This document shows, in pieces, positions 1 to 37,176 of a stretch of 37,176 nucleotides of DNA. The DNA is taken from positions 1 to 37,176 of the forward strand of contig DVID01000005.1 of assembly GCA_018711625.1 (NCBI GenBank). The letters are read 5' to 3'. This DNA comes from Candidatus Limicola stercorigallinarum. Lineage in GTDB: Bacteria; Actinomycetota; Coriobacteriia; Coriobacteriales; Coriobacteriaceae. The notes beneath the pieces are model-generated. The model was not told the origin of the DNA, did not search any database, and saw nothing but the letters and a program-made list of their open reading frames with translations. The first letter of the stretch is position 1. Each line of letters opens with the position of its first letter. A program made the position numbers and the translations under genes.

Positions 1-492
1 GATGACGGCGCCGCCCGACAGCGCGCGCACCTCGAAGAGGTCGCCCTCCGCGACGCCCGGAACGGTCGCCTCGAGCAGGGCGTCGAAGCCGTCGGTCGCC
101 GCGAGCGCGGCGTTGCGCTGGTGGAGCTCGCCATTCTCGAAGTAGAACGGGCAGAAGCTCACGAGCACGCCGTCCACTACTGCATGGATGCCGAAATCCC
201 CATTGCCACCCTCGTTGCACGATAAGTTACGCGAGTCGAGCGCAGGGCAGTACAGCCCCTCCGCGGCAAGCCAAGCGCGCACGACGCGCATATCGGGCAT
301 GCGAACCGAAATATCCACGTCACCGTGAAGGCGCCCCGAGTCTCGCCCGGCGGCGACCCATGGAACGAGACCGCCCTCGAGGCAGGCCCTCCCGAAGAGC
401 CCGGGCGCGGTCAGCACCCGCAGGGCCGCCGCGCGCGCCTGCGAGAACGGAACAGGATGAATTGAAGCGAAAGTGTTGGCGTTCTTGGCCAT
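1..492 (-). CDS. Nucleotidyltransferase-like protein (3' end cut by window edge)
   Basis: The frame opens with ATG at 492 and stays open for 164 codons to the left edge, so the C-terminus is missing. An AGAGAGAAGA stretch upstream is a modest ribosome site. Around residues 38-62 the protein reads EGGLVPWVAAGRDSGRLHGD followed by VDISV. This is the pattern of the nucleotidyltransferase fold of small aminoglycoside or lincosamide nucleotidyltransferase relatives: a glycine-rich strand, a G-R-x-H turn, then alternating acidic residues D-x-D that would bind metal. In that family a nucleoside monophosphate from NTP is moved to a hydroxyl group of a small molecule. I infer only the fold; the substrate cannot be read from this fragment, and a housekeeping or toxin-antitoxin nucleotidyltransferase is equally possible. 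It points the same way as the AAA ATPase gene upstream, 330 bases away. Confidence 0.6.
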   Translation of the reverse strand, partial: MAKNANTFASIHPVPFSQARAAALRVLTAPGLFGRACLEGGLVPWVAAGRDSGRLHGDVDISVRMPDMRVVRAWLAAEGLYCPALDSRNLSCNEGGNGDFGIHAVVDGVLVSFCPFYFENGELHQRNAALAATDGFDALLEATVPGVAEGDLFEVRALSGGAVI

Positions 493-822
493 GGCTGTCT
501 TCTCTCTATCCGATCGCGGGCCACAAAGAACCGCCCCGGCGTTGCCAGGGAACACTAGCCCGCGCTGCTGCCAGACTGGTCGGCTAGAGGGAAGTCGTCA
601 TGCGCGCCTCCTGGGAAAGATACATCGATATGGATTGTACCCGTGAAAAGCCAGTGGATGCGCCAAGAAGCGGGTGGAAGCTCAGCGACGGCTTCGACAA
701 CAACAGGCTCCTCAAAAACCGCGAACCGCAGTGTGACGGCTCGATCATTGCTGCGAATGCCCCGATTCTTGCCACAAGAAGATCTTCTCCCACCGCGACT
801 TCAATTCCTGCTCAAGCGGACG
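493..822. other. Gap without a gene I trust
   Basis: This 330-base gap separates the nucleotidyltransferase-like gene from the AAA ATPase gene. A rightward frame starts with ATG at 600 behind GAGGGAAGTCGTC, but it runs into the ATPase gene antisense at its end and its later half has no protein-like composition. I see no RNA gene, repeat or clear terminator. Confidence 0.4.
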
Positions 823-2028
823 CTACGCTTCGCCAAGCATCCAGTCGATCACGTTGACATGACGAATCCCGCGATAGTCCCCCACCCCAACACGATCGAG
901 GGTCAGAACCGTCTTGGGGTAGTTGTCCGAAATCGCCTCAAGCGGAGCGAACTCTCGTTCACGCGTCGACTCATCGAGCACCGTCTGCGCAACTTGGAAG
1001 TACGCAGGGCCACCATCATCCATGGCAACGAAATCGACCTCCGCCGTCCCGACCTTGCCGACGTAGACAGCGCGGTAGCGCCGCAGCAACTCGAGGTAGA
1101 CGGCATTCTCGAGCCGCCTACCCAAATCTCCTTGCTCCTTGCCCAGCAGCCAGAATCGAAAGCCCAGGTCACCAAGATAGTATTTCTCGAGCGTCTCGAG
1201 GTACTCTCTGCCCTTCAGGTCGTATCTCCCCGCCTTGAACGCCAGATAGTTCTCCATAAGCGCGTCGAGATAAGCTCCGGCCGTCGCGGGAGACGTCTTC
1301 ATCCCCGCCTGGGTAAGCCCCGCGGCAACACGTTTGCGCGAGGTAATGTTACCCACATTGTCGGCAATAAACGACGTGAGGTCCCTGAACGCCCGCATGT
1401 CCATGCGAGGATGCCGCACTGCCACATCCTCAACAAGCACCGTATTGAACACGCCGCCCAGATAGTCGGAAATCGACCGAGCGTCATCAAGCCTTGCAGC
1501 AAAAGGCATCCCGCCATAGGTGAGATAGCGGTTGAACGTTTCCTCGATGTGCTCCTCCCCGCCTCGCGCCGATCGATACTCCGCGAACGAGAAGGGCAGC
1601 ATGCGCAGCTCGACATAGCGTCCCGTGAGCAAGGTGGCAAGCTCCCCGGAGAGGAAAAAGGCATTGGATCCCGTGATGTACAGATCGACATCTTCGCGAA
1701 CATAGAGCGCGTCGACGACCCGCTCAAACTCCTCCACGTGCTGCACCTCATCAAGGAACACGTAGTTCATGCCAGGGCCCAAGCGCTGAACGATATAGCA
1801 GTAGAGCTCGCGCGCAAAGAGCGGGTACTCCTCTTCCCAGCTTTCGAAGTTTAAGCTCAGGATATTGCTATCGGAGATGCCCTCGGCACGAAGCTGTCTG
1901 CGAAATAGCTCAAGCACACTGGATTTTCCGCAGCGCCGCAGCCCCGTTGCCACTTTGATAACATCGCGATCTTTCCATCGGCTGAGCCAGTCGAGATAAA
2001 CCGGACGATTCACCAACTCGTTTTTCAT
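823..2028 (-). CDS. AAA-type ATPase of the AAA_14/DUF4143 family
   Basis: The 401-residue protein begins with the AAA_14 domain. The P-loop GLRRCGKS lies near residues 29-36, the Walker B strand YVFLDEVQ near 88-95, and an arginine/asparagine sensor-type strand YITGSNA near 117-123. The C-terminal third is the DUF4143 domain, with a core around VGKVGTAEVDFVA that resembles a nuclease-like fold (D and E residues after a turn). Proteins of this family are common and often strain-variable in gut bacteria. Their role is not established, and many are thought to be remnants of, or related to, archaeal STAND-like or defence ATPases. The start is ATG at 2028; the ribosome site is weak (GGGAC). An AT-rich promoter with an extended -10 precedes it. 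The gene appears to be transcribed alone and is full length. The family call is firm; the function is unknown. Confidence 0.85.
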   Translation of the reverse strand: MKNELVNRPVYLDWLSRWKDRDVIKVATGLRRCGKSSVLELFRRQLRAEGISDSNILSLNFESWEEEYPLFARELYCYIVQRLGPGMNYVFLDEVQHVEEFERVVDALYVREDVDLYITGSNAFFLSGELATLLTGRYVELRMLPFSFAEYRSARGGEEHIEETFNRYLTYGGMPFAARLDDARSISDYLGGVFNTVLVEDVAVRHPRMDMRAFRDLTSFIADNVGNITSRKRVAAGLTQAGMKTSPATAGAYLDALMENYLAFKAGRYDLKGREYLETLEKYYLGDLGFRFWLLGKEQGDLGRRLENAVYLELLRRYRAVYVGKVGTAEVDFVAMDDGGPAYFQVAQTVLDESTREREFAPLEAISDNYPKTVLTLDRVGVGDYRGIRHVNVIDWMLGEA

Positions 2029-2064
2029 TTTTGTCCCAAACCGATAGTTTATTTTGTTTGGTTT

Positions 2065-2073
2065 ATTGTATCA
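2065..2073 (-). promoter_or_regulatory. Extended -10 element of the AAA ATPase gene
   Basis: On the minus strand TGaTACAAT lies about 36 bases before the ATG at 2028. The sequence around it is distinctly AT-rich compared with the surrounding DNA. No good -35 is visible, as expected for an extended -10 promoter. Confidence 0.45.
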
Positions 2074-2294
2074 GAGAAAAACGACTATTTCATGCTGTAG
2101 GTTTATCACCATCTGCGCCCCAATCCCAGCTTCAAACACAAGCGGTGGACGGACAAAGATGGCAGCCACGAGAGCGCCACCTGCACAACCTGGACGAGCG
2201 CCCAAGCACAGAGCAACACGGCGTCGACGCTCACGAGCACGCTCACCACCCGCACGCCGGCGGTACGGCGGCGCGGTGCCTCAACCAATCCAAA
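2074..2294. other. Gap between the AAA ATPase promoter and the repeat behind yaiI
   Basis: Nothing here is convincing. A leftward 60-codon frame with a TTG start (2106-2288) has one possible membrane helix and codon use like the host, but it lacks a ribosome site. Confidence 0.3.
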
Positions 2295-2327
2295 TGGGTT
2301 GAAACGAACACGTCCCCAACCAACCCA
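2295..2327. repeat. Intergenic repeat, copy 1
   Basis: A 33-base sequence with ends TGGGTTG and CAACCCA that can pair as a stem. Its first 32 bases recur exactly at 2933-2964. In this copy the stem extends to nine pairs (AATGGGTTG on the minus strand). It lies 12 bases behind the stop codon of yaiI. It could act as a 3' hairpin of that transcript, though no T-run follows. Confidence 0.8.
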
Positions 2328-2339
2328 TTATGAGTCGAA

Positions 2340-2840
2340 TCAGCGCAACAGCTCGCCGAGGTTGTGTGTGAACCGTGCCCGATCCTCATCCGTAAACGCC
2401 GCCGGACCGCGTGTGCGACCGCCGGCGCGACGCACCTTCTTCTCTTCGTGACGGATGAAGAGATCCATGTCGATCGTCGCCTTCGTATACACTCTGCCGC
2501 GCACGCCGATTGCCGCTGCCCCGCGCCCGAGCGCCATGCTCGCCAATCCGATGTCTTGCGTGACCACCACGTCGCCCGGTTGCAGCTGCTCGACAATGGC
2601 GAAGTCTGCACTATCCGCCCCAACGGAAACATCGACCACGTCAACCCAGAAACCACCATGCGTCGCATCGCGCCCCCGGGCGTGTTCGGCATCGCGTGGA
2701 TCAGTGGAGCGGATATGCCGAGCAAGATTCTGCGTAGTATTGCCGACGATGACAACGGGCGTGCGAGCACGGCGGGCGCAGGCGAGCGCCTCGCGCATCA
2801 CCGGACAGGCGTCGGCGTCGATGTAAAGCGCGCTCGCCAT
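2340..2840 (-). CDS. yaiI: YaiI/YqxD family protein (DUF188, PIN-like fold)
   Basis: The 166-residue product matches the YaiI/YqxD (DUF188) family throughout. Features are the N-terminal strand ALYIDADACPV with the aspartate pair, the TQDIGLA segment near residue 95, the glycine-rich RGRVYT segment, and the conserved IDMDLFIRHEEKKVRR block followed by a C-terminal helix. The family has a PIN/NYN-like nuclease fold and conserved acidic residues, but its biochemical role is not established. The start is ATG at 2840 because AAGGAGG sits eight bases upstream; an earlier in-frame ATG at 2876 lacks such a site. It is slightly longer than the usual ~150 residues because of an inserted stretch near residues 45-55. 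It is flanked on both sides by copies of the same 32-base repeat, which may mean it is transcribed apart from the ABC operon upstream. Confidence 0.88.
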   Translation of the reverse strand: MASALYIDADACPVMREALACARRARTPVVIVGNTTQNLARHIRSTDPRDAEHARGRDATHGGFWVDVVDVSVGADSADFAIVEQLQPGDVVVTQDIGLASMALGRGAAAIGVRGRVYTKATIDMDLFIRHEEKKVRRAGGRTRGPAAFTDEDRARFTHNLGELLR

Positions 2841-2932
2841 GGCAATGGCCTCCTTATACGTTTTACTCCCGGGCAATGCGCCGGCTCAATCAACGTGTCC
2901 ACGCCATGATATACGCGACGATAGCCTCACGG

Positions 2933-2964
2933 TGGGTTGAAACGAACACGTCCCCAACCAACCC
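2933..2964. repeat. Intergenic repeat, copy 2
   Basis: Thirty-two bases identical to 2295-2326 and in the same orientation. It ends one base before the stop codon (2966-2968) of the ABC permease gene. Both copies therefore follow the end of a leftward gene. The outer base pair of the stem is lost in this copy. Confidence 0.8.
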
Positions 2965-2965
2965 G

Positions 2966-4231
2966 TTACGCAACCTGGTGACGACGGAAGGAGAGCACGG
3001 CGACAGGCATCGCGATGATTGCAAGCACAGCGTACACCGCAACCAACATACCAATCAGGTCGAGCACGAAAGAACCAATCGGATACGACTCGAGTGCCGA
3101 GAAGAGCATGTTGAAATTAGAAAAGTTGAGCGGAAAGAGCGCCAGCACGCGTTCGAGCACACCCACGCCAGCCGAAGGAACAAGCCCTGTAAGGAGCAAA
3201 AGCACCACATCTGTCAAAAACACGGCAAGCGTGGAGCGGGTGCGGGCGGAGAGCGCAAGCGTAAGACAGGCAAAACCCAAACCAGCAGCATACATAACAG
3301 CAAGGGAAACGAGCGCCGCCTGCCCCGCCGTGAGCGGATAGGGGGACGAAAGCCCGAGCGCCTGCACCGAGAGGTCAAACCCATCTGCCCCATAGAAGAC
3401 AAGTGAGAAGCCCGCGATGATACCCGCGCAAATCGCAACATAGACGGTCACATACGCAAGGGCCACGACCATCTTTGCTACAACAAGCTGGGAGCGCCCA
3501 CGCCTTGTTGCAAGCACTACGGCATCCGCGCCTGACTGGTACTCAAACGAGAACATCGGCGCCAAGGTCACGCACGTCGCCAACATCGCAAACAAGAGGA
3601 ACCCAGAGCAGCTGATGATGTTGGCCCATCCATCTGCATACCCATAGGTAAACGGTTCTTCCACCGACGCCTGTTTCTCGGTCCAATAGGCGCGCTCTGC
3701 ATCGGAATACTCCCACATGCCCGCCTGGCCATCATCCAGCTCTTGCTGGGTCAAGTTGGCAACGGCACCATACCAGTCGGCAGCCATCTCAGGGGTCACG
3801 CGCGCAGCCGTCTGCGCAAGCTCCTCGCCTGCAACGCGCCACGGCTTAAGCAAATTGCTCCAGTACGGGTTATAGAGCTCGTACACCTCCTCATCGCTGA
3901 AGTTCTGAAACATAAGGTCATACACGGCAGAACTTGTCATCTCAAGCACAGCATCACGGTCTATATGCGCAAACACCCGCTCCTGGTACGCCGCTATATC
4001 GGCCGCGGCACGCTCAGCAGTAATGGTCCCGGCGTGTTCAAGGGCTTCTTCGCGGTTCTGAGCAATAGCGACGGTACCAGAAAGGATGGCGCCAGAAGCA
4101 TCCGTCGTTTTTGTTTGCACCACATTAAGCACCATGATCCCCACAAGAAACACCAGCACGCCCACATTTGCCACGAGCGCCACGCGGCGCGCGAGCATCT
4201 TCTTCAGCTCATAGCGCATAAGGCTAAGCAT
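2966..4231 (-). CDS. ABC-2 type transporter permease
   Basis: The 421-residue membrane protein has one N-terminal helix (about residues 15-37), a long extracytoplasmic domain of about 150 residues rich in charged and aromatic residues, then five more helices in the C-terminal half. This is the layout of ABC-2 permeases in antimicrobial-peptide or multidrug exporters. The start is ATG at 4231 behind AAGGAGGATCAAC; it overlaps the end of the ATPase gene (4224) by eight bases, so the two are translationally coupled and surely form one transporter. The cytoplasmic EYQSGADAVVLATRRGR segment after the second helix is the expected coupling region facing the ATPase. Upstream in the operon are a membrane protein and a sigma factor gene with a premature stop, which may leave the transporter silent or constitutive. 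The substrate is unknown. Confidence 0.8.
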   Translation of the reverse strand: MLSLMRYELKKMLARRVALVANVGVLVFLVGIMVLNVVQTKTTDASGAILSGTVAIAQNREEALEHAGTITAERAAADIAAYQERVFAHIDRDAVLEMTSSAVYDLMFQNFSDEEVYELYNPYWSNLLKPWRVAGEELAQTAARVTPEMAADWYGAVANLTQQELDDGQAGMWEYSDAERAYWTEKQASVEEPFTYGYADGWANIISCSGFLLFAMLATCVTLAPMFSFEYQSGADAVVLATRRGRSQLVVAKMVVALAYVTVYVAICAGIIAGFSLVFYGADGFDLSVQALGLSSPYPLTAGQAALVSLAVMYAAGLGFACLTLALSARTRSTLAVFLTDVVLLLLTGLVPSAGVGVLERVLALFPLNFSNFNMLFSALESYPIGSFVLDLIGMLVAVYAVLAIIAMPVAVLSFRRHQVA

Positions 4232-5150
4232 GTTGATCCTCCTTGAAATGAGCTCCGCTGTCCTCGCGGCGCGAGGCCGCCGGAGCACCATCGCGAAATA
4301 CGTAGAGGTACAAATCCTCAAGCGTGGGATTGGCCGGCGTAGAACCCGCAATCGTAGGCCCATCGGCCACATAGCGCACGAGGGCGCGCGCGCCATCAAG
4401 AAGCCGCACGTTGCTCACGTAGAGCTCCGCCTCTGCCGTCTCGGCTTGCGTAGCCGAGACCACCACCTCCCACACCTTTCCCGCAGCTTTAGCAACAAGC
4501 TCATCGGGCCGCCCCTCAAGCACAATGGCACCCGCACGCATCATGAGCACTTCATCGGCAATGTGCTCCACGTCCGAAACAATGTGCGTGGAAAGCAGAA
4601 CAATCTTGTCCTGTGCAAAGCCCGCGATAAGATTGCGAAAGCGCACGCGCTCCTTGGGGTCAAGCCCGGCGGTGGGCTCGTCGAGCACCAGCACCTCCGG
4701 ATCGTTGAGAACAGCCTGCGCGATGCCAAGCCGCTGGCGCATACCGCCCGAAAACGTGCGGATGCGCCGACGTTCCTCGCCGGCCAAGCCAACCCGGTCA
4801 AGCAGCGCGAGCGAACGATCGCGCGCAATGCGCTTGCCAAGACCCTTGAGCGCAGCCATGTACTCCATAAAGTCGAGCGCCGTGAACTCCGGATAGTAGC
4901 CAAAGTCCTGCGGCAGGTAGCCCAAGCGCGCCCGATAGGCATCCCCCATCTGTTCGATAGCCACACCGTCGTAGCGTATCTCGCCCGAAGTGGGTCTCAG
5001 CACGCCGCACACCATGCGCATCAGCGTGGTTTTGCCCGCACCATTGGCCCCAAGCAGACCGTAGACACCAGGCTTGAGCGCCGCGCTCAGGCGATCCACG
5101 GCAATCTTAGGCCCAAACGAGCGCGTCAGCCGGTCAAGTGTGAGTTCCAT
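4224..5150 (-). CDS. ABC transporter ATP-binding protein
   Basis: The 308-residue protein is a complete nucleotide-binding subunit: Walker A GANGAGKT (34-41), Q-loop at LPQDFG (79-84), signature FSGGMRQR (133-140), Walker B VLVLDEPTAGLD (153-164) and the switch histidine in LSTHIVSD. It belongs to the CcmA/YadG-type group that partners ABC-2 permeases, with an extra C-terminal domain of about 90 residues. ATG at 5150 is chosen because GGAGAGGAGAG precedes it; the frame is open further upstream but without protein-like sequence. The permease gene overlaps its 3' end. Together with the membrane protein upstream it would pump a peptide or lipid-like substrate out of the cell, or provide immunity to one; this is inferred from family, not shown. 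Confidence 0.9.
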   Translation of the reverse strand: MELTLDRLTRSFGPKIAVDRLSAALKPGVYGLLGANGAGKTTLMRMVCGVLRPTSGEIRYDGVAIEQMGDAYRARLGYLPQDFGYYPEFTALDFMEYMAALKGLGKRIARDRSLALLDRVGLAGEERRRIRTFSGGMRQRLGIAQAVLNDPEVLVLDEPTAGLDPKERVRFRNLIAGFAQDKIVLLSTHIVSDVEHIADEVLMMRAGAIVLEGRPDELVAKAAGKVWEVVVSATQAETAEAELYVSNVRLLDGARALVRYVADGPTIAGSTPANPTLEDLYLYVFRDGAPAASRREDSGAHFKEDQHA

Positions 5151-5199
5151 ATGCCTCTCCTCTCCATAGCATGATGGGTTATATGCGTAGACGGCGAAC

Positions 5200-5970
5200 T
5201 CAATACGCCCGTACGCAGGCGGGAGCGTCAGCAAAGGCAGAAGCCGCAGCGCGAATCCAAGCACGCATCTCAAACAGGGCAAACGCAAAGGCAAGCAGCG
5301 CCGCCAGCGCCCACGCAGCTCCTGCCGCAGGAGCAAAAGCCGCGGGCCAGAGCACGCGCAAGATCACACAGGCAGCGCACACTCCCGTCGCCGCCGCACC
5401 GGCAGCCACCGTGGCATCTGCACTCGACGCGCGACGAGCAGCGCAGAGCCCCGCTCCAGCAGCAAGAAGATAGGGAGCACATATCTGGGCAACCATCAGC
5501 CAAACAGTTGGGCCGATCGCTGTGAGCGCAGTGAGTAGGAGCATCAGGGCGGCATCCGTGCAGCCCAGCACGATCGCCCGTGCGCAAACAATGGCCTGCG
5601 CGTTCACGACACAGGCCGCTTCAAGTTCAACCATGCCACAGGAGCGCGAGCGTGTAAGCTCGGCGAGCGAAGCCACGGCGAGCGCCGCGCTCAGAGCGCC
5701 AGCGCCCGGAGCGATCCGAACGCCCGATAAAACCAGCAGGGCTGCAAGGAGCACAATTACGGCATGAAGCGCCCAGGTTGCCGCCCCTATATGGTGAGCT
5801 TGCGACGCTAAGACCGCCGCCGCGCGCGGCCGAATGGGGCGCGCCAACTCCTCCGCAACAGTACGAATAACAGCACGCGGGGCGCCCTCCTCTGCGCAGC
5901 CACCGCCCTCGCCAGCCCGGTAGTATTCCTGCAAGGCGCTTTCCAAAGCACGTCGTTCATGCAACTTCAT
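5200..5970 (-). CDS. Multi-pass membrane protein coupled to the sigma factor gene
   Basis: About 256 residues. The first 60 are cytoplasmic and charged, followed by roughly six alanine- and leucine-rich membrane helices. I recognise no family. Its ATG (5970) overlaps the TGA that ends the read-through frame of the sigma gene (TGATG), with GGGGAGAGGGGAG upstream, so the gene was evolved to be translated after the full sigma factor. In such sigma/membrane/ABC operons the middle gene may be an anti-sigma factor or an extra membrane subunit; I cannot tell which. A GTG codon directly before the ATG (5973) is an alternative start. The ABC ATPase gene follows after 49 bases. Confidence 0.65.
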   Translation of the reverse strand: MKLHERRALESALQEYYRAGEGGGCAEEGAPRAVIRTVAEELARPIRPRAAAVLASQAHHIGAATWALHAVIVLLAALLVLSGVRIAPGAGALSAALAVASLAELTRSRSCGMVELEAACVVNAQAIVCARAIVLGCTDAALMLLLTALTAIGPTVWLMVAQICAPYLLAAGAGLCAARRASSADATVAAGAAATGVCAACVILRVLWPAAFAPAAGAAWALAALLAFAFALFEMRAWIRAAASAFADAPACVRAY

Positions 5971-6488
5971 CACGATGCTCCCCTCTCCCCGTTTTGCGTG
6001 GGGCCAAGCCCTATCCTCAACGCCTCAAGTCCGGCCGAAATGGCACGTCTGGCCGCAAAGCGGCTCATGCCTAGCGCACGAGCAACCTCTCCTAACCTGA
6101 GGCCCTAGCCATATCTGAGCTCCAGCGCTTCACGCTGAGACCGTGGCAACCGGGCAAGCGCAGAGGCGAGGTCGTAGGCGCAATCGTCAACCGGCTCGTC
6201 GCCACTTGCAAGCGACTCGGGCAGCGGGTCCCAGGCCAGGGCGCGGTCGCGCTGCAGGTCAACACAGACGTTGCGCGCAATGGTGATGAGGTAGGCACGG
6301 GCCCGCCCCTGCTCCCGATAGCGCATTCGCGCACGGACAAACCGCAAGAATGTCTCCTGAGCTGCATCCTCCGCGAGCCCCAAAGGCGCGTGCGCACGGC
6401 AGTAGCGCAGTACGTCCGCGTAGTGTGCACGCACCAAACGTTCCGCCTCTTCGGTATACGCGCCTGTCTCGCCCATGCTTTCCCCCAT
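5970..6488 (-). pseudogene. ECF-type sigma-70 factor interrupted by an in-frame TAG
   Basis: ATG at 6488 follows AAAGGAGGTGACGGTC. The first 127 codons encode sigma region 2: LVRAHYADVLRYC, then the core-binding AEDAAQETFLRFV and the -10-binding helix ending in ITIARNVCVDLQRDR. They continue into the start of region 4 (LPRSQREALELRYG). TAG at 6105-6107 then stops translation. The same frame continues without indel as GLRLGEVARALGMS plus RFAARRAISAGLEALR, a textbook sigma region 4.2 helix-turn-helix that binds the -35 element. It ends in TGA at 5970-5972, overlapping the next gene's ATG. Ignoring the TAG gives 172 codons, normal ECF length. A single base change explains the lesion. The truncated 127-residue product would lack -35 recognition, so the factor is probably inactive unless the codon is suppressed or is a sequencing error. 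Confidence 0.82.
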
Positions 6489-6717
6489 GACCGTCACCTC
6501 CTTTTGGCTTCTATCCCTATTAACGCTGCGAGAAAGAAGGATGTGCGGTCATGCAAGAAAAAGCGAGCGAATGCGTTCAAATTGAATTGTTGAGAGAATG
6601 GAAGTATCGGATGCCAGGGGCCCTGAGCATAGCGGGACATTCGTGTTCATGCCCCTTGGACGCCTCGTGGCAAAAATCACGCGCCCGCGATAGATACCAC
6701 GCGTGTTACATGACATT
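6489..6717. other. Gap between the sigma operon and the terminator of the MarR operon
   Basis: This gap must contain the promoter of the leftward sigma operon, but I find no clear -35/-10 pair. Short frames on both strands look like chance. Confidence 0.3.
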
Positions 6718-6747
6718 GTCCCGTTTTTCGCCAGCAAAAAACGGGAC
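6718..6747. repeat. Perfect 11-bp inverted repeat overlapping the terminator
   Basis: GTCCCGTTTTT at 6718-6728 is matched exactly by AAAAACGGGAC at 6737-6747 with an 8-base loop. It shares its right arm with the intrinsic terminator at 6736-6768, so in RNA the two hairpins exclude each other. Confidence 0.6.
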
Positions 6748-6768
6748 GAGCTCATACAGCCCGCCCCG
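6736..6768 (-). terminator. Intrinsic terminator of the MarR/ABC/ATP-grasp operon
   Basis: In the leftward transcript CGGGGCGGGC (6768-6759) pairs with GCTCGTCCCG (6751-6742) as ten pairs including two G-U, with a 7-base loop. Six T residues follow at 6741-6736. It lies 14 bases behind the last gene's stop codon. Confidence 0.75.
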
Positions 6769-6782
6769 CTCGAAAAAGCGTA

Positions 6783-7469
6783 CTAAATACCCTTGCTTAC
6801 CACCGCTCCTGCTGGGCACACGTGGTAGCAGTTGCCACACTCATCGCAACGTTCGCCCCAAATGCGGTAGGCCCCGCCATTCTCGCCCGACACAATCGCT
6901 TTGTGCGTACAGGCTTGGGCACAAGCGCCGCAGGCGATGCAGCGATCGGGATCGATAGTAAGACCCGGCGCCACGAAGGTGTCGCCACCCCACGCAAACC
7001 GCTCGCGCAAAATCTTGTGATCGCGGTACACCATGTTGAAGTCGTAATCATAGAGCTCGCCATGCGCGCGTTCGAGCACAAACACCACCGTCTCGGGGTA
7101 CTTCTTGATGTCGTACACCGCAACGTTAAACATCGGGTTCGAAGCAGCTTTCTCGACCACCTCATCAGAGGCCAAAAGTCGTACCTCACCCGTGACGCGC
7201 ATCATGTAACCAGGCTGGAAGTGTGGCATGTTGTCCTCATCCCATGCGCACGGGGCCTCGGTTTTCTCGCCACACACCGCGACCTTGCCACCCGCCATGA
7301 GCTGCGCGTAGAACGGCTTCACGTCCATCGTGCGCAGGTAAAGCCCCTCCTCGTCATACGCAAAGAAGTGTGCGATGCGATTTTCTATGCCGCCTGCGCC
7401 GTCCAATGTGGCAAAGCTACAGCAACCAATCTCGTCAAATTTCTCGTAAACATCCTTGATTGTCAGCAT
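6783..7469 (-). CDS. Pyridoxamine-phosphate-oxidase-like flavin protein fused to a 2[4Fe-4S] ferredoxin domain
   Basis: The 228-residue protein has an N-terminal FMN-binding split barrel (about residues 1-140: GCCSFATLDG, then the EEGLYLRTMDVKPFYAQL segment typical of the pyridoxamine 5'-phosphate oxidase superfamily). At the C-terminus (about 172-226) are two ferredoxin motifs, CIACGACAQAC and CDECGNCYHVC, each followed by P or T-H. Such fusions are found in anaerobes, where electrons could pass from reduced ferredoxin clusters to a flavin and on to a small molecule. Start ATG at 7469 follows AAGGAGTACGGTT. It is the last gene of the operon, 28 bases behind the ATP-grasp gene, and a terminator follows. 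The link to an amino-acid-type importer and a ligase suggests it reduces or senses an imported compound; that is inference. Cytoplasmic. Confidence 0.85.
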   Translation of the reverse strand: MLTIKDVYEKFDEIGCCSFATLDGAGGIENRIAHFFAYDEEGLYLRTMDVKPFYAQLMAGGKVAVCGEKTEAPCAWDEDNMPHFQPGYMMRVTGEVRLLASDEVVEKAASNPMFNVAVYDIKKYPETVVFVLERAHGELYDYDFNMVYRDHKILRERFAWGGDTFVAPGLTIDPDRCIACGACAQACTHKAIVSGENGGAYRIWGERCDECGNCYHVCPAGAVVSKGI

Positions 7470-7497
7470 AACCGTACTCCTTCTTCACGGGGGCACC

Positions 7498-8493
7498 TCA
7501 TAAGATGCGGGGTACACCCTCGCCCATCTCCCTCCACCGGCTCGCAATATAGGCAGCGTGCTCGGCCATCAGGTCGTAGCCCAGCAGCTCCTCGCAATCG
7601 ACCGAGACGTTGGAAACCGAGTTGGCATCGATGAAAACGGGTACCGCGTCGGTCTCGATCACATCAAAGCTACCCAGCTCAAAGTCCAACAGCGCCGCCG
7701 CACGCTCCGCCGCCTCAAGAACTGCAACCGGACAGTCGTCGTAGGGCTCGTAGGTGGAACCAAAGTGATAGGACGAGAGACCGTTGGCAGCAATGCTGCG
7801 CCTATGAACGTGCGCGCAGCGGCCCGCCACCAGCTCGATTCGCGTGAGATATCCCGCCCGCGCACGTTCGAAGGACTCAACGATAAAGACCGTGTTGGCC
7901 GGAGCTTCGGCGAGAAACGCGCGCGCCTCTGCCTCATGCGCCAGCACGGCTGTCCGGGCCGAACGGCCACCACAATCGGGTTTGATCACACACGGGAAGC
8001 GCAGCGCACCGGGATCAATCGCCGCCGGCACATCACAGGCATAGATTGCAGGCACCGCGATGCCTGCGCGCGCAAGCTCCTCGGTAGCGGCCCGCTTGCT
8101 CACCTCAAAGGCGTGGGCGCGTCCTGCGTTGATAAGCGGGATGTCAAGTTCTTCTGCACGTCGCACAACCTCGGCCATATGAACATGCGAGGCCCTATGC
8201 CCCCGGGCAAGCGCACTCGCAAAGACGCGGCTCACTAGCAGCTGGCACGCAAGCGCCGCCTCCACCGCGTCGGGCCGCTCCATATCAATCATGCGCACCG
8301 GCACCTCGCGCGCAGCAAGCTCGGCCGCGAGCTTAAAATCAGACCACTCGCTCGACTCGTAGAGCACGCCCACCCAGGCAGCATCGTCCGCCGGTCCGTC
8401 GGCAACATAGGGAACCTGAGCCATCAGCGCCATCGCACCTTCCGCCGCAGCCTCGGCAACGGCGGGCACCACATCGCCCTGCATCTTTGCCAT
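7498..8493 (-). CDS. ATP-grasp domain protein (RimK/D-Ala-ligase-like carboxylate-amine ligase)
   Basis: About 331 residues. An N-terminal pre-grasp domain (about 1-110) is followed by the ATP-grasp fold: AFEVSKRAATEELARAGIAV, the lysine strand FPCVIKPDCGG with a glycine-rich loop, VFIVESFE (adenine pocket), and the metal-binding strand VFIDANSVSN (D and N ligands). Enzymes of this fold activate a carboxylate as acyl phosphate and join it to an amine, thiol or hydroxyl. ATG at 8493 overlaps the ATPase stop (TGATG) with GGAG upstream; ATG at 8505 is possible but has no ribosome site. It sits between the importer genes and the flavin/ferredoxin gene, so its substrate is probably an imported amino acid or a derivative. 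Similar enzymes modify amino acids or make dipeptides; I cannot name the reaction. Confidence 0.8.
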   Translation of the reverse strand: MAKMQGDVVPAVAEAAAEGAMALMAQVPYVADGPADDAAWVGVLYESSEWSDFKLAAELAAREVPVRMIDMERPDAVEAALACQLLVSRVFASALARGHRASHVHMAEVVRRAEELDIPLINAGRAHAFEVSKRAATEELARAGIAVPAIYACDVPAAIDPGALRFPCVIKPDCGGRSARTAVLAHEAEARAFLAEAPANTVFIVESFERARAGYLTRIELVAGRCAHVHRRSIAANGLSSYHFGSTYEPYDDCPVAVLEAAERAAALLDFELGSFDVIETDAVPVFIDANSVSNVSVDCEELLGYDLMAEHAAYIASRWREMGEGVPRIL

Positions 8494-9227
8494 CACACGC
8501 TCCATTCCAACAGCTTGCCCAGAAAGCGCCTGAGCTCAGGTGTGGCAGGCGCGGTAAACACCTGCTCGCTTGGCCCATACTCGGCAAGCTTTCCGCCCGT
8601 AAGAAACGCCACCTTGTCGCACGCGTGGCGGGCAAACCCCATCTCGTGCGTCACCGTGATAAACCGCGTGCCCTCGTTCTTAAGGTCGCGCAAGAGGTCG
8701 AGCACCTCGGTGGTGTACTCAGGGTCGAGCGCGCTCGTGGGTTCGTCGAGCAGAAGCATCCGCGGGCGCGGCGCCACAGCCCGTGCGATAGCCACACGCT
8801 GACGCTGCCCGCCCGAGAGCTGCGCTGGGCGTTTGCCGCCCTCGCCGGCAAGCCCAAAGCGCTCCAGCAGCTCATCGGCACGCGCGTCCGCCGCCTCGGC
8901 ATCCATGCCGTGCACCGCACGCAGCGGCAGCGCGATATTCTCATGGGCGCTCAGATGGTGAAAGAGCCCGCCATCCTGGAAAACAAAGCCCAAGCTCGCC
9001 CGCCAGGGCGCACGCGCCGCCTCCTCGGTAGGCACCGGCTCGCCATCCAGCAGCACCCGGCCCGCACTGGGCGCAAGCAAGCCGCCCAGGATGCGCAACA
9101 GCGTCGACTTGCCCCCGCCCGAAGGCCCGATGATGGCAAGTGTGGTCACCTCGTCGTCAAAATCGATGCCGTCGAGCACAACAGCATCGCCGAAGGAGCG
9201 CGTCAAGCCCTTAAGCTGCATGCGCAT
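8493..9227 (-). CDS. Polar amino acid ABC importer, ATP-binding protein (GlnQ-like)
   Basis: The 244-residue protein has Walker A GPSGGGKST (34-42), Q-loop FVFQDGGLFHH (81-91), signature LSGGQRQR (137-144), Walker B MLLLDEPTSALD (157-168) and the switch histidine in ITVTHEMGFA. The last motif with EMGFAR is characteristic of the GlnQ/HisP amino acid importer group. ATG at 9227 is preceded by AGGAGG seven bases away and overlaps the end of the permease gene by 17 bases, so the two are translationally coupled. The ATP-grasp gene overlaps its stop codon. It powers import through the membrane permease encoded just upstream. Confidence 0.92.
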   Translation of the reverse strand: MRMQLKGLTRSFGDAVVLDGIDFDDEVTTLAIIGPSGGGKSTLLRILGGLLAPSAGRVLLDGEPVPTEEAARAPWRASLGFVFQDGGLFHHLSAHENIALPLRAVHGMDAEAADARADELLERFGLAGEGGKRPAQLSGGQRQRVAIARAVAPRPRMLLLDEPTSALDPEYTTEVLDLLRDLKNEGTRFITVTHEMGFARHACDKVAFLTGGKLAEYGPSEQVFTAPATPELRRFLGKLLEWSV

Positions 9228-9996
9228 AGTCGAGCCTCCTCTCAAAGTAGCGGCTCACAAACATAATGGGCAGAGTGAGGCAAAAATACGCCCCCGCCAA
9301 GAAAAGATAGGTGCCAAAGAGGTTGAACGTGGCAGCGCTAATCTCTTGCATGGTTTGGGTGAGCTCGATCACGGCGATAACCGAGAGGAGCGACGAGTCT
9401 TTGACCATGCTTGCCAGCTGGCCCGTGAGCGCCGGAAGCGTGCGGCTCACCAGCTGGGGCACCACCACGTAGCGCAGGGCCTGCTGACGCGTGAACCCCA
9501 CGGCACGCGCCGCCTCCAACTGCCCCGCGTCGAGCGAATTCAGGCTACCGCGCACAATCTCGGCAATGTAGGCGCCCGAGAAGATAGAGAGGATGATAAT
9601 GCCCGCAACCAGGCGATTCTCTACACCCCAGGCCGTGCCCACAATGTAGAAGAAGAGATAGATCTGGGCCAGCAGCGGTGTACCGCGCATAAGCTTCACG
9701 TACACATCGCACAGGTAGCGCACCGGCAGCACGCGGCTCCCCTGCCCCACCGCAACAGGCAGCCCAATCACGAGGCTCACCACCAAGCTTCCCGCCGCAA
9801 TCTGGAGGGTAAGCAAAAGGCCGTCCAAAATGCGCACCTGATACTGCCCGATGAAGCTGAAGTCGAGCGCCACACCCACCTGTACGAGCGACACCCAGAA
9901 AAAGCCAACGATGAGCGCGCACACCACAAGGTAGCTCACCACCGCCTGCACGGGGTGCGGCCGCTCACCCGGGCACACCACAAAAGGATTGCGCAT
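9211..9996 (-). CDS. Polar amino acid ABC importer, permease (His/Glu/Gln/Arg family)
   Basis: The 261-residue membrane protein has about five to six helices. The first (about residues 20-40) precedes the family core beginning at IGQYQVRILDGLLLTLQI. The MRGTPLLAQIYLFFY segment and the EAA loop EAARAVGFTRQQALRYVVVPQ, which docks onto the ATPase, identify the glutamine/histidine-type permease family. Import permeases of this group work as dimers with two ATPase subunits. Its ATG overlaps the stop codon of the binding-protein gene by one base (TAATG). The usual length for the family is 210-270, so it is complete. Confidence 0.92.
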   Translation of the reverse strand: MRNPFVVCPGERPHPVQAVVSYLVVCALIVGFFWVSLVQVGVALDFSFIGQYQVRILDGLLLTLQIAAGSLVVSLVIGLPVAVGQGSRVLPVRYLCDVYVKLMRGTPLLAQIYLFFYIVGTAWGVENRLVAGIIILSIFSGAYIAEIVRGSLNSLDAGQLEAARAVGFTRQQALRYVVVPQLVSRTLPALTGQLASMVKDSSLLSVIAVIELTQTMQEISAATFNLFGTYLFLAGAYFCLTLPIMFVSRYFERRLDYAHAA

Positions 9997-10892
9997 TATG
10001 CCTCGCCCTCGGTGTCAAAATCAAAGAACCAGCGGAAGCCCAGCTCATCAAAGGCGGCCTTCTCCTCGGCAAGGTACTCATCGGTGAGGCGGTCAAACTC
10101 ACCGTTCTTCTTGCTCTCGGCAATGAAGGCATTTAGCTCTTCGCGCAGCTCGTCGTTGCCCGATGCCACGGCAATGCCCCAGTACTCAGGGTCTTGGAAG
10201 GGAATGAACACCGCCTTGGTGGTATCGGGATTAGCCTGATTGTTGCGGTAGATGGTGAGCTGGTCGTAGAGGAAGCCATCGGCACGGCCCTGCGCCACCT
10301 CGGTTACGCAGGCGCTTTCGTCGGCCAGGCGCAGGATTTGGGCGTTCGCAAGATGCTTGGTGGCATACACGTCACCTGTAGAGCCCGTCTTCACCGCCAC
10401 CGTTTTGTCCGCCTGGTTCAGATCCTCGGCGCTCTCAACGCCCGACTCTGCGCCGGCGAGAATGGCGAGCTGCGCCACGGCATACGGATCGGTGAAGTCA
10501 ACCTCTTCCTCGCGCTCGGGCGTGATGGTGATGGAGCTCATAACGGCATCGGCCTTGCCCGTTTGGAGCGACGGAATCAACCCGTCGAAGCTCACGTTTT
10601 CAATAGTGAGGTCATAGCCATAGGCTGCGGCAAAATCCTCCATAAAGGTGATGGACACACCGGAGGGGTTGCCCGCGTTGTCCTTGCCCTCAAACGGTGG
10701 ATAGGCAAGCTCCATCGCCACGGTAAGGGTCTTGGCGCCCGAACCTGCGGCAGCACTGCCGGCTGATGAGGAGTCAGCAGACGTGCCGGCGTTCGAGCAC
10801 CCGGCAAGTGTCGCAACGGTGCTCACAGAAAACAGGCCAGCAGCTGCAAGAAAGCTTCGGCGGCTCATAGAAGAAACGGGGAAGGTGGACAT
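9996..10892 (-). CDS. Amino acid ABC importer, substrate-binding lipoprotein with twin-arginine-type signal
   Basis: The 298-residue protein starts at ATG 10892 behind AGGAAAGGAACCAATC. Its signal has SRRSFLAAAG (twin arginines at 11-12), a hydrophobic core, and lipobox LAGC with the acylated cysteine at residue 32, then a serine/alanine/glycine-rich linker. The mature part is a type 3 periplasmic-binding domain: LTVAMELAYPPFEGKD, the GLIPSLQTGKADAVMSSITITPEREEEVDFTDPY signature region of the amino acid family, and VAVKTGSTGDVYA. It would be anchored outside the membrane and hand a polar amino acid or similar compound to the permease. The acidic FTDPY and conserved arginine-bearing TITPERE segments fit binding of the alpha-amino and carboxyl groups; the side-chain specificity is not readable. 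Confidence 0.92.
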   Translation of the reverse strand: MSTFPVSSMSRRSFLAAAGLFSVSTVATLAGCSNAGTSADSSSAGSAAAGSGAKTLTVAMELAYPPFEGKDNAGNPSGVSITFMEDFAAAYGYDLTIENVSFDGLIPSLQTGKADAVMSSITITPEREEEVDFTDPYAVAQLAILAGAESGVESAEDLNQADKTVAVKTGSTGDVYATKHLANAQILRLADESACVTEVAQGRADGFLYDQLTIYRNNQANPDTTKAVFIPFQDPEYWGIAVASGNDELREELNAFIAESKKNGEFDRLTDEYLAEEKAAFDELGFRWFFDFDTEGEA

Positions 10893-10939
10893 GATTGGTT
10901 CCTTTCCTGGTACGGGTAGTAGAAAAAGCAACGCAGCGG

Positions 10940-11581
10940 CTACATGTGGGCAGTCGCTGCAGAACGAGCTGATTGGTTAGGCGGTTCTATGGCAGCAAGG
11001 GAAGCCGCAGCGTCCGCGCTGCGCGAGGCATCCGGCTCCGCCGCCTGCGATGGCACGTCCCCGTGCTCGCCACATGCATTTGCACGCCCAAGATTCTCCT
11101 GCATGCGCAGCAGCACGCGCCGTGCAACCTGCGCATCATGGCTGGAAATGCCTTCAGACTGCACCGCCAATAGCCGCTTTGATATGGCGGCAAAACGCGA
11201 ACGCAAGTTGTGTCCTGCTGGAGTAAGCGAAACCATCACCGCCCGGCGGTCATGCGTATTGCGCGCTGTGGTCACGTAACCGGCGGCGACCAAACGCTTG
11301 ACCAGCGCGGTTACCGTCGAGGGATCACGGCCCACACGGTGCGCAAGTTGGCTCATGAGCAAGGCATCCTCCTCAAACAGCTCGCTGAGAATGTCGCCAT
11401 GCGACGTGGCTAGGTTACCCATGCCCGCTGCCGCCATTTCACGAACCAAAAAGTGATTTGCCTGCGTACGCGTGCGTGCAAGCACCGACACAAGATCACA
11501 AGGGAAGGCGTCTTCGGCGGCGGGTGGAGTTGTTGCCGCACAATCTTGCCTCGCGCGCTCAAACGCAACGATGCTCTCCAT
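10940..11581 (-). CDS. MarR family transcriptional regulator
   Basis: The 213-residue protein has the MarR winged helix: helix LLMSQLAHRVGRDPSTVTALVKRLVAAGYV (about 85-115) followed by the wing TTARNTHDRRAVMVSLTPAG, with the D-x-R-A motif near 120-125. Dimerising helices flank it. The C-terminal 45 residues are alanine- and serine-rich and probably unstructured. ATG at 11581 is preceded by AAAGGAACAGCTT. It is the first gene of the importer/ATP-grasp operon and ends 47 bases before the lipoprotein gene. A perfect palindrome inside its own promoter is the expected MarR dimer site, so it most likely represses itself and the operon until a small ligand, perhaps the transported compound, binds. 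That ligand is unknown. Confidence 0.88.
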   Translation of the reverse strand: MESIVAFERARQDCAATTPPAAEDAFPCDLVSVLARTRTQANHFLVREMAAAGMGNLATSHGDILSELFEEDALLMSQLAHRVGRDPSTVTALVKRLVAAGYVTTARNTHDRRAVMVSLTPAGHNLRSRFAAISKRLLAVQSEGISSHDAQVARRVLLRMQENLGRANACGEHGDVPSQAAEPDASRSADAAASLAAIEPPNQSARSAATAHM

Positions 11582-11606
11582 AAGCTGTTCCTTTCTCTTG
11601 CCGCTC

Positions 11607-11634
11607 ATTATACTTTGATATCAAAGTATTTCAA
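11607..11634 (-). promoter_or_regulatory. Promoter and MarR operator of the importer operon
   Basis: Minus-strand TTGAAA (11634-11629) and TATAAT (11612-11607) are separated by 16 bases. A perfect 20-bp palindrome, 11610-11629, with core CTTTGATATCAAAG, fills the spacer and touches both hexamers. A dimeric repressor bound there would exclude RNA polymerase. Confidence 0.8.
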
Positions 11635-11779
11635 GCATAGAAGCAGAGACTTGAGGCGTTGAGCAACTGGTCTCCGCTGGTCTCGTGCCCCGCTCTGGCT
11701 CCTCTCACGCCCCGCTAGAGCGTGCAGCCGCACTCAGCAGCGCCGCCTGCGATCCAAAGGCTCCTTCCGCTAGGCTCAA
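11635..11779. other. Gap upstream of the MarR promoter
   Basis: No gene, RNA or repeat is seen in this stretch between the operon promoter and the hairpin element. Confidence 0.4.
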
Positions 11780-11938
11780 TGTCGAAAAATCACCGTTTTG
11801 AACGACTAAAAATCGTTATGCACCGAAGGCCATTTTCAAGCCGGTTTTATACATGCGTTTCCGCAGGTTGGAGCAAGCTAAAAGATGCGATTTACACGTC
11901 ATCGATAACAGGTCGTACAAAACGGTAATTTTTCGACA
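11780..11938. repeat. Inverted-repeat element with 27-bp ends (159 bp)
   Basis: The left arm 11780-11806 begins TGTCGAAAAATCACC. The right arm 11912-11938 is its reverse complement with two mismatches in 27. The 105-base interior has no open frame of note. It resembles a small non-autonomous mobile element or a structured intergenic repeat. No clear target duplication flanks it. Confidence 0.6.
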
Positions 11939-12173
11939 AAGCAGAGGCCTAAACAAGCCTCAAGCGCCAAACAACGCCGCTGGAACATGCATAATCGCGC
12001 CGATGAGGCGTTGACCGGCTTCCCTTGGGCGACTCTCCTAGAGTCGGCACTCGCCCCACTGATGTATCACACCGTTGACCCCAAACAAGACGCAGCATCC
12101 ACCGGTTGCCGATTACCAAACCTGGGTGAGCGGCTACCCCTTGAAACAGTCCGTCCAACCAAAGTGTTGCGGG
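11939..12173. other. Gap before the PH-domain genes; possible structured region
   Basis: Several short hairpins occur, for example GAGGC..GGCCTC near 11944-11961 and CGACTCT..AGAGTCG near 12030-12046. I matched it against common riboswitches and stable RNAs by eye without success. No frame here is convincing. Confidence 0.3.
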
Positions 12174-12179
12174 TATACT
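12174..12179 (+). promoter_or_regulatory. -10 element upstream of the PH-domain genes
   Basis: TATACT lies 31 bases before the ATG at 12210. I see no good -35 at the right distance, so the assignment is tentative. Confidence 0.35.
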
Positions 12180-12209
12180 GGCGGCAATCGACTTCGCCGG
12201 AGGAATCCC

Positions 12210-12686
12210 ATGGAGCTACCCAGCCATCGTCTCGACCCCCGCATGCTCACCGTGTGGTACCGCAGCTCGTTTGTTCTCATCGCGGGAACGCTCGTATGCA
12301 CCGGCGTTGCCGTGGGGCTCGCTCTTCACTTTGCATGGCCGCTCGTTATCGTGCTCGGCATCGCTGCCGTCATCCTTATCATCGAGCTCATCGACCTGGC
12401 CATAAGCCCGCGCGTTGAATATGCTACCTGGCGCTACGACGTGACTCCCACCGAGGTCGACCTGTACCATGGCGTCCTTGTCAAAAAGCGCATCATTGTG
12501 CCGCTCGTACGCGTGCAGCATGTTGAAACCAAGCAGGGACCGCTCCTCAAGGCGAGCGGTCTGGCTGCGGTGCGCATTTCCACCGCAGGTGAGAGCTTCG
12601 AGATCCCCGGCCTGGCCGAAAACGAGGCGCATGCACTTCGCGACCGGGTGGCCGAACTTGCCCGTCTTGCCAAAGAGGACCTGTAG
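12210..12686 (+). CDS. bPH2-domain membrane protein, YdbS-like
   Basis: The 158-residue protein has two closely spaced membrane helices (about 22-70) followed by a bacterial PH domain (bPH2/DUF304). The domain begins at TWRYDVTPTEVDLYHGVLVKK, with the typical IIVPLVRVQHVETKQG segment and a GLAAVRISTAGESFEIPGL strand pair. ATG at 12210 is set by GGAGGAATCCC just upstream. The next gene starts two bases after its stop, giving the YdbS-YdbT pair arrangement known from Bacillus subtilis, where ydbST contributes to resistance to antimicrobial peptides. The same envelope role here is an inference. Confidence 0.85.
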   Translation: MELPSHRLDPRMLTVWYRSSFVLIAGTLVCTGVAVGLALHFAWPLVIVLGIAAVILIIELIDLAISPRVEYATWRYDVTPTEVDLYHGVLVKKRIIVPLVRVQHVETKQGPLLKASGLAAVRISTAGESFEIPGLAENEAHALRDRVAELARLAKEDL

Positions 12687-12688
12687 CT

Positions 12689-14602
12689 ATGGACCGCCCC
12701 GAACCTCCTGCGCCACATCCTGCGCGCGCCGCCCAAGAAATGGCGGGCGAAAGTCGTACGGCAGTAAAAGCCACTCCTCCTCATGCCGAGCATGTAGCAT
12801 GGGCAGCGGTAGAGCATGCGGCCGATCAGCTCGCCAACCCCAAGCGCTCGCTCCTCGAGACAGATGCCATTGAGCTTGCCGGCGTTCACCGCGCAAGCCC
12901 GCTCTCCATTGTCGCCAGCGCCCTGAGCGGGCTCGGCGCCATCGCAGGTCTTATCCTGCTTGTTCTTATCCGCGGCTTCGTTGATCCCAGCCCTGATGAA
13001 CTCTGCAGCACCGTGCTCCTCGCAGTCGCGCTCCTTGGCCTCTCTGTTATAGGAGCGCTTATCACCTGGCGCACCCGCACCTGGGAACTCACGGACAAAG
13101 GGCTTGTCCTCTCCAGCGGTCTCATCACGCACAAACGCCTCGTTGTGCCCTACGACCATATCCATGCCATCAACACCTCGTCCGGGCTCTTCGAGCGCCT
13201 GCTGGGGCTCATCACGCTCGACCTCGATACCGGAGCGGCCGAAACCGAAGGAGCCACAACCAACATCAAGGGGCTGCAAGCGGGGCTTTCGCGCGCGCTG
13301 CAGGCCGAGCTCTTTCGACGCAAGGCCGCCGTTGCACACGGCATAACCAACGCAACCTCCTTTGGCGTGGCAACCCCACAGGGCAACGGCCTTCCCTATT
13401 GTCACCAGGCAGAAGGGCAGCCAAGCATCCCGGAGCAAGCGGCTCACTCAGAGCAACCAGATGCCGAAACCACCCGTTCCGCACAAGAAGCCGCTGCCTC
13501 GCCCGCCGCACCGGTGCCCCCAGAGCCTCTCGCCACCTACCGCCTCACGCGGCGGCAGCTTCTTCTTGCGGCCGCCTCTCAAACGCACATCTTTACCCAA
13601 GCCGCTGCGTTTGTGATCCTCATCGTCCAAGGCCTCAACTTCCTGCACGAGAGCCGCCTAGTCAGTCTCTCGAATGTAGCCGGCAGCATCGCCGCGCTCA
13701 ACATCGCCATCATCGTGGGAGCGGTGGCTGTCCTGATCGCCGTCGCGCTTGTCGTAGGGCTCGTTGTTTCGCTCGCCATCTCGCTCGTCTCGTGGGCGGG
13801 CTTCCGTGTGCAACGCTTCCCCGACCGCATCACCTTGGAACGCGGCCTGATCGAGCGAGCGGCGCACGCCATCGCACCCGAACGCATCCAATACCTGCGG
13901 CTCGACCAGAATCTCATCCAGCAGGCGCTCGGCTACACACAGGTAAGCGCCGTCGTTGTCAGCGGAACGGGTAACGAGGAAAACAGTTCAACTGCAGGCG
14001 GCGTTGTTCTCCATCCGTTTTTGCCCGTGGACGAGGTGGAAGCTTTCTTGTCGCAAATGGTCCCTGATTATGCCGCCGTGCTCCCCAACACCGCTTTACA
14101 TCCACTTCCCCGCGTTGCATGGCGTCGCCAAGCATTCCGCACGGGGCTTGGGATCATCGTGCTCACAGCGGCACTCGCGAGTGCTGTCTACATAGCTTGC
14201 CAGGTGTTTTTCGCCGGCAACGCATTTACCAACGTCGCCGGCACCGCGCTCACAGTCTGCGCCATCGTCATCGGCGTTATCGCAGCCACCCGGCTCATCA
14301 TCGGAGCTATCCTTCGTTGCCGCGCAAGCCGGATCGGCCACGGGAAGCGGCACCTCGTCATCATCGACGGCGGCACACGCCGCCGCACGTCCATCATCCC
14401 CCGGCACAATCTGCAACATGCAACCCAGGCAGCAAACCCCTTCCAGGAGCGCGCGGGCGTTGCCACGTTCTCGTGCATGACGGCGGCAACCGGCGGCCTC
14501 GCCCTGCGCGACATCACATGCAGCGATGCAGCCGAGCTGCTCGCCTGGCTGCGCCCCAACCCCAACATAGCCAAAAACAACGCGCCTCAGAATGAGCTAT
14601 AA
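12689..14602 (+). CDS. Multi-bPH2-domain membrane protein, YdbT-like
   Basis: The 637-residue protein has three bPH2-like segments, each after a pair of membrane helices. The first starts at TWELTDKGLVLSSGLITHKR (about 130-205), the second at ITLERGLIERAAHAIAPERI (about 380-440), and the third at HLVIIDGGTRRRTSIIPRHN (about 555-625). A poorly conserved linker of about 60 residues rich in proline, alanine and glutamine separates the first two units. The N-terminal 55 residues are also low complexity. The start two bases behind the previous stop uses GAGGACC as ribosome site and could be a few codons later. YdbT-type proteins are membrane anchored with their PH domains likely cytoplasmic. It overlaps tail to tail with the broken permease gene by six bases. 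Confidence 0.82.
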   Translation: MDRPEPPAPHPARAAQEMAGESRTAVKATPPHAEHVAWAAVEHAADQLANPKRSLLETDAIELAGVHRASPLSIVASALSGLGAIAGLILLVLIRGFVDPSPDELCSTVLLAVALLGLSVIGALITWRTRTWELTDKGLVLSSGLITHKRLVVPYDHIHAINTSSGLFERLLGLITLDLDTGAAETEGATTNIKGLQAGLSRALQAELFRRKAAVAHGITNATSFGVATPQGNGLPYCHQAEGQPSIPEQAAHSEQPDAETTRSAQEAAASPAAPVPPEPLATYRLTRRQLLLAAASQTHIFTQAAAFVILIVQGLNFLHESRLVSLSNVAGSIAALNIAIIVGAVAVLIAVALVVGLVVSLAISLVSWAGFRVQRFPDRITLERGLIERAAHAIAPERIQYLRLDQNLIQQALGYTQVSAVVVSGTGNEENSSTAGGVVLHPFLPVDEVEAFLSQMVPDYAAVLPNTALHPLPRVAWRRQAFRTGLGIIVLTAALASAVYIACQVFFAGNAFTNVAGTALTVCAIVIGVIAATRLIIGAILRCRASRIGHGKRHLVIIDGGTRRRTSIIPRHNLQHATQAANPFQERAGVATFSCMTAATGGLALRDITCSDAAELLAWLRPNPNIAKNNAPQNEL

Positions 14603-15349
14603 GCGCCTCTCGCGCTCGGCTGCCAGCTCCGCAGCGAAACGCCGGCATGCCCAGCGCGCGAAAACACCGGCGGCAATCGTCCAAACAGCGGCGCACACCA
14701 CAAGAACGGGCACGGGCGCCATTGGCGCCATCCCCAGGCTAGCGCCCAAGAGCTCCGCCGCAGGACCAAGCGGCCAAAACCAGGTGAACGCACGGATTGT
14801 GCCGGATAAAAAGGAGAGCATGGGGGCCACGGCGATCAACGTGATGGGAACAGCAAGCACGCTCGAAGACATCTGCTCGCGAGCCAAAAGGCCACATGCA
14901 AGCCCTATGAGAAGCAACGGTTGAGCAGCCACCGCGGCGAAGAGCACGAATCCCGCCACCTCAAACGGCGCATAACCCAAAAGCGCGAAACTTGCCATCT
15001 CGGTCACAAGCGTGACGCAGGTGGCCGCAAACTATTTGGAAAAGGCCAGCTCAGGCACAGTAACGCCCGCCTCGGCCAGCGTGAGGTGCACGCCGTGCTC
15101 GCGTTCCTCCGCCATCACGTAGAGCTCCACCACCGTGCCTGAAAAGGCCGGGACAACGCTCAGCGCGGTCACCGCCGCAAACGCAGCCGCCTCATCTCCT
15201 CCCAGCTGAGAGGAACCCGCAATGATAGTTCCCACGAAAGCCGTCAGCAGCGCGCCCGCAACACACGACATGAGCACCGTAGGGTTGCGCGCGGCATCAG
15301 CCAGGTCGCGCACAACAAGCGCGCGTATGTTTCGCAAGCTCTTTCCCAT
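14597..15349 (-). pseudogene. ABC-2 permease gene interrupted by an in-frame TAG
   Basis: From ATG at 15349 the frame encodes a permease N-terminus (residues 1-105, two helices, ending PELAFSK), then TAG at 15032-15034. Without any shift it goes on as FAATCVTLVTEMASFALLGY and four further helices to a normal TAG at 14597. Ignoring the internal stop gives 250 residues. The intact permease encoded at 17808-18569 is 253 residues and aligns along its whole length: RALVVRDLADAARNPT against RALASKDLVDLFKNPT, and LAFSK-stop-FAA against VAISKGVVA. The lesion is therefore a single nonsense codon in an otherwise preserved gene. A leftward TATGAT lies six bases before the ATG, so the transcript may be leaderless. 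The start faces the LytTR gene across only 58 bases. Confidence 0.82.
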
Positions 15350-15407
15350 GGCGACATCATACCCGATATACTTTACTTCGTCCGCACCCTAGCCAAGGAG
15401 GCCACTC

Positions 15408-16337
15408 GTGGCGAACACCACCTCATACGATACCGTCGAGGATCTGCTCGCCGCGCACGAGAACGAAAGCGTCCACCTTGAGTGCAGCCGCGACACGGTT
15501 GACCGTGCGGTGTGGTTTGTTCATCAGCACTATGCCCAGCGGCGTTGCGCGTTCTACCTTGCCACCGACCGCGGATTCGACCGCGAAACCGTGCGCTCCT
15601 ACCTCACGTTCTTCGCACGACTCTCTGGCAGCTCCCTCACGCCCACCGACGCCTTGGCGCACTTTGGGCTCACTCCGGCCGCACGGATGCAGGTCAAACA
15701 TCTCAACCCCGAGCAGCGCGCCCTCATGAACTTCGCCCGTATGAGCCTTTTTGAGCCCGAGGTCGTCTTTTGCGAACACCCGCTTGCCGACATCACGCCA
15801 GCTACGCGCGGGCTCGTGACTACCTGGATGGCCCAGGTTGCCGAGGCGGGCGGCATCCTCATCACCGCAGGCGAACCTCTCCGCGAAGCGCTCCTCATGC
15901 CGGGCACCGCCTTCTATGAGGAGGACGGACGGCTCTATGAGGCTAAAACCGCAGTGGGGCCCGAGGATGACGAGGTCACGTTCGGGGGTGACGAGGTGCG
16001 GGTGTTCAAAGTACCCGCCAAGTCGGATGGGGCGACACTCCTTTTCGATCCACGCGAGGTGGATTTCGTGGAGAGCGTGAACCGGGCCAACTTTGTTTCG
16101 GTGCGCGGCGAGCTCTACCCCGTGAGCATGACGCTCGACGAACTTGAGGCGGAGCTTGAGCGCTTCGGCTTCTTCCGCTGCCACCGTTCCTACATCGTGA
16201 ACGTGCAGAAGGTAGCCAAAGTCGAGCGCTTCACGCGCAACAGCTTCAACCTCACGCTGGCAGACGCCGCAGCAACCCAGATTCCGCTCGCCAAAGGCCG
16301 CGCCGAAGCCATGCGCGAACGCTACGGGTGGAAGTAG
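15408..16337 (+). CDS. LytTR-type regulator with a degenerate ABC ATPase N-terminal half
   Basis: The 309-residue protein begins with GTG at 15408 behind AAGGAGGCCACTC. Residues about 205-309 form a LytTR DNA-binding domain (DFVESVNRANFVSVRG, then FFRCHRSYIVNV and KVERFTRNSFNLTL). Residues about 55-190 align with the C-terminal half of an ABC ATPase: TVRSYLTFFARLSG, a ruined signature LNPEQRALMNFARM (99-112), a Walker B strand EVVFCEHPL (118-126) that lacks the DE pair, and ILITAGEPLREA where the switch histidine should be. There is no P-loop, so ATP hydrolysis is not expected. Fusions of ABC-like and LytTR domains exist beside ABC transporters, so this is probably a sensor that reads the state of the transporter and controls its genes. 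It is divergent from the broken permease gene and upstream of the intact transporter. Confidence 0.82.
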   Translation: MANTTSYDTVEDLLAAHENESVHLECSRDTVDRAVWFVHQHYAQRRCAFYLATDRGFDRETVRSYLTFFARLSGSSLTPTDALAHFGLTPAARMQVKHLNPEQRALMNFARMSLFEPEVVFCEHPLADITPATRGLVTTWMAQVAEAGGILITAGEPLREALLMPGTAFYEEDGRLYEAKTAVGPEDDEVTFGGDEVRVFKVPAKSDGATLLFDPREVDFVESVNRANFVSVRGELYPVSMTLDELEAELERFGFFRCHRSYIVNVQKVAKVERFTRNSFNLTLADAAATQIPLAKGRAEAMRERYGWK

Positions 16338-16589
16338 CCCATGTAGGGCCCTTGCGCAAAGCGCTCCGTCCGCGCGGCGAGGTCGCGATATCGGATTCGC
16401 GCAATATACGCAGCAATGAGCTCCATCCCATTGCTCCATTCGTAGGTGTCTATACTCCTTTCGTCGTTTTCGCAGCTCCTGATAGGCGTATGCCCTTGTA
16501 GCATCGTTCGACGCCAGCGAGGATGAAGCCGAGGACAAGCGCCCGGCACACATCGCAGAGTTCGCCGGGCAAGACGAAAGGATGCCACC

Positions 16590-16805
16590 ATGCCTGCTGA
16601 AAACCTCGCTCAACTTGCCACCGAAGTGCTTACCGGAAACGCATCGCTTACCATCGAGCAGCTCTCCGCGCTGTTGATGCTGCTTGCCATCTCCGTGGTG
16701 CTCCTCGCCATGGGGCTCGGTTACCAGATTGCCCACGCCGAGAAGCGCATCAAGGCGCTCGAGGCGGCGTGCGCCCCCGCAGCCACCTCCCAGGAGGCGA
16801 TGTAG
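16590..16805 (+). CDS. Small membrane protein, 71 residues
   Basis: ATG at 16590 follows AAAGG. A single hydrophobic helix spans about residues 25-47 (LLMLLAISVVLLAMGLGYQI), flanked by a helix-forming charged tail AEKRIKALEA. The family is unknown to me. The next small gene follows with a ribosome site (AGGAGG) inside this gene's end, and the ABC ATPase gene comes right after, so it is probably an accessory subunit or regulator of that transporter. Confidence 0.6.
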   Translation: MPAENLAQLATEVLTGNASLTIEQLSALLMLLAISVVLLAMGLGYQIAHAEKRIKALEAACAPAATSQEAM

Positions 16806-16806
16806 C

Positions 16807-16968
16807 ATGGATCCCGCCATCATGGGCGTGCTCATAATCGCGTGCTGCTTCGCCGCCGGTGTATTCACGTCTGAAAAACGATCTGAGAAACGCCCCTCAA
16901 ACGCGCGCAGCAGATCTCACCCCACATCCCCGCGCACCCACAAGGAGGCCCCTGATGACCACGCATAG
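16807..16968 (+). CDS. Small membrane protein, 53 residues
   Basis: ATG at 16807 lies one base after the preceding TAG, with AGGAGG nine bases upstream. The N-terminal half is a hydrophobic helix (MGVLIIACCFAAGVF); the rest is basic and hydrophilic. It overlaps the start of the ABC ATPase gene by 14 bases. The tight packing supports translation; the function is unknown. Confidence 0.5.
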   Translation: MDPAIMGVLIIACCFAAGVFTSEKRSEKRPSNARSRSHPTSPRTHKEAPDDHA

Positions 16969-17806
16969 CCCTGTGCTTTCCATGGAAGGCGTCTGCCTCT
17001 CCTTTGGCGCCAAGCGCGTCCTCGACGGTCTCACGTTCTCGGTAAACCGCGGCGAATGCTTTGGCTTCCTCGGTCCGTCGGGCGCGGGCAAAACCACCAC
17101 CATCAAGCTTCTCACCCGCCAGCTCACGGCAAGCACCGGCCGCATCACACTCTTTGGCCGACCCATCGAGCACACAAGCGGTGCCGACTACGAGCGCGTC
17201 GGCATCCTCTCCGATACGAGCGCCCTCTACGAGCGGCTCACTATTGAGGAGAACCTGTATCTCTATGCCCGTGTGCGTGGCCGCGGAGAGCGCGGAATCA
17301 CCACCCTGCTCGAGCGCGTGGGCCTTGAACATGACCGAAAGACGCTCATTAAAAACTGTTCCAAAGGCATGCGCCAGCGTGCGGCGCTCTTGGCCGCCCT
17401 CATCCATAGCCCAGAACTCGTCTTTTTGGACGAACCCACGAGCGGCCTAGACCCCGCCGCACGCGCGGAGGTGCACAAGATGCTCGGCGAGCTCAAACGC
17501 CTGGGAACCACGGTGTTTCTCACCACGCACGACATGGCGGAGGCCGAGGCCTGCTGTGACCGCCTGGCGATCCTCAACGCAGGGCGCATCATCGCTGCTG
17601 GCACGCCCGCATCGCTTACCATGGAACACGCGCGCAACCGCATGGTGGTCACCACGCGCACCCGCGGCGTTCTGGAATTCACCAAGGATACTGCCGCCGC
17701 CCAGGCTGTGTACGACCTGCTTGCAGCAAACGACGTGGCCTCCATCCATTCGGATGAGCCCAATCTCGAAGAAGTGTTTCTCGAGCTGACCGGAAGGGAG
17801 CTCTAA
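16955..17806 (+). CDS. ABC transporter ATP-binding protein
   Basis: The 283-residue protein has Walker A GPSGAGKT (about 40-47), signature CSKGMRQR in place of the usual SGG (about 136-143), Walker B LVFLDEPTSGLD and the switch histidine in FLTTHDMAEAE. It belongs to the group that drives ABC-2 exporters (drug, peptide or sodium extruders). ATG at 16955 is preceded by AAGGAGG. The C-terminal segment EPNLEEVFLELTGREL is the usual tail of this group. The permease gene begins one base after its stop. Gene order regulator, two small proteins, ATPase, permease suggests a self-regulated exporter. Confidence 0.9.
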   Translation: MTTHSPVLSMEGVCLSFGAKRVLDGLTFSVNRGECFGFLGPSGAGKTTTIKLLTRQLTASTGRITLFGRPIEHTSGADYERVGILSDTSALYERLTIEENLYLYARVRGRGERGITTLLERVGLEHDRKTLIKNCSKGMRQRAALLAALIHSPELVFLDEPTSGLDPAARAEVHKMLGELKRLGTTVFLTTHDMAEAEACCDRLAILNAGRIIAAGTPASLTMEHARNRMVVTTRTRGVLEFTKDTAAAQAVYDLLAANDVASIHSDEPNLEEVFLELTGREL

Positions 17807-17807
17807 G

Positions 17808-18569
17808 ATGAACGCAACGCTCAGGCGCGTGAGGGCACTAGCCTCGAAAGACCTCGTGGACCTCTTCAAAAATCCCACGATGTTTGTGGTACTCCTCATG
17901 CCCATCGGCTTCATGCTGCTCTTTCGTCTGGTGCTCGGCGACGCCTCCCCCAGCGCGGGGCTCACGGGCAGTGAACTCGATACAGCCAACCACGAGATAG
18001 CCAAGTACCTTCTGGGCTCGGGCCTGTGCATGGCGGTGGGCATGGCTGTGTCGATGGTGCTCATCTATGGCATTGCCGAGGAAAAGGAGAAGCACACACT
18101 CCGTACGCTCATGCTGGCCAACGTGAGCGCAGGCGAAGTCGCCATCTCCAAAGGCGTGGTGGCACTTGCCTCGGTTGTCTGTGTAAGCACGGCCTGCTTC
18201 TTTATTGCCGGCGGGGCACCCGCGCTGCTTCCTGCCTACCTCGTCCTTACGGTGCTGGGGTCGGTGCCCATCATCCTCGTCTCACTGGTGCTGGGCCTCG
18301 CCTCGCGCGACCAAATGACCGCAGGGTTCTACAGCGTGCCCGTACTTCTGGTGGCGCTCGTCCCCTCCTTTAGCGTGGTGAACAAAACCATCCAAACAGT
18401 TGCCGCGGTAACACCCCTTGGGGGCGTGTACAACCTTTTGGGCCTTGCGGCCGACGGCACGCTCTTCACACCCGAAGCGCTCATGCCGCTCGCGATCACG
18501 CTCGCCTGGATTGTGGTGGGCAGCGCCGCCTTCGCCGCGCTCTATCGGCGCCTGGCGCGGGACAACTGA
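17808..18569 (+). CDS. ABC-2 type transporter permease
   Basis: The 253-residue protein has six predicted helices with the first at about 23-40 and a short extracytoplasmic loop after it. The conserved cytoplasmic EEKEKHTLRTLMLANVSAGEVAISK segment after the second helix is the ABC-2 coupling region. ATG at 17808 has GGAGCTCTAAG upstream, reading out of the ATPase gene. It is the intact paralogue of the broken gene at 14597-15349. It ends in TGA; I see no clear terminator behind it. Confidence 0.88.
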   Translation: MNATLRRVRALASKDLVDLFKNPTMFVVLLMPIGFMLLFRLVLGDASPSAGLTGSELDTANHEIAKYLLGSGLCMAVGMAVSMVLIYGIAEEKEKHTLRTLMLANVSAGEVAISKGVVALASVVCVSTACFFIAGGAPALLPAYLVLTVLGSVPIILVSLVLGLASRDQMTAGFYSVPVLLVALVPSFSVVNKTIQTVAAVTPLGGVYNLLGLAADGTLFTPEALMPLAITLAWIVVGSAAFAALYRRLARDN

Positions 18570-18745
18570 GAGCGCACTCCTCTACCGGAACGTTCAAGCA
18601 ACGCCCACGCCCTAGGAAAACACTGACTTATGGCGCGCTCCGGCAGAGCCCCGCGGACTCCGTCTTCTGCGCCGCGACAACGGGGCTGGCCGACGCCCGG
18701 GCGCCCGCGGCCCGGTTTGGGACGCCCCATCCCGGATGGCCACAA
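18570..18745. other. Gap left of the second hairpin element
   Basis: Very GC-rich, with CCCGGGCGCCCGCGG-type runs. I see no gene here. Confidence 0.35.
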
Positions 18746-18956
18746 TGTAATTTTTCACGCCGATGGTCAAAAAGGTCGCCGAGTGTGTACTTTCGCCGCT
18801 CGTCGGGGCTCCTCAAAGCGCCGGCGGGCGCACCTAGAAGCGCCCGGACACCGTGTTTGACCCCTTCCAGGCGAAACAAAGCACCATCTAAGGCTTCGAG
18901 GCGCCGCCAAAGTACACACTCGGCGACCTTTTTGACCACGTCCGTAGAAAATTACA
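18746..18956. repeat. Large hairpin element with perfect 30-bp inverted arms
   Basis: 18764-18793 (starts TGGTCAAAAAGGTCGCC) is the exact reverse complement of 18909-18938. Imperfect pairing continues outward to about 18746 and 18956. A nested hairpin GGGCGC..GCGCCC (18826-18845) sits close to the centre. A leftward frame reads through the element but looks like a by-product of the symmetry. Confidence 0.75.
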
Positions 18957-19238
18957 ACCCGTCATCCGACGAGTCGACACCGGAGGTGCCTCACGAGGTG
19001 TCAACAGTAGGCGATGCGCATTGGAAGCGCCAGATAATCATCGTTTCCCCGGCGGTGAAAGGTCGTGCGGTAATTCGTCATATTGCCTGGTAGAAGGCCT
19101 GTCAAGAACATTTGACGAGCCTTCCGCACCCCTCAACGAGCCCTGTCGGGGCCTTTTGATGGTACGATGCGGCGCGTCATGTCATGGTCGGCTCGACAGG
19201 GGTTGCACCGAGGAACCAGGGAAGGAGCAGCGGAGCGC
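18957..19238. other. Gap upstream of the XRE regulator
   Basis: It holds a hairpin at 19093-19124: GAAGGCCTGTCAA against TTGACGAGCCTTC, two mismatches, 6-base loop. GCCCTGTCGGGGCCTTTT around 19140-19157 looks like a weak terminator. Nothing coding was recognised. Confidence 0.4.
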
Positions 19239-19868
19239 ATGGAGATTGGGGCGCGCATCAAAGAGCACCGCACAGCAGCGGGAATGTCTCAAGACGACCT
19301 CGCGGCGCGGGTGTACGTAAGTCGCCAAACAATCTCGTCCTGGGAGAACAACAAAACCTACCCGGACGTCCAAAGCCTGCTTCTGCTTTCCAAAATCTTC
19401 GATGCAACCGTGGACTCCCTCATCAAAGGAGATGTTGAGACCATGAACGAGACCATCGAACGCGACAGCACCATCATGAAGCGCCTGAGCTACGTCATGC
19501 TGGGATTCTTGCTGCTCATGATTGCCTGCATGGTGTGGATATGCGTCCAGGTGTTTGCCTGGGACTGGGCATTGGAGCAAACGGTGCCCACCTTCGTGCT
19601 CGCCCTGGTGCTTTGGGGCATTGCGATGTTTGCCGCAGCTTGGCTGGACCGCATCAAGCGCAACCACGACCTCATCACCTATCACGAGATTCTGAGCTTC
19701 TGGAATGGCGAGCAGGTGGACCGCGACACAGAGCGCGGACGACGCGAACGCCTCATCCCCCGCTGGCTGAAGATCATCCGCGCCGTGGGATTCATGATCC
19801 TCGTGCTTGCCATCGGTGCCTTCCTGGGCTACGGAGGTGCTTACCTCGCCGATATGTTGCTGAGCTAG
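19239..19868 (+). CDS. XRE-type helix-turn-helix protein with C-terminal membrane helices
   Basis: The 209-residue protein begins at ATG 19239 behind AAGGAG. Residues 1-65 are a Cro/CI-type HTH: IGARIKEHRTAAGMSQDDLA, then VSRQTISSWENNKTYPD and the LLLLSKIFDATVDSLIKGD tail. Three membrane helices follow at about 83-108, 115-137 and 180-208, with a charged cytoplasmic loop between the second and third. Membrane-tethered XRE regulators of this size are frequent in Firmicutes and Actinobacteria and usually lie next to transporter genes. Which genes it controls is not visible; the exporter at 16.9-18.6 kb and the two-component system at 20 kb are its neighbours. The gene appears to be transcribed alone. 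Confidence 0.85.
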   Translation: MEIGARIKEHRTAAGMSQDDLAARVYVSRQTISSWENNKTYPDVQSLLLLSKIFDATVDSLIKGDVETMNETIERDSTIMKRLSYVMLGFLLLMIACMVWICVQVFAWDWALEQTVPTFVLALVLWGIAMFAAAWLDRIKRNHDLITYHEILSFWNGEQVDRDTERGRRERLIPRWLKIIRAVGFMILVLAIGAFLGYGGAYLADMLLS

Positions 19869-19963
19869 CGGACAGCAAGCTACTACAGAGCCTTGAGCTG
19901 CATGCTCACCTTTGCGGCATTGGCTCAAGACAGCCCACCTAAAGAGGCCATCGCTACACATCA

Positions 19964-19996
19964 GTTGAGAGTTTGTTGAGCATTTTTCGATAGGAT
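19964..19996 (+). promoter_or_regulatory. Response-regulator box and promoter upstream of the two-component genes
   Basis: Two copies of GTTGA start at 19964 and 19975, an 11-base period as in PhoB/OmpR direct-repeat boxes. The first is followed by GAGTTT. TAGGAT at about 19991-19996 is a likely -10, nine bases after TTGAGC. The same box precedes the gene at 22422, which suggests autoregulation plus control of that gene. Confidence 0.6.
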
Positions 19997-20026
19997 GAGT
20001 GGAGCTTCGTATGAAAGGTGGCGACC

Positions 20027-20728
20027 ATGGCGCTGGATCCACGCCGCGAAACACCGCTCGTCCTTATCGTGGACGACGAGCGCGATATTGTTGACCTGTT
20101 GGAATCGTATTTCCAGCTCGAAGGCTATCGCACGCTCACCGCCTACGATGCAGCACATGCACGCGAGGCCGCGCGGCGGGCGCCCGATGTGATCCTCCTT
20201 GATGTCAACCTTCCCGATGCCGACGGCTTCTCGGTTTGCCGCGAGATTCGCGCCCAGGTAACCTGCCCCATCATTTTCCTCACGGCACGCATTGAAGATG
20301 CGGATGCGCTTGCCGGCTTTGCCGCCGGCGGCGACGATTACGTGACCAAGCCGTTCTCGCTCGACGTGCTGGGCGCACGCGTGCGGGCCCAGCTTGCACG
20401 CGACCAACGACAGCTCGACCGCGCCACCCTCCGCTTTGCCGGCGACCTTGCTGTTGACTTTGCACGGCGCGAGGTGCGCGTGGGAGCAACTAATCCGCGC
20501 ACGGCAGAGCTCGCACGCAAAGACTTTGACATTGTGGCGCTGCTCGCGCAACGGCCGGGCCAGGTCTATAGCCGCGACATGATTTATGAGCACGTATGGG
20601 GCGAGCCGGGCGATGCCTCGGTGGTGACCGAGCACGTGCACCGCATCCGTCGTGCGCTCGCAGCAGCCGGATGCACCACCGAGCCGCTGGCTACCGTATG
20701 GGGCGTGGGGTACGCATGGCGCGCCTAA
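20027..20728 (+). CDS. OmpR/PhoB-family response regulator
   Basis: The 233-residue protein has a receiver domain with the acidic pair D16-D17, phospho-acceptor D59 (VILLDVNLPDADG), T86 and K108 (DDYVTKPFS). A linker leads to a winged-helix output domain (RKDFDIVALLAQRPGQVYSRDMIYEHVWG, then HVHRIRRAL and TVWGVGYAWR). ATG at 20027 follows AAAGGTGG; the upstream GTG is inside the ribosome site. The sensor kinase gene overlaps its 3' end by 13 bases. All residues needed for phosphorylation are present. The stimulus is unknown. Confidence 0.93.
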   Translation: MALDPRRETPLVLIVDDERDIVDLLESYFQLEGYRTLTAYDAAHAREAARRAPDVILLDVNLPDADGFSVCREIRAQVTCPIIFLTARIEDADALAGFAAGGDDYVTKPFSLDVLGARVRAQLARDQRQLDRATLRFAGDLAVDFARREVRVGATNPRTAELARKDFDIVALLAQRPGQVYSRDMIYEHVWGEPGDASVVTEHVHRIRRALAAAGCTTEPLATVWGVGYAWRA

Positions 20729-22308
20729 GCGGAGCGCTCCGGCGCCTGCGCACGCGCATTGCCAACTGCTCTCTTCGCGCTGCGTTCGCCCTCTATGCCA
20801 CTGTGGCCATCCTGGCTGCCATCGTGCTCTCGTTTGTATCCACCTGGGTGCTGGGCTACATCGCCAACACCACCTTGCCCGATGACCTCTGGGCCTACAC
20901 AGGCACCTATGTGTACGACGCCAACAACAACCAGCTTGTGCCCGCCGACGCCCTCTCGTGGTACGAGATGTCTGCCTACGACGCCGCCATCGACCTCGAT
21001 GTAGCGGGCACCGATACCATCGTGCTCTACGTTGCCTCCAAGGCAAACGCCGACAACAAAGTCATTTCACTCGACGATCCACCCGTTGCTGTCGACACCC
21101 TCGTCCTTCAGGACATGGCGTGGCTTATGGACGGCACTTCAGAAGCAACCGTAGACCTCAAGACCCTGGCTTCGTACGATGCCGCCGCCTCCGCCGCGCG
21201 GCCCGGTGCCGACGCCGCCGCCACACTTGCGGCCGAGCTTCCGGCCAACACACTCGGAGAGCGTCCCGTCGTTTCCAACGTGGGATACTATCTGCCCTAC
21301 CCCGATGACCCCTTCCCTTATCGGGCCCTCGCGGTGACCGCCATCGCCTCGGTGCCCATCATCTTTGTCGCCTGCCTTGTGATTGCAGGCCGCCGCTTCT
21401 ATCGCACGCGGCTCGCGCGGCCCATCGCTGCTATGGATGAGGCGGCGCGACGCATTGCGGCCAACGACCTCGATTTCACCATGGCGCAAACGCGCAACGA
21501 TGAGCTGGGACGCCTCTGCGCCCAGTTTGAAACCATGCGGGCCGAGCTTGCCCGTACCGAAGCCGAGCTGTGGCGCGCGGCAGAGAATCGCCGCCAGGTG
21601 AACGCCGCCTTTGCGCACGACCTTCGCACCCCGCTTACCGTGGTAAGCGGACAGGCCCAGCTCATTGAGCGCATGGCCCAGCAAGAAGCGGTGCGCCATG
21701 CTGCCGCCGCAATCGCGCGGCAAGCCGAGCGGCTCACAGCATTTGCTGAGTCCATGCGTGACCTCGACACCTTGGATGCAACCGCCGTAGAACCTGCGCC
21801 CCTCGACCTCAACACGTGGCTCGACGAGGCGGCGGCAGATGCGCGCGCCGTGGTTCAGGCCGCAGGAGCAACACTTACCGTTGCCCGTACCAATCTGCCG
21901 CCGCTGGTTGCCGTCGATGTGCGGGCGCTTTCCCGCATCGTCGACAATCTGGTGGCAAACGCCGCGCGATATGCCCGCGCCACGGTGCACCTTGCGCTTT
22001 TATGGGAAAACAACCAGCTTGAGCTTGCCGTTAGCGATGACGGGTCGGGTTTTGACGATGCGGCACTCAGACGTGCGGCCGAGCCGTTTTGGAGCGCGTC
22101 CAAGGGATCTGGCGGGCACCTGGGTCTTGGCCTGTACATCACGCGCTCCCTCGCCGAGAAGCACGGTGGGGCGCTTGCCATTGCAAACGGCCCCGAGGGT
22201 GGAGCACTTCTACGCGTGCAGCTTGCCGCGCCCCTGGTGCCGGGCGGGAACGAGCCCACACTCCCCACCGGCCCAGCGGCGGCAACATCTGCCTCCGAGA
22301 ACGCATAG
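20716..22308 (+). CDS. Sensor histidine kinase
   Basis: The 530-residue protein has a first membrane helix (about 23-50), an extracytoplasmic domain of about 150 residues, a second helix (about 202-225) and a HAMP linker beginning RLARPIAAMDEAARRI. The dimerisation domain carries the phospho-accepting H301 (FAHDLRTPLTVVSGQ). The ATP-binding domain has VDNLVANAARYA (N box), DDGSGF (G1) and GGHLGLGLYIT (G2). ATG at 20716 lies inside the end of the regulator gene with GTGGGG upstream, so the pair is translationally coupled. The outer domain is rich in acidic and aromatic residues and matches no sensor fold I know. A 25-residue low-complexity tail follows the kinase domain. Confidence 0.92.
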   Translation: MARLSGALRRLRTRIANCSLRAAFALYATVAILAAIVLSFVSTWVLGYIANTTLPDDLWAYTGTYVYDANNNQLVPADALSWYEMSAYDAAIDLDVAGTDTIVLYVASKANADNKVISLDDPPVAVDTLVLQDMAWLMDGTSEATVDLKTLASYDAAASAARPGADAAATLAAELPANTLGERPVVSNVGYYLPYPDDPFPYRALAVTAIASVPIIFVACLVIAGRRFYRTRLARPIAAMDEAARRIAANDLDFTMAQTRNDELGRLCAQFETMRAELARTEAELWRAAENRRQVNAAFAHDLRTPLTVVSGQAQLIERMAQQEAVRHAAAAIARQAERLTAFAESMRDLDTLDATAVEPAPLDLNTWLDEAAADARAVVQAAGATLTVARTNLPPLVAVDVRALSRIVDNLVANAARYARATVHLALLWENNQLELAVSDDGSGFDDAALRRAAEPFWSASKGSGGHLGLGLYITRSLAEKHGGALAIANGPEGGALLRVQLAAPLVPGGNEPTLPTGPAAATSASENA

Positions 22309-22353
22309 CCTCTCCACGCCGCCAGAAAAGACACCGCCAGAAAAACTCGCACT

Positions 22354-22385
22354 GGTTGAGAGTTAGTTGACCTTCGCTTTGTAGC
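22354..22385 (+). promoter_or_regulatory. Second copy of the response-regulator box, before the VTT-domain gene
   Basis: GTTGA at 22355 and 22366, again 11 bases apart, with GGTTGAGAGTTAGTTGA matching the box at 19963-19979 at nearly every position. A weak -10 (TAGCCT) lies nine bases after TTGACC, the same geometry as in the first copy. Confidence 0.6.
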
Positions 22386-22421
22386 CTGTTGGTAGCAGGC
22401 ACAAGCCGGACGGAGGTCGCC

Positions 22422-23144
22422 ATGACACCGAGTGGAACCAGCCAAGCAAACGCGCAGGAAGAGAACGCACGCCACAAGCTCTCACGTGCGGCGCGCATCG
22501 GCGGCATCGCGCTCATCGTGCTGCTCATGCTTGCCGCGCTTGCCACTTGGGGCCCGAGCCTGTGGCACTTCTTCTCAAACGGCGAGGCAGTTAAAGCCTG
22601 GGTAGACGCGCAGGGCAGCTGGGCTCCGCTTGCCATGGTGGCTCTTGTCGTTGCCCAGATTGTGATCGCAGTCTTGCCTGGTGAGCCGGTTGAACTTGCA
22701 GCCGGATACCTCTTTGGCTTCTGGGAAGGCACCGCCATCTGCCTGGTGGGCGGTCTTGTGGGGACATTTGTGGTAACCGCGCTGGTAAAGCTCCTTGGCA
22801 TGCGTATCGTGCGGATGTTTTTCTCAACCGACCAGCTGGAACGCGTCTCGTGGCTTCACGATGCGCGCCGGTTTGAGCTCCTTATGTTCATCGTGTTCCT
22901 TATGCCCGGCACGCCCAAAGACGTACTTACCTACGTTGCGGGCCTCTCGTCCTGCCCCTGGTGGCACATCGCCGCCATCACCACGGTGGGGCGCATACCC
23001 TCAATCATCACCTCAACGCTGGCGGCCGGTTTTGCCTCAAGCGGCAACTGGACCGCAGCCATCATCACCCTTGCTGTGACCCTCGTACTGGTAGCTTTGG
23101 GCAGCAGCGCCTACGCGCTTTTGCGGCGCCGGACCGCCAGGTAG
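22422..23144 (+). CDS. TVP38/TMEM64 family membrane protein (VTT/DedA-like domain)
   Basis: The 240-residue protein has an N-terminal helix (about 27-50) and then the VTT domain. That domain has the LPGEPVELAAGYLFGFWEG segment (re-entrant loop with P-x-E), the GGLVGTFVVTALVKLLG helix, the FLMPGTPKDVLTYVAGLS motif and the paired GRIPSIITSTLAAGF motif. These are the two conserved half-loops of the family, which includes lipid scramblases and transporters. ATG at 22422 is preceded by GGAGG. Its promoter carries the same box as that of the two-component system upstream, so it is a probable target. The substrate may be a lipid or lipid-linked carrier; that is inferred from the family. Confidence 0.88.
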   Translation: MTPSGTSQANAQEENARHKLSRAARIGGIALIVLLMLAALATWGPSLWHFFSNGEAVKAWVDAQGSWAPLAMVALVVAQIVIAVLPGEPVELAAGYLFGFWEGTAICLVGGLVGTFVVTALVKLLGMRIVRMFFSTDQLERVSWLHDARRFELLMFIVFLMPGTPKDVLTYVAGLSSCPWWHIAAITTVGRIPSIITSTLAAGFASSGNWTAAIITLAVTLVLVALGSSAYALLRRRTAR

Positions 23145-23181
23145 CGCCAAGCCTTCAGACGCAGCAAGCGCAACGCAGGCA

Positions 23182-24042
23182 TTACGCACGATGTTGCTGC
23201 GGCGGCACAATGCAGTCAAAGCGCACCGCCTTGCCCTTAAGGGAGTGACTTGGCGTGACCCCCGCAAGATAGGGACCCTTGATGGGGCGCTTCACCACTA
23301 CTTTGCGCGGCTCCGCAGCAAGTGCCGCCGAGAGCAGCTCCTCCTGATTGGCACAAGGGTGCTCAAGCAAATGTAGCAGCTGGAATTTCTTCTTTACGGC
23401 AGCGCTCTTGGTGCGTTCGGGAAACATGGGATCGAGATACACCACATCCACCGCACCACGAAGCGTTGGCAGCGCGGCAACGCTGTCACCAGAGATCGGA
23501 TGCATGCGCGCCGCAATATCTGCAAGGCCGGGGATACGGCGGGCACGGTCGCAGGCATCTATGAGGAGCGCCGCGATAACGGGGTCGCTCTCAAAGAGAT
23601 GCACCTCCCAGCCAGCAGCGGCGAGCAAAAAGGAATCGGTACCCAGACCCGCTGTGGCATCCACCACAACAGGTGCCCGGCCCAGGCGCGCGGCATCCTT
23701 GAGCTTGGCGGCACGTACGATAAGCTCGCGCCCCAAGTTCGCCGGCTTTATGCGTTTTGTCAGATCAGAGAAATCAGCCCGGAGCATAAGCTCGGACCGT
23801 CTGAGCGCAAGACCCGCGTCATCCCACCACAGTACCAGCTCGTCGGCAAGAGACGCCGCATCTGCAGCATCCACGCAGGGAACACCCAGCTCAGCAGCAA
23901 GCTGCTCGCCGCAGCCCCGCACGCTGGATGCAGCAGCAACAACCGCAGCAACGCCCGAGGATGCTGGGGCATGCGGAGACTCCTGAGCACACGACTGCTC
24001 CGGGGCAACTACCCCCAAAGCATCTGCTGCACGCTGGTCCAA
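23182..24042 (-). CDS. rsmJ: 16S rRNA methyltransferase RsmJ-like
   Basis: The 286-residue protein is a class I SAM-dependent methyltransferase. It has the SAM loop VVDATAGLGTDSF, the acidic strand end VHLFESDP, and the family hallmark YLDPMFPER before a run of lysines, then the RKVVVKRPIKGPYLAG segment. RsmJ methylates the guanine of position 1516 in 16S rRNA (numbering of E. coli). The N-terminus (about 90 residues) is longer than in E. coli RsmJ and poorly conserved. I chose a TTG start at 24042 because AAGGAGG sits six bases before it; an ATG at 24060 and one at 24093 are in frame without such a site. The gene is alone on this strand; VTT is convergent. Confidence 0.8.
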   Translation of the reverse strand: MDQRAADALGVVAPEQSCAQESPHAPASSGVAAVVAAASSVRGCGEQLAAELGVPCVDAADAASLADELVLWWDDAGLALRRSELMLRADFSDLTKRIKPANLGRELIVRAAKLKDAARLGRAPVVVDATAGLGTDSFLLAAAGWEVHLFESDPVIAALLIDACDRARRIPGLADIAARMHPISGDSVAALPTLRGAVDVVYLDPMFPERTKSAAVKKKFQLLHLLEHPCANQEELLSAALAAEPRKVVVKRPIKGPYLAGVTPSHSLKGKAVRFDCIVPPQQHRA

Positions 24043-24088
24043 TGACGCCCTCCTTCGCATCCGCGCTCTCACCACCACGGGCAAACAT

Positions 24089-24118
24089 ATCACAGGCGCC
24101 GCCCATGCGCTCAGTCAA
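24089..24118 (-). promoter_or_regulatory. Promoter of the rsmJ-like gene
   Basis: Minus-strand TTGACT (24118-24113) and TGTGAT (24094-24089) are 18 bases apart, directly behind the terminator that isolates this gene from transcription upstream. Confidence 0.45.
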
Positions 24119-24119
24119 C

Positions 24120-24148
24120 AAAAAAGGGCGGGGCTTCTCGCCCCGCCC
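24120..24148 (-). terminator. Strong intrinsic terminator of an unidentified leftward transcript
   Basis: GGGCGGGGC pairs with GCCCCGCCC over a 5-base loop, then six T residues in the leftward RNA. No long gene ends here on this strand, so a short RNA or small gene to its right must be transcribed. Confidence 0.75.
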
Positions 24149-24295
24149 GCTACTCTGTACTTTGGAATCGCCCTTTCTCAACCTCGCAGGTATATGCGAT
24201 GTAGTTGTAGAGCTTGTTGGGCCCACTGGGTCACGTCCACGACATCTACCGGACGAGCCCCGGAAAGCTTTGGGCGAGTGCGCTCGCCCCCAGTG

Positions 24296-24355
24296 CTATT
24301 GTGCCTCGGTGACACGAAGGGCGGGCCCAAAAGCTGCTATCTCTTCTATGCCCAT
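24296..24355 (-). CDS. Possible 19-residue small protein or remnant in a short transcript
   Basis: ATG at 24355 is preceded by AGAGGAGGGGAGTCCA, a very strong ribosome site, and by a perfect 7-bp hairpin (GTCTCTT..AAGAGAC, 24375-24395). The frame gives MGIEEIAAFGPALRVTEAQ, then TAG. The same frame stays open far past the stop. A different frame, roughly 24256-24185, encodes a plausible protein end (VDVTQWAQQALQLHRIYLRG), so a frameshifted small gene is possible. A leader peptide or a small RNA is equally possible. The strong terminator at 24120-24148 supports transcription of this stretch. Confidence 0.35.
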   Translation of the reverse strand: MGIEEIAAFGPALRVTEAQ

Positions 24356-24488
24356 TGGACTCCCCTCCTCTCGTCGGTCTCTTGGTTTCTAAGAGACGTT
24401 TTCTGTGCATTCGTGTTATGCCCGCCATACCGCTATCAAAACCAAGCCCCGGTGCACGCTCCGTGTACGGTCGGTTTTGTCGGTAAAC

Positions 24489-24509
24489 GGCTTTTGTGGC
24501 CACAAAGCC
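24489..24509. repeat. Near-perfect 10-bp inverted repeat upstream of asnS
   Basis: GGCTTTTGTGG followed by CCACAAAGCC forms a symmetric site with a single bulged T. It lies about 110 bases before the asnS start and about 26 bases before its -10 region, so it could be an operator or a hairpin. Confidence 0.4.
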
Positions 24510-24534
24510 GGCCAAGGCGGCAATAAACCTGTGC

Positions 24535-24543
24535 TGCTATGAT
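24535..24543 (+). promoter_or_regulatory. Extended -10 of asnS
   Basis: TGcTATGAT lies 55 bases before the GTG start. No good -35 is visible. The leader between has no T-box-like features that I can recognise. Confidence 0.5.
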
Positions 24544-24598
24544 AGGGAGCGGTCAACCGGCGGCCCAGCGGGCCCTGCAAAGCGTAAGGAGAAAGCAC

Positions 24599-26002
24599 GT
24601 GGATCGCATCAAGATTGCGCAGCTTTATGCCGATGCCGACACCTTCGGTGGCGCATCGGTCACCGTTGCCGGATGGGTCAAGTCCATCCGCGACATGAAG
24701 AACTTTGGCTTCGTGACGCTCAACGACGGCAGCTGCTTCAAAGACCTGCAGGTGGTCATGAACCGCGAGTCGCTCGCCAACTATGACGAGATCGCTCATC
24801 AAAACGTGTCGGCCGCGCTCATTTGCACGGGCACCATCAAGCTCACGCCCGAAGCGCAGCAGCCCTTTGAGCTTACCGCTGAGACCATCACGGTCGAAGG
24901 CGTCTCCGCGCCTGATTATCCCTTGCAGAAGAAACGCGCCACGGTTGAGTTTTTGCGCACGCAGCAGCACCTGCGCCCCCGCACCAACCTGTTCCGTGCC
25001 GTCTTCCGCGTGCGCTCCGTTGCCGCCGCGGCCATCCACCGCTTCTTCCAGGATCGCGGCTTTGTGTATGTGAACACGCCCATCATCACCACCTCCGACT
25101 GCGAGGGCGCCGGTGAGATGTTCCACGTCACCACACTTGATATGGAAAACCCGCCGCGCACCGACACCGGTGCCATCGACTGGAGCCAGGACTTCTTCGG
25201 CAAGCCCGCCTCGCTCACCGTTTCGGGCCAGCTCAATGCCGAGAACTTCGCCATGGCCTTTGGCGACGTGTACACCTTTGGCCCCACCTTCCGCGCCGAG
25301 AACTCCAACACCACGCGCCATGCCGCGGAGTTTTGGATGATTGAGCCCGAGATTGCCTTCGCCGACCTCGACGACGACATGAATCTCGCCGAGGACATGC
25401 TGAAGTATGTGATCCGCGACGTTATGGATCGCTGCCCCGACGAGCTCGCCATGCTCAACCGCTTTGTAGACAAGGGCCTTCTTGAGCGTCTGAATCACGT
25501 GGCAAGCTCCGACTTTGCCCGCGTGACCTACACCGAGGCCATCCAGATCCTCGAGGAGGCGGTGGCCGCTGGGCAGACGTTCGACTACCCCGTGAGCTGG
25601 GGCATCGATCTGCAGACCGAGCACGAGCGCTACCTCACCGAGCAGCACTTCAAGCGCCCCACCTTTGTTACCGACTACCCCGCCGAGATCAAGGCCTTCT
25701 ACATGCGCCTGAACGATGACGGCAAAACGGTGGCCGCGGCGGACTGCCTGGTGCCGGGCATTGGCGAGATCATCGGCGGCAGCCAACGCGAGGAGCGCCT
25801 TGATGTGCTTGAGCGCCGCATCGCCGAGCTGGGCATGGATGCCGAGCAGTATAAGTACTACCTCGACCTGCGTCGCTTTGGCACCTGCCGCCACGCCGGC
25901 TTTGGCCTGGGCTTCGAGCGCCTGGTGATGTATCTCACCGGCGTGGGCAATATCCGCGACGTGCTGCCGCATCCGCGCGTGGTGGGCTCTGCGGAGTTCT
26001 AA
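24599..26002 (+). CDS. asnS: Asparaginyl-tRNA synthetase
   Basis: The 467-residue protein has an N-terminal OB-fold anticodon-binding domain (about 1-110: [26 protein letters not shown]) and a class II catalytic domain. The catalytic domain has the motif 1 region [22 protein letters not shown], motif 2 [21 protein letters not shown], and motif 3 [15 protein letters not shown]. It charges tRNA-Asn with asparagine using ATP. GTG at 24599 is chosen because AAGGAG lies eight bases upstream and the alignment with known AsnRS begins there; length matches the usual 465 or so. The insert [28 protein letters not shown] is typical of bacterial AsnRS rather than AspRS. purL follows after 137 bases, possibly in the same transcript. 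Confidence 0.97.
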
Positions 26003-26139
26003 CGCGCCTGCGTACGCATCCCCTATCCGCGCAACCACTGACGTATCATGAAACCGTATGAGACCGCAGGCTCAAGGTGCTACAAGGGCAGCCGCTGCCT
26101 GCGGTGACACGGCCACATCCAGCAGGAAGGCAGGAATCA

Positions 26140-29100
26140 ATGGTCTCTCGCATCTATGTGGAGAAGAAACCCGGCTTTGACGTGGAGGCATCTCAGCTTT
26201 TGGCCGAGTTGCGCACCGTCATCGCAGATGGTTTGCCGCTCACGGCGACGCTGCGCATCATCAACGTCTACGATGTCGAGGGCATCTCTGACGAGCTCTT
26301 TGAGCAGTGCATTCCCACCGTATTCTCCGAGCCGCAGGTAGATCGCGTTTCTCGCGATCTTCCCGTTGAGGGCGCGGTTATGGGAGAGCTCGGGAGCGGC
26401 CAGGGCATTGTGTCCTTCCCTGAGAACATGTTCCTCTTTGCCGTCGAGGCCCTGCCCGGCCAGTTTGACCAGCGCGCCGACTCCGCCGCCGAGTGCGTGC
26501 AGCTCATCTCGCAGGGCGAGCGCCCTGCCGTTTCGTGCGCCAAGCTCTACGTGCTCGACTGCGGTCTTTCTGACGATACGGCCGCTGCCATCAAGCACTA
26601 CGTGATCAACCCCGTTGAGGCGCGCGAGACCGACCTCGCCCTGCGCGAGACGCTGCGCCAGAGCTACCCCGACCCTGAGCCCGTTGAGGTGCTCCACGGC
26701 TTCCGCGAACTCGATGATGACGCCCTTGCTGCCTTCATCGCCGAGCGTGGCCTGGCGATGGACCTCGCCGACATCCAATTCTGCCAGGAATACTTCCGCG
26801 GCGAGGACCGCGATCCCTCCATCACCGAGATCCGCGTGATTGACACCTATTGGTCGGACCACTGCCGCCACACCACCTTTGGCACCGTTCTCGATGATGT
26901 TGAGATTGACGACGGCGTGGTGCAGGAGGCCTTCCAGCGCTACCTCGAGATTCGCCACGAGCTAGGGCGCGACGAGAAGCCCGTCTGCCTCATGGACATG
27001 GGTACCATCGGCGCCAAGTATCTCAAAGCCACAGGCAAGCTCACCGGCTTGGATGAGTCGGACGAGATCAACGCCTGCACCGTCAAGGTGACGGTGGACG
27101 TGGATGGAGAGGACCAGGACTGGCTTTTCCTCTTTAAGAACGAGACTCACAACCATCCCACCGAGATTGAACCCTTCGGCGGCGCGGCCACCTGCATCGG
27201 TGGCGCCATCCGCGACCCGCTCTCTGGCCGCAGCTATGTGTACCAGGCCATGCGCGTCACCGGCGCGGCCGACCCCACGGTGCCCGTCTCGGAGACGCTT
27301 GCGGGCAAGCTGCCGCAGCGCAAGCTGGTAACCACCGCAGCCGCTGGCTACTCAAGCTACGGCAACCAAATCGGCCTTGCCACCGGACAGGTTTCTGAGC
27401 TCTATCACCCCGGCTATGTGGCCAAGCGCATGGAGGTGGGCGCTGTTGTGGGCGCTACACCGGCCAGCCATGTGCGCCGCGAAGAGCCGCAGCCGGGCGA
27501 CAAGATCATCCTCCTTGGTGGCCGCACCGGCCGCGACGGCATTGGTGGCGCCACCGGTTCCTCCAAGGCCCACAACGTTGAGTCCATTGAGAAAGACGGC
27601 GCCGAGGTGCAGAAGGGCAACGCGCCCATGGAGCGCAAGCTGCAGCGCCTCTTCCGCCGCGGCGATGCCTGCCGCCTCATCAAGCGCTGCAACGACTTTG
27701 GCGCCGGCGGCGTAAGCGTGGCTGTAGGCGAGCTGGCCGACGGCCTCTACATCGACCTTGACCAGGTGACCAAGAAGTACGAGGGCCTGGACGGCACCGA
27801 GCTTGCCATCTCCGAGAGCCAGGAGCGCATGGCGGTTGCAGTCTCTGAGGACGACGTAGACGAGTTTATGACCTACGCCACCGAGGAGAACCTTGAGGCA
27901 ACCGTTATCGCCGAGGTCACGCACGAGAAGCGCGTGCGCATGGCCTGGATGGGCGACCTCATTGTGGACCTCTCGCGTGAGTTCCTCGCCTCCAACGGCG
28001 CCCCCAAGCACCAGACCGTGCATGTTGAGGCCCAGGGCATTGCCCCCATCGACCCCGAAAGCGAGCTTGCCGAGGCCGCCCTCAACGAGTTTGGCAGCCT
28101 GGACAACGTGTATGAGAGCACCGTGCCACTCGTACCCGGCGCAGACGAGGTTGACTCGTTTGCCCAGGCCATGCACACCCTGGTGAGCGACCTCAACGTG
28201 TGCTCCAACAAGGGCCTCTCGGAGCGCTTTGACTCCACCATTGGCGCGGGCACCGTGCTCATGCCTTTTGGCGGCGCCACGCAGCTCACTCCGGCGCAGG
28301 CCATGGTGGCCAAATTCCCCGTGCTGGGCGAGACCGCCACGGTTTCAGGCATGGCCTGGGGCTTCAACCCCTACATCATGGCGGCAGACCAGTATCGCGG
28401 CGCCTACCTCTCGGTGGTCGAGAGCGTCTCGAAGCTCGTTGCCACGGGCTTTGACCACACGCGTGCCTACCTCACCTTCCAGGAGTACTTCGAGCGCCTG
28501 CGCGATGTGCCCGAACGCTGGGGCAAGCCTGTCGCGGCGGTACTGGGCGCCCTCATGGCCCAGCTTGACCTGGGCATTGGCGCCATCGGCGGCAAAGATT
28601 CCATGTCGGGCTCGTTCGAAGACCTCGACGTGCCGCCCACGCTTGTATCGTTTGCCGTTGCTACCGGCAAGCTCAACCAGGTGGTCTCCCCTGAGTTCAA
28701 GGGTGCCGACCACCGTGTGATCCTCATCGAGCCTGCCTACCGCGAAGACGACCTGCTGCCCCAGACCGATTCGCTGCTGGCGGCCTACTCCGCGGTTGAG
28801 GAGCTTGTGCGCACCGGCGCGGCACTCTCTGTTTCCACAGCAGGCTTTGGCGGCCTTGCCGAAGCCGTCTTTAAGGCGTGCTTGGGCAACCGTGTGGGCC
28901 TTACCCTCTCCGACGCTTATTACGAGGCGGAGGCGCGCGACCTCTTCGACCATGCCTATGGCTGCTTTGTGGTGGAGCTTGCAGACGATGCCGAGGTGCC
29001 CGCAGTCGAGGGTGTGTCGGTGGTTGAGCTTGGCCGTACCACGAGCGCCTACGAGCTTTCTGGCTACGACGAGACCTGCGACCTTGCCGAGCTGCAAGAG

Positions 29101-30042
29101 GTATGGGAGGGCCGCATTGAAGGCGTCTTCCCCTACCGCACGCACGCCTCTGAGGCCGAAGCGCTCCCCGCGGTGGATACCATCACCTACGCCTGCGAGG
29201 AGACGGGCCGCATCAAGACGGTCTATGGCGGCACGAGCTTTGCGCGCCCGCGCGTAATCATCCCCGTCTTCCCGGGCAACAACTGCGAGTACGACACTGC
29301 GCGTGCCTTTGAGGCGGCTGGCGCTGTGGCCGACACCTTTGTGATCAACAACCTCACGCCCGAGGCAGTTGCCGAAAGCACGCACGAGCTGGCACGCCGT
29401 ATTCGCGAGAGCCAGATTGTGATGATTCCCGGCGGCTTCTCCGGCGGCGACGAGCCCGACGGCTCGGCGAAGTTCATCACGGCATTCTTCCGCGCGCCCG
29501 AGGTAACCGAGGCTGTGCGCGACCTGCTTCAGGCACGCGACGGCTTGATGCTCGGCATCTGCAACGGTTTCCAGGCCCTCGTGAAGCTTGGCCTTGTGCC
29601 CTACGGTGACATTGTGGACGCCACGCCCGACGCACCCACGCTCACCTTCAACACCATCGGCCGCCATCAGAGCCGTCTGGTGCGCACGCGTGTTGCGAGC
29701 GACCTTTCGCCGTGGCTCTCTGCCTGCAAGCCGGGCGAGGTGTACACCGTTGCCGTCAGCCATGGTGAGGGCCGCTTTGTTGCCAACGACCAGGTGCTCT
29801 CTGAGCTGGTTGACGGCGGGCAGATTGCCACGCAGTACGTGGACGAGGCGGGAGTACCGAGCATGGATCTTGCCGTGAATCCCAACGGTTCGGTCATGGC
29901 GATCGAGGGCATCACCTCGCCGGATGGCCGCGTATTTGGCAAGATGGGCCATGTTGAGCGCCGCGGACAGGGCCTCTACCAGAATGTCCCGGGCGAGAAG
30001 TTCATGCCCATCTTTGAGAGCGGCGTGCAGTACTTCGCGTAA
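26140..30042 (+). CDS. purL: Phosphoribosylformylglycinamidine synthase, fused synthetase and glutaminase
   Basis: The 1300-residue protein carries both halves of FGAM synthase. The synthetase (about 1-1000) has IRVIDTYWSDHCRHTTFGT, FKNETHNHPTEIEPFGGAATCIGG with the catalytic histidine, and the GGKDSMSGSF segment. The class I glutaminase (about 1035-1300) has VFPGNNCEYD at its start and the nucleophile C1141 in LGICNGFQAL. The enzyme turns FGAR, glutamine and ATP into FGAM, the fourth step of purine synthesis. Most Gram-positive bacteria split this into PurL, PurQ and PurS; the single-chain form matches clostridial and coriobacterial relatives. ATG at 26140 follows GGAAGGCAGGAATCA. A strong terminator follows the gene. 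Confidence 0.97.
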   Translation: MVSRIYVEKKPGFDVEASQLLAELRTVIADGLPLTATLRIINVYDVEGISDELFEQCIPTVFSEPQVDRVSRDLPVEGAVMGELGSGQGIVSFPENMFLFAVEALPGQFDQRADSAAECVQLISQGERPAVSCAKLYVLDCGLSDDTAAAIKHYVINPVEARETDLALRETLRQSYPDPEPVEVLHGFRELDDDALAAFIAERGLAMDLADIQFCQEYFRGEDRDPSITEIRVIDTYWSDHCRHTTFGTVLDDVEIDDGVVQEAFQRYLEIRHELGRDEKPVCLMDMGTIGAKYLKATGKLTGLDESDEINACTVKVTVDVDGEDQDWLFLFKNETHNHPTEIEPFGGAATCIGGAIRDPLSGRSYVYQAMRVTGAADPTVPVSETLAGKLPQRKLVTTAAAGYSSYGNQIGLATGQVSELYHPGYVAKRMEVGAVVGATPASHVRREEPQPGDKIILLGGRTGRDGIGGATGSSKAHNVESIEKDGAEVQKGNAPMERKLQRLFRRGDACRLIKRCNDFGAGGVSVAVGELADGLYIDLDQVTKKYEGLDGTELAISESQERMAVAVSEDDVDEFMTYATEENLEATVIAEVTHEKRVRMAWMGDLIVDLSREFLASNGAPKHQTVHVEAQGIAPIDPESELAEAALNEFGSLDNVYESTVPLVPGADEVDSFAQAMHTLVSDLNVCSNKGLSERFDSTIGAGTVLMPFGGATQLTPAQAMVAKFPVLGETATVSGMAWGFNPYIMAADQYRGAYLSVVESVSKLVATGFDHTRAYLTFQEYFERLRDVPERWGKPVAAVLGALMAQLDLGIGAIGGKDSMSGSFEDLDVPPTLVSFAVATGKLNQVVSPEFKGADHRVILIEPAYREDDLLPQTDSLLAAYSAVEELVRTGAALSVSTAGFGGLAEAVFKACLGNRVGLTLSDAYYEAEARDLFDHAYGCFVVELADDAEVPAVEGVSVVELGRTTSAYELSGYDETCDLAELQEVWEGRIEGVFPYRTHASEAEALPAVDTITYACEETGRIKTVYGGTSFARPRVIIPVFPGNNCEYDTARAFEAAGAVADTFVINNLTPEAVAESTHELARRIRESQIVMIPGGFSGGDEPDGSAKFITAFFRAPEVTEAVRDLLQARDGLMLGICNGFQALVKLGLVPYGDIVDATPDAPTLTFNTIGRHQSRLVRTRVASDLSPWLSACKPGEVYTVAVSHGEGRFVANDQVLSELVDGGQIATQYVDEAGVPSMDLAVNPNGSVMAIEGITSPDGRVFGKMGHVERRGQGLYQNVPGEKFMPIFESGVQYFA

Positions 30043-30069
30043 AGCGCACGGGATTCTTCCGCAAACATG

Positions 30070-30113
30070 GGGGCCTGCCAGCGATGTTCCCGCTGGCAGG
30101 CCCCTTTCATCTT
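30070..30113 (+). terminator. Intrinsic terminator of purL
   Basis: GGGGCCTGCCAGCG (30070-30083) pairs perfectly with CGCTGGCAGGCCCC (30091-30104) around a 7-base loop, followed by TTTCATCTT. Confidence 0.85.
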
Positions 30114-30234
30114 CTGCTGAATCTGGGCAGCAAACAAGACGATTGTGGCTGCCGCCCGGCTCCGCTGAGTTCGGAGCGCCTCGGCTAGCGCATACGCAGG
30201 CGGGCCGCCCCGAGGACGGCCCGCGTTCGAGTCT

Positions 30235-30278
30235 TATGGCAGCAGCGCGCCCGCGCTATGGCAGCAGCGCGCCCGCGC
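30235..30278. repeat. Tandem duplication of 22 bp behind the hydrogenase gene
   Basis: The unit starting TATGGCAGCAGCGCGC occurs twice without a gap and without a mismatch. It lies 13 bases behind the hydrogenase stop codon. Just left of it, at 30201-30225, GCGGGCCG..CGGCCCGC can form an 8-bp stem with no T-run. Confidence 0.7.
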
Positions 30279-30290
30279 TCGCGTGAACGC

Positions 30291-31892
30291 CTACTCGTCG
30301 TGCGGCACCAGCGCCTCTGCAGTCTCAGCCACCGCATCGCTATGACGCTTGCCGTCGGCCTCTCGCTCCAGCACGTCAAGATAGGTGTTGTACATGTTCT
30401 CCGTCGCCAGTTTGTGCGGAGACTTCTTAGCATACGCGCGTACCTGTGCCGCCGACTTCGAAACAGCCTGGATGGTGCCTGCACCTGCAACGCAACCGCC
30501 CGGGCATGCCATGCCTTCCAGCAAGTAGCCGTTGAACTTGCCCTTGGCTGCCTGTTTCATCATCTTGCGGCAGTTGTCCAAGCCCTCAGCCGCTTCAACC
30601 TTCACCTCAATCTCGGGGTGATCCTTATGAATAGCATCCACCACGGCCTTGGCAACGCCACCCGCTACCGCAAAACCGCGTCCATCTTGGCTTGCCACGT
30701 CGAAGTCAGTAGAACCATCGCCCTTGAGCCTGGTGTACTCGATGCCCTTGGCCTCCATCATGCCCGCCATTTCCTCAAAGGTGAGCACAAAATCAACCTC
30801 GCTCTTCACACTCTTGCGCTGTGCCTCAAGCTTCTTTGCGGCGCACGGCCCCACAAACACAATCTTCGCCTTGGGGTGGTGTTCGCGAATAAGACGCGCC
30901 GTGAGCACCATGGGTGTCAGCGCCATAGAGACGCAGTCAGCGTACTCGGGGAACTCCATCTTCGCCATAATCGACCACGCCGGGCAGCAGCTCGTTGCCA
31001 TGAAGGGGAGTTTCTCGGGCACCTCGTCCAAGAAATACCCCGCTTCCTGCACCGCGCACAGGTCGGCACCCACGGCAACCTCTTCCACGCCAGCAAAGCC
31101 AAGCATCTTGAACGCTTCGCGCAGCTTGTCTACGTTTCCGCGGCCACCAAACTGCCCCACAAACGACGGAGCAACGGCAGCAATAACCTCTTCGCCGGCA
31201 CGAATCGCCTGAATCACCTGGAAAATCTGGCTCTTGTCGGCGATGGCACCAAAGGGGCAGCTCACCAGACACTGACCGCACGACACGCACCGATCGTAAT
31301 CAATGACCGCACGGCCCTGCTCGTCAGAGCCAATCGCGTTCATGCCACACGCCGCAGCACAGGGACGCTCCCAATGCGCGATGGCGGTGTAGGGGCACAC
31401 CTGCCGGCAGCGCCCGCATTTGATGCATTTCTCCTGGTCGATATAGGCTTTTTTGTCTACAAAACTGATGGCGCCCTTAGGACACACCTCGCGGCAGGGG
31501 TGAGCAAGACAGCCCTGACACAGGTTGGAGACCACATAGGCCTCCTCCTTGCAGGCGTTGCAGGCAAATTTGATGATATTGATAAGCGGAGGCTGATAGT
31601 AGGTCTCAGGCTTTGCCGCCTCAACTGCGCCCTCCGAGATCTTTGCCGGGCGGTCGCCGCCCTGCAGGGGAAGACCCATGGCGAGGCGGATACGTTCGCC
31701 TACAATGGCGCGCTCGAGAAATACGCTCTCGCGATAGGTAGCCACGTCTCCCGAGATAATCTCGTACGGCAGATCGTCAAGCTCGTCATATACGGCGTCG
31801 TCATCCTCATAGGCAACGCGTGCCACCTCGCTGAACACGGTACGCCGAATTTTAGCCAGACTGGTGTACACCCCACGCATAGAATCTGCCAT
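30291..31892 (-). CDS. Monomeric [FeFe]-hydrogenase with additional iron-sulfur domains (group B-like)
   Basis: The 533-residue protein has an N-terminal cysteine block (C111, C114, C125, C128, C133, C137) and two [4Fe-4S] ferredoxin motifs (CIKCGRCRQVC at 156-166 and CVSCGQCLVSC at 202-212). The H-cluster domain follows, with L1 TSCCPAW (300-306), L2 VGPCAAKK (347-354) and L3 MACPGGC (461-467). These loops bind the catalytic iron cluster that makes or splits H2 with ferredoxin as partner. The L2 form G-P-C-A-A-K rather than M-P-C-x-x-K points to group B enzymes, common in gut anaerobes. ATG at 31892 is set by GAGGGGAG. No maturation genes (hydE, hydF, hydG) lie in the window. A TATACT at 31974-31979 may be its -10. 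Confidence 0.93.
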   Translation of the reverse strand: MADSMRGVYTSLAKIRRTVFSEVARVAYEDDDAVYDELDDLPYEIISGDVATYRESVFLERAIVGERIRLAMGLPLQGGDRPAKISEGAVEAAKPETYYQPPLINIIKFACNACKEEAYVVSNLCQGCLAHPCREVCPKGAISFVDKKAYIDQEKCIKCGRCRQVCPYTAIAHWERPCAAACGMNAIGSDEQGRAVIDYDRCVSCGQCLVSCPFGAIADKSQIFQVIQAIRAGEEVIAAVAPSFVGQFGGRGNVDKLREAFKMLGFAGVEEVAVGADLCAVQEAGYFLDEVPEKLPFMATSCCPAWSIMAKMEFPEYADCVSMALTPMVLTARLIREHHPKAKIVFVGPCAAKKLEAQRKSVKSEVDFVLTFEEMAGMMEAKGIEYTRLKGDGSTDFDVASQDGRGFAVAGGVAKAVVDAIHKDHPEIEVKVEAAEGLDNCRKMMKQAAKGKFNGYLLEGMACPGGCVAGAGTIQAVSKSAAQVRAYAKKSPHKLATENMYNTYLDVLEREADGKRHSDAVAETAEALVPHDE

Positions 31893-32030
31893 AGCATCTC
31901 CCCTCTTGGGCAACAGGCGCCCGTCGAGCTTGCAAGCGTCGAGCAGGCGCCCCGTCGCAGGTTGAACATCCTCAGTATAAGGGGACGAAGGCATGTGGGC
32001 GGCACACCATCCAGGCGAATGGTAAAGCGC

Positions 32031-32096
32031 AAAAAAGCTGCCGAGCCCGCAGGCTTGCCGAGCGGCGTCGGCAAGCCTGCGGGTGAATCGGCAGCT
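32031..32096 (-). terminator. Intrinsic terminator of the four-helix membrane protein gene
   Basis: CCCGCAGGCTTGCCGA (32046-32061) is fully complementary to 32068-32083. An outer 9-bp stem (AGCTGCCGA/TCGGCAGCT) extends it, and six T residues (32036-32031) follow in the leftward RNA. It separates this gene from the hydrogenase gene. Confidence 0.88.
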
Positions 32097-32130
32097 CCCA
32101 CGTGTTAGCGCTTCCGTAGTGCGGCTCTTG

Positions 32131-32538
32131 CTAGATAGCCGTTGCCTCCTTCTTGGCGCGGGCGGCAAACAGCGCACCCGCAAAACCCACGGCAGCCAAA
32201 AGCAGGTTCTGCCAGATCGAGCTGTCAAACGAGATGGCAAGAGCGAGCTCAAAGAGGTTCACGAACGAAACAATCGTGGCAAAGACGATAAACGTCCCCA
32301 GCTTTGCCGGGTGGTTTGCACCCAAAGCGCCGGTGATGCCGGCGGCGAAGTAGAGCACGCCGGTCGCAACCATGATGATGCCAAAGACCTCGGTGGTAAT
32401 AACGGGATCTTCCACAGTGGTCACGTTGGCGGTTCCGGGCGCTGCCACAATCATGAAGATGCCGCTCGCAATAGCCACAATTCCCAGCAGCAGCATAAAG
32501 AGGCTAATTCCCTTGGCAATTTTGCAGTTAGAGGACAT
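32131..32538 (-). CDS. Four-helix membrane protein of unknown function
   Basis: The 135-residue protein has four helices at about 8-32, 48-70, 80-103 and 108-127, joined by short loops, and a short basic tail. The family resembles small DUF-type integral proteins with no known role. ATG at 32538 is preceded by AAAGGGGAGGAC. It has its own promoter and a strong terminator, so it is a separate transcription unit between the hydrogenase and fructose genes. Confidence 0.8.
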   Translation of the reverse strand: MSSNCKIAKGISLFMLLLGIVAIASGIFMIVAAPGTANVTTVEDPVITTEVFGIIMVATGVLYFAAGITGALGANHPAKLGTFIVFATIVSFVNLFELALAISFDSSIWQNLLLAAVGFAGALFAARAKKEATAI

Positions 32539-32577
32539 GTCCTCCCCTTTCTTTCCACCTCACACAGGATTTTGGGC

Positions 32578-32606
32578 ATCATACCATCTGCGCTCGATGG
32601 CAACAA
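32578..32606 (-). promoter_or_regulatory. Promoter of the four-helix membrane protein gene
   Basis: Minus-strand TTGTTG (32606-32601) and TATGAT (32583-32578) are separated by exactly 17 bases, with 40 bases to the start codon. Confidence 0.65.
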
Positions 32607-32774
32607 CGGCACGGCAGGCGTGCTTCAACCGGAGTTACAGCGCAATATGCTCATGACCGTGATACAAAGCGGCGAGGGGAGCACATCTCTAAAGAGAACT
32701 CCACCCGCCGCATAAGCTTCCTATGATTTCGTTGCGTTCAACATGGCGTCGTTCGCAACATGTTCGGCATGCCC

Positions 32775-34784
32775 CTACTTGGCCAGACCGGCCTCCTCGT
32801 TGGAGAGCGGCTTCTTCAGGAACGAGAGCACCAAAGCTGCCACCACGGCACCAACAACGAGCGCCACAAGATACATGACCGGGTTGCCGATGACGGCGAT
32901 TACCCAGGCGCCACCATGGGGTGCTGGGCTCGTGCAGCCAAAGCCCGCAGAGATAGCGCCAGCAATGGCCGAGCCCACGATGCAGCTAGGCAGCACACGG
33001 CCAGGGTCGGCGGCGGCGTAGGGAATCGCACCCTCGGTGATGAACGACAGGCCCATGATGTAGTTCACCACACCGGCCTTGCGGTCTGCCGGGGTCCAGC
33101 GGTTCTTAAAGAACGTGGTGGAAAGCGCGATCGCAACAGGCGGCACCATGCCACCTACCATAACGGAGGCCATGATGATCTGGCCTGAGGTGGAGCCGTC
33201 GGCGAGCATGGCCGTGCCAAACACATAAGCAGCCTTGTTGAAGGGACCACCCATGTCGACCGACATCATGCCGCCCACCACGGCGCCCAGCAGCACCAGG
33301 TTGCCGGTGCCCATGCCGTTGAGCACGTCCGTAAGCCAGGTGTTGATGGCCGCGAAGATGGGGTTGAGTGCCAGCATAACAAGACCGATGCCAAAGACCG
33401 ACACCAGCGGATACAGCAGCACCGGCTTGATGCCCTCAAGCGAATCGGGCAGGCGGTCGCAGAGCTTCTCGAAGCCCAAGGTAAGGTAGCCTGCCGCAAA
33501 GCCCGCAAAGAGCGCCGCAATGAAGCCTCCCGAGATGAGCGCGCCCTGCGCCTCGGCGTCCATGGCCGTGGCGAGATAGCCCAGCGTGAAGCCCTGCTTG
33601 GCAATCCATCCGCCCACAAAGCCAGGGGCAAGACCGGGACGGTCGGCGATGGACATAGAGATATAGCCTGCAAGGATGGGCAACATGAAGTTGAACGCCT
33701 GATTGCCCACCAGGTTGAAGAAGGCTGCAAGCGGCGTCGAGGAGCCATACGAGCTCGTGCCCATACCCGCCTGGTCCACGAGGAAAGAGACAGCCATAAG
33801 GATGCCGCCGCCCACAACAAACGGCAGCATGTGCGACACACCGTTCATGAGGTGCTTATACAGACTGGAGCCCAGACCCTCAGTCTTGCCCTCAGCACTC
33901 GCCGGAGCGCCCGCGCCGCCCGCTGCGTGGCAGATGGGCGCCTCATCGTTCAGAATCTTGTTGATAAGCCCCTCGGCATCGTTGATACCGGCGGAAACGT
34001 TGGTGGAGTATAGCGGCTTGCCGTCAAAGCGTGAGAGCTCGATGCCCTTGTCGGCCGCGATGATGATGCCCTTGCAGGCGGCAACCTCTTCTGCCGTCAG
34101 GGCATTCTTGGTGCCCACAGAGCCCTGGGTCTCGACCTTGATGGTAACACCCATTTCACCGGCGACCTTCTCCAGATTCTCGGCAGCCATATAGGTGTGC
34201 GCGATACCGGTGGGGCAGGCGGTGATAGCAAGGATGAGTGGCAGACCATTCTCGCCGGTACGCGGCGCGGCATCCTTGGCAGACGCCTTCGCCGCCGGAG
34301 CAGACTTAGTAGCATGCTGCGTATCATATGCGGCCTCGGCGTCATCAATGGTAGCCAGGAACTCCTCCACCGTGGTCGCGGCACGCAGCGCCGCGGGGAA
34401 CTCGGGGTGCATGAGCAACGCGGAGAGCTTGGCGAGTACCTCAAGGTGCACGTTAGCCTCGGTATCGGGCGCTGCAATGAGGAAGATGAGGTCGGACGGT
34501 TTGCCATCAGGCGCCTTCCAGTCCACGCCACCAGGCACCGTCATGGCCACCAAGCCCGGCTTGCTCACGGCCGGTGTCTTGGCGTGCGGGATGGCCACGC
34601 CCTCCCCCACGGCAGTGGAAAACTCCGCCTCGCGAGCGAGCACAGCATCGCGATAGGCAGCGCGATCTGCCACAGATCCGCAAGAAACCTGCAAGTCTAC
34701 AAGCGCCTCTATAGCCTCTGCCTGCGTGGCAACACGGGCGCCTAGCTTCACCCCTTTCGCCTGCAAAAGCTCCGTGATCTTCAT
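32775..34784 (-). CDS. fruA: Fructose-specific PTS enzyme IIABC
   Basis: The 669-residue protein fuses three PTS domains. IIA is about 1-150, with active-site H67 in GEGVAIPHAK. IIB is about 182-285, with phospho-cysteine C190 in ITACPTGIAHTYMAAE. IIC is about 310-660, with eight or more membrane helices, including SIADRPGLAPGFVGGWIA, VDMGGPFNKAAYVFG and GLSFITEGAIPYAA. It takes fructose in and phosphorylates it to fructose 1-phosphate using phosphate from HPr. ATG at 34784 follows GGGAAGGGAGCAAGAT. A low-complexity alanine/lysine linker joins IIA to IIB. It lies downstream of fruK in one operon; the product is the substrate of FruK. Confidence 0.96.
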   Translation of the reverse strand: MKITELLQAKGVKLGARVATQAEAIEALVDLQVSCGSVADRAAYRDAVLAREAEFSTAVGEGVAIPHAKTPAVSKPGLVAMTVPGGVDWKAPDGKPSDLIFLIAAPDTEANVHLEVLAKLSALLMHPEFPAALRAATTVEEFLATIDDAEAAYDTQHATKSAPAAKASAKDAAPRTGENGLPLILAITACPTGIAHTYMAAENLEKVAGEMGVTIKVETQGSVGTKNALTAEEVAACKGIIIAADKGIELSRFDGKPLYSTNVSAGINDAEGLINKILNDEAPICHAAGGAGAPASAEGKTEGLGSSLYKHLMNGVSHMLPFVVGGGILMAVSFLVDQAGMGTSSYGSSTPLAAFFNLVGNQAFNFMLPILAGYISMSIADRPGLAPGFVGGWIAKQGFTLGYLATAMDAEAQGALISGGFIAALFAGFAAGYLTLGFEKLCDRLPDSLEGIKPVLLYPLVSVFGIGLVMLALNPIFAAINTWLTDVLNGMGTGNLVLLGAVVGGMMSVDMGGPFNKAAYVFGTAMLADGSTSGQIIMASVMVGGMVPPVAIALSTTFFKNRWTPADRKAGVVNYIMGLSFITEGAIPYAAADPGRVLPSCIVGSAIAGAISAGFGCTSPAPHGGAWVIAVIGNPVMYLVALVVGAVVAALVLSFLKKPLSNEEAGLAK

Positions 34785-34913
34785 ATCTTGCTCCCTTCCC
34801 CGGCGCATGCCGGATGCTCGCCCAAGCCACGCCTGAGCGCGATTGTGTTGACGTGTGACATGTTGTCGACTGACAACGGGATGTAACGACGGCGCGACCG
34901 CCGCAAGCAGCGG

Positions 34914-35822
34914 CTACGAAAGCGTTGCCAGCAGTGCCTCGACATCAGGACGCGTGGCGAGCCCCAGCGAGAATGCGCTGGCCGAACCGGTGCAAAGGCC
35001 CATGTGGAAGGCCCGCTCATAGGAGCCGTCGCTCTCGCGATACCCGGCCACAAAGCCCGCAACCATGGAGTCGCCCGCACCCACCGAGTTCACCACGCGA
35101 CCCTTGGGCGAGGGGCTCATGAGCTCCTGGCCGTCTTCGGTAACGAGCACCGCTCCTTCTCCCGCCATGGACACGAGGACGTTGCGTGCGCCACGCTCCT
35201 GCAGCTTGCGCGCATAAGGTACAACCTCCTCGCGATGTACGAGGGTAACGCCGAAGATCTCACCCAGCTCGTGGTTGTTAGGCTTGATGAGAAACGGGTG
35301 GTACGGCAAAACGTTGAGCAAGAGGTCGCGCGTGGCATCAACCACAATGTCGACGCCACGGCCTTCGAGGCGCGCCATGATGCGCTCGTAGATGTCCGAC
35401 GGAAGTGCCGCAGGCACGCTGCCCGAGATGATAAGGATGTCACCCGGCTCAAGCGCGTCGAGCTTGCGGTAGAGCGCGTGGATGTCCTCCTCCGTGATGG
35501 CAGGGCCGATGCCATTGACCTCGGTTTCCTCTTCCGAGGCGATCTTCACATTGATGCGGCTCATGCCCTCTTGCACCTGGATGAAATCGCACGCAACGCC
35601 GCGCTCCTCAAGCTGCCGCGCAATCTCCGCGCCGGTAAAGCCAGCCAGAAAGCCCAGCGCACGGCTCTCGTGTCCCAAGTTCTTGAGCACGATGGAAACG
35701 TTGATGCCCTTGCCGCCTGCCATAACAGTCTCACGCGAGACACGATTAACTGCGCCGAGCTTGAGGTTTTCCACCTGCACAACGTAGTCCAGGCAGGGAT
35801 TGAACGTGACGGTGTAAATCAT
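34914..35822 (-). CDS. fruK: 1-phosphofructokinase
   Basis: The 302-residue protein is a PfkB-family sugar kinase: MIYTVTFNPCLDYV at the start, the first signature AGGKGINVS (about 35-43), and the second signature VVNSVGAGDSMVAGFVAG near 245-260 with the catalytic aspartate. It phosphorylates fructose 1-phosphate to fructose 1,6-bisphosphate in the cytoplasm. ATG at 35822 follows AAGGAGCTCCT. It is the first gene of the fruKA operon; 129 bases separate it from fruA, including a hairpin GTTGTC..GACAAC near 34862-34877. The promoter carries two repeat units of the presumed FruR operator. Confidence 0.95.
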   Translation of the reverse strand: MIYTVTFNPCLDYVVQVENLKLGAVNRVSRETVMAGGKGINVSIVLKNLGHESRALGFLAGFTGAEIARQLEERGVACDFIQVQEGMSRINVKIASEEETEVNGIGPAITEEDIHALYRKLDALEPGDILIISGSVPAALPSDIYERIMARLEGRGVDIVVDATRDLLLNVLPYHPFLIKPNNHELGEIFGVTLVHREEVVPYARKLQERGARNVLVSMAGEGAVLVTEDGQELMSPSPKGRVVNSVGAGDSMVAGFVAGYRESDGSYERAFHMGLCTGSASAFSLGLATRPDVEALLATLS

Positions 35823-35850
35823 AGGAGCTCCTTAGGTTGACGGGGCAGCT

Positions 35851-35896
35851 TGTGACCGATTGTGACTGGTATACGAGAACGAGGGCGCACCCTCAA
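35851..35896 (-). promoter_or_regulatory. Promoter and FruR operator of fruKA
   Basis: Minus-strand TTGAGG (35896-35891) and TATACC (35873-35868) are 17 bases apart. Two 10-bp direct repeats, TGTGACCGAT and TGTGACTGGT (plus strand, 35851-35870), cover the end of the -10 and the likely start site. The same unit recurs at 36805-36834 upstream of the regulator gene. Confidence 0.7.
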
Positions 35897-35978
35897 AATG
35901 CACGGCAGCCATGTGGACGCGCGATGGTTTTGCACCGGATCCGGCTGTCGAGTTGAAAGGAATAGAGGAAAGGCTCCG

Positions 35979-36734
35979 TCACGCAGGAAGTGTGGCGGCA
36001 ACCGTTATGTTGTCGAAATTGGAAAGCTCCGAGGGAATAGCTTCGGTGATGACGGTCGCATCTTCAAACCGCGCAAACGAGACCGGCGACACAACACTGA
36101 ACTTGCTGGAGTCACAGAGCACGTAAGGCCGGAGGGTCTGACGCAGGGCCATTTCCTTTACCAGGGCTTCCCCGGTCTCGGGCGTGGTGAAGCCAGCATC
36201 GGGAGCAGCGCCGTTTGTGCCAAAGAAGCCCAGCGTGAAGTGATAGCGCTCCAGCGTGGCTACCGTCTGCTCCCCCACGAGAGCCTCGGTAACTTGCTTG
36301 AGTTCACCGGCTGGTACCAGCACCCGGCAGCCTTTGGCGAGCAAAGCGTGCGCATGGGCAATGGAATTAGTCATATACGTCGCCGCCGTCTCGGTAATGT
36401 ACTCAACCAGCAGCTCGGTGGTGGAACCGGCATCGATATACACAAAGTCATCCGGACGGACGAGTTTGGCGGCATGGGCAGCGATAGCGGTCTTCTCTAC
36501 CAGATGTATATCGTGCTTTTCGCGCATGGTCTGATCAGAGGCAACAACGGTACGCCGAGCCGCGGTGGCCCCTCCATGTACCTTGACGAGGCGGCCCGCC
36601 TGCGCAAGCCGCGTAAGGTCACGCCGGATGGTGGATTCCGAGGCATCAAGGCGCTCCATAAGCTCAGCTGCGCTGATGCTGCCGTGCTCGTTCACAAGCT
36701 CGACAATACGCTCCAGGCGCTCCTCTGCCAGCAT
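35979..36734 (-). CDS. fruR: DeoR family regulator of the fructose operon
   Basis: The 251-residue protein has the DeoR helix-turn-helix (SISAAELMERLDASESTIRRDLTRLAQAG, about 19-47) and then the DeoRC effector domain. That domain has EKTAIAAHAAKLVRPDDFVYIDAGSTTELL (phosphate-binding D-x-G-S-T), LGFFGTNG and a VLCDSSKFS motif. Such regulators bind a sugar phosphate, here most likely fructose 1-phosphate, to relieve repression. ATG at 36734 is set by GGGAGG. Matching 10-bp repeat operators precede this gene and fruKA, so it probably controls both. Confidence 0.9.
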   Translation of the reverse strand: MLAEERLERIVELVNEHGSISAAELMERLDASESTIRRDLTRLAQAGRLVKVHGGATAARRTVVASDQTMREKHDIHLVEKTAIAAHAAKLVRPDDFVYIDAGSTTELLVEYITETAATYMTNSIAHAHALLAKGCRVLVPAGELKQVTEALVGEQTVATLERYHFTLGFFGTNGAAPDAGFTTPETGEALVKEMALRQTLRPYVLCDSSKFSVVSPVSFARFEDATVITEAIPSELSNFDNITVAATLPA

Positions 36735-36790
36735 GACCGTACCTCCCGTAGTTTCACCGCCTACTGCGCGGTGTTTTTTTGTTGGTTGGT

Positions 36791-36834
36791 ACTATAGCAT
36801 CAAAATCGGTCACAATCAGTCATTATCAGCCATC
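36791..36834 (-). promoter_or_regulatory. fruR promoter -10 and tandem 10-bp operator repeats
   Basis: Minus-strand TATAGT (36796-36791) is a good -10. Behind it lie three tandem 10-bp units, 36805-36814, 36815-36824 and 36825-36834 (ATCGGTCACA, ATCAGTCATT, ATCAGCCATC). They occupy the -35 position, where I see no good hexamer, and match the unit at fruKA. Confidence 0.65.
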
Positions 36835-36900
36835 ATGGCTGAACGGTCGTTTTGTAACGGTGAACGGTTATGACTGTTTTTGAACGTTATATGACGGTTA
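36835..36900. repeat. Extended array of 10-bp-phased repeats upstream of fruR
   Basis: Related units continue with a period of ten bases: TGAACGGTCG (36840), TGAACGGTTA (36861), TGACTGTTTT (36871), TGAACGTTAT (36881), ATGACGGTTA (36891). They are less conserved than the three units next to the promoter. Confidence 0.5.
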
Positions 36901-36968
36901 CCGTCTTAGCCAGCCACAACATGTCAACGCCACCCTCGATAACGACCTTCGGCGAGAGTCGCCCATGC
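36901..36968. other. Gap upstream of the third hairpin element
   Basis: No gene is seen. A leftward 88-codon frame crosses this gap and the hairpin to the right, but it has no ribosome site or recognisable motif. Confidence 0.3.
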
Positions 36969-37111
36969 AAATCGATACGGTTATCCGACGTTTTAGCCGC
37001 ATGCTCCGAGTAGACAGCCTGTGCGTCATAGAAAAACCGCTGGTAAACGGGTTGACCGTTTCTGGTCTACTTCGCCCATGGCACCAAAACGTCGGATAAC
37101 CGCATCGATTT
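36969..37111. repeat. Long hairpin element with 26-bp inverted ends (143 bp)
   Basis: 36969-36994 (AAATCGATACGGTTATCC..) is the reverse complement of 37086-37111 with one mismatch. Pairing resumes inside with GTAGAC (37010-37015) and GTCTAC (37065-37070), symmetric about the same centre. A small hairpin AAACGG..CCGTTT sits at 37045-37061. It is a non-coding repeat-like or mobile element. Confidence 0.7.
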
Positions 37112-37176
37112 TCATCGAGCGCCCTAGAATGTGCCTTTTGGCAGGAGCCAGCACGCGTCATCACATAGAAAACCCG

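Follow-up and report, generated by a model that had tools for sequence, protein, structure and literature searches.

A conserved gene set in gut Coriobacteriia that joins an amino-acid importer, an ATP-grasp ligase and a ferredoxin-fused flavin protein

The closest described counterparts of the genes examined here are the amino-acid importers GlnHPQ and TcyJLN of E. coli, the RimK/LysX/ArgX amidoligases and the PNPOx/Nim FMN split-barrel proteins 2hhz and 2ig6. The closest in overall logic is the inducible Puu putrescine cluster of E. coli, which contains a regulator, an importer, an ATP-dependent ligase and a flavoprotein. The locus under study lies in a stretch of 37,176 nucleotides, which as a whole is called the window. 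It resembles Puu in bringing regulator, importer, ATP-dependent ligase and flavoprotein into one cluster, but the protein families differ at every step and there is no hydrolase or dehydrogenase. Its importer shares with GlnHPQ and TcyJLN the family 3 binding protein (SBP), the permease type, a GlnQ-like ATPase and the Arg and Asp ligands of the alpha-amino acid, while SBP identity to the E. coli proteins is about 26-31%. The pocket is mixed, with E61 corresponding to a TcyJ residue and K168 to a GlnH residue, the conserved C-terminal tail WFFDF is missing in six aligned E. coli SBPs, and the importer genes have a ligase gene and a flavin gene as operon partners. The ligase has the whole-length fold of RimK, LysX and ArgX (Z 24-26) with RimK-type lysines, arginine and a D/D/N metal triad, but it is about 16-19% identical to them and has a conserved motif of its own, YES[SD]EWSD. 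The flavin protein shares the split-barrel domain with 2hhz and 2ig6 (Z about 16), but it is fused to a 2[4Fe-4S] ferredoxin and found in another operon context. Each component is of a known fold or family, and it is the combination and the pathway that appear to be new. The preliminary description knew of no described pathway with this set, and our literature search, which left most subscription journals outside, likewise found no paper on the gene set or its product.

The six genes are read on the minus strand from 11581 to 6783, in the order MarR regulator, SBP lipoprotein, permease, ATPase, ATP-grasp ligase and PNPOx-ferredoxin protein, and the features of the locus are as follows.

11607 to 11634, minus strand: sigma-70-type promoter, TTGAAA-16 nt-TATAAT, 11 of 12 matches
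11610 to 11629, no strand: perfect 20-bp palindrome ATACTTTGATATCAAAGTAT, probable MarR operator in the promoter, seen before the operon in relatives
10940 to 11581, minus strand: MarR-family regulator, 213 aa (PF01047, 2.7e-10; orthologue alignment)
9996 to 10892, minus strand: family 3 amino-acid-binding lipoprotein, 298 aa (PF00497, 1.1e-33)
9211 to 9996, minus strand: polar amino-acid ABC permease, 261 aa (TIGR01726 over cutoff)
8493 to 9227, minus strand: amino-acid ABC ATPase, GlnQ-like (GlnQ model 4.7e-61, under the equivalog cutoff)
7498 to 8505, minus strand: ATP-grasp ligase of RimK/LysX/ArgX fold (structure match and aligned RimK residues)
6783 to 7469, minus strand: PNPOx/Nim-like flavin domain fused to a 2[4Fe-4S] ferredoxin domain (structure match and cysteines)
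6718 to 6747, minus strand: stable hairpin past the last gene, GTCCCGTTTTTTG...CGAAAAACGGGAC, without U tract (folding; absent from the canonical terminator scan)

The close packing that the preliminary description had reported for the six genes is borne out, since no gap exceeds 47 nt and the other junctions are overlaps. MarR and SBP are separated by 47 nt, SBP and permease overlap by 1 nt (TAATG), permease and ATPase by 17 nt (counted from ATG 9227) and ATPase and ligase by at most 13 nt, and 28 nt separate the ligase from the flavin gene. The clear promoter was also recovered, whereas the clear terminator was an overstatement, because the hairpin, although it has a 13-bp stem and is very stable (region z -3.3), has no U tract on its 3' side and was not listed by the canonical scan. 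It may be a non-canonical terminator.

The palindrome spans the spacer of the promoter, and the window shares a TTTGA-N2-TCAAA palindrome 5' of MarR with Collinsella, Gordonibacter, Enteroscipio and others. The translation start of MarR is probably ATG 11581, which is preceded by AGAAAGGAA, and not the mechanically listed ATG 11608, because the latter falls within the TATAATG of the -10 box. When an 18-bp form of the operator was sought with up to 2 mismatches, it was present in seven of the ten genomes scanned, in all seven of them at the operon, and only once, in genome G124, did it also match elsewhere; the same scan found no second operator in the window's own genome. The MarR operator proposed earlier is therefore conserved in relatives and nearly unique per genome, and a wider MarR regulon was rejected on the same counts. 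A MarR domain together with a predicted palindromic operator at its own promoter marks the regulator as a probable MarR autoregulator, and the operator pattern is that expected of a local one. An OhrR-type thiol-sensing MarR was also rejected, as the N-terminal cysteine of the window protein is not conserved across orthologues. Regulation varies between copies of the operon, because MarR was not found beside those at loci L055, L064, L066 and L067.

The operon is not a chance adjacency, because more than 20 genomes contain this set of genes. Among 398 Coriobacteriia genomes the ATP-grasp gene is present in 24, the flavin gene in 24 and both in 23 (Fisher p 4.5e-35, in a test that ignores phylogeny), which answers the co-occurrence search proposed in the preliminary description and upholds its claim of a single operon whose importer, ligase and flavin/ferredoxin genes belong together. 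That description had also named the occurrence of the ligase and flavin genes in unrelated settings as evidence against the claim; the opposite was seen, 23 of the 25 genomes with either gene having both, mostly adjacent. Among 150 relatives the ATP-grasp gene was found in 15 genomes, the window's own included, and each of these 15 also has the flavin gene. In these relatives, synteny of the six genes holds in the families coded f1 and f2, and their order is changed in f7. By name, the syntenic copies are those of Collinsella, Gordonibacter, Enteroscipio and their relatives, and other Eggerthellaceae have a changed order. Several Eggerthellaceae have kept the set in spite of rearrangement, with the order ligase-flavin-MarR-SBP-permease. 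Synteny extends over three Coriobacteriia families and a few Lachnospiraceae; the named loci include Collinsella, Gordonibacter, Enteroscipio, Adlercreutzia, Anaerotardibacter and three MAGs, of which two carry the label Lachnospiraceae and one closely resembles them. The spread of the ATP-grasp gene is patchy (15 of 153 genera), and simple shared descent is therefore insufficient as an account. The copy in Gordonibacter pamelaeae 7-10-1-b (L069) contains N stretches and partial genes, which leaves that record unsuited to a judgement of gene content.

The importer components have PF00497 (SBP_bac_3), PF00528 (BPD_transp_1, with the HEQRo N-terminal region), TIGR01726 and PF00005 (ABC ATPase) all over their cutoffs, which identifies a PAAT importer. 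Assignment to the glutamine (GlnHPQ) or cystine (TcyJLN) equivalogs of NCBIfam failed for each component, with the SBP at 110-112 bits against cutoffs of 303-312, the ATPase at 206 against 379 and the permease at 132 against 300. In the SBP, R127 and D210 are invariant and align with the residues of GlnH and ArgT that bind the alpha-carboxylate and alpha-amine of the ligand, roles which we take to be those of the established structures. Judged from these residues, the ligand should be a polar alpha-amino acid. SBP orthologues at the loci compared are 71-92% identical to the window copy. The SBP begins with a twin-arginine-like signal, SRRSFL, and a lipobox, LAGC; most Coriobacteriaceae orthologues have such a signal too, but most of those from Eggerthellaceae or Lachnospiraceae do not.

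The ligase has no Pfam match at E 0.001 and none over cutoff in NCBIfam, where it scores 19.8 bits against 143.4 for TIGR00768 and 18.7 against 275.6 for LysX_arch, and we therefore describe it as a family without Pfam or NCBIfam assignment that has the RimK/LysX/ArgX fold. This fold was recovered by structural prediction, which the preliminary description had recommended for the ATP-grasp pocket. The predicted model (mean pLDDT 79) fits ArgX and LysX with Z 25-26 and RimK with Z 24 over the conserved length, with ArgX 3vpb at Z 26.2 (270 residues, rmsd 2.9), and the graspetide ligase PsnB is also among the matches. K137, K175, R222, D281, D293 and N295 align with K100, K141, R189, D248, E260 and N262 of E. 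coli RimK, so that the predicted ATP-binding lysines (K137, K175) and metal-binding triad (D281, D293, which is Glu in RimK, and N295) are kept. No TIGR01206 match, the sign of a LysW carrier, was found in the window's own genome (95% complete), nor does any small ORF fit the gaps of the operon, and a RiPP/graspetide or LysW carrier was rejected for these reasons. At loci L048 and L054, coded as the same genus, the other operon genes are 83-91% identical and MarR 68%, while the ligases are just 52% identical, and a tree grouping the two ligases is rejected with an AU p of 1.9e-44, a value that is descriptive because the pair was picked after the identities were seen. By this comparison the ligase gene is swapped in place for a homologue, which argues that a ligase is needed at that position of the operon. 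A solitary 66-bp relic of the 3' end of an ATP-grasp gene, 91% identical to window positions 7519-7584, is located elsewhere in the window's own genome (G000 contig C20:52062-52133; L042 3066-3134) and suggests a past second copy or a recombination event.

Residues 1-165 of the flavin protein model as a PNPOx/Nim split barrel, for which Nim-like 2ig6 (Z 16.2) and 2hhz (Z 15.8) are tied as structural matches. The window protein has no Pfam PNPOx match, and its L054 orthologue passes PF01243. The structural match places the domain in the FMN-binding split-barrel class, with bound FMN and redox activity as putative properties. The C-terminal ferredoxin part is modelled with low confidence; it contains two CxxCxxCxxxC motifs, and the eight cluster cysteines (C177, C180, C183, C187, C208, C211, C214 and C218) are invariant in all 16 orthologues. 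The flavin protein was not found in the genome of L055 (G311, 93% complete, paired by coordinates) or in the 12.8-kb locus L066, near which LysR, Rrf2 and flavodoxin genes are present instead, while genome G022, a relative, has kept the flavin gene alone. Of the set proposed in the preliminary description, importer and ligase therefore stand as the invariant core, and the redox step, missing from these two lineages, is not universal. In Collinsella ihumii (L050 9405-10601) an IS110-family transposase gene of opposite orientation separates the ATP-grasp gene from the flavin gene.

The reading that we favour, with belief and doubt in about equal measure, is that of a self-regulated, transferable uptake-and-modification operon that imports a polar alpha-amino acid, forms an amide at the expense of ATP and carries out a ferredoxin-linked redox step. 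MarR bound to the palindrome in the promoter spacer would block RNA polymerase until the substrate or a product binds to it. The lipoprotein would capture the amino acid, as is usual in its family and as its conserved ligand residues suggest, and the permease and ATPase would import it. A ligase with this fold and these catalytic residues would convert a carboxylate to an acyl phosphate and join it to an amine in an amide, and one of the two partners would probably be what was imported or what the redox step makes of it. In the flavin protein, low-potential electrons would pass through the two predicted [4Fe-4S] clusters to the flavin, and the step that they drive, most likely a reduction, would act on the same compound as the ligase, either before or after it. 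It is possible, although we hold it with more doubt than belief, that the operon encodes a gut-bacterial pathway new to description, in which ferredoxin-linked flavin chemistry and an amidoligase of an unassigned ATP-grasp family make a new small metabolite, an amide or a peptide, out of one specific imported alpha-amino acid.

The same gene set could be explained in other ways. In catabolism of a tag-and-oxidise kind, similar to Puu or to LysW tagging, an amine or amino acid brought in by the importer would receive a protecting group from the ligase and be oxidised by the flavin protein, with electrons passing to ferredoxin. Importer, ligase, flavoprotein and regulator follow the same logic and the ligase fold is LysX/ArgX-like, but no deligating hydrolase, aldehyde dehydrogenase or other gene is a conserved companion and the own genome gave no LysW, which makes this explanation unlikely, if still the most credible of the alternatives. 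Slightly more doubtful is the detoxification or nutritional use of a non-protein, nitro- or N-oxy-amino acid that is reduced by the flavin protein and conjugated by the ligase. It would suit the Nim-like match, tied as it is with 2hhz, and MarR regulators frequently respond to toxic small molecules; a dedicated importer would however be odd for detoxification, and two lineages lack the flavin protein. We also consider improbable a low-molecular-weight thiol route, with import of cystine, its reduction by the flavin protein and ligation into a Cys-containing dipeptide. The glutamate of the SBP at the TcyJ position and the cystine permease as best NCBIfam match of the permease point in this direction, but the SBP scores almost alike against its E. 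coli counterparts for cystine (100 bits), arginine (98 bits) and glutamine (97 bits), orthologues do not share the cysteine close to the N-terminus of MarR, and the gamma-GluCys ligases characterised so far are of a different fold.

To the same improbable degree, importer and ligase alone could form the functional unit, with the flavin-ferredoxin protein accessory or unrelated. This would account for the two lineages without the flavin gene and for the one genome that has it alone, but the protein is kept in 23 of the 24 ATP-grasp genomes of the class sample, reordered operons included. Least probable by far is a ligase that acts on a peptide or carrier protein, as in graspetide or LysW-like systems, to which the fold match with PsnB draws attention; the gaps of the window operon hold no fitting precursor or carrier ORF, LysW was not found, as stated, and the transporter is an importer.

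Whichever chemistry applies, gut Coriobacteriia (Collinsella, Gordonibacter, Adlercreutzia, Enteroscipio) offer in this operon a testable module of limited extent, equipped with a regulator of its own and with one amino-acid-binding protein dedicated to it. Naming the ligand of this protein would probably give the substrate, and with it a role for the ATP-grasp family and the ferredoxin-fused flavin protein. Should the product be released in the gut, it might be a metabolite of relevance to the host that has so far gone unrecognised.

The neighbourhoods of the operon differ from genome to genome, and their comparison found no seventh gene that different clades share. In genome G001, which has no operon, the flanking sigma/ABC cluster and bPH_2 pair share one stretch of a contig but are arranged differently, and no empty insertion site could be delimited there. 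The ECF sigma factor gene adjoining the operon in the window (6105-6497) is interrupted by an in-frame stop (RYG*GLRLGEV) that falls between regions 2 and 4 and through which three relatives read, and it is possibly a pseudogene or the product of a sequence error.
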